From assembly GCA_016741895.1 (NCBI GenBank), contig JACVCT010000004.1:6751-47729 (forward strand): a DNA stretch of 40,979 nucleotides, written 5' to 3'. Of this stretch, positions 1-40,979 are shown piece after piece. The stretch is from Gemmatimonadaceae bacterium. Its GTDB lineage: Bacteria; Gemmatimonadota; Gemmatimonadetes; Gemmatimonadales; Gemmatimonadaceae. How positions within the stretch are numbered: the stretch's first letter is position 1; the number at the start of each line of letters is the position of its first letter. The position numbers were made by a program, and so were the translations under genes. Under the pieces are notes generated by a model. That model was not told where the DNA came from and made no database searches. It saw nothing but the letters and a program-made list of their open reading frames with translations.

Positions 1-596
1 CCTCAATGCCCCAGATCGAATGGACCCCTGCGCAGCAGGCGAACGCAGCGCCCCGGGGGCGGGGTCCCCCGCGGCAGCCCGGGGGCGCCCGCGCATGAGG
101 TGGCGAGGCTGAGGGCGCCCCGCCCCCCCCCTCGCTCCCCGGCCCCCATGGCTGCCCAGGGTCGGGGGCGGGTACACCCGCGGCTGGCCGGGGTCCGATG
201 GCCGCGGGTGGTTGGTCGCTGACCCCGCCGTCAATCCCGCCACGCGCGCGGGCTACATGGCCACGCTCCCGGACATCGAGCCGCCCGCCCACGTCGCGAG
301 GTTGCCTGTGTGGTGCACGACCGCCCCCACCACGTCGGCGGCCGAATGACGCGAACCGTCATGGCCTGTGTGCAGCACAGGGACGAGCAGAAATCGGCTG
401 CTCTGCACAAGTGGTTGTACAGCTGGCACTTGGCGAGGGAGCCGTGTGCATCAGAGAGCACTGTCTCCATCGGCGTGAATGTTCTCTCTGGTGCACACGG
501 CTCGGCCGATTCTGCGCAAGTGTATGTCCTGTCTGCAGATCCGCGACGCTCTGCGCAGACCCATCGTCGTTCGATTGCACACAGGGGGCGACGCTG

Positions 597-3116
597 ATGC
601 CGCTCTCACCACAATACGCCCCGCGCGCCGAGAATTCGGCATTGATCCGGGCCGCACTGATCGACCTCTGGGCCAGCGGGATGTCGGTGGCGTTCGCGGC
701 GGTGGAGACCTATCTCGCCTCGAAGGGGACGCCGCTGAGCAAGCCCACGGTGGCAACGCAGATTCGCACGTGGAAGCTGGCAGGCTTGGCCGAGACGACC
801 GCTGCCCCACGCGGGACCGGAGAGAGACTTCATACGCTGCGGCTCGGCGGCCTGAAGACGGCCACCGCGACGCTGCGCACCGTGGTCGAGTTTGCGTTGA
901 CCAGGGAAAGCGGGTTCCCATCGTGGGCCCACGCGAACCTGCGCACCGCGCTGCGTCTCGTGCTCGAACTACCACCCGGGGCGGACCTGCCGACGCTCCT
1001 CACCGCCGCCGAGGCGGTACCCCCTGCCCGCCTGCGTGATCTGCCTGAGCGGCTCCTTTCGCTGGCCGCATCACGCGGGCTGACGAGGCGAGTCGCGACC
1101 AATCTGGAGAGCGTGTTGCGGCGCGCGCTGCGTTGCGCCGCCGAGCACAACCGGATCCCGTTGGTGTTTGTTGTGCACGACACCGATGCGGCGTGGGACG
1201 CGCTGCGCTGGGCGTTCTTCGGGGCCGACTCCAAGGTGCCGCCGCGCTCGCGGCCTACGTACCGCCGCGCGTTCACGCGGTTCTGGCAGCACATCACGGT
1301 CTTGTTGGCGGATCCTGTCCACGGTCGGCCCAACGTCACCTTCGAGGACGTCACGCCCACCGACGTGGCACTCCTCAAGCGGCATCTCCGTCGTTCCGGG
1401 AAGGCGTGGCTGTACCAGCAAATTCAGCACACGCTGCGGTGGATCGGTAAGACGCACGGTACGGGGCCCTACGGAGGGGCGCGGTCGTCATCGACCGACG
1501 CGGTGTATCTCACCCCCGAAAATCGGTCTCGGGAAGCAGGGACGCTTGGTAGTTGGCCCGCGCTGATCCGGCTCTTTGAGGAACATGGTTTTGGCCCCGA
1601 GTGGCTCGAGTTCCTCGCGTGGTATCGCGACTATTCCACACTCCCGGACGCTGACCTCGCCGCCAACGCGGAGCAGTTCCCCGTTCGCCCCACCAAGCGG
1701 CACCTCGCGCCGGGCACGGTAGTCCGGCGTCACTTTGCGCTGCGGGCATGGTGCGGAATGGCCCGAATAGTCCTCGACAAAGATCCCGCCGATCTCACGC
1801 TTCAGGATGTGTTCGGCGACAGCGCGCGACTGATCGGCGAGAAGTTCAAGACATGGTGGGCTGCGCGCGCCGATGCGGGTGAGGTCACCGACGCGACGAG
1901 CGGGGGCCTGACGACCGTCCTGGTGAGCGCGGCGATGGTGGCACGAGCCCTGTGTGATCGCGCCGCGCACCAACGAGGGGCGCGGCCTGCGGCCGGGAAG
2001 GGGGCGAGCCTTCTCGAGTGGGAGCGCGGTCTACGCACCGCTGAGGAAGAAGCCTACTTCCGAGGCTACCAGGCGCTCACCGCGCAGGCGGATCAGCTGG
2101 AAGAGAAGCGAAAGACGTCGGAATCGGGGCACGTTCACACGACCGCCAAGGATGTCGTGCGCATGATCCGGCAGACGCCGCCCCAATGGTGGCAGCAGGT
2201 GCTGGACGCGATGCTGGCTGAGGTGCAAGCGGGGGTCGCGAAGGGGCGCTCCGGGATGAAGTTTTACCGGCTGGTCAGCGCGACGTATCTGCTCGGATTT
2301 GTGATCTCGACGGGGCTCCGCCGTGGTGAGCTCGCGCACGTGCGGATTGGCGCCTACGTCAACCGCAAGGGGGAGCGAGTCGACCGACAATACGGCCCGG
2401 GCAATCGCGCAGCTCGCGTTGTGAAACTCCGAGCAGTGGACCGGAAGAACCGGCGACAGCACATCGCATGCGTTCGCGAACGCTTCTGCCCGCTGTGGTT
2501 GGAGACCCTGTACCTCGACAAGGCGCGCCCGTTCTTTCTGGCCAAGGGGCAGCAAGAGCATGACTGGTTGTTCGTCAATACCAGCGGCGCGCCGTACGGG
2601 TGCATCAACGAGACCGATTCAGGGCAACGCACCGCGGAAGACATGCATCGGTCCACCACCCGAAAGCTGATGCTGACCAAGACGTTTCAGCAGCAGGTGG
2701 CAAGGGCCGCCGCGCGCATTGGGCTGCCCCTGCCTGACGAGATTCACGAATTCGGTTTCCATGCTGTCCGCAACGTGTTCGCGTTTCTGCTGTTTCAGAC
2801 GCCCGGGCATGGGGTCACTGCGGCGGCGAACTGGTTGGGCGACCGCACGGCGACCGTTGAGGGCACCTACGCCGAGGTAGACGGCACTTTGGTTGATGTG
2901 TCCACCTGTCGAGACCTCGTCCTGGCGCTCCCGACGGAGGTGGTTGCTGCGAACGGAGAGAGCGCGGAGACGGCAATAAACGCCCCCCGTGGCCTGACCA
3001 GTACCTCCAGCGGGGAAACGACGGAGGAGGCGCTCATGCGGTTGTTGGGGACCTTCACCGGCCGCGACGTCAACACCCGGCAATTGGATCTGATCAAGGC
3101 CGTCCTGACGCAATAG
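597..3116 (+). CDS. Large tyrosine-recombinase-like site-specific integrase (about 839 aa)
   Basis: ORF in frame with the 198..3116 track; ATG at 597 is the likely start. Box I 'ISTGLRRGELAHVRI', HxxR 'GFHAVRNVFAFLL', then 'WLGDRTATVEGTYAEV' with the candidate nucleophile Tyr. The N-terminus looks like a helical KfrA-type DNA-binding segment. Confidence 0.8.
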   Translation: MPLSPQYAPRAENSALIRAALIDLWASGMSVAFAAVETYLASKGTPLSKPTVATQIRTWKLAGLAETTAAPRGTGERLHTLRLGGLKTATATLRTVVEFALTRESGFPSWAHANLRTALRLVLELPPGADLPTLLTAAEAVPPARLRDLPERLLSLAASRGLTRRVATNLESVLRRALRCAAEHNRIPLVFVVHDTDAAWDALRWAFFGADSKVPPRSRPTYRRAFTRFWQHITVLLADPVHGRPNVTFEDVTPTDVALLKRHLRRSGKAWLYQQIQHTLRWIGKTHGTGPYGGARSSSTDAVYLTPENRSREAGTLGSWPALIRLFEEHGFGPEWLEFLAWYRDYSTLPDADLAANAEQFPVRPTKRHLAPGTVVRRHFALRAWCGMARIVLDKDPADLTLQDVFGDSARLIGEKFKTWWAARADAGEVTDATSGGLTTVLVSAAMVARALCDRAAHQRGARPAAGKGASLLEWERGLRTAEEEAYFRGYQALTAQADQLEEKRKTSESGHVHTTAKDVVRMIRQTPPQWWQQVLDAMLAEVQAGVAKGRSGMKFYRLVSATYLLGFVISTGLRRGELAHVRIGAYVNRKGERVDRQYGPGNRAARVVKLRAVDRKNRRQHIACVRERFCPLWLETLYLDKARPFFLAKGQQEHDWLFVNTSGAPYGCINETDSGQRTAEDMHRSTTRKLMLTKTFQQQVARAAARIGLPLPDEIHEFGFHAVRNVFAFLLFQTPGHGVTAAANWLGDRTATVEGTYAEVDGTLVDVSTCRDLVLALPTEVVAANGESAETAINAPRGLTSTSSGETTEEALMRLLGTFTGRDVNTRQLDLIKAVLTQ

Positions 3117-3153
3117 AGCGGGTGGGCCTATCGCGGTCGAGCGAATGGCGGCC

Positions 3154-3179
3154 GACGCGGCCAACTGTGAGGCCGCGTC
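3154..3179 (+). terminator. Hairpin downstream of recombinase 1
   Basis: Perfect 9-bp inverted repeat gacgcggcc-aactgtga-ggccgcgtc, 37 bp after the stop; no clear U-tract. Confidence 0.45.
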
Positions 3180-3309
3180 ACCACGTAAGCCATCCGACGT
3201 TCGCGCGTCATCGTGCGGCCGCCCCGCCTGCGATGGCGCCCCCCGCACCACCCGCCTACGCTGCCCGGCGCCCACTTGGCGCGCAGGACACCGAGACGCG
3301 GAGTTCCGT

Positions 3310-3936
3310 ATGACGCAACGAACCTCGAATCCCTTCCCCATCATTGTCCTCACCCTGCCCTCGGCCGTCGAAGCGCTGTGGATCGCGGCGCTGCTCGCGG
3401 CGTATGGCTCGACGGCGGAGGTACGGCTCCATGGGCGGACGAGCTTTCTACATTGCGCGCAGTGGGCGTTTTACGGGCTGCTGTGTCGCACCACCGGCCC
3501 GCGCGTGTCGCTCTCGTTTCTGCAGCGAATCACGGCACGGGCAGCAGCACGGATGTTGGAGCGCTGGGCGCAGTACCCGTGCGGCCCGCTGGCTTCGTTC
3601 CTTGGGCAGATGCAATGCGCGCTCGATGACGTGATGTTCGGCCAGGGGGAGGCAAGCGCCAATGTGGACAGCACATCCGCCGGAGGCGTACTCACCACGC
3701 TTACGAGAGACGATCAGCGGATGCTGATCGACCGCGTGCGAGGCCGCCTGGCGCCCAACGTGCTCACCGAGTTGATGATCAGAGTCGAGACCGGGGGCGC
3801 ATCCGACACCTCCACGGGTCACACGTCACCCGCGCTGCAGCAGGCGGTGTGTGACCTTGAGTGGGCGCTTCTTGGCGGTATCAGTTATGAACTCGGGCTG
3901 CCGATTCACGAAGAGCGGGCGATGAGGGCGGCATAG
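3310..3936 (+). CDS. Hypothetical helical protein, paralogue of the 4623..5234 product
   Basis: ATG at 3310 preceded by cggagttccgt; shares the layout ALW/YxAAL...LARxxxARVS...RxLxxW, then an L(T/S)xx(D/E)(Q/R)xxL C-terminal part with 4623..5234. Confidence 0.7.
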   Translation: MTQRTSNPFPIIVLTLPSAVEALWIAALLAAYGSTAEVRLHGRTSFLHCAQWAFYGLLCRTTGPRVSLSFLQRITARAAARMLERWAQYPCGPLASFLGQMQCALDDVMFGQGEASANVDSTSAGGVLTTLTRDDQRMLIDRVRGRLAPNVLTELMIRVETGGASDTSTGHTSPALQQAVCDLEWALLGGISYELGLPIHEERAMRAA

Positions 3937-3957
3937 CTGCTCACGGTGCCGGTGGCG

Positions 3958-4473
3958 CTAGCCGCGAGGTGGGTCATGGGTGGGCGAGGCGGGCAAGTCT
4001 GACTCCTCGCCCACGTGACTCAGCAAATCGTACACAACCGGGTTCAACACCGTCCATCGGTACGGAAGGTTCAGGAGCCGGGCCACCGCGGCGGCGACCG
4101 AGCGCGACCTCGAGATTCCGGCATCGCACGACAACACCAGTCGCCGGCGTCGCACGTGACGCGACACGAACGCGACGATTCGTCGCGCGTCCTCAATGCA
4201 TATGGAGCGTGCGTCAGGACGAGATGCCGCGAGGCTGCCAGTATCGTCAAACACCAGCGCCAACACCTCGATCCAACCCGCCCGCTGCGGTGCCGTCCTG
4301 CGCCCCGGCGTACTGATCGTGATCAGCACTTCGTCCACCACGGGTGTGTACCTCGCGAGCTTCGGCGCACTGAGCACTCGCATCTGCAATACACCGCTCT
4401 GCCCTTCCTCGATGTCCCCGACATAGCCGTCGGTGGCAAGGCGTCTGGGCAGAGATCGGGGTAGCAGGGACAT
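3958..4473 (-). CDS. Dual-specificity/tyrosine phosphatase-like protein (CX5R)
   Basis: 171 aa from ATG at 4473; 'LVLSCDAGISRSRSVAAAVARLL' matches the P-loop signature C-x5-R-S of cysteine phosphatases. Confidence 0.75.
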   Translation of the reverse strand: MSLLPRSLPRRLATDGYVGDIEEGQSGVLQMRVLSAPKLARYTPVVDEVLITISTPGRRTAPQRAGWIEVLALVFDDTGSLAASRPDARSICIEDARRIVAFVSRHVRRRRLVLSCDAGISRSRSVAAAVARLLNLPYRWTVLNPVVYDLLSHVGEESDLPASPTHDPPRG

Positions 4474-4622
4474 GCCTTCAAGGTGACACGCGTTTGGTGC
4501 GCTGGCTACCCAACGCGGAACAGCCCCGAGCTCGCTGGCGCTGCGATCATCCGCGCCCCCTGCCGGACCGCCACAGTCTGTTCCGCGCCCGCTTGGCGCC
4601 GAACACACACTACGGAGTTTCG

Positions 4623-5234
4623 ATGAGAACCATCACTCAACGTCAGGTCACTGGCCTGGCCCCGTTGCAGGCGCTCTACGTCGCCGCCCTGATCGCGGTC
4701 TCCGGCTCGTCCGAACGCGTTCGCCGTGTCGCTGCACACGCATTCGAGCATAGCGTCATCGCCGCGATCTGGGGATTTCTCGCCCGTCACACGGAAGCGC
4801 GCGTGTCGTGGCTCCGTCTCGCCTCGATCACGCACGAAGCGACCAGACGCTTTCTTCACGATTGGCCACGGACCACGACGATCAGTGTCGAATCGATGAT
4901 GGCCGTGCTGGAGCAATGCACGCACACGGCCGCGTTCACGGTCACGGCGATGCCGGCCGCGGTTGAGCCTGCTGGCCATCTCGGAGTGCTGACGCTTCTC
5001 TCACACGAAGAGCGTGTCCAGCTGCTGCAGTCCGTTCAAGCGGCGCTCACGCCCGCTGAGCTGTGCGTGCTGCACGCGGTGATCGAAGACGAACAAGATG
5101 GCATCCGACTTCGCTTGGACGCGGACATGAACGTCACGGGTGCCATTGAACGCCTGGAATCGCTGCTCCTCGGGGCGTGCACCTACACGCTCGGCACGCC
5201 GACGGCCATCGCGAACGGACGTCTCGCCGCATGA
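4623..5234 (+). CDS. Hypothetical helical protein, paralogue of the 3310..3936 product
   Basis: ATG at 4623 with cggagtttcg upstream; C-terminus 'LSHEERVQLLQSVQAALTPAELCVLHAV' is weakly sigma-like. Confidence 0.7.
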   Translation: MRTITQRQVTGLAPLQALYVAALIAVSGSSERVRRVAAHAFEHSVIAAIWGFLARHTEARVSWLRLASITHEATRRFLHDWPRTTTISVESMMAVLEQCTHTAAFTVTAMPAAVEPAGHLGVLTLLSHEERVQLLQSVQAALTPAELCVLHAVIEDEQDGIRLRLDADMNVTGAIERLESLLLGACTYTLGTPTAIANGRLAA

Positions 5235-5309
5235 TGCCAACGGTGGGCGGCGGTTCGACGGGCACGGCGATCACGCCGCTCATCGGCAATACCACTACAA
5301 CGAAGGGAG

Positions 5310-6824
5310 GTGACGCGTAGCAGAACTGCCTTGATCCACTATCCTTGCCTTCGTCGGGCCGCCACGGACCGACCCACTCTTCAACCAGGAGTCACATTCG
5401 ATACGTCGATCAACACAGTCCCTACCGTTGTGACATGGGCGCTGGCCCTCGCGTTCATCGTCGGCATGGTGGTCCTGGTCCTGTTCGCCAGAATGCTGAT
5501 GTCGAAGCATCGCGAAGAACGCGTTCGTCTTCTTGCGGAGGCAGAGGGGGCACGAACGCGCGCAGAGGCGGTGGCCCTCGAGCGTGCACAGCTCGACGCG
5601 CAACTGCGCGCCACCCGCGAGGCCGCAGACGCGCAGCGAGATGCCGTCCAGCACCTGTCGGCCGAACTCGGCGAACGCCTGCTGCAGCAACAGGCCAGCG
5701 CCTTCGAGGCAACCACTGCAGCGCTCGAACGCCGCGCGAATTCGGAGAGCGAGGCGATCCGCGCCGCCTATGAGGCGGCGACCGCCGAGCGGAACGAACG
5801 TTTACACGTCGAGCTTCAGCCGGTGCACGAGACGCTGCAGAGGCTGGCCGACACCTCCGTCGCCACCGACACCCGCAGCGCGGCGGAGTTCTCGCGTCTG
5901 GTTACGCTCGTACAAGGTCTCAACGACGAGCACCGTGCGCACCGGGAGGAGACGCGCAAGTTGCAGGACACTTTGCGCGTATCGCAGGTACGCGGCCGGT
6001 TTGGTGAGTGGACGCTGCAGCGCGCGCTGGAGGCGGCCGGTCTCCAAGAGCGCGTGCACTACGTGCTGCAGCCCACCCTGCGCGATGAGGAGGGACTGTT
6101 CCGGCCCGACGCCGTGCTGTTGCTGCCGCAGGGCCGCGCCATTGTCATCGACAGCAAGGCGCCGTTACAGCACCTGCTCGACGCCCAGAACGCGTCAACG
6201 CAGAGCGAGAAGACCGCGCTGCTCGACCGCCATGCCAAGGCACTGCGCACGCATATCGATCAACTCGCGAGCAAGGCATACGCCGCACGCGTGGCGGCGG
6301 TCGTCCCGGATCGGGTGCTACTCGACGGCGTGCTGCTCTTCGTGCCGGCCGATGCGGTGCTGGATGCGGCCTACCGCCGCGATCCGAAGCTGGTGCAGCA
6401 CGCGCTCGGGCAGCATGTGCATTTGGTGTCGCCGGCCTCGCTGCTGCTCGCGCTCAGTGCGGTGGAGCAGTTGTGGCGACAGGACGGGCGTGATCAGCGG
6501 GCGGCGGAGATCGAGAAGATCGGGGCCGATCTGCTGGGCCGCCTGAGTGTTGTGCTCGGGCATGTGAGCCACGTGCAGCGTGCGTTGAGCGACTGTGTGG
6601 CGGCCTACAATGCGCTCACCACGTCGCTGGAATCTCGACTCCTCCCCATCGCGCGACGGATGGAGGAGCTGGGCGTTCGCACGCGTGAGCCCATGCCCAC
6701 CATCGGCGAGATCGACACGGTGCCACGCGAGTTGGGGCCGCGCCTCAGCCGTGCGCTGGTCTCTCCGCAAACGGACGTCACCACGACGTCCGTTGCCTCC
6801 GACGACACGCCCGCCGCCGCCTGA
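5310..6824 (+). CDS. rmuC: DNA recombination protein RmuC homologue
   Basis: N-terminal TM helix, long coiled coil, then 'VRGRFGEWTLQRALEAAGL', 'FRPDAVLLLPQGRAIVIDSKAPL', 'DGVLLFVPADAVLDAA', all typical of RmuC. Start codon uncertain (GTG at 5310 or an internal start). Confidence 0.88.
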   Translation: MTRSRTALIHYPCLRRAATDRPTLQPGVTFDTSINTVPTVVTWALALAFIVGMVVLVLFARMLMSKHREERVRLLAEAEGARTRAEAVALERAQLDAQLRATREAADAQRDAVQHLSAELGERLLQQQASAFEATTAALERRANSESEAIRAAYEAATAERNERLHVELQPVHETLQRLADTSVATDTRSAAEFSRLVTLVQGLNDEHRAHREETRKLQDTLRVSQVRGRFGEWTLQRALEAAGLQERVHYVLQPTLRDEEGLFRPDAVLLLPQGRAIVIDSKAPLQHLLDAQNASTQSEKTALLDRHAKALRTHIDQLASKAYAARVAAVVPDRVLLDGVLLFVPADAVLDAAYRRDPKLVQHALGQHVHLVSPASLLLALSAVEQLWRQDGRDQRAAEIEKIGADLLGRLSVVLGHVSHVQRALSDCVAAYNALTTSLESRLLPIARRMEELGVRTREPMPTIGEIDTVPRELGPRLSRALVSPQTDVTTTSVASDDTPAAA

Positions 6825-6859
6825 CGCGGCGCCCCCCGTTGTGATCACCCACGCTGTGG

Positions 6860-6880
6860 CCCCGGCCGTGGTGGCCGGGG
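6860..6880. terminator. Hairpin between rmuC and the 6903 gene
   Basis: Perfect 8-bp stem ccccggcc-gtggt-ggccgggg. Confidence 0.4.
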
Positions 6881-6902
6881 TCCATTCACGCAAGGAGACC
6901 TC

Positions 6903-7598
6903 ATGGAAAAGCGCAATTCTCACCGGCAGCGCGCAGCACGTACGCCTCTTGATCTGTTCCTGTCGCACGGCGCGGGCGTATTCTTCCTCTTCTTGATGTC
7001 GCAGTCAGCGCCGTACTCGGATGCGCGCGCTGCAGCGAGCGCCTTACATCAGGTGATCGAGGAGCGCGTGCGCGCGTATCTCGCACAACTGCTCTTGTCT
7101 GTCGAAATGGATGCGTTCAATCGTGAAGCGCTCATCCAGTCAAGGACCCAGCTCGCTACTGCTCGCGTCGTTGCACGCCTCTCCCGGTGTGCGAGTCGCA
7201 GTCAGCACGATTTCGCTCGCTGGCTCGAATGCCAAATCGCTGATGCGGTAGAAGACGGTGATGACCAAGACCCGCACGGTGGGTCGGCGGCGCTGGCGCC
7301 CACCTCGGTTGTGTCGAGTTCGTGGGCGCTCCACCAGCTCCCGATTGCGCGCGCAGAGCGAGACACGCTCGTGGCTGCGGTGCTGGCTCTGTTGCTGCCG
7401 GCCGAGCGCGAAATCCTGCTCGCTATGGCGCATCCTCGGGTCACGTGGGCTCAAGCCGCACATTCGATGGGGCTCACGATGTTCGAGGCCAAGCAGTTGT
7501 ACACACGGGCCCAAAGTCGGGCGAGTGAGATTGCCGTACAACTCGCCGTGAAGGCCACTGGCGCCAGTAACACCGGGCCAGAGGCGACGGCTGCGTGA
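6903..7598 (+). CDS. Small protein with sigma-70 region 4-like / HTH C-terminus
   Basis: Strong RBS aaggaga before ATG 6903; C-terminus 'LLPAEREILLAMAHPRVTWAQAAHSMGLTMFEAKQLYTRAQSRASEI' resembles a sigma4 HTH. Confidence 0.7.
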   Translation: MEKRNSHRQRAARTPLDLFLSHGAGVFFLFLMSQSAPYSDARAAASALHQVIEERVRAYLAQLLLSVEMDAFNREALIQSRTQLATARVVARLSRCASRSQHDFARWLECQIADAVEDGDDQDPHGGSAALAPTSVVSSSWALHQLPIARAERDTLVAAVLALLLPAEREILLAMAHPRVTWAQAAHSMGLTMFEAKQLYTRAQSRASEIAVQLAVKATGASNTGPEATAA

Positions 7599-7703
7599 CA
7601 ACCCTGAACATCCCGGGCGCTGTGTAATCAGAGCGAGCGTACGTGCGGGCAACCATTCGGATGTCGACCGCTCGTGTCGCGGAAGCCCACAACGTGCGCT
7701 GGA

Positions 7704-7737
7704 GACGAGCCTTGGGCCGGTCGGCCCAAGGCTCGTC
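7704..7737 (+). terminator. Strong hairpin, probable terminator
   Basis: Perfect 15-bp stem gacgagccttgggcc-ggtc-ggcccaaggctcgtc downstream of the 7598 stop. Confidence 0.6.
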
Positions 7738-7918
7738 GTGTACCCGCCTCCGCCCGCTCGCATTCGCGTGGCGTTCACTGTCTGATTCGTTGATCGGCGG
7801 CTGCGCCTACCGCCTGTAGGCCCCGGGTGCCACAACACAGCGGGCCCGCATGGCGGACCCGCCGCATTGTCGTCTCCGTCACCGTCGTACTCGTGATCCC
7901 ATTCGTCGATCAGGCGAT

Positions 7919-8419
7919 TTACGCCCGCGACGGCGGCTCTTGATCAGGATCCGCGAACCACGTTCCGTCGTCACGCTGGCGCAGCCCGGCTCGGCGGCCC
8001 ATCGCAGCAAGATACTCGAGCCAGAGGCCACGCCCCTCCTCCCCGAGGGAGGCAAACAGCTCCTCCGGCGTGGACACATCGAGTTGCTGCGACACGAAGA
8101 TCGCGAGGTGTTCCGTATGCCACGCGTTCGCCCCCGGCGGCGGCGCCCCGAGCCGTACCCGCCAGTAGATCTGCGAAGCACGCCCCGCCTCCTCCGGGAA
8201 CCCCTCGGCGTTCAGGTGCTCGAGCTGAGCGCGCAGCATGCCCTCGTGGTCCATCGGACTCTGTGCCAGGCGCCGGTCGGCCTCCCAGGTCTGCGCGACG
8301 GACGTCGCGATGCCGACCAGCTCTGCGCATGTGCGGATGCTCTTCCCCTGCTCGCGCAATTTGCTGAACTGGTCGCGCTTGTTTCGGTATTCCCTATCGT
8401 TCGCTGGCGGTCGCCCCAT
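7919..8419 (-). CDS. Hypothetical protein with N-terminal HTH-like segment
   Basis: 166 aa ORF, RBS-like gggaggcgagg before ATG; 'KSIRTCAELVGIATSVAQTWE' is HTH-like. Confidence 0.6.
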   Translation of the reverse strand: MGRPPANDREYRNKRDQFSKLREQGKSIRTCAELVGIATSVAQTWEADRRLAQSPMDHEGMLRAQLEHLNAEGFPEEAGRASQIYWRVRLGAPPPGANAWHTEHLAIFVSQQLDVSTPEELFASLGEEGRGLWLEYLAAMGRRAGLRQRDDGTWFADPDQEPPSRA

Positions 8420-8577
8420 CGAACCTCGCCTCCCAATTGAACATCCCCGATGAACGGCGGCATGCCGTCAGTCGGGAAAATAGCGAGCGCGTCTGACAGA
8501 ACCGAGGGTGTGGGCGGATGGGGATACCGCTTCCCCTCGTGTACCGGTTTGCGTCGGGCATGCGGTACGCTCGACGC

Positions 8578-8790
8578 ATGAGCCTATCGATTCTGCGCGC
8601 GACGTTCGTGCGCTTCGCCACCTCCACCGTGCCGCCCGCCGCCCTATGCGCGTCAGCGCCAAACGACGCGGTGGCGTCCGCCGCTGCGCACCTCACGGCG
8701 GGTGTGCCAGAGCGAAGGATTACCCCCGTGCAGGGGTTGGCCGAGATCTGTACCGGTTTCGCTGCGGCGTACGATAGGCTGCCATCATGA
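8578..8790 (+). CDS. Small ORF (70 aa), stop overlaps next start
   Basis: ATG 8578 (MSLSILRATFVRF...); TGA 8788-8790 overlaps ATG 8787; duplicated TGTACCGGTTT motif upstream. Confidence 0.35.
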   Translation: MSLSILRATFVRFATSTVPPAALCASAPNDAVASAAAHLTAGVPERRITPVQGLAEICTGFAAAYDRLPS

Positions 8791-9404
8791 ACACAGCGAT
8801 CCTTCACGGCGAGTATGTGGTACTCCCCACGACGCTCGTACCGTCCATGTTGGCGGACGCGGCCTCCATGGTGGCGGATTCGGCCACCCTGACGGTGCAG
8901 AGCTATCAGCAAGCGATGCTGATGCTCGTGCGGTGGTACGAGGCGGGGCAGCTGGCGGGCCGTGGCGCCCCTGCCACGCCCCCCGGAGGAGGTGCACCGT
9001 CGCCGGTCGCTATCGCCCCCGATCACGCCGCCGTCGTGCCCAGCACGCTGCTCGTGACGAAAGCGCCAGAAGCGCCGACGACGAGCACGGCGCCCGCGGT
9101 GGCGCTCGCGACGGCGTCGAACGCCTCCGCGCCTGCCCCGTCGTCAGCGAAGACGGTGGAGCCGGAAGCGCCCCTGTGTGAAACTGCCAAGGCGGAGGCG
9201 GAAACGGCGAAATCGATGGAGCAGCCGGTAACGGAGGCTCCAGCGACATCGCCGCGCCGCCGCATCGCCCGCCCTTTCCTGCCGGCATCGTCGCCCCCGC
9301 CCGAGGCTACCCCACCCTGCGACGCGCTCGGCCACGCGGCCCGTCAAGCGATCTCGCATCGCATCGGCCCCGACGTGACTGATCCTGGCGCGCAGGCCCC
9401 CTGA
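8787..9404 (+). CDS. Hypothetical Ala/Pro/Thr-rich protein
   Basis: 205 aa ORF between the small ORF and recombinase 2; low-complexity C-terminal half. Confidence 0.5.
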   Translation: MNTAILHGEYVVLPTTLVPSMLADAASMVADSATLTVQSYQQAMLMLVRWYEAGQLAGRGAPATPPGGGAPSPVAIAPDHAAVVPSTLLVTKAPEAPTTSTAPAVALATASNASAPAPSSAKTVEPEAPLCETAKAEAETAKSMEQPVTEAPATSPRRRIARPFLPASSPPPEATPPCDALGHAARQAISHRIGPDVTDPGAQAP

Positions 9405-9416
9405 GCGAGAGTCCTC

Positions 9417-11219
9417 ATGCCCCGTCCTCGTAAGCTCCTCAGCCACACCACCCATCTGCCGGATGGGCGTCGGATCGTACTCGAAGAACGTCGCAATCGG
9501 CGCCCCCAGGCCCGCTGGTGGGATCCCGAAAAGCAGGGCTATCACCGCGTATCGCTTATGACTGTGCCGCACCTTAACAACGGGATTACACGCCAGCTCT
9601 GCCCGACAATGATCGCGAGGGCGCTCGAAGAGGCCGCTGCGCGGTTACCGAATCCCAACGCGCGACCGCGCGTTACCGTCGATGACGCTCTGCATGCGGC
9701 GCTTGAGGGCGACGCGAAGAAAGAACGGAGGAAGGGCAGCGAACAGCAGCAGGAGTGGAGCCGCGCGCGCGCGGAGCTTCAGGCCGTGCTGACGGTGCCG
9801 ATCCCGGTGGAGGAGTTGCTCCCGCAACACCTCACGCTGGTCGCGCGGTCCGCCCTGCTCCGAGTATCGGCGGGGTGCTCCCTTGACGATTGGGGGCACT
9901 CTATTGATGCGATTGGCAGCCCCGCCACGGCCGCACTGTCCTCGATCCAATGGATCGAACAGATGCAGCAGATGTTGCGCTCCGTATACGCGACCGCCCT
10001 CGAATCCGCCGATCCGGACAGGCGCCGCACCCCCGGACTCCCGTGGGCGGTCCGCTGCGCCGAGGTTTTGCGCGCCGCCCTTCGTCAGGCCGGGCAGCAT
10101 CCCGACTTCGCCCGACTGCAGCACTTCTCGCTGTCGAAGGACATGATGGTCGCGCTGGCCAACGAGGCAGAGGACTGCGGGATTGACCTCCCAGACGGTC
10201 CGGCGCGGCCGAGATACGAGGAGAAGGCCGCGCGTGGCCTGTTCCGGTTGCTCCGCGATCCGCGGTGGCGGCTGCTCAGCCTGCTCTCGCGCACCAAGCG
10301 GGGCCGTGTTGGTGCGCTCGAGATCACGCGAGCCACCCTCCAGGTCCGCAAGGGCGAGCTGGTAGTGCGGCAGTGTGTCGGCGGCCAGAAAAACCCGAAC
10401 CAGTTCTTGCACACCCCCATCGCCCCGGCGGCCGCGCAGATGGTGCAGCACGTGCTGCTCACGCACTACGCCGATGCGGAAGCACAGTACCAAGACGACG
10501 GCACCGACTACGCGTTGTTCGACGGGTGGACGTGGGACGGTCGGACGCTGACGGCCAGCGCCTCGACGAAGTTCGTGGATGTGGATCCGCGACTGCTGTT
10601 ACTACTCGAGATTGGCGCGGAGGCGCGCTGGGAGCAGCAGATCCGCCTTCACCGTCGGGATCTCCTGACATCCGGGGCAACTTTCTTGACCAGCGAAGTC
10701 GGGCTCGGCGACAACAAGCGCTCCGGCACGCGCCCCCTCTCGGCGACCGCGTTGGAGGCCCTTGGGTTTGAACTGGAGTACGGCTACCTCGCCGAGCTCG
10801 AACAGGCCTTTCGCCGCGGGGAGATCAAAGACTACCCGCTGTTCGCCGGCAAGGAGTTCAACGGCGGCGTCATCCCGTGGCGTGGCGACGCCCTGGCCCC
10901 GATCCACGCCGATGTCCTCAAGCGGTGGAACAAGCGGCTCGAACAGGCCCTCGGCCTCACGTCCGTGGACGGATTGGGCTTCCGTGGGTGGCGGCGCCGG
11001 TTGGCGGATGTTTACGAGCGCTGGGCGACGAGCGCGCGGGTCAAAGACATGATCATGGGCCACAAGCAGGTGAAGGTGAATTTCAACGGCGGCTCGACGC
11101 GCGAGGTGGTGTATCTCGACATCCGCGACGAAGCCCTGACCACGGAAGCCATGCGCTTGCTGCAGCACGCCCGTACGCAGTGGGCACTCACTGGTGAGGC
11201 GCCGCCGACGAGCACGTGA
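9417..11219 (+). CDS. Divergent tyrosine-recombinase-like integrase (600 aa)
   Basis: Candidate Arg I in 'LSRTKRGRVGALEI'; 'GFRGWRRRLADVYERW...VKDMIMGHKQ...TREVVYLDI' aligns by eye with HxLRRT...LGH...Y of phage integrases. Located next to a tRNA gene. Confidence 0.7.
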   Translation: MPRPRKLLSHTTHLPDGRRIVLEERRNRRPQARWWDPEKQGYHRVSLMTVPHLNNGITRQLCPTMIARALEEAAARLPNPNARPRVTVDDALHAALEGDAKKERRKGSEQQQEWSRARAELQAVLTVPIPVEELLPQHLTLVARSALLRVSAGCSLDDWGHSIDAIGSPATAALSSIQWIEQMQQMLRSVYATALESADPDRRRTPGLPWAVRCAEVLRAALRQAGQHPDFARLQHFSLSKDMMVALANEAEDCGIDLPDGPARPRYEEKAARGLFRLLRDPRWRLLSLLSRTKRGRVGALEITRATLQVRKGELVVRQCVGGQKNPNQFLHTPIAPAAAQMVQHVLLTHYADAEAQYQDDGTDYALFDGWTWDGRTLTASASTKFVDVDPRLLLLLEIGAEARWEQQIRLHRRDLLTSGATFLTSEVGLGDNKRSGTRPLSATALEALGFELEYGYLAELEQAFRRGEIKDYPLFAGKEFNGGVIPWRGDALAPIHADVLKRWNKRLEQALGLTSVDGLGFRGWRRRLADVYERWATSARVKDMIMGHKQVKVNFNGGSTREVVYLDIRDEALTTEAMRLLQHARTQWALTGEAPPTST

Positions 11220-11266
11220 ACTCACGTGGCGCTCCGCGCGGCATGACCGAAGTCAGGAACAAAACA

Positions 11267-11301
11267 GAACGGGGGGCGGCCATGATGGCCGCCCCCCGTT
11301 C
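11267..11301 (+). terminator. Hairpin downstream of recombinase 2
   Basis: Perfect 16-bp stem gaacggggggcggcca-tga-tggccgccccccgttc. Confidence 0.65.
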
Positions 11302-11426
11302 GTATGCTCCGTACAGTCGATCAGTGCGTTCGGTGGTACCCAACGTCGCCCGCAACGTCGCCCACCGATTTTCTGCTTGGCGACGTGGTGTCGCTAAGTC
11401 AAACTGTTTGAACTACTTACCCAAGT

Positions 11427-11499
11427 CGGGACGGCGGGATTTGAACCCGCGACCCCCTGAACCCCATTCAGGTGCGCTACCGGGCTGCGCTACGTCCCG
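11427..11499 (-). tRNA. tRNA-Pro(GGG)
   Basis: Reverse complement CGGGACGTAGCGCAGCCCGGTAGCGCACCTGAATGGGGTTCAGGGGGTCGCGGGTTCAAATCCCGCCGTCCCG folds as a cloverleaf; anticodon loop ATGGGGT. Confidence 0.95.
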
Positions 11500-11696
11500 T
11501 CACCGCAACTCGGCCGTGGCCAAGCAGTTGGTGAACAGACTGAAGAACGTAACCGGGTGACACCTCCCAAACCAGCCCCCGACGCAACTTCCACCCGGTC
11601 GGCTCAGCCCAACCGCCTGGGACTCTGAAACCGCCACCTCCAAGGCCCCGTCCGGCATTTGACATTCTGCACCGCCGTTCCGATTCTCTGAGAGTC

Positions 11697-12512
11697 ATGC
11701 CCCGTCCGTATCTGCTGTTCCTGACCCTACTCGGCCTGCTCCCGGCCGCTGCCTCCCTGCCCCACCGCCCTGCCACACCCGGCGTGGAGGCGGCTGCCCG
11801 TGGCGCGCGCAAGACCGTCGCCATCCTCAACTTCGACAACAACACAGGCAAGAAGGACTACGACCACCTGGGTCAGGGCATGGCCGCCATGCTCACCACC
11901 GACCTCTCGGCGGTGGAGGACATCCAGTTGCTCGAGCGCCAGCGCCTGGCCGAGGTGACGAAGGAAATCGACCAGCAGCGGAGCCGCTACTTCGACTCCA
12001 CCACCGCCGTGAAGGTGGGCCGCCTCACCGGCGCGCAGTACATCGTGATCGGCTCACTGGCCGCTGTCGATCCGCAGCTCCGCATCGACACGCGCGTCGT
12101 GCGCGTGGAGACCGGCGCCATCGTCAAGACGGCTCGCGTCACCGGCAAGCAGGAGGAGTTCTTCGACCTGCAGCAGCGCCTCGCGCGACAGCTTGTCAAG
12201 GATCTCGACATTGCGCTCTCGCCCGACGCCGACACGCGACTTGCCGCACAGCAGCAGAAGAGCCGCGTGGACGAACTCGATGCCATGGTGCGCCTCTCCA
12301 ACGCCATGAATCTGGCGGACGCGGGCGACTACGGCGCCGCGACGCTCAAGATCGCCCCCGTGGTGGCCCGCTATCCCAACAGCACCTTCGTCAAGCTGAC
12401 ATCCGACGAGATCAAGCGCCGGGCTGCACGCAACAGCGAACAGAAGGCCAAGACGCTCATCAACGACGGCGTCAACAAGCTGATCAAGAAGATCCCGCCA
12501 GCGCCGCGTTGA
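11697..12512 (+). CDS. CsgG/curli-assembly-domain-like secreted protein
   Basis: Signal peptide; 'KTVAILNFDNNTGKKDYDHLGQGMAAMLTTDLSAVEDIQLLERQRLAEVTKEI...GAQYIVIGSL' is typical of CsgG-type domains. Confidence 0.8.
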   Translation: MPRPYLLFLTLLGLLPAAASLPHRPATPGVEAAARGARKTVAILNFDNNTGKKDYDHLGQGMAAMLTTDLSAVEDIQLLERQRLAEVTKEIDQQRSRYFDSTTAVKVGRLTGAQYIVIGSLAAVDPQLRIDTRVVRVETGAIVKTARVTGKQEEFFDLQQRLARQLVKDLDIALSPDADTRLAAQQQKSRVDELDAMVRLSNAMNLADAGDYGAATLKIAPVVARYPNSTFVKLTSDEIKRRAARNSEQKAKTLINDGVNKLIKKIPPAPR

Positions 12513-15500
12513 CCGCGCGGCGCAGCGTCGCCAGCGCCACCGGCTTGTCGAGCACCGCCATCACGCCAATGGCCGCCACACGCTCAGGCGACAGACGGTT
12601 GCTGAAGCCGGTGAGAATCAGCACCGGGAGCTCCGCGCGCAGCGCGTGGATCTGTTCCGTGAGCATGTCACCGGTCATGCCCGGCATGGTCTGGTCAGTG
12701 ATCACAAGATCCACGGCAAACGGCTGATCACGCACAAAGGCCAGCGCCGCCTCCGGCGCGGTGAACACGTGCACGACATGCCCCGCGTGCTGCAGCGCGC
12801 GCTCCACCACCGCCGCCACGCCCGGTTCGTCGTCCACCACCACCACACTGGTGCCGGCATGGGGGCTGGTTTCCAACACCCCATCGTCATTCTCGTCCGA
12901 TCCATCATCGGTGACCGGCACATCGAATTCGCCGCTCACCACCAGTGAAGGGCGCAAGTCCTCGCCGCCCGCAGCGGCTGCAGCCGGCAGCTCGTCATCG
13001 ACGTCCACCACCAGATCGGGGTCGAGATCGTCGTCGAACAGGCCGTCAATGCTGGCCGCGGGGAAGGTGAGCTCGAAGGTGGAGCCCGCGCCCGGTGTAC
13101 TGAACACTTCCGCGCGGCCGCCGTGCGACACCACGATGCCATGCACCACCGCCATGCCGAGGCCCGTCCCCTCGCCGGTCGGCTTGGTGGTGAAGAAGGG
13201 CTCGAAGATGCGTTGCCGCACTTCTTCACTCATGCCGTCGCCGGTGTCCCGCACCTGCAGCACCACCACCGTGCCGGTGGGTGCCGGCTGCCCTTCGGGC
13301 ACCGTCCGCGTGCTCAACGCCAGCGTGATGGTGCCCGTGACCTTCTGCCGCAGCGCATACTCGGCGTTCGACACGAGATTGAGCAGCAGCTGCTGCAGCT
13401 GCGTGGGATCACCCTGCACCAGATGCGCATGATCGGCGCCGGTGGTCACCAGCTGCACCGTGCGCGGCACCATGCGCCGCAGCAGCGGCTGCAGGTCGAG
13501 TACGAGACGCGACAGGTTGACGTACTCCCGCGTGGGAGTCGACCGCCGGCTGAAGGTGAGGATCTGGCGCACGATGTCACGTGCACGGTCACTGGCGTCG
13601 AGAATGGCGCCCAGGTGATCGGCATTGCTGCGCCCCTTGCGCAGCGCCGTCCGCGCCAACTCGGCGTTGCCACGAATGACCCCAAGCAGATTGTTGAAGT
13701 CATGCGCCACGCCGCCGGCCAGTGTGCCGAGGGACTCGAGCTTCTGGGCCTTGCGCACCTGCTCCTGGAACCAGGCCCGCTCCGCCTCGGCCTGCCGTTC
13801 GCGCTCGAGCAGTCGCTGCGTACTGCTGCGCAACGTGGCCATGCGCCACTGATACGCGCCGGTCAGAATGAGCGCCACCAACGCACCATACGTGACCAGC
13901 GCCGCCGGCGACTCATACACCGGCACCTGCATGCTGAAATGCCGCAGGATCGGCCCGTACTCTCTGCCGGCCCAGTCGTACGCCCATACCGTCAGCGTGT
14001 AGCGACCCGCCGGCAAGTCGTGATAGTAGCGGTCGGGCACATCCAGCCACTCACCGCCCAGCGAGTCGACGGCCACGCGCGGTGTGGTGAGCCGGCCCTC
14101 GGAGAGCTGAACGCGAAACCGCGTCAGTTCCTCACGGTGATAGGTGAGCAGCGACGGCTCCACATGGATGTCATTGTCCGTCGGCATGAGCACGTCACCG
14201 TCCTGCACCTCACGTCCATCCGCCTGCACGGTCATGCGCAGTGTCAGACGGGCCGGTGACAACTGCGCGGCACGCGCCACATCCACCACGCCCAGCCCGA
14301 AACCGGTCCCCACCCACAGCAGATCATCGTGACCGGACGCAGCCAATGCAGAGATGGCATTGGCCGGCAGACCATCGGCGTCTGCCACCTGCGACAGAAT
14401 TCGCCAGGCATCCACGGACGCCGCGGACACATCGAAGAGCGCCAGACCGGCAAACGTCCCCACCGCCAGACGGCCGTTGCCAAGGCACATGAGATCGGTG
14501 GCGCCGAGATTGGTGAGCACGCGCCGGAGACGCAGCGGCAACACGCGCCATGGACCCGCATCGTCGAGACGGCGCCAGTGCACCCCGCGCTCCGTGTCGA
14601 ACGCGAAGAGGTAGCCGGAGGTGCTTGCCCCACTGGTGCACACACGCCGTACGCGCCCGAGCCCGAGCGGACTGGCCAGTGCCGGCAAGGTGTCCACTCG
14701 TGCACCGTCGCGCCGCAGCGTCGTGACGGCGTGGAGGCGCCCCAGATACAGCACCCGCGCACCGGCCTCGATGCCGGACGCCAGTGCGGTCACCGGCCCG
14801 TTCACGCTCAACGGCAGCCGCATCCAGCGCATCCCACTCCAGCGATAGACGCCATCGTCCGTGCCTGCCATCAGGGCATCGACGCCTTCGGCGTCGACCA
14901 CGCGACGCAGCTGATGCACCCGCCGTCCGTCGAGCCCTGCCGTCATGGGCACGAAGGCGCCACCGTCGAAACGCCAGGGCACCCCTTCGGCAATGGCCAC
15001 GGGCACGGCCACCGGAACGGCCATGGTCTCGCGCTGCACCGCAGTGGGCCCTGCCAACGCAGGAGGTGCCAGCGACACACGCAGCAACTCACTCACCACA
15101 CCACGCGCACTGCCCGCTTCGAAGCCGAAGCGCCGCCGCTCACCGCCCGCCCCGAGGCGCAGCAAACCGCTGTCTTGGGTTGCCACCCAGAGCACGTCGC
15201 GTCCATCGCTGCCTCGCTCGGCCGCCACCGCGTTCACATACGGCGACGCACGCTCGGGCCAGACCGCCACGCCGGCGGCCACGCCCTGCGACAGGCGTAC
15301 GAGATACGCACCGCGCGCCGCCGCATACACCGCCGATCCGCCCCCATGGCCCGGCAGATGCCGCAGCATCGTGATGGAACCGTGTGTGTCCGACAAGCGC
15401 GTGGACACCGGGTGCCAGGTGGCGCCATCCCATCGGACAATCCGTCCGTCGTCAGTGCCCACCCACAGGCTGTGCCCGGGCCGGCCTGCGCCCACTGGGG

Positions 15501-16416
15501 CCGCGTCGGGCACCACCTCCACGCGATACGCATTGTCTGGCGACCCGGGCAGCCGCTCAAAGCGCTCGCCCTCAGCATCGCGCCGCAGGCGGAACACGCC
15601 ACCGGCCCCCGCCGCATACAACTCCGATCCCGTGTCTCCAGGCAGCGCAACCAGATGCTCCACGCTCGCCGCCGTCAGGCCGTCGGGCGCCGCAAACACC
15701 CGCCATGCGCCGCGGTGCAGTCGCGCCACGCCGCCGCGCGCGCTGCCCACCCAGAGTTCTGCTGCACCGTCCGGCGCCGTGCCTTCCGCCAGCATGAGAG
15801 CGAGCGGCGAAAACGTCGGGGGAAGCGTCAGTGGTTCAAAGGCCGATCCGTTGAAGCGCGATACCCCGCGCGACGTCCCCACCAGCACGCGCGGTCCGCC
15901 ATCCACGGCCTCGCTCTCGATGATGCTGAAGACCGTGCCACCGGCCAGCCCGTCGCGCTCCTGAAACACAAGTACACGGCCGTCAGGCGCGCGATACACG
16001 AGACCATTGCGCGTACCCATCCAGCGACCGCCGTCGGCCCCGAGCCACAGGGCTCGCACCTGCTGCCGCTCGAACTCGGGCGGCAGGGCCTCCCGACGCC
16101 ACTGCGCTCCCGCATAGGAAAACACGCCATCGTCGGTGGCCAGCCATGGCACACCGGCCGGGTCGAGCGCCATCGCAAAGACCGTGGAGGCCCGCAGTCC
16201 CGACGCAGCATCGAAACGGCGCTCCGCGAGCGCGCGCAGTGCATGTCCGCTGGGCACCACCTGCGCGAGACGCGACACCGAGGGAGGCTGCGCGGCGGGT
16301 GCTGCAGCCTCCTGCGCGTGCAGCGCGGCCAACGGCACCGCCGCCACTGCACAGACCACCGAACAGACAACCGCCGCGCGCAACACGCGCCGCATGCGCG
16401 AGGCCTGCGACATCAT
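12484..16416 (-). CDS. Hybrid two-component sensor kinase: propeller repeats, Y_Y_Y, TM, HisKA, HATPase, receiver
   Basis: Repeated 'LWVGT..G' propeller motifs; 'GGVAHDFNNLLGVIRGNAE' (H box), 'EPFFTTKPTGEGTGLGMAVVHGIV' (ATP lid), 'VDLVITDQTMPGMTGDML' (receiver). Confidence 0.92.
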   Translation of the reverse strand: MMSQASRMRRVLRAAVVCSVVCAVAAVPLAALHAQEAAAPAAQPPSVSRLAQVVPSGHALRALAERRFDAASGLRASTVFAMALDPAGVPWLATDDGVFSYAGAQWRREALPPEFERQQVRALWLGADGGRWMGTRNGLVYRAPDGRVLVFQERDGLAGGTVFSIIESEAVDGGPRVLVGTSRGVSRFNGSAFEPLTLPPTFSPLALMLAEGTAPDGAAELWVGSARGGVARLHRGAWRVFAAPDGLTAASVEHLVALPGDTGSELYAAGAGGVFRLRRDAEGERFERLPGSPDNAYRVEVVPDAAPVGAGRPGHSLWVGTDDGRIVRWDGATWHPVSTRLSDTHGSITMLRHLPGHGGGSAVYAAARGAYLVRLSQGVAAGVAVWPERASPYVNAVAAERGSDGRDVLWVATQDSGLLRLGAGGERRRFGFEAGSARGVVSELLRVSLAPPALAGPTAVQRETMAVPVAVPVAIAEGVPWRFDGGAFVPMTAGLDGRRVHQLRRVVDAEGVDALMAGTDDGVYRWSGMRWMRLPLSVNGPVTALASGIEAGARVLYLGRLHAVTTLRRDGARVDTLPALASPLGLGRVRRVCTSGASTSGYLFAFDTERGVHWRRLDDAGPWRVLPLRLRRVLTNLGATDLMCLGNGRLAVGTFAGLALFDVSAASVDAWRILSQVADADGLPANAISALAASGHDDLLWVGTGFGLGVVDVARAAQLSPARLTLRMTVQADGREVQDGDVLMPTDNDIHVEPSLLTYHREELTRFRVQLSEGRLTTPRVAVDSLGGEWLDVPDRYYHDLPAGRYTLTVWAYDWAGREYGPILRHFSMQVPVYESPAALVTYGALVALILTGAYQWRMATLRSSTQRLLERERQAEAERAWFQEQVRKAQKLESLGTLAGGVAHDFNNLLGVIRGNAELARTALRKGRSNADHLGAILDASDRARDIVRQILTFSRRSTPTREYVNLSRLVLDLQPLLRRMVPRTVQLVTTGADHAHLVQGDPTQLQQLLLNLVSNAEYALRQKVTGTITLALSTRTVPEGQPAPTGTVVVLQVRDTGDGMSEEVRQRIFEPFFTTKPTGEGTGLGMAVVHGIVVSHGGRAEVFSTPGAGSTFELTFPAASIDGLFDDDLDPDLVVDVDDELPAAAAAGGEDLRPSLVVSGEFDVPVTDDGSDENDDGVLETSPHAGTSVVVVDDEPGVAAVVERALQHAGHVVHVFTAPEAALAFVRDQPFAVDLVITDQTMPGMTGDMLTEQIHALRAELPVLILTGFSNRLSPERVAAIGVMAVLDKPVALATLRRAVNAALAGSS

Positions 16417-16429
16417 GTGCAGCACCGGG

Positions 16430-17299
16430 TCAGCGAAAATCACGGGCCGCCTCACGCACGGCGTCGGGCATGGTGGGATAGTGCAGCGGCAGGGCCTCCA
16501 TGGCGCGCATCAGCACGTCGGCAATGAGCAGATTGCGCACGGTCTTGTTGTCCGACGGCACCACGTACCACGGCGCCGCTGCCGTGCTGCAGCGCGTCAG
16601 CGCCTCATGATACGCCTCGGTGTACTCGGCCCAGCGCGCGCGGTCCTCGATGTCCTCAGCGCGGAACTTCCAGTTCTTGCGCGGGTCGTCGAGCCGCGAG
16701 GTGAGCCGCTCGTGCTGCTCGTCCTGTGAGACGTGCAGAAAACACTTGCAGATGACCACGCCGTTGGCGTGCAGCAACTCCTCAAAGGCGTTGATGTGCG
16801 CGTAGCGGCCGCGCCAGACCGTCTCCGGAGCCAGGCGTCGAACACGCACCGCCAGCACGTCTTCATAGTGCGAGCGATTGAACACCCCGACCTGCCCGCG
16901 TGGCGGCACCGCCTGATGCACACGCCAGAGAAAGTCGTGACGCAGTTCGAGTGGCGTGGGAGGCCCGAAAGCCGTCACCCGCACACCGGTGGGATTGAAC
17001 GCCCCGCAGACCGTCTTGATGACGCCGTCCTTGCCCGAGGCATCGCGTCCCTGCAGCACCAGCAGCACCGCATGGCGCCCATCGGCAAACAGCGCGTCCT
17101 GCAGCGCCTCGAGCCGGCCAAGGCGCTGCGAAAGCGCCGCCTCGATCTCCTTCTTGTTCGCGGCGCCGGACACCCGCGCCGCGGCATTGCCCAGATCGAG
17201 CGGCGCGGTGGGATTGACCGGCACTACCGGCGTGAGGCCCACACTGGTCAGGGAGACCAGCGCCTTGTCTGAACGCGCGTGCTGCGAAGGAGCCGTCAT
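16430..17299 (-). CDS. ppk2: Polyphosphate kinase 2 family protein
   Basis: 'VLLVLQGRDASGKDGVIKTVCGAFNPTGVRVTAFGPPT', 'FNRSHYEDVLAVRV', 'PWYVVPSDNKTVRNL' are PPK2 hallmarks. Confidence 0.92.
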   Translation of the reverse strand: MTAPSQHARSDKALVSLTSVGLTPVVPVNPTAPLDLGNAAARVSGAANKKEIEAALSQRLGRLEALQDALFADGRHAVLLVLQGRDASGKDGVIKTVCGAFNPTGVRVTAFGPPTPLELRHDFLWRVHQAVPPRGQVGVFNRSHYEDVLAVRVRRLAPETVWRGRYAHINAFEELLHANGVVICKCFLHVSQDEQHERLTSRLDDPRKNWKFRAEDIEDRARWAEYTEAYHEALTRCSTAAAPWYVVPSDNKTVRNLLIADVLMRAMEALPLHYPTMPDAVREAARDFR

Positions 17300-18216
17300 G
17301 CGGTGAGATGGGGTTCGTAGGGTTCCATGTGAATGAGCACACCCGCCGCCGCGGGCAGCTGTCTGCGAATGGCCCCCTTCACCCGACCGGAAAGAATATG
17401 CGCCTCGTGCAGCGTCATGGACGGATCGGCCTGCACGTGAATGTCCACGTAGAACGCGGTGCCGGTCTTCCGCACCTTGAGCTTCTCGATGGCCAGCACG
17501 CCACTGGTGCCCAGGGCCGCCTCGCTGATGCACGACAGCACCGCCGGGCCGGGGGCGCGATCCATCAATTCGTGCAGGGCCCGACGCAGCAGCAGCATGC
17601 CATTCACCGCGATGATGGTGGCCGCCACGAGCGCGGCCCAGTCGTCGGCCACCTCCCACCCTTCACCGCCAACCACGGCGGCGGTGATGCCAACAAATGC
17701 CGCAAAGGAACTGATGGCATCCGAGCGATGATGCCAGGCGTCGGCCGTGACCGCCGTACTGCCCGACGCCGCACCGGCCGACGCCACCCGCTTGGCCAAG
17801 GTCTCTTTGACCACGATCACCACCAGCAGCACGACCAGCGTCCAGGGCGCGGGCGCATGATGCGGTGTGCGGATCTCGCGAATGGCCTCCACCGTGATGC
17901 CGGCCGCCGCGCCAAACATGAGCGCGGCCACCACGGCCCCCGCCAACGCCTCGGCCCGGCCGTAGCCAAAGGGGTACTGCGCGTCCGGGTCTCGACTGGC
18001 AATGCGCAAACCGCCCCAGACTACCAGCGACCCCACCATATCCGTGGCACTCTCGATGGCATCGGCCACGAGGGCGTAGGCGTTGCCCAACAGACCCGCC
18101 ACCAGCTTGATGACCGCCAGACCGGCGTTGACCAGCAGGCCCACCTGCGCCAGACGCTGGGCGTTGGGCAGAGGCGGCGAGACCGGGGACGTTGGTGGGT
18201 GGGGTGATGCCGTCAT
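17296..18216 (-). CDS. Cation diffusion facilitator family transporter
   Basis: 'NAYALVADAIESATDMVGSLVVWGGLRIASRDPDAQYPFGYGRAEALA', 'DAWHHRSDAISS' motifs; 4-bp overlap with ppk2. Confidence 0.92.
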   Translation of the reverse strand: MTASPHPPTSPVSPPLPNAQRLAQVGLLVNAGLAVIKLVAGLLGNAYALVADAIESATDMVGSLVVWGGLRIASRDPDAQYPFGYGRAEALAGAVVAALMFGAAAGITVEAIREIRTPHHAPAPWTLVVLLVVIVVKETLAKRVASAGAASGSTAVTADAWHHRSDAISSFAAFVGITAAVVGGEGWEVADDWAALVAATIIAVNGMLLLRRALHELMDRAPGPAVLSCISEAALGTSGVLAIEKLKVRKTGTAFYVDIHVQADPSMTLHEAHILSGRVKGAIRRQLPAAAGVLIHMEPYEPHLTA

Positions 18217-18270
18217 TCCCTGCAATATGTCACCACAGACCACGCGAGGGACCGGTTACATTTCCCGTGC

Positions 18271-19209
18271 ATGGCCGAATCATCCCCCGCACGTCGCCCC
18301 ACGCTGGCGCATCGTCTCGAATACGCCGCCACACGCGGCGCCGTCGCGGCCCTCCGCCTGCTGGGCTGGCGTGGCGCCAGTTGGGTGGGAGGACGGCTGG
18401 CCCGCTTTGCCTACCGGCCACTGGGCATCCGCCGGGGCGTCGTGGAACGCCAGATCGCGGCGGCCTTTCCGGATCTGTCGCCCGCCGACGTGCAACGTCT
18501 GGCCGAACGCTCCTACGACAACCTGGGCCGCACCTCCATCGAGGCCGCCATTCTCCCCGGCACCTCACGCGAGGATCTGCTCGCGCGCGTTGAACGCGTG
18601 AGTGGATGGGAACACGTGGAAGCCGCTCTCGCCAAGGGGCAGGGCATCATCTGCGTCACCGGGCACCTCGGCAACTGGGAACTGGGTGGGGCCTTCGTGG
18701 CCGCCCGCGGCGTACCCATTGATGCCGTGGCGCGCGGCATGGCCAATCCGATCTTCGAAGCCTATGTCACGCGCACGCGCCACGACATCGGCATGACGGT
18801 CATCCACGACAAGGACGCCGTGCGCCGCACGCCGCGCGCCCTGCGGGACAACCACCTCGTGGCCTTCCTCAGTGATCACGACGCACTCGGACTGGCCAGC
18901 ACCTTCGTGCCCTTCTTTGGTCGTCCGGCCAAGACGCCGCGCGGACCGGCGGTGTTTGCCCTGCGCTTCGACGCGCCCGTGCTGTTCATGGTCTTCGTGC
19001 GCCTGCCCAGCGGACGCTACGCCTTCGAGTGTGAACCGGTGGTTGTGGAGCGCACGGGAGACCGCGAGCAGGACATCGACGCCATCGTGCGACGCTACAC
19101 CGTCATGCTCGAGGCCAAGGTGCGCGAATACCCCGAGCAGTACTTCTGGCAGCACCGGCGCTGGCGCCGCCAGCCGCCCGACACGCCCGCGCATTTGCGT
19201 GAACCCTGA
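18271..19209 (+). CDS. LpxL/HtrB-like lysophospholipid (lipid A) acyltransferase
   Basis: 'GQGIICVTGHLGNWELGGAFVAARGVPIDAVAR', 'VAFLSDHDALGLASTFVPFFGRPAKTPRGPAVFALRFDAPV'. Confidence 0.9.
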   Translation: MAESSPARRPTLAHRLEYAATRGAVAALRLLGWRGASWVGGRLARFAYRPLGIRRGVVERQIAAAFPDLSPADVQRLAERSYDNLGRTSIEAAILPGTSREDLLARVERVSGWEHVEAALAKGQGIICVTGHLGNWELGGAFVAARGVPIDAVARGMANPIFEAYVTRTRHDIGMTVIHDKDAVRRTPRALRDNHLVAFLSDHDALGLASTFVPFFGRPAKTPRGPAVFALRFDAPVLFMVFVRLPSGRYAFECEPVVVERTGDREQDIDAIVRRYTVMLEAKVREYPEQYFWQHRRWRRQPPDTPAHLREP

Positions 19210-19221
19210 CATGTGTCCCGC

Positions 19222-20001
19222 ATGAGCCCTCGTCGCAAGCGCGACAGCGCCGGCCGCACGACGGGCGCACGGCGCCGCGTCGGGTGGCGTCTCTGGCTGC
19301 GTCGCGCCGCCATGGCCCTTGGCGTGTTTCTCCTGCTGCCCGTGCCGGCCATTCTGCTGTTTTCCGTGGTGGACCCGCCCATCACGGCGGTCATGCTGGC
19401 CCGCGCCGGCAGCCGCCTCATGGACGGCACCCGACCCGTCTTTCCTCGTCACACCCCGGTGTCGCGCGCGCAGCAGTCGCCGCGCCTGCGCCGCGCCGTG
19501 CTGGCCTCGGAAGACGACCGATTCTACCTGCACTTCGGCATCGACACGCTCGAACTGCGCAAGGCGCTTGAACGTCGTCGCCAGGGCGGGCGTCTGCGTG
19601 GCGCCAGCACGCTCACGCAGCAGGTGGCCAAGAACATCTTTCTCTGGAATGGCCGCTCCTACGTCCGCAAGGGTCTCGAGGTGTACCTCACGCTCTGGCT
19701 CGAACTGCTGCTGAGCAAGGAGCGCATCCTCGACCTCTACATCAACCTGGCCGAGTGGGGCCCCGATGAGTTCGGCGCGGAAGCGGGAGCGCAGCGGCAC
19801 TTCCGCAAGAGTGCGGCGGCGCTCACGCGTGAGGAAGCCGCGCGCATGGCGGCCATTCTGCCCGCACCACGCCGCTGGTCGCCAAAGGGCAACATCGCCA
19901 CACGCCGGGCGGCCGTCATTCTTGAGCGCATGAACTACCCGGCGCCGCGTGAACTGCCGGAAACGTCACCGTCATCACGTCGCCGCGCGCAACGTCGCTA
20001 G
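19222..20001 (+). CDS. mtgA: Monofunctional biosynthetic peptidoglycan transglycosylase
   Basis: GT51 motifs 'AVLASEDDRFYLHFGID', 'RGASTLTQQVAKNIFLW', 'RKGLEVYLTLWLELLLSKERILDLYINLAEWG'. Confidence 0.93.
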   Translation: MSPRRKRDSAGRTTGARRRVGWRLWLRRAAMALGVFLLLPVPAILLFSVVDPPITAVMLARAGSRLMDGTRPVFPRHTPVSRAQQSPRLRRAVLASEDDRFYLHFGIDTLELRKALERRRQGGRLRGASTLTQQVAKNIFLWNGRSYVRKGLEVYLTLWLELLLSKERILDLYINLAEWGPDEFGAEAGAQRHFRKSAAALTREEAARMAAILPAPRRWSPKGNIATRRAAVILERMNYPAPRELPETSPSSRRRAQRR

Positions 20002-20055
20002 CGTCGACGGGTACCACGACCTACACTCCTTCGTATCCTCCCGCTTTTCACCAGC

Positions 20056-21138
20056 GTGACTGCCATGCGTTCTGTGCGTTTCGTTTCAACCGGTCTGCTG
20101 TCCGGTGCCCTGCTCACCACCGCGCTCGTGCCGTCGCTTTCGGCGCAGCCCAACACCACCGGCAGTGGCGCTGGGAGTGCCGCGCGCACTTCGGGTTCGG
20201 CAGCCAAACCAGCTTCCGCGAAGTCCGCCACGGCCGACACCGGCCGCAAGAAGGTGCGTGGTTCACTCGGCCCGCAGGCCGGTGACCGACACATGGCCTT
20301 CCGCGACGCCGGCAGCGACGCCGACTCCCTCTGGCCGCCCAAGATGCCGGCGCCCCTGCCCGGCTCCATTCTCCCCGCGAAGCGCATCATTGCCTTCTAC
20401 GGCAATCCGCTCAGCCGCCGCATGGGCATTCTTGGCGAGTTCGATCCGCCGGAGATGATGCGCAAGCTGGATGCCGAGGTGGCGGCGTGGAACAAGGCCG
20501 ATCCGGCGCACCCGGTGCAGCCCGCCATGCACCTCATTGCCATGGTGGCCAACCCGCACCCCGGTCCCAGCGGCAAGTACCGCACCCGCATGGACAGCTC
20601 GCTCATCGAAAAGGTGTACGGCTGGGCGAAGAGCAAGAACGCCATCATGTTCGTGGACCTGCAGGTGGGTCAGAGCACGCTACGTGACGAACTGCCGTGG
20701 ATCGAGAAGTTCCTCGTGCGCCCCGACGTGCACCTGGGCATCGACCCCGAGTTCTCCATGAAGAACGGCGGCATCCCCGGCAAGCGAATCGGTACCTACG
20801 ACGCCGCCGACATCAACTACGCCATTCGCTACCTCGCCAATCTCGTCGAGAAGCACAACCTGCCGCCCAAGATTCTGGTCGTGCATCGCTTCACGCCCAA
20901 GGGCGTGACCAACGCCAAGGACATCAAGCTCGATCCGCCCGTGCAGGTGGTCATGCACATGGACGGATTCGGGGCGCCCTGGCTCAAGCGCGACACCTAC
21001 TGGCGTGACATCAAGAAGGAACCGGTGCAGTTCACGGGCTGGAAGCAGTTCACGAAGCTCAAGAACGACAAGCCGGCCACTTCACGGGAAGAGATCTTGC
21101 GGCTCTGGCCGGTGCCGCTGTACATCCAGTTGCAGTAA
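20056..21138 (+). CDS. Conserved secreted hypothetical protein
   Basis: Signal peptide and a well-formed 360 aa ORF with typical codon usage; no recognised family. Confidence 0.75.
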   Translation: MTAMRSVRFVSTGLLSGALLTTALVPSLSAQPNTTGSGAGSAARTSGSAAKPASAKSATADTGRKKVRGSLGPQAGDRHMAFRDAGSDADSLWPPKMPAPLPGSILPAKRIIAFYGNPLSRRMGILGEFDPPEMMRKLDAEVAAWNKADPAHPVQPAMHLIAMVANPHPGPSGKYRTRMDSSLIEKVYGWAKSKNAIMFVDLQVGQSTLRDELPWIEKFLVRPDVHLGIDPEFSMKNGGIPGKRIGTYDAADINYAIRYLANLVEKHNLPPKILVVHRFTPKGVTNAKDIKLDPPVQVVMHMDGFGAPWLKRDTYWRDIKKEPVQFTGWKQFTKLKNDKPATSREEILRLWPVPLYIQLQ

Positions 21139-21190
21139 GCCTCACTCACCCGCGACGCTTGCCCGTCGCTTCCCCGCCTCCGGAGTGCGC

Positions 21191-22120
21191 ATGCCGAAGC
21201 CTGATGACGTGTCCCACAGCCGCCGTCATCTGGTCTCCGGCCTCGGCGTCACGCTGGGGGCGGCGGCCGTTGTGGGACCGGCGTTTGCGGCACCGGCCCT
21301 CGCGGCCGCGTCGTCGGACAGGTCTTTGGAGGCCTCGTCGCTGCCCGCGGAGCGCCCCCTGATGGCCGGACGGCTCAGGCAATCGGTGGCGCGCTGGTGT
21401 TTTGCGCGCACGCCCATTCACGACCTGTGCCGCGAAGCCAGGCGCATCGGCCTCGTGGGCATCGACCTGCTGGGCCCCGAGGAGTGGAGCATCCCGGCGC
21501 AGTACGGCCTCGAATGCACCATGGGCAACAGCTGGGGCAGCATTCCCGTGGGCTTCAATCGCCTCGAGCACCACGACAAGCTCGTGAATGACGGGACTCC
21601 GTACATCGCGCGCGCCGCAGCCGCCGGCGTCAAACGCATCGTGGTGTTCAGCGGCAATCGCAACGGTCTCGCTGACCGCGAAGGCATTGCCAATTGCATT
21701 GCGGGGCTCAAGCGCCTCATGCCCGTCGCCGAGCAGCATGGCGTGGTGTTGTGCATGGAGATGCTCAACAGCAAGGTCGACCACAAGGACTATCACGCCG
21801 ACCACACCGCCTGGGCGGTGGCCGTCGCCGAAGGCGTGAACAGTCCGTCGTTCCGCCTGCTCTACGACATCTACCACATGCAGGTCATGGAGGGCGATGT
21901 GATTGCGACCATCGGCCGAGCGTGGCCATGGATTGCGCATTTCCATACCGCCGGCGTGCCGGGGCGGCACGAGATTGGTGATGCACAGGAGCTCAACTAT
22001 CGCGCCATTGCGCGCGCGATTGCCGATCGCGGATACGAGGGAGTGTTCGCACATGAGTTCATGCCGGAGAAGGCGGGGTTCGAGACGTTGGGGGAGGCGG
22101 TACGCATCTGTACGGTCTGA
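21191..22120 (+). CDS. Hydroxypyruvate isomerase-like TIM-barrel protein with Tat-like signal
   Basis: 'SRRHLVSGLGVTLGAAA' leader; 'VVLCMEMLNSKVDHKDYHADHTAWAVAV', 'LLYDIYHMQVMEGDVIATI', 'HFHTAGVPGRHEIGDAQELNY'. Confidence 0.88.
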   Translation: MPKPDDVSHSRRHLVSGLGVTLGAAAVVGPAFAAPALAAASSDRSLEASSLPAERPLMAGRLRQSVARWCFARTPIHDLCREARRIGLVGIDLLGPEEWSIPAQYGLECTMGNSWGSIPVGFNRLEHHDKLVNDGTPYIARAAAAGVKRIVVFSGNRNGLADREGIANCIAGLKRLMPVAEQHGVVLCMEMLNSKVDHKDYHADHTAWAVAVAEGVNSPSFRLLYDIYHMQVMEGDVIATIGRAWPWIAHFHTAGVPGRHEIGDAQELNYRAIARAIADRGYEGVFAHEFMPEKAGFETLGEAVRICTV

Positions 22121-22215
22121 CTGCGGTCGGGGTCGGGGTGCGCCATCCGCAGTTCTGGGCTCTGGGCTGTGGGTTGTGAGTGGGAGTGGTGCGGCGGGGG
22201 GCATCACGTGATTCG

Positions 22216-22266
22216 CCAGACCCAGACCCAGACCCAGACCCAAACCCAGACCCAGACCCAAACCCC
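22216..22266. repeat. Hexameric CCAGAC/CCAAAC tandem repeat
   Basis: Direct reading: ccagacccagacccagacccagacccaaacccagacccagacccaaacccc. Confidence 0.9.
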
Positions 22267-22466
22267 GACTCCGACCTGGACCTCTGCCCGGACCCCGACC
22301 GCCCGTTCCACCGGCGTCGCGTAAACGCGAGAGCCCCCGCCGCCACACCACTCAAACGCACAGCCCACAGCCCACGGCGCAATGCAGTGGACGGCGCAAA
22401 CCGGTGTACCGCGCCCCGCCGTTACTACTGACTTTCCCGTTGACAACCGTCCCTGCCCGCCCCATA

Positions 22467-22484
22467 CTACGGAAGAACCCGTAG
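22467..22484. promoter_or_regulatory. Candidate BlaI-type operator
   Basis: Inverted repeat ctacgg-aagaac-ccgtag ending 10 nt before the blaI-like ATG. Confidence 0.35.
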
Positions 22485-22494
22485 CCACGCACCC

Positions 22495-22872
22495 ATGTCC
22501 GACCTCCACTTCCCCCCGCGCGAACTCGCCGTCATGTCCGTCCTCTGGCGCCTCGGCTCTGCCACCGTCGCCGAAGTCCGCGAATATCTCGACGAAGACC
22601 TCGCCTACACCTCCGTGCTCTCCGCCCTCCAGATCCTCGAGGACAAGGGCTACGTGCGGCACGAGGCCGAAGGCCGCGCCTACCGCTACATCCCCACCGT
22701 CGCGGCCGACAAGGCCGGCCGCAGCGCCATCACGCGCATCAAGGACGCGATCTTCCAGGGCTCCGCCGAACGCCTGTTCGCGCAGCTCGTCGCCGATCGC
22801 CGACTGAGTCGGGAGGAACTCCAGCGCATGCGTGAACTGCTGGCCGAACGACTGGGAGACGACGATGCCTGA
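22495..22872 (+). CDS. BlaI/MecI/CopY-family transcriptional regulator
   Basis: 'LAVMSVLWRLGSATVAEVREYLDEDLAYTSVLSALQILEDKGYVRHEAEGRAYRYIPTV'. Confidence 0.93.
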   Translation: MSDLHFPPRELAVMSVLWRLGSATVAEVREYLDEDLAYTSVLSALQILEDKGYVRHEAEGRAYRYIPTVAADKAGRSAITRIKDAIFQGSAERLFAQLVADRRLSREELQRMRELLAERLGDDDA

Positions 22873-24466
22873 GACGATGCCTGAACTGTTCCTGCTCCCG
22901 TCATCCGCGGGCGTGTTTGCCTGGCTGCTGACCTGGCTGGTCACCGCCACGCTCATCTCGTTCAGCCTGGCCGGCTTGGCGCTCCTGCTCGAGCGCGTGC
23001 TGCGTGGACTCGTGCCGGCGCGCCTGCTCTGGGCTGGCGCCATGGCGGTCGCGCTTGCGCTGACATTGACACAGCCGCTGCGCAGGTCGCCGCTGACCGC
23101 ACCATCCGCTGCCCGCGTCGCGCTGCCACTTCGCCTCGAACCAACGCCTGTTGCGCCGTCGCCCTTCGAGCGCGCGCTGAACACGCTGCGGGCTGCCGCG
23201 ACCACACTGCCTTCGGCATTCAGCAACACCGGTTCGGCCGTCGCGCAGCAGCTGCGCGATGGGCTGACGCGTACCTCACCCCTCGTGCAAGGCACCGTGC
23301 AAGGCGGTCTGCTGCTGGCCTGGCCACTCGCGTCGTCGCTGTTGGCTGTGCTGCTGTTCGCGAGCTATCGCCGTCAGCGCCGCCTTCTGGCCAACGCACC
23401 CATGGCCCTGGTCAACGCGCAGCCCGTGCGGCTCAGTGGCGACTTCGGTCCCGCCGTGGTGGGGCTGCGGCGTCCCGACATCGTGCTGCCGGAGTGGCTG
23501 CTTTCACGAAGCACACGTGAGCAGCAGTTGGTGGTGGCGCACGAACGCTCGCACGTGGAGGCGGGTGACCATGTCCTGCTGCTCGCCGCCAACGTTGCCG
23601 TCGTCCTCATGCCGTGGAACGCCGCGCTCTGGTTCATGGCCTCGCGGCTGCGTCTGGCCATCGAACTCGATTGCGACGCCCGTGTGCTCGCACAACTGGC
23701 GGCCCCCCGCGAGTACGGTCAGTTGCTCATTGAACTCTCGGCCGCCCTGCAACCCGCGCGTCGTCTGCATGCTGTGCCTGCCTTTTCCTACCGCGCGTCC
23801 CACCTCGAACGGAGACTGCATACCATGACCGCACGCCCTGTCCGCTTCCGTCAGGCCCGCCGCATCACTGGCATCCTCATGGCCACCGCCACGCTGGCCG
23901 TGGCCTGCAAGGCCGAATTGCCCACCGCCACGGATGTCGCCGCCATGGACGTGGCCAGCGCACAGCGCAAGGCCGTGGCCTTCACCGGTCAGTCGGATGA
24001 CGCGCGGTACTTCGTCAACGGCGTCGAGACCAGCAAGGCGGACGCCATGAAGATTTCGTCCGACCGCATTGCCACCATCGAGGTACGCAAGAGCGACAAG
24101 GGCGAACAGCTCATGTTCGTGGCCACCACGGATGCCAGCAAGACAGCCGGCTTCTCGGCCATCGAGGACACCCGCACCGACACGGCCGCCAGGAACGTCA
24201 TACGCCTCCGCCGCGCGGACAGCGGCGTCGTGACCTTGCGTGCCTCCACCGACAGCAGCCCCACGCGCATTCGCCTGTCGTCAAAGGCCAGTACCGGTCC
24301 CACGCCGCTCTTCATTCTCGACGGCAAGCGCGTCGACGAAGCCGCCATGAATCGCCTCGCGCCCTCGACCATCGAATCCGTGGAAGTGATCAAGGGCGCG
24401 GCCGGTGTGGCGCTTTACGGCAACGATGCCGCGAACGGCGTCGTCGTCATCAAGACCAGGCGATAA
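22865..24466 (+). CDS. M56 (BlaR1/MecR1-like) metallopeptidase with TonB-receptor plug-like C-terminus
   Basis: 'VAHERSHVEAGDHVLLLAANVAVVLMPWNAALWFMASRLRLAIELDCDARVL' (M56); C-terminal 'PLFILDGKRVDEAAMNRLAPSTIESVEVIKGAAGVALYGNDAANGVVVIKTRR' (plug-like). Confidence 0.9.
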   Translation: MPETMPELFLLPSSAGVFAWLLTWLVTATLISFSLAGLALLLERVLRGLVPARLLWAGAMAVALALTLTQPLRRSPLTAPSAARVALPLRLEPTPVAPSPFERALNTLRAAATTLPSAFSNTGSAVAQQLRDGLTRTSPLVQGTVQGGLLLAWPLASSLLAVLLFASYRRQRRLLANAPMALVNAQPVRLSGDFGPAVVGLRRPDIVLPEWLLSRSTREQQLVVAHERSHVEAGDHVLLLAANVAVVLMPWNAALWFMASRLRLAIELDCDARVLAQLAAPREYGQLLIELSAALQPARRLHAVPAFSYRASHLERRLHTMTARPVRFRQARRITGILMATATLAVACKAELPTATDVAAMDVASAQRKAVAFTGQSDDARYFVNGVETSKADAMKISSDRIATIEVRKSDKGEQLMFVATTDASKTAGFSAIEDTRTDTAARNVIRLRRADSGVVTLRASTDSSPTRIRLSSKASTGPTPLFILDGKRVDEAAMNRLAPSTIESVEVIKGAAGVALYGNDAANGVVVIKTRR

Positions 24467-24487
24467 CACGACACATGGAGCGGGGGG

Positions 24488-24880
24488 CTAGTACGCCACC
24501 CGCTCCACGTCGGTGCCAACAAAGGCCTCACCCACAGCCAGCACCGGCTCACCACTCTCGATGGCCAGCGCATAGGCCATGCAGTCGCCGAATCCCAGCG
24601 CCGCCGCATGACGGCCTGCACCGAATGTGCGCGCGGCCTCACGCGCCCGGTGGGCCTGTGATTCGGTGAACGGCAGCACCGTCACCTCGAGTTCGCGCAG
24701 CAGGGCATCGAGCTCGAGGTCCACGCCACCCTGCCGCTCACCCAGCAGCAGCAGCGCCGCATCCACCACCGTGGCCGCAGAGATGGCCCGCACCGGCGCC
24801 CGCATGATGGCCGTGTGCAGCAGCGACGCATCGGCCTCGTTGCGCCAAAGCGCCCGCAGCGCTGACGTGGTCAGAATCAC
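24488..24880 (-). CDS. vapC: PIN-domain VapC-like toxin, first acidic residue substituted
   Basis: 'MILTTSALRAL...ISAATVVDAALLLLGER...FGAGRHAAALGFGDCMAYALA' matches VapC layout; GTG start overlaps the vapB stop. Confidence 0.85.
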   Translation of the reverse strand: MILTTSALRALWRNEADASLLHTAIMRAPVRAISAATVVDAALLLLGERQGGVDLELDALLRELEVTVLPFTESQAHRAREAARTFGAGRHAAALGFGDCMAYALAIESGEPVLAVGEAFVGTDVERVAY

Positions 24881-25122
24881 GCGCCAGCCTCCGTCACCCT
24901 GCCCGCTTCAGGATACGCACGAATGCGCTCCTGAATGCGCTCGATGCGCGCCCACGACTTCTCCACCGCGCCAAGGCGGCGCAGGCGTTCACGTGTGAGC
25001 CGCTCGCGCACCGCGTGCTGGATGGTGTCGGTGATGGTCTCACCGGTCAGGTCCGCCAGCTCCCTGATGAGCTTTTCGGCGTCAGGACTCTTGAGGTTGA
25101 TGGCCATGGTGGAATTATCCAT
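24877..25122 (-). CDS. vapB: VapB-like antitoxin
   Basis: 'MAINLKSPDAEKLIRELADLTGETITDTIQHAVRERLTRERLRR' matches VapB/Rv0623-type antitoxins; coupled to vapC. Confidence 0.88.
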   Translation of the reverse strand: MDNSTMAINLKSPDAEKLIRELADLTGETITDTIQHAVRERLTRERLRRLGAVEKSWARIERIQERIRAYPEAGRVTEAGA

Positions 25123-25158
25123 GCCGGTCCACCAGTCAACAAGGGTCTGCTCCCGTGG

Positions 25159-26970
25159 TCAATCCTTCCTGGTTTCGAACCCGAACGGCTGCTGCACGAG
25201 CTGCTTCACGGGCTGACCGCCATTCCTCGCCGGCGTGAAGCGTGCGCTCGGCAGGAAGTGTTCGACGGCCGCCGAAAAGAGCGAGTCGGTGGAGCGCAAG
25301 ACGCGGATGCTGCCAGGAACAACCGTTCCGTCCACATCCACCACGAATTGCGCCAGCACCTCGCCGTTCAGACCACGCGCTCTTGCTTCGACGGGATACG
25401 CCGGGCCGCGGCTGCCGGGCGCAAACATCGCCGGCACTTCAACCTCGAAATCGAACAGCGCACGACCCGCTGCCCCCTGCGCACTGTCCGCTGCCGGTCG
25501 GGCTTGCACCGCTGGACGGGCCGACGCGCCTGCCCTGCGCGCCGCATTGAGTGAATCGAGGCGGGCGCGTGAAAGTGAATCCGCCCGCGCGCTGATCCGG
25601 ACCACTGACGCCGAACCATCGAGGCGGAACGAAAACGGCTGCTGCACGAGCTGCGCCATCGGCTGTTGCTGACGCATGGCCGGCAGGAACCGCATGTCGC
25701 GCAGTGCGGTCACGACGGTTTGTGCGAGCTCGGGATGTTGCGCCAGCAGCACCTTGATGGATTCGCCCCGCACACTGCCGTTTGCCTCCACGACAAACTG
25801 CACGAGCACGTCACCCTGCACGCCCTGCGTCCGCAACGAGTCCGGGTACCGTGGCCCCGACGTGCCCGGGGCCAGGACCGCCGGCTTGTCCACCTGAAAG
25901 TCGAAGTACACGCCAGCGCGCGACGGCTGCGACGCCACCGAATCGGAGGCGGGGCTCACGGCGCTGTCAGCAGCGGCAGACGGCAGCACCTGCGGCACGG
26001 CAGGCCCTGCGAGGTTGCCGGCGATCTGCCGCGAGCAGGCGGCATTGAGCAATCCGAACGTGATGGCCGCCACCGCCAACTTTGCCAGCGGACTCTTGAG
26101 GGGCATGGGGGATGTCATGGCACGCATTCTCCTGGAAAGTTGTGAAGCGGAAGGGACAAGCAAGGGCGCGAGATGCGGCGTGTACTGCGGACGATGCCGC
26201 ATGTGCGCAATGAGCAGCAGCAGGCGCGGATACTGCGATGCGGCATCGGGATGGGCCCTGAGCGTCCGTGCATCGCAGTCGATTTCCATGGCCAGACGCA
26301 TGCGCTGCGTCATCCACCAGATCACAGGATTCCACGGGGTGATCATCGTGGCGAGTACACCACCCCACACCAGCCATGGATCGCCCGCGCGCCGATGTTC
26401 CAGCTCATGATGCAGCACAAGGCGCTGCAATCGCTCATCCAGTTCCCACAGCCACTCCGGCATGAGCAGCGATGCGCGCCCCACACCAATCACGGCCGGT
26501 CCGACATGCTGCGTGCGCAGCACGGTCTCACCGAGCAACACATCCCTGCGCGCCGCGCGCTGAGCACGGCGCAACACCATCGCCCCGCGCAGCACGAGAC
26601 CGGCCATCACGAGCGACAGCACGCCCCACACGGTGGCTACGGTTGCCACGGGTGACAGACTGGACACCGTCCACACGCGCTCCGGAGCCGGCGTCAGCAC
26701 AGCGGACGGCCCCACGGCAACGGCAGCCGCTGGCGGCTCGTACGGATGCACCACCCATTCCGGCGCGATGCGCGGCATCATGAACCAGCCCAAGACCGGC
26801 CAGATCACTGCCAGCGCGAGCATGCCCGCCCAGAGAAACCGGCGCGGCCGCCCGAATGAGGCCACCAGCAATTCGGCAGCAAGAACCGACAGGCCGACGA
26901 GCGCCGAGAACGCCAGGCTCGCACCCAACCACGTGAGTACCACAGTCCAGGTGACTGACACGTCGCTCAT
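25159..26970 (-). CDS. M56 metallopeptidase with two C-terminal TonB-type domains
   Basis: 'VLHHELEHRRAGDPWLVWGGVLATMITPWNPVIWWMTQRMRLAMEIDCDARTL'; two repeats 'PRYPDSLRTQGVQGDVLVQFVVEANGSV' and 'PAYPVEARARGLNGEVLAQFVVDVDGTV'. Confidence 0.92.
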   Translation of the reverse strand: MSDVSVTWTVVLTWLGASLAFSALVGLSVLAAELLVASFGRPRRFLWAGMLALAVIWPVLGWFMMPRIAPEWVVHPYEPPAAAVAVGPSAVLTPAPERVWTVSSLSPVATVATVWGVLSLVMAGLVLRGAMVLRRAQRAARRDVLLGETVLRTQHVGPAVIGVGRASLLMPEWLWELDERLQRLVLHHELEHRRAGDPWLVWGGVLATMITPWNPVIWWMTQRMRLAMEIDCDARTLRAHPDAASQYPRLLLLIAHMRHRPQYTPHLAPLLVPSASQLSRRMRAMTSPMPLKSPLAKLAVAAITFGLLNAACSRQIAGNLAGPAVPQVLPSAAADSAVSPASDSVASQPSRAGVYFDFQVDKPAVLAPGTSGPRYPDSLRTQGVQGDVLVQFVVEANGSVRGESIKVLLAQHPELAQTVVTALRDMRFLPAMRQQQPMAQLVQQPFSFRLDGSASVVRISARADSLSRARLDSLNAARRAGASARPAVQARPAADSAQGAAGRALFDFEVEVPAMFAPGSRGPAYPVEARARGLNGEVLAQFVVDVDGTVVPGSIRVLRSTDSLFSAAVEHFLPSARFTPARNGGQPVKQLVQQPFGFETRKD

Positions 26971-27416
26971 CGTCCCCCCCGCTTGGACGGCCCTGAACCG
27001 CGACGTGTCGCGTTCGCGGGAGTCGAGCGACCGCCGACCTCATTCGACGTCTTGGCGTCCACCGCCGCCAGTGACCGCGCCAATTCCTGCAATTCTTCGG
27101 CGGAGAGCTCTTCATCGTGCACGAGCTGCGCCAACAGCGCCTTGGGCGAACCGCCGAAGAAGCTGTGCAGCACACGCGACAACGCGTTGCGCTGCGCCGA
27201 TTGCTGCGCGACCACGGGGAAGTAGCGATGCGCCCGGCCCTCCTCCTCCCGTCGCACGAAACGCTTGGTTTCGAGATTGCGGAGGATGGTGAGGATGGTG
27301 GTGTAGGCCAGCGGATCGCCCACCGCCTCACGCACTTCGCTCACCGTACCCGACCCCAATCGCCAGAGCGCCGCCATCACGTCCAGCTCGCGCTCGCCCA
27401 ACGGTGCATCCGTCAT
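26967..27416 (-). CDS. BlaI/MecI-family transcriptional regulator
   Basis: 'ERELDVMAALWRLGSGTVSEVREAVGDPLAYTTILTILRNLETKRFVRREEEGRAHRYFPVV'; 4-bp overlap with the M56 gene. Confidence 0.93.
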   Translation of the reverse strand: MTDAPLGERELDVMAALWRLGSGTVSEVREAVGDPLAYTTILTILRNLETKRFVRREEEGRAHRYFPVVAQQSAQRNALSRVLHSFFGGSPKALLAQLVHDEELSAEELQELARSLAAVDAKTSNEVGGRSTPANATRRGSGPSKRGGR

Positions 27417-27448
27417 GTCGCCTCCGTCGCCCGCAGGTCTCAAGTACC

Positions 27449-27484
27449 AGGCCGATAGTACTAACGTTTTAGTACTATCGGCCT
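27449..27484. promoter_or_regulatory. Perfect palindrome, candidate BlaI-type operator
   Basis: aggccgatagtacta-acgttt-tagtactatcggcct, 15-bp perfect arms, 32 bp upstream of the minus-strand blaI start. Confidence 0.65.
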
Positions 27485-27510
27485 AGTAGACAATCCTGTC
27501 AAGCCCGGAC

Positions 27511-28704
27511 TCAGCGCATCAGGCTGTCCCGCACCGTCGCCCGGTTGCTCCGGTACGGCAGATACCCCCGGCCCCAGTCCACCCCGATCACCTCTAGCCA
27601 CATGCGCGGGCCGTCCACGTGCACCACCACGAAGTGGTAGGCATTGTCCCCCGGCTCCATGCCCGGCTTCACCAGATGCTGCACCCGCACCGAGTCCGCC
27701 ACGCCGGCCCGCAGGTAGGGACGCAGATCCGGTTCACCCTGATAGCTGTAGAGCGGCGCCCCGCCACCACCACTCACCAGCTGATCCATGCGCTGCCACT
27801 CGCCACGCGCATCCTTCCAGCGCTCCACCCAATGCTCGAAGAAGTGCTCGTGCCCCGTCAGCAGCATGGTCACGCCATGCTTGCGGAACATGGGCATGTA
27901 GCGCTCGCGCACCGCAGCGGTTGGGCGTTCGACAATGGCACCACCATGCGGCCCCGACGAATACGCCGGATGGTGAAAGAACGCGATCACGTGCTGATAG
28001 CGCGCGCGATCGAGCCCGGCCAGCTGGGCCTCCACCCAGGCAAATTGCGTGGAGTCCTCGGCAATGTTCGAATCAAACGCGAGCACGAACACGTTGCCGT
28101 AGCCGAAGGCATAGGTGGGATAGCCCGTCAGTCGCCGCGTCGCGCCATCGGGCGGAATGAGTTGACCGACCGCGCGCAGGTAGTTGCGCAGCCCCTCGGC
28201 ACGACCGGCGTTGGCCAGATCACCCGATGAGGTCACATCATGATTGCCGGGCGCGAGAAAGTACGGCACGCCGCCCTCGGTGGTGAGCCGGTTGATGAGG
28301 CCCACGAAACTCACGTTCCACTGCTTCGGGTCGCGGCCGTTCACCACCGCGTCGCCACTCTGCAGTATGAACCGCACCGGATCGGGCCCACGCTCCATTT
28401 GTGTCATGGTGCGCAGCATCTGATCCACCACCAGCGAGTGTTCGTACTGCTCCTGCACGCCATCTCGCCGCCCGCGCGTGTCGCCATACGCAATGAACGA
28501 AAAGCGCGTAACGCCGGCACTCGCTGCCTCGCTGGGCAGAGGCAGGCGCGGCTGCGCGATGCTGACGACGCTGTCGGCGCCGCGGGGTGCCGGATTCTGC
28601 GCCGCTGCCGGGGCCGCTGCCGCCCACGACGTGAATGCCGCGAGCGCCACGAGCGGGAGCGCCATGCCGCACGTGGACCGCTGAGTTTCAGGGGGATTGG
28701 ACAT
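27511..28704 (-). CDS. Secreted metallophosphoesterase
   Basis: Signal peptide; 'FIAYGDTRGRRDG', 'LQSGDAVVNGRD', 'FLAPGNHDVT', 'MLLTGHEHFFEHW' calcineurin-like motifs. Confidence 0.9.
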   Translation of the reverse strand: MSNPPETQRSTCGMALPLVALAAFTSWAAAAPAAAQNPAPRGADSVVSIAQPRLPLPSEAASAGVTRFSFIAYGDTRGRRDGVQEQYEHSLVVDQMLRTMTQMERGPDPVRFILQSGDAVVNGRDPKQWNVSFVGLINRLTTEGGVPYFLAPGNHDVTSSGDLANAGRAEGLRNYLRAVGQLIPPDGATRRLTGYPTYAFGYGNVFVLAFDSNIAEDSTQFAWVEAQLAGLDRARYQHVIAFFHHPAYSSGPHGGAIVERPTAAVRERYMPMFRKHGVTMLLTGHEHFFEHWVERWKDARGEWQRMDQLVSGGGGAPLYSYQGEPDLRPYLRAGVADSVRVQHLVKPGMEPGDNAYHFVVVHVDGPRMWLEVIGVDWGRGYLPYRSNRATVRDSLMR

Positions 28705-28957
28705 GCCCCAATTGGCACAGCGGCCCGGCGCTGCGCAATTCCCGGGCTGCCTCAGCCGCGCATCACCCCTGCCACAATTGTGTGATCTCCATCCCAGGAG
28801 CGACGAGGCAGACGCCCGGCTGCTCTTGCGCGTCGCTGCCGGTCCAGGCACAATGCAGCAGTGATCAGATGACGCACTCCGCGTTTCGTAATGCGCGCAG
28901 CGTGGATTGCGCCGTTGAACAAGCAGCACACATGCCCTCAATGTTGGAGCGACTGAC

Positions 28958-30100
28958 ATGGCTGTCCGTACCATGATGTTTATCGATGGCACCTGGCTGG
29001 CGGTGACCGCCATTCGCATGGCAGAGCAACTGGGTTATGGCAAGCGAGTGGGTGGGCCCTTGCGTTTCGGTGCCCTGCCCCTGCTCTGCGCAGAGCACGT
29101 CGCACGACAACTACCCTCCGGCGATTCGCTCGACGTGGTCCGCACACACTACTTCGCCTCCATTGCCACCAACTACGACCCGGCGGACGATGACGCCGTG
29201 CAGCGGCGCAGCGAGTTCTTCGATGGGCTGCGTCGGCAACACCGCTACGAAGTCTACCGCTACGACGTCGACTACCGAGGCGGTCGTGTGCGACGCTCGC
29301 AGCGCCCCGACGACCAGACCTTCGAGCCGCGCGAAAAGGCCGTTGACGTTGGTCTCGCCACCGCCCTGCTGGAAATGACGGCCCTCTCGGCCTTTGACAT
29401 TGCCATCGTCGTGGGCGGCGATCGCGACTTCGTGCCGGCGCTGCAGGCGGTGCGGCGGCTGGGCAAGCGCGTGGCCATCGTGTCGGCGCGCGGCAGTTGC
29501 CCACGCGAGTTTTTCGACCCCAATGATGCGCTGCGCCTCAGGGATTTCGATCCCATCTGGCTCGACGATCTCTGGACCCAGCTCGTCGTAACGCCCGAAG
29601 TCGGCGACATCGAAGTTGCGCAGCCTGCGGCGTATCCTCTGGCCGACCTCCAAACGGGCAGCACAGAGAGCACAGCGCCGGACACCGCCACCGTCGCGCA
29701 GCTCAGCACGGCGGCCGAGGGCATCATGGCGCTGGTCACCAAGGTGCACCCCACCGGTTACGCCTTCGCGCGTGACGACGAGGGACTCGACTACTACTTC
29801 CGCCGCGAGGACCTCCAGGACAGCCACACCTTCGACGAACTGTCCACCTGGAAGACGCGGGTGCATCTCACCCTTTCGGCCAGCGCAAGACCCGGAAATG
29901 CCGGGCGTGCGCGCGCCGTCACCATTGCCCAGCAACTGACCAACGCCGTACGGCCGCCTGCACCGGCCGCCCCCTCAATCGCGCCGGCCTCGCGTACGGC
30001 CTCGCGTACGGCCTCACGCGACGAGACATCGATGCTGGCTCCCATGGCCGACGTCTGGGACGCCGATCCCTTCGCCGCGCCGTCTCGCCGCGCCATCTGA
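28958..30100 (+). CDS. NYN-domain protein with C-terminal cold-shock-like domain
   Basis: 'MMFIDGTWLAV', 'KAVDVGLATALLEMTALSAFDIAIVVGGDRDFVPALQAVRRLGKRVAIV' (NYN/LabA-like); 'GIMALVTKVHPTGYAFARDDEGLDYYFRREDL' (CSD-like). Confidence 0.85.
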   Translation: MAVRTMMFIDGTWLAVTAIRMAEQLGYGKRVGGPLRFGALPLLCAEHVARQLPSGDSLDVVRTHYFASIATNYDPADDDAVQRRSEFFDGLRRQHRYEVYRYDVDYRGGRVRRSQRPDDQTFEPREKAVDVGLATALLEMTALSAFDIAIVVGGDRDFVPALQAVRRLGKRVAIVSARGSCPREFFDPNDALRLRDFDPIWLDDLWTQLVVTPEVGDIEVAQPAAYPLADLQTGSTESTAPDTATVAQLSTAAEGIMALVTKVHPTGYAFARDDEGLDYYFRREDLQDSHTFDELSTWKTRVHLTLSASARPGNAGRARAVTIAQQLTNAVRPPAPAAPSIAPASRTASRTASRDETSMLAPMADVWDADPFAAPSRRAI

Positions 30101-30186
30101 CGAAGGCTGACAAACCCGTGGCCCGTTAAGGTCCACACGGTGCGGGCTGCCGCAGCTGCCATCTGCGCTGCGGCAGCCCGTGTCGT

Positions 30187-30588
30187 TCAATGCGACGTCG
30201 TCAGTTGGGCGATCTGCAGCAGGTTGCCGCAGGTATCGTCCAGCGTGGCCACAATGACGGGCCCCAGATTGGTGGGGGGCTGCGTGAATCGCACACCCAG
30301 CCCGCTGAGCCGTTCGTATTCGGCCTGCACGTCATCCACCCCGAAAGACGTGAACGGGATGCCGTCTTCCACGAGGGCCTGCTTGAAAGGCCGCGCGGCC
30401 GGGTGGGAATCCGGCTCGAGTGACAACTCTATCCCGTTGGGTGCATCGGGCGACACCACCGTCAACCAGCTCACCTCACCCATCGGGATCTCGGTCTTCT
30501 TCACGAATCCCAACACGTCGGTGTAGAACGCCAGCGCCTTGCGCTGGTCGTCCACCATCACACTCATCACGTGCATGCGTAGGCTCAT
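30187..30588 (-). CDS. VOC/glyoxalase-family protein
   Basis: 'MVDDQRKALAFYTDVLGFVKKTEIPMGEVSWLTVVSPD', 'GNLLQIAQL'. Confidence 0.9.
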   Translation of the reverse strand: MSLRMHVMSVMVDDQRKALAFYTDVLGFVKKTEIPMGEVSWLTVVSPDAPNGIELSLEPDSHPAARPFKQALVEDGIPFTSFGVDDVQAEYERLSGLGVRFTQPPTNLGPVIVATLDDTCGNLLQIAQLTTSH

Positions 30589-30875
30589 CGCGCTTTCCTC
30601 TTGTCACTGGGGAGTGGCCATCGCTCGACGATGGCGCGGAGGGGGGAGGTGTCGAGTCGGTGGTACTTGCAGCGACCCTCGCGACGGGTGTGCACGAGCC
30701 CCGCGCGTTCGAGCACCTCGAGATGCTGTGATACCGCCTGCCGTGTCAGCGCCAACCCATGCTTGACACTGAGGCGCGTACAGATCTCGAACAGCGTCTG
30801 CTCATCCCGCTCGGCCAACTCATCAAGAATCGTGCGACGCACAGGCGCCGACAGCGCCTCGAACACATCCGACAT
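30585..30875 (-). CDS. ArsR-family HTH regulator
   Basis: 'MSDVFEALSAPVRRTILDELAERDEQTLFEI...LTRQAVSQHLEVLERAGLVHTRREGRCKYHRLD'; start overlaps next gene (ATGA). Confidence 0.92.
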   Translation of the reverse strand: MSDVFEALSAPVRRTILDELAERDEQTLFEICTRLSVKHGLALTRQAVSQHLEVLERAGLVHTRREGRCKYHRLDTSPLRAIVERWPLPSDKRKAR

Positions 30876-30980
30876 ACCCCAATATGCAAGCTGCGACTTG
30901 CCTGTCAATCCCCGTCCATCAGCCCGCGCAACCTTCGGGCCCGGACGCGAGACCCGTCGCGTCCGGACCCGTGCACAGGT

Positions 30981-31313
30981 TCACCGGCTGTGCTTGTACA
31001 TCATCTCCAGCAGCTCATCGTACATCACGTTGGCTTCCGCCTCGCCGGAGCGGATGGCCGTGGCGGCACAGTGCTTGAGATGATTGCGCATCAGCTCACG
31101 CCCCACCGCGCGCAGCGCCTCGTGCACCGACGAGATCTGCGTCATGATGTCGCCGCAGTAGCGGTCCTCTTCCACCATCTTCTGGATGCCGCGCACTTGC
31201 CCCTCGATGCGCCGCAGCCGCTTGAGATTGCGCTCCTTGATATCGGCATCCACCGCGTGTGCCTTGCGCTCTGCAGTCGGCGCCGCGTCCACGACCTCAT
31301 GCGATTCGTGCAT
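30981..31313 (-). CDS. csoR: CsoR/FrmR-family metal-sensing repressor
   Basis: '[53 protein letters not shown]' with the C-H-C pattern. Confidence 0.9.
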
Positions 31314-33732
31314 GTCGCAACCTCAAGCTGTTGGTAACCACACTGACGGAGCTGAACGCCATCGCAGCGCTGGCCAGAATGGGACTGAGCAGCAGACCGA
31401 ATGCCGGGTACAGCACACCCGCCGCAATCGGAATGCCGATGACGTTGTAGATGAACGCCCAGAACAGGTTCTGCTTCATCGTGCGCATGGTGCGACGCGA
31501 CAACTCCACAGCCTGCGCCGCCGCGCGCAGATCCCCGCGCATGAGCACCACATCGCCCGCCTCCACCGCGATGTCCGTGCCCGTGCCGATGGCCATGCCC
31601 ACATCGGCCTTGGCCAGCGCCGGTGCATCATTGATGCCGTCGCCCACCATGGCCACCACCTGCCCCGTGCGCTGCAGGCGTTCGATTTCGGCCACTTTGC
31701 CGTCGGGCAGCACTTCGGCCACCACACGGTCGATACCCGCAGCCCTGGCCACCGCCTCCGCGGTGCGCCGATTGTCGCCCGTGAGCATCACCACCTGGAG
31801 GCCCAGCGCATGGAAGCGCGCGATGGCCTCACGCGAGCTGGCCTTGATGGGGTCGGCCACGGCAATCACCGCCGCCAGCGCGCCATCCACCGCCACGTAC
31901 ATGGGGGTCTTGCCCTCACTCGCGAGACGCTCGGCATCACCCGACAGCGGCGACACCTCCACCGCGTAGTCCGCCATGAGCGTAGCGTTGCCAACCGCCA
32001 GCGCCAGCCCGTCCACCACACCAATGGCGCCACGCCCCGTGAGCGACTCGAAGGCCTCGGGCACCGACAGCGCCGTGCCGCCATCGCGTGCGTGCCGCAC
32101 AATGGCATCGGCCAGCGGATGTTCGGACAGCGTCTCGAGTGAGGCCACGAGCTGCAGCACGCGCGCCGTGTCCATCGTGATGGATGGTGCGGCCACGAGG
32201 TCCGTGACCGTCGGCCGACCTTCAGTCACCGTGCCCGTCTTGTCGAGCACAATGGTGCCCAGGTCACCGGCACGCTGCAGTGCCTCACCACCCTTGATCA
32301 GCACACCAAGCTCCGCGCCCTTGCCCGTGGACACCATGACCGCCGTGGGCACCGCGAGCCCCATGGCGCAGGGGCAGGCAATGATGAGTACCGCCACCGC
32401 CGCCGCAAAGGCACGCACGGCCGGCGCCGTATCGGCCGCCACATACCACACCACAAACGTGGCGATGGCCAGTGACAGCACCACCGGCACGAAGATGCCG
32501 CTGATGCGATCGGCCAGTTTCTGAATGGGCGCCCGACTGCCCTGCGCATCGCGCATCAGCTGCACGATGCGCGCCAGCACACTGTCGGCACCCAGCGTCG
32601 TGGCCCGGTACTGAAAGGCCCCCGTGCGATTGATCGTGCCGCCAATCACCGTGTCACCGGCGCGCTTGGCCACCGGCAGCGACTCGCCCGTGAGCATGCT
32701 TTCGTCCACCGCGCTTTCACCGGAGAGCAGCACCCCATCCACCGGCACCCGCTCACCCGGACGCACGATCACCGTCTCACCCGGCTCCAGCGTGTCGATG
32801 GGCGCATCAACCTCCACCTCGCGACCGTCCACATCCTGGCGCAGCACCCGCGCCGTCTTGGGTTGCAACTGCACCAGCGCACGCAGCGCCGACGCCGTCT
32901 GCTTCTTGGCGCGCGCTTCAAACGCGTTGCCCGTGAGAATGAGCGCAATGATGATGATGACGGCCTCGTAGTACACATCGGGCGCCACACCACGTGACGT
33001 GAAGAACGTGGGCGCCACCGTGGCCAGCACCGAGTACACGAAGGCCGCGCCGGTGCCCACCGCCACCAGCGTGTTCATGTCCGCCGAATGATGACGGAAG
33101 GCCGCCCAGGCCCGCGTGTAGAAGTGCCGGCCCGCCCAGGCCATCACGCCCAGCGTCACCAGCAGCAGACTCCACGAAATCACCGACGCGGGGATGGCAT
33201 AGAGCCAGGGCATCACCGCGCGCAGCGCCGGCGACAGCGACTCCATGGCCCAACGCATGAACGGGTCGGCCACCACGCCGGTATGCGCATGCCCTCCCGC
33301 CATGTCCGATACGCCCGGCGCCATGAGCGGCATGGACACGATCATCGCGATCACGCCGGCGACGCCGCTCACGATGGCTTTGCGACGCAGCTCCGTGAAC
33401 TCTTCGGCCGAGGCGCGATCGCGCGCTTCCTGCTCCTCGAAGGCCGTCTGATCCGGCGAGGCCAGTTGCGCGCCGTAGCCGGTGGCTTCGATGGTGCCAA
33501 CGAGACGCTCCGCCGACACCTGGCGCGGGTCGAAGCGCACCGTGGCCGTCTTCATCATCAGGTTCACGTTGGCGTCGGTAACGCCCGGCTGCTTCTCGAG
33601 CGCACGTTGCACGCGGGCCGAGCAGGCGGCGCAGGTCATGCCCGACACCGGGATGCGCACCGTCTCGCTGGCGCCCGCATCGCGCGTGGCGTCAGCCGCA
33701 TTGTTGTTGATGGCTGTGGCTGTGGTACTCAT
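31297..33732 (-). CDS. copA: Copper-translocating P1B-type ATPase
   Basis: HMA '[15 protein letters not shown]', '[13 protein letters not shown]', '[13 protein letters not shown]', '[10 protein letters not shown]', '[16 protein letters not shown]'. Confidence 0.95.
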
Positions 33733-33776
33733 GGGTTCTCCCTGCATCCTGCGCGCCGTGGCGCGCGGTTGCACAC

Positions 33777-34205
33777 TCAGTCAGTGACGACCAGTGTGCC
33801 GCGGAGCATGCTCATTCCGCAGGTGAAGTCGTAGCGTCCCGCCTTCGGCGGCGTAACCTCAACGACCGTGCGCTTGCCACTGGGGAGGAACTTGCGAATG
33901 CCGAACTCCGGGAAGACCACTTCCTCGGAGCAGCTGCCGCTGTCCCGTCTGTCGAACACCAGGCGCAGCGGGCGCCCGGCCTCAACCTGTAACACGGCGG
34001 GGCTGTAGCCGCCGTCCACCACGATGGTGTGCTCCGTGGGTCCGCTCGGCACCGTCTCCCTGGCCGAGGCCGAACCTGGCGACGAGGCGGCGACAGGCAT
34101 CGCCACCGGCACCGGCGTCCGACCGGCAAGGAAGAAGTACCAGTTCACCCACGCAATGGCGGCGAGCCCCGCGCCAATCACGAGCCAGTCCGTTCCGTTG
34201 ATCAT
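33777..34205 (-). CDS. Membrane-anchored cupredoxin-like protein
   Basis: N-terminal TM helix; '[78 protein letters not shown]'. Confidence 0.85.
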
Positions 34206-34238
34206 GGGTCGTCTCCGTGTGCCTGATGGCGTGTGCGG

Positions 34239-34457
34239 TCAGTTGGCGGTGGCGGTATAGCCCGCGTCACTCACCGCTTCAGCGATGGCCGAAGGCGACA
34301 CCACGTTGGGGTCGTACTGCACCGTGGCGGAGCCGATGGCCACCTGTTCCACGGTCACGCCCTCGAGCTCACCAAGCGCGCGCTTGACGGACATGACGCA
34401 GTGGCCGCAGGTCATGCCAGTGATGTTCAGGGTGGTGCGATTGCTCGTGCTGCTCAT
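34239..34457 (-). CDS. copZ: Heavy-metal-associated (HMA) copper chaperone
   Basis: 'TTLNITGMTCGHCVMSVKRALGELEGVTVEQVAIGSATVQYD'. Confidence 0.9.
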   Translation of the reverse strand: MSSTSNRTTLNITGMTCGHCVMSVKRALGELEGVTVEQVAIGSATVQYDPNVVSPSAIAEAVSDAGYTATAN

Positions 34458-34511
34458 TGCCTGGGTCTCCAGATAGGGTTCTGCTGCGGTGTGCAGCGGC
34501 GACAGGATCTG

Positions 34512-34528
34512 ATACCCTGCCCGGGTAT
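34512..34528. promoter_or_regulatory. Candidate CsoR operator 1
   Basis: ATACCC-tgccc-GGGTAT upstream of the HMA/copA operon. Confidence 0.55.
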
Positions 34529-34536
34529 ATAATGGC

Positions 34537-34553
34537 ATACCCCCCAGGGCTAT
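34537..34553. promoter_or_regulatory. Candidate CsoR operator 2 (imperfect)
   Basis: ATACCCCCCAGGGCTAT, 25 bp from operator 1. Confidence 0.4.
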
Positions 34554-34574
34554 GTCAATAGCCACATCCCGGAC

Positions 34575-34610
34575 AAAGAAAAAAGGGCGGCCTCCGCGAA
34601 GTAGACCGCC
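34575..34610 (-). terminator. Intrinsic terminator of the hydrolase operon
   Basis: Minus strand ggcggtct-acttcgcgg-aggccgcc followed by cttttttcttt. Confidence 0.7.
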
Positions 34611-34707
34611 GTACTTCCCTCGCGCCGGCCGACGTGGAGATCGATTGAAGCGTCCGATTGGGTTTGGCAGTTTCTACTAACCGTAGCCTTCAGGACATCG
34701 TCCCTTC

Positions 34708-35079
34708 TCAGCGTCCAAACCTGACCGCGGCATAGACGCCAGTGACATGGCGACCATCGGTCAATCGGAGGAAGTGAACTGAGAAGCGCGGACCGACGCT
34801 GCGCAAAGTGCCGATGTTGGCCCGAACTCCACCACCAAGAAGGTTGCCGTCAAATGCGGCCACGCCGACCGTCGGCCCCACGGCCATTCCCCAAGTCCGC
34901 CGGGTGGACGTTGGCGAATACAGCATGGTCCCCTCGGCGATGTAGCCAGCGCTTGTACACGCATCTCCGCATCCGCCAGCTCGAACGCCAAACGACGCGA
35001 GACCCTCGAGAATCCCATGTAGGGGGATACGGTTGGTGACAGCGGCTACGGCAGCGTCGAAACTACTCCCTGCGACCAA
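34708..35079 (-). CDS. Hypothetical, beta-barrel-like small protein
   Basis: 123 aa ORF with alternating Gly/aromatic pattern ending '...VTGVYAAVRFGR'; overlaps the upstream hydrolase stop; start uncertain. Confidence 0.5.
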   Translation of the reverse strand: MVAGSSFDAAVAAVTNRIPLHGILEGLASFGVRAGGCGDACTSAGYIAEGTMLYSPTSTRRTWGMAVGPTVGVAAFDGNLLGGGVRANIGTLRSVGPRFSVHFLRLTDGRHVTGVYAAVRFGR

Positions 35080-36469
35080 CCAGTTTGGACAGCAGCATCT
35101 GCACGTCTGACCTGTAGGGATCGCCGTTCCGCGGCACGCGTTGCATTCTCACGACGACAAGATTGTGGTCGGGAACGACCTGTATGTCTGTGTTGAGATA
35201 CCCCAGCGCGGCGAATCGTCGCTCATCTGGCATCGCCGTCCACCAAAGCAGGCCGTACTCGGGATTCAGTGCTTGCGACGGCAGAACACTCTTGTTGATC
35301 CATTGTTCATCGACAATGCGGCGTCCCAACCACACTCCGCCCCGTGCTACCATTGCGCCAATGCGAGCCAACTCGCGTGGCGTGGTAATCATGTCTGCAT
35401 ACGTCCACGCGTGCATCTTTTCGTCCACCATGAGTCGCGTGTGTCTCAGACCAAGCGGATCAAACAATCTCCTCCTCGCATATTGGTGGATCGGTTCACC
35501 AGCAACCTTGTCCAGAATTGGCGACAGCAACTGAACACCCTCGTTGCTATATGCCCAGGTGGAGCCAGGCTCAAATGCCGGCGTTAACGCGCGTACAAAG
35601 GGGTTCTTGTCCCGGGAGAACCCAACGCTCTTCGCTGCTGGGAGTGTAGGCAAGCCTGAAGTCATTGACATGAGATGTCGAATTGTGACGCGCCCTCTGG
35701 CCCCAGCACACCAGTCCGCAAGGAAGCTGCAGACTCGTTCATCAATCGAGCTCAGCTTGCCATCAGCGACCAACATGCCAACCAGCAATCCCGTGATGGA
35801 CTTTGTTGCTGACATCGCATGCATGGGCTCCTTGTAGTAAGGCCCGTACCACTCTTGAACAATCCGTCCCTTGTGAACGACGAGACATGCATCCGCCGCA
35901 GACCGGGAGCACAGGTCACGATGCTGCAGCAGCACGACCGTGTCCAAGCCCGTTGAACCAGGAGCGACCCTGGGCAAGAATCCATCATCACTGGTTGAAG
36001 GTGGCAGAGCGTACGGCTCCGTCGAAACCCGGTTCGCCAGAGGGCCTGTTCGCGTTTGCGGCGCGGCGCGACTGGCAAGCGCGACTCGCACGGTGTCCAG
36101 ATGTTTCGCATAGACGTCGGCGATTGAGCTTGCCCGACATTCCCGATCATAACGTTTGATTGCCACAGTCGCGTTCGCGTTTTTTCCTTGTGCCCACTGA
36201 GCGAAAGTCACGCCGGCCATTGTTTGGCACTTGGCCCGCTCTGAGGACCATCGAAAACCACTACGAAGTGATTGCTGCCCTCGGCGTACTGCCTCACCAT
36301 ATTCCCTGAGCCTGATGTATTGCCAGACCATCGATTCGGTGCTTGTGTTGCTTCGCATTGCCGACTGTGCTACTGCTGAGGAGCAAACCATGGTCTGTCC
36401 AAAGCATAGACAGACCAGTGCAAGAATCATCGAGCCTCGCCATTCTGAGGGTTCGTGATTTGAGTTCAT
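35063..36469 (-). CDS. Serine hydrolase, class C beta-lactamase family
   Basis: 'MHAMSATKSITGLLVGMLVADGKLSSID' (SxxK), 'WAYSNEGVQLLSPILDKVAGEPIHQYARRRLFDPLGL' (YSN). Confidence 0.9.
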   Translation of the reverse strand: MNSNHEPSEWRGSMILALVCLCFGQTMVCSSAVAQSAMRSNTSTESMVWQYIRLREYGEAVRRGQQSLRSGFRWSSERAKCQTMAGVTFAQWAQGKNANATVAIKRYDRECRASSIADVYAKHLDTVRVALASRAAPQTRTGPLANRVSTEPYALPPSTSDDGFLPRVAPGSTGLDTVVLLQHRDLCSRSAADACLVVHKGRIVQEWYGPYYKEPMHAMSATKSITGLLVGMLVADGKLSSIDERVCSFLADWCAGARGRVTIRHLMSMTSGLPTLPAAKSVGFSRDKNPFVRALTPAFEPGSTWAYSNEGVQLLSPILDKVAGEPIHQYARRRLFDPLGLRHTRLMVDEKMHAWTYADMITTPRELARIGAMVARGGVWLGRRIVDEQWINKSVLPSQALNPEYGLLWWTAMPDERRFAALGYLNTDIQVVPDHNLVVVRMQRVPRNGDPYRSDVQMLLSKLVGRRE

Positions 36470-36486
36470 GCGTCGTGCGGCTCTTG

Positions 36487-38349
36487 CTAGCACTGTGAGT
36501 TGAGATAACAGTTGAAGGATCCTGCATCGCCATCGTAACGCCAGCGCGTGACTTGGGGGTCGAGCCGGAACGGCCGCCGAAGAACATGACGAACTCCTGC
36601 CTCAAGCACTTCATCCACACCGTCTCGAAGTCCTTGAATCGTGGGATGCACCGTGAGATCTCGATGGACGCCAACCCCCTGGGTCACCCTGCGGTCTGGA
36701 TAGTACACGCCAAGTCCGCTGAACGTCACTGCCAATCCACCGGGCAGTGAGAGTCGCACAACGTTCCCATCAGCTCCCGCTGTTTGACTTCCCACGACGA
36801 CCACCCGAGGGGAGGCTTGCATGAGCATTGTCGAGTACTCCGCGGCGCTCTGCGTCAGCTCGTCAACCAGGACGAGTACATGACCAGTATAGGTTGGCTC
36901 CAATGGGGAGATCACGCGTGTGAGTATCCACGTGAAGGTACCGGGGTTTGCAATATCCGGACCGCTAAGAAGTGCAGCGGCGATGGTATCATCTACGAAG
37001 TGTCGCGCAAGCAACCATGCGGCCGTGTCACTCGGGTAGCTGCGCATGTCGACGACAAAGAGCTCTGAGCCCGCCGCCGCGCGAGTATACTGACCCACCT
37101 GTTCCGCGCGTGCCTTTGAACCACGAAGGTACGCCACCTCAGGAGTAAGCATCCGGAATGTAGGTCCCATCAACTCGTGATCATGAAGGGCACCTCCCCA
37201 AGAGCGCTTCGGCATCGACCGGCCCACAGAAACTGTATCGATCTGAGCATCTCGACGGATTACTACTGACGTCTCTCCAGGTTGCCCATTCGCCAGAGCA
37301 GAAGCGATCTCACGACTCAGAGCGGCATCGTTGGACGCTCCAAAGAAGGGCTCCCAAAGACCTTTGGTGGTACCGGGCGCACGTCCATCAAGTTCAACAA
37401 TCACGTCGCCCGCGCGGACGTCCGCGTGCCCAGTGCCTGTGTCAGCAAGTACACGACTGACAATCAACTGGCCATTGAGCCAACGCAGAACAAGCGGGAG
37501 CCTAGATGATCCGCCAGGTGGCTGAAAGTGAAAGGCGTTCACCAGGTTTGCGTGACCATCCTTGAGACTTGCGGCGAGTCGTACCAGAACTTTGGCATAG
37601 GCTTCATCGTCACTGGCGGACCACAGCTGCGGCATAAACTCTTTTAGGAGTGCCAGCTGACCTTTCTCCAGCTGCGTGCGATACGGATACCAGTACTCAA
37701 CTGCGTTCCAGAATCGCGCGAGCGCCAGCAAGCGCAGATCACGCGGTACAGGATGGATATCGTAGCTCTCCTCGTTCACGAACGTGATGTTTCCGAGGGA
37801 GGATTTCCTTGCAAAGGATTGCCCTACTCCAGCCCAACGGTTGACATACACGCTCTTCAAACGCTTCGCGGTTGACGCGCTCAAGAGTGTTGTATCCTCA
37901 AGCCACGCAAGGTCCGGCGCCTGCGCTACGTCCGTTGGTGCTCGCGCGCAGGGCTGACATGATGTCGGATCGCCGAGCTTGTCTAACCATTGAGACACCT
38001 GCGTTCCCAATTGCTCGATGGGATCCGGTGCAAGAAGCAGAGGCCTCAGGCTTGCTCGAAATTCCGTGTCCCATTCAACGTCCCGGTCCGTCCAGGTCAT
38101 CTGGTTCGATGACAACGACTTGACCAAGGAGTCCGCGCTATTGTTCGGCGGCGCAGACCTCCCAGCGATGGCAGGGTGGTGGTACTTGAGAAAGCCCCAG
38201 ACGCGAGTAAGCCCGACTAGCGCCTCAACTTGATGGGAGCCAACATCGCCGAGATCATCAATTGATCTCACTTGTGCCGTTGGTCGCGAGGCATCGCAAC
38301 CGGCGATCAAGAATGTCAACACCAGTGCAAGAACGGCCTTGGCAATCAT
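36487..38349 (-). CDS. S41-family peptidase, predicted lipoprotein
   Basis: Lipobox 'LIAGCDAS'; 'GDVIVELDGR' PDZ-like; 'GHVLVLVDELTQSAAEYSTMLMQASPRVVVVGSQTAGADGNV' S41 core. Confidence 0.88.
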   Translation of the reverse strand: MIAKAVLALVLTFLIAGCDASRPTAQVRSIDDLGDVGSHQVEALVGLTRVWGFLKYHHPAIAGRSAPPNNSADSLVKSLSSNQMTWTDRDVEWDTEFRASLRPLLLAPDPIEQLGTQVSQWLDKLGDPTSCQPCARAPTDVAQAPDLAWLEDTTLLSASTAKRLKSVYVNRWAGVGQSFARKSSLGNITFVNEESYDIHPVPRDLRLLALARFWNAVEYWYPYRTQLEKGQLALLKEFMPQLWSASDDEAYAKVLVRLAASLKDGHANLVNAFHFQPPGGSSRLPLVLRWLNGQLIVSRVLADTGTGHADVRAGDVIVELDGRAPGTTKGLWEPFFGASNDAALSREIASALANGQPGETSVVIRRDAQIDTVSVGRSMPKRSWGGALHDHELMGPTFRMLTPEVAYLRGSKARAEQVGQYTRAAAGSELFVVDMRSYPSDTAAWLLARHFVDDTIAAALLSGPDIANPGTFTWILTRVISPLEPTYTGHVLVLVDELTQSAAEYSTMLMQASPRVVVVGSQTAGADGNVVRLSLPGGLAVTFSGLGVYYPDRRVTQGVGVHRDLTVHPTIQGLRDGVDEVLEAGVRHVLRRPFRLDPQVTRWRYDGDAGSFNCYLNSQC

Positions 38350-38480
38350 GGAATCCTATCGGAAAAGGAGAGGGGAGTTGAACGTTTCCCAAACCCAATG
38401 TGTTGCGACACGATGGCTGTGGCCAGATTCTCCAGATCCACATCGACGGTGGGCGCGGTGCCTCCGGCGGCACCGCGTGC

Positions 38481-38993
38481 TTATCGGCCCTTGTCGGGGA
38501 GCGGCGCGTGCAGCGTTTTCGCCCCGGCCACCAACGCGCCCCACGTCTCCGGCACTTCGCCGCGTGAGAGCATCCCGGCGAACATCTGATAGGGGTCGGA
38601 CGTCGCTCCGTCCTTTCGAAGTGTCTTCTCATCGTTCAGCCACGTCAGCACGATGAGCTGATGGGTGGAGCTGAAGCGATAGAACAAGCGAAGGCGCCCA
38701 AGGAACTTCACCCGGCGCCATGCGCTGAGGTTGGCCTTGAGCCGGTAGTCTGCTGCGTTCGGATCGCGTGCGATGTGGTCCCTCAACAGACGCACCAGCG
38801 CGGCGAGCACGGTGGCCTCCGGAGTTGACAGAGGACCCGTGGGGCTGGCCACGCGCTGTGCGGCGACGGTGGTGATCAAGGCGCGCCAGCGCTCGTCGAA
38901 GTCCGGCCACGCCACGAATGTCCAGCCATTGAGCACGAGAGGCGCCGCTTGCGGCGGCGCCTCCTTTGCTTTGGCACGCTTACGAGCCGGCAT
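38481..38993 (-). CDS. YhaV-family toxin
   Basis: 'LVLNGWTFVAWPDFDERWRALI...ADYRLKANLSAWRRVKFLGRLRLFYRFSSTHQLIVLTWLNDEKTLRKDGATSDPYQMFAGML' matches YhaV layout. Confidence 0.82.
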   Translation of the reverse strand: MPARKRAKAKEAPPQAAPLVLNGWTFVAWPDFDERWRALITTVAAQRVASPTGPLSTPEATVLAALVRLLRDHIARDPNAADYRLKANLSAWRRVKFLGRLRLFYRFSSTHQLIVLTWLNDEKTLRKDGATSDPYQMFAGMLSRGEVPETWGALVAGAKTLHAPLPDKGR

Positions 38994-39020
38994 GCTGGCC
39001 TGCTCGACCGAGGAGATCCG

Positions 39021-39398
39021 TCACGGGAGCTCGAAGTCGTCCGGGAGACGGTCGCGGTCGAGGTCGACCCGCATTCCCGCGATGAGCGCTTCCGCGAGCT
39101 CAAACTCGCGCATCGACATCTCACGCAAGAGGTTCGGCTGCTCGATCATAGCCCGCTCGCTCCAGGCGAGATACGCGGCGGCGACGGGATCGATGTCGTC
39201 TGCGCCATCGCCAACACGCCCCTTCGCGGGAGCCGGCGTGCGCGGCCGCAACAGGATCGTGCCCGCGCCGAGGTAGGCGGCCTCGAAGCTGCCCTCATGC
39301 AACTCGGGGTGCGCTTGAAAGAGCGCGGCGTCCATCCGATAGCCGCGTGAGTTGCCGATCTGCGCCGGGCTGGCGCTGTAGGTCTCGATCTTGGGCAT
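39021..39398 (-). CDS. AbrB/MazE-like antitoxin candidate
   Basis: 'AQIGNSRGYRMDAALFQ' resembles the swapped-hairpin 'IGNSRGIRIPK' start; directly upstream of the YhaV-like gene. Confidence 0.6.
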   Translation of the reverse strand: MPKIETYSASPAQIGNSRGYRMDAALFQAHPELHEGSFEAAYLGAGTILLRPRTPAPAKGRVGDGADDIDPVAAAYLAWSERAMIEQPNLLREMSMREFELAEALIAGMRVDLDRDRLPDDFELP

Positions 39399-39530
39399 GA
39401 AGGTTCCGACTTGACGTTATAACCAACGTAATAACAATCGGCCGTTCCCGCTAGCCACTGGAGGTAGCGCACGGCCACGTCATTCAATTGGGCCCGGAAA
39501 CTTGCGCGACGTTTGGTGTGATCACAAACG

Positions 39531-39554
39531 AAAAAAGCACCCGTTTCCGGGTGC
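39531..39554 (-). terminator. Intrinsic terminator after tRNA-Gly
   Basis: Minus strand gcacccg-gaaa-cgggtgc stem followed by tttttt. Confidence 0.8.
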
Positions 39555-39594
39555 CTTTGACGTAACCGCAATTCCGACTTCGAGTTGTGCGAGA

Positions 39595-39666
<72 letters not shown>

Positions 39667-39779
39667 GAAGCGCGGCCAACCGCACCGCGTTCCAACGCAC
39701 AAGCTACTCCCGCCGCCCCGCCCCGGTAAAGGCCCTGCCGACCACCGCCTCGGCGGCAGCCACTCAGCCGGCAAGCCGC

Positions 39780-40466
39780 TCAGCGCCGCTGCCGCAGCAC
39801 AAACTCCAGCGAGGCGCCGTTCTCGAGGCGTGCCGTCACCCGCACCACCCCCTCGGGGAGCGTGGCCTGCGGCATGGTCACCCGAACTGAGGCCGTGCCC
39901 GCAACCGTGGTCCGCACATTGTCCGTCTCGAGCACGCCGGCCGAGGTCTGCCAGCGCACGAGGGTATTGGCCACGGGATTGAGGTACGTGTCCTGCGCGC
40001 GCACCACCAGCGGCGCCGATAGGGCAGCGGCCGCAAGCTCCTGATTGTCGCCCTCCAGCAGCTCAAAGGTCGTGGGGGCCAGCGCACGCGCCGTGGCAGA
40101 AATGCGCAACGAGTCGCCGGTGACGAGCAGCGCGGCCAGCACCTGCGTGCCCGCCGTGCGCCCCAGCACCCATGAGGTGCTCGCGCGCCCCAGGGAATCC
40201 GCGGCACTGCTCGAGAAACCCACGGTGCCGCCGCCACTGCGCACCGCCCACAACACCACGGCACCGGGCAGCGGCCGGCCGTCCTGATCACGCACGGTCA
40301 CGCTGGGCAGGGTCGGCACGGCAGAGCCCACGTTGGCGACCTGGCCGTCCACACCGGCGCCCATGACCAGCGACGTGGGAATGCGCCCACTGGGCGTGTC
40401 CGTCCCCGTGCTGGAGTTGCAGCCCGTCAGCACGACGCCAAACAGCACGCTTGCCGCGCACACCAT
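39780..40466 (-). CDS. Ig-like (Big-1 type) lipoprotein
   Basis: Lipobox 'VVLTGCNSS'; 'PSVTVRDQDGRPLPGAVVLWAVRSGGGTVGFSSSAADSLGRASTSWVLG' and a second similar repeat. Confidence 0.8.
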   Translation of the reverse strand: MVCAASVLFGVVLTGCNSSTGTDTPSGRIPTSLVMGAGVDGQVANVGSAVPTLPSVTVRDQDGRPLPGAVVLWAVRSGGGTVGFSSSAADSLGRASTSWVLGRTAGTQVLAALLVTGDSLRISATARALAPTTFELLEGDNQELAAAALSAPLVVRAQDTYLNPVANTLVRWQTSAGVLETDNVRTTVAGTASVRVTMPQATLPEGVVRVTARLENGASLEFVLRQRR

Positions 40467-40551
40467 CGCCCACCGTCCAATGTTCGCCTGCTGCACTGCC
40501 ACCTCGTGTTTCTGGACCCGGCCGACGGCCCGAATGGCCTCGGCGATATCA

Positions 40552-40635
40552 CACATCGCACATCGCGTGTTTCACATCGCGTACCGCACATCGCGCGACG
40601 TACATCACGCGCCGCACACCACGCTCACGCCAACA
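40552..40635. repeat. Degenerate 14-bp (2x7) periodic repeat array
   Basis: CACATCGC at 40552, 40559, 40573 and 40587 (spacings 7, 14, 14), then degraded units tacatcacgcgccg, cacaccacgctcac, gccaacacgcatcg. Confidence 0.75.
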
Positions 40636-40852
40636 CGCATCGACACACTGAGCCCTACCCCGCGAGACCACATCCATGCCACAGCACACGGCAACCAGCC
40701 TGTTCAATCGCCTACGTCGTGCGGCGTATGGATCGAATCCGCCAATGGTCAGAACGTGTGCCCGCTGCCTCACGCGTCCGAGCGACGAAACCGTGAGGAG
40801 GTGCATCCTGGGCGCCGCGCAGGAATCGACACTGACCGAGTGCCGCCAACGA

Positions 40853-40979
40853 GAGGGTGTCGGAAATTCTGTGTATGAGCCATAACTCTGTATCACGACG
40901 GAGGATGGATGGCTCGACGGAAGAAGACCGCAGATCCCACGCTGGCGGCGTTGCCCGAGGGGTTGATTGATCAGCTGGC
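40853..40979 (+). mobile_element. Left end of an IS256-family-like insertion sequence (truncated by window)
   Basis: gagggtgtcggaaattctgtgta resembles IS256-family terminal repeats (..TTNTGTGTA), followed closely by a transposase-like start. Confidence 0.6.
40909..40979 (+). CDS. Probable IS256-family transposase, N-terminus only
   Basis: acggagg RBS then MARRKKTADPTLAALPEGLIDQL...; open to the window end. Confidence 0.6.
   Translation, partial: MARRKKTADPTLAALPEGLIDQL

Follow-up and report, generated by a model that had tools for sequence, protein, structure and literature searches.

A probable tRNA-Pro island backbone with two divergent tyrosine recombinases and an RmuC gene pair in a Gemmatimonadaceae genome

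Two large recombinase-like ORFs lie beside a tRNA-Pro gene in a Gemmatimonadaceae draft genome and enclose a phosphatase, an RmuC gene and several small genes, raising the question of what kind of element this block belongs to and where that element ends. We analyzed a stretch of 40,979 nucleotides (the window, C395:6751-47729) from this 426-contig assembly (Table 1). The first-pass annotation had proposed an integrative element bracketed by the two recombinases; all of its ORFs were found in place and open. The block appears to be a variant of the tDNA-integrated genomic island, a known kind of element. Within that kind, we consider it likely that the block represents the tRNA-proximal backbone of a tyrosine-recombinase island at tRNA-Pro, in which rec2 would act on the core, RmuC and its partner gene would form a resident module, and the payload would lie further left. 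We found no published description of this backbone in the open literature. It offers a recognizable, recurring signature for islands whose integrase is missed by standard models.

Table 1. Features of the island backbone and its tRNA target, in positions of the window.
Feature	Position	Strand	Description and basis
Inverted repeat	439..503		65 bp, 23-nt arms, 91% complementary; upstream of rec1
rec1	597..3116	+	839-aa divergent tyrosine recombinase; Phage_integrase 2.8e-4; catalytic residues
Small protein A	3310..3936	+	Paralog of small protein B
Phosphatase	3958..4473	-	CX5R (dual-specificity-like), CDAGISRS; phrog_5614 1.2e-8
Small protein B	4623..5234	+	Paralog of small protein A
Island-type RmuC	5430..6824	+	N-terminal membrane helix, coiled coil, nuclease domain, conserved RPD...DSK
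sigC, RmuC partner	6903..7598	+	Sigma-70 region-4-like C-terminal HTH; family alignment
HTH protein	7919..8419	-	Resolvase-/transposase-type HTH; HTH_7 0.006; phrog_9366 0.0024
Small ORF	8787..9404	+	12 bp upstream of rec2; candidate accessory (directionality?) factor
rec2	9417..11219	+	600-aa divergent tyrosine integrase; invariant residues and homologs
GC-rich hairpin	11269..11300		Candidate terminator 3' of rec2; same hairpin in G067 and C27
Two copies of CAACGTCGCCC	11341..11363	+	12 bp apart; candidate arm-type integrase sites
tRNA-Pro (GGG), intact	11425..11499	-	Island at its 3' side, conserved chromosome at the other
att core	11426..11467	-	42 bp, tRNA-Pro 3' half up to the anticodon loop; partial copies stop here

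The target site is the best-defined part of the locus. As had been claimed, the 3' end of the intact tRNA-Pro faces the block, with an integrase gene at that side, and the right flank of the window is conserved across the genus. That flank is kept by five island-free loci in related genomes (G043, G045, G061, G062 and G053:C33), each with a full tRNA-Pro and no rec2 island; this comparison, which had been proposed as a check, supports a sporadic integrative element at tRNA-Pro. Partial tRNA-Pro copies in relatives and on another contig of the same genome, C27, all end at the anticodon loop and thus define the 42-bp core, which marks distal island ends in relatives. The anticodon is among the standard subsites at which tDNA crossovers are centered (PMC4383910). 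Displaced tRNA fragments are present for the related islands on G067 contigs C40 and C5, and a copy also lies on C27. In G067, contig C40 carries a left-flank gene that is also found in island-free genomes, together with a terminator and the core, and C24 carries rec2, the tRNA and the conserved right flank as the other island end; the motif CAACGTCGCC occurs at both. These comparisons show the target site, the core and the repeats described below, and rec2 would be the enzyme that uses them. It would recombine the 42-bp tRNA-Pro 3' half of a circular island with that of the chromosome, crossing over in the anticodon loop; after integration, the tRNA would be intact at the right end of the island and present as a fragment at its far left end.

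The displaced tRNA fragment of the window island is not on C395. No copy of the tRNA-Pro core was found on this contig, so the island's own left end has not been located. The remark made at first reading that the window contains no left boundary is borne out: the window begins just past a 10-N scaffold gap, which separates it from the 6,750 bases remaining on the left side of C395, and its right edge is the contig end. The DNA left of the gap looks mixed. An HsdR-like N-terminus is fused in frame to an M48-type peptidase (L002 543-1913, on the C395:1-6740 side), which may be an assembly chimera or an unusual junction, and the mgtE and peptidase genes found there are separated by more than 100 kb in those relatives that have both on one contig. 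For these two reasons we did not trust the left side of C395, and a left boundary on this contig was rejected. Most payload genes would lie further left, off the window, and the far end would also be off the contig.

A second candidate for the left end was C27 (L016 2927-7900). It was rejected because no arm motif is present in the DNA on the far side of its core, and we retained it solely as evidence of a second rec2-type element in the same genome. Its rec2 is 70% identical to that of the window, but an IS3-type insertion disrupts the N-terminus; the att region is present as a 90-bp copy, and an IS21-type insertion cuts a CBS-domain gene on the opposite side. The broken sister copy and the missing left end would both fit a degraded remnant of a tRNA island that is no longer mobile. 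We regard this as quite improbable for the window, however, where all ORFs are open, the recombinases retain their catalytic residues and the arm repeats match exactly.

That the two large ORFs flanking the cargo are recombinases is borne out by their catalytic residues. rec2 itself had no match in Pfam, PHROG or PDB profile searches. Its residues R404, K434, R527 and Y566 are invariant in 12 homologs, and the tyrosine recombinase order is completed by H549, with Gly in place of the first His of HxxR. One rec2 homolog matches the profile of the main PHROG integrase family at 6.5e-15, and the rec2 catalytic region aligns in profile comparison, at E 0.003 and with low probability, with an integrase whose own Pfam match is 2.4e-13. 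AlphaFold models made without an alignment reached mean pLDDT values of 37 and 36 and were discarded. Pattern scans of the genome contigs gave no matches, and none of the plasmid or phage records searched held rec2.

Homologs of rec2 are sporadic, occurring in 12 of 180 genomes of the bacterial family, and a wider profile finds relatives throughout the class. On contigs that allow the comparison, the 3' ends of rec2 and of an antiparallel tRNA often lie approximately 10-250 bp apart. This tRNA is tRNA-Pro(GGG) in G000, G067, G110 (twice), G157, G393 and also G088, where it is cut by the contig end; tRNA-Pro(CGG) in G158; tRNA-Pro(TGG) in G362; and tRNA-Gly(CCC) in G130 and G008. Some wider members (e.g., G206, G352 and G072) have no tRNA in that position. 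The small ORF preceding rec2 has a 47% homolog at the same place in G067:C24, and small ORFs closely precede rec2 homologs elsewhere too.

Between rec2 and the tRNA, we compared ten rec2-type att regions with shuffled sequence. Nine of the ten contain an exact direct repeat of at least 10 bp, as compared to 5.5-6.6 bp in shuffled sequence; the C27 copy, with its broken rec2, has a direct repeat of only 7 bp. The repeat period is 12 bp in seven regions and 10 bp in G158, and G110a has a 12-bp-period copy beside a longer, 18-bp repeat. The repeat CAACGTCGCCC is shared by the window and G067, while other rec2-type elements carry ACGTCAGAAT, AACCGTCACC, AAACGGCACC, AATGTAGCCCA, TGCGCACCCAC and CTTATGGGCC. 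Additional copies include a partial inverted one in the window (11379-11388), an exact inverted third copy in G157, and repeats at the left end of the G067 island. No such repeats occur between integrase and tRNA in two tRNA-Gln islands that have a canonical integrase. We read the paired repeats as candidate arm sites because their spacing is kept while their sequence changes, as expected with a diverging integrase. The long N-terminal part of rec2 probably reads the 12-bp-spaced copies, and the nine natural integrase/repeat pairs make co-divergence of integrase and arm sites directly testable.

The other recombinase, rec1, is recognized by PF00589 below the curated cut-off. It presents the tyrosine recombinase order (R, K, HxxR, H/W, Y) as R575, K617, H722xxR725 and Y758, with D749 replacing H/W, and these four elements are invariant across three aligned relatives. 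A PDB search with the rec1 profile returned a single match at chance level, and rec1 was not present in any plasmid record searched. Two homologs in G021, 31-32% identical, sit with genes for small proteins of unknown family in overlapping sets of two or three (L129 11074-14959; L128 1664-4902). The closest tRNA-Pro relative, the rec2 island of G067:C24, lacks rec1, which is thus not needed for rec2-type integration; rec1 is usual but not universal company of the backbone. A single strand of the inverted repeat upstream of rec1 folds at z -5, and a 64-bp inverted repeat lies at a similar distance upstream of a 788-aa gene in both tRNA-Gln islands (L162, L163). Inverted repeats with arms of at least 12 bp occur about once per 25 kb of comparison DNA, so the repeat before rec1 is weak evidence by itself; it may be an operator or a recombination site.

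The two tRNA-Gln islands (G067:C5 and G057:C10) provide the closest parallel to the whole block. Their order is the 788-aa protein, RmuC, its partner, a minus-strand HTH protein or phosphatase, an HTH ORF, a canonical integrase (PF00589 2.4e-13) and tRNA-Gln, and the phosphatase is 56% identical to that of the window. The 788-aa protein shows the motif order R479 / H629xxR632 / Y665. Direct homology with rec1 was rejected, as profile comparison found no similarity beyond the shared motif order, and by position and motif order the protein appears to be the rec1 counterpart. The tRNA-Gln islands share the window layout, but their recombinases are unrelated to those of the window or barely related. 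RmuC and its partner also follow an 843-aa protein in G111:C260, one that gives a weak integrase match. A proposed test of co-occurrence therefore turned out positive, in that a large gene at the rec1 position, RmuC, phosphatase and integrase recur in one layout at tRNA-Gln. We found neither the block conserved across the genus without empty sites nor its gene order at non-tRNA sites without recombinases, the two outcomes that the first-pass annotation had named as contrary to its view.

The G067:C5 island is bounded within one contig, from a duplicate of the tRNA-Gln 3' half and tail (31153-31241) to the full tRNA (67645-67717), a span of 36.5 kb. Approximately 28 kb of it lies left of the backbone, including genes that, to judge by their sequences, appear to encode efflux, methylase and helicase functions. 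Since most cargo of this island lies left of the block, rec1 is no end marker. The idea that the two recombinases bracket the element thus finds no support: in the bounded island the block is only the tRNA-proximal backbone.

The same comparison bears on whether the block is one unit at all. The rec1 element, the RmuC pair and a rec2 islet could have accreted independently at a tRNA-Pro hotspot, and tRNA-Pro does host unrelated elements: a canonical integrase island in G057, an islet without integrase in G055 and the second rec2 end on C27. Relatives of rec1 also occur elsewhere with no RmuC in view. Chance neighborhood of this sort nevertheless seems improbable to us, as the same order and strand pattern recurs in two tRNA-Gln islands and partly in G111, the window and G067:C24 keep five gene families in order, and no copy of the core lies between rec1 and rec2. 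The G055 islet (L064, G055:C90 1871-9490) is 7.5 kb long and has no recognized integrase; it holds an ABC-transporter cassette, with a tRNA-Pro core on one side and the full tRNA on the other, and a similar cassette is found in G067:C40.

Within a single tRNA-proximal backbone, the RmuC pair is the most distinctive cargo. The identity of RmuC is certain (PF02646 1.4e-74); alignment places its start near 5430, and a hydrophobic stretch supports the membrane helix. The genome has three RmuC genes: a housekeeping-type copy (C378), the window copy and one on C244. The window copy is 83-90% identical to those of C244, G067:C24, G043 and G056, 42-44% identical to the tRNA-Gln island copies and 34% identical to the housekeeping copy. 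A homolog of sigC matches Sigma70_r4 at 4.5e-6, and RmuC is followed by sigC at all ten readable loci, an eleventh partner gene lying at a contig end. True partner genes occur in seven of 180 genomes, yet in up to three copies per genome, and we therefore regard the pair as mobile. Weak matches to the sigC profile in many genomes cover only the C-terminal part; they were rejected as partners and read as ordinary sigma region-4 matches. The pair is found at tRNA-Pro, at tRNA-Gln, at tRNA-Met (G043 and G056, with no recombinase seen), and beside a serine-recombinase-like gene (L166, G071:C196). At these loci an RmuC type distinct from the housekeeping one, with a constant partner, is linked to mobile DNA.

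What the pair does is suggested by analogy. In the Shield system, RmuC proteins that are anchored in the membrane and encoded on mobile DNA confer protection against phage (PMC10270631), and related islands carry a caspase-helicase and an MmeI-type restriction gene. The leading reading, to which we would give about an even chance, is that the pair serves defense or exclusion: RmuC, as a nuclease anchored in the membrane and accompanied by a DNA-binding protein, would counter phage or competing DNA as ShdA does. Its main rival, which we hold to be rather unlikely, would place the pair within the island's own recombination or maintenance machinery, where it would process or protect the circular or joint-molecule form of the island, with the partner and the phosphatase as regulators. 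RmuC and its partner do lie between, and mostly close to, recombinase genes, in a fixed backbone place and not among variable cargo, and one pair adjoins the serine-recombinase-like gene. The tRNA-Met pairs without a recombinase in view argue against such a role, as do the rec2-type islands, most of which have no RmuC pair near rec2, and the action of known island-borne RmuC proteins against phage. Beyond the leading defense reading, we tentatively propose, somewhat short of an even chance, that RmuC and its sigma-like partner may form a recombinase-independent exclusion or maintenance module that travels with unrelated integrases at different tRNAs, and that rec2 may found an integrase subfamily co-diverging with paired, 12-bp-spaced arm sites.

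The locus shares features with several described systems. Like Islander tDNA islands (PMC4383910), it combines a tyrosine integrase by a restored tRNA with a probable anticodon-loop crossover, tandem arrays and, in related islands, a displaced 3' fragment at the far end; it differs in that its integrase is too divergent for Pfam and PHROG models and that its backbone adds a second recombinase and the RmuC pair. Arm-binding tyrosine integrases (PMC8138268) resemble rec2 in its long N-terminal extension and paired repeats by the core, but rec2 matches no described model, its box II His is replaced (G524xxR527), and its repeats keep their 12-bp spacing while their sequence changes completely. As in Shield, a protein with an RmuC domain and a membrane anchor is encoded on mobile DNA in addition to the housekeeping RmuC. 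Shield is reported only in Pseudomonas, with other partners (ShdB-ShdE) or as orphan ShdA (PMC10270631), whereas the partner here is sigma-region-4-like and the pair sits within an integrase backbone. GInt islands (PMC5385486) and strand-biased SEs (PMC10214605) likewise have more than one tyrosine recombinase, island cargo and site specificity. Their recombinase-type genes and a small gene stand together at one end, with short terminal repeats; in the window, 6.3 kb separate the two recombinases, and a tRNA is the target. Membership of either group was rejected: the window has no ginABCD (three adjacent integrase genes and a small gene), with no third recombinase recognized, and no intA-tfp-intB and srap gene set at one end. 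In agreement with the earlier reading, neither the conjugation or phage structural (virion) genes expected of an ICE or prophage nor restriction genes were recognized by Pfam and PHROG between rec1 and rec2 (597-11219), the part of the island on the contig.

The remaining genes of the backbone may be regulators or accessory recombination factors, as may rec1. Three related small proteins had been proposed; two of them, A and B, are indeed related (30% identity), while the third was rejected as their paralog, family alignment identifying it as sigC, whose start was corrected from 6996 to 6903. The phosphatase start is better placed at 4473. Six strong matches to this phosphatase were found: three adjoin an RmuC pair, another adjoins a rec2-type integrase, and one more shares its contig with a rec2 island. 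A distant homolog (L228 7484-8130, G014:C2) is next to phage-like small genes, with a tRNA-Arg 13 bp away. The minus-strand HTH protein has a 38% homolog at the same place in G067:C24. Outside the backbone, positions 35001-38500 of the window have a GC content of approximately 0.57, as compared to approximately 0.67 elsewhere, and may be another acquired segment.
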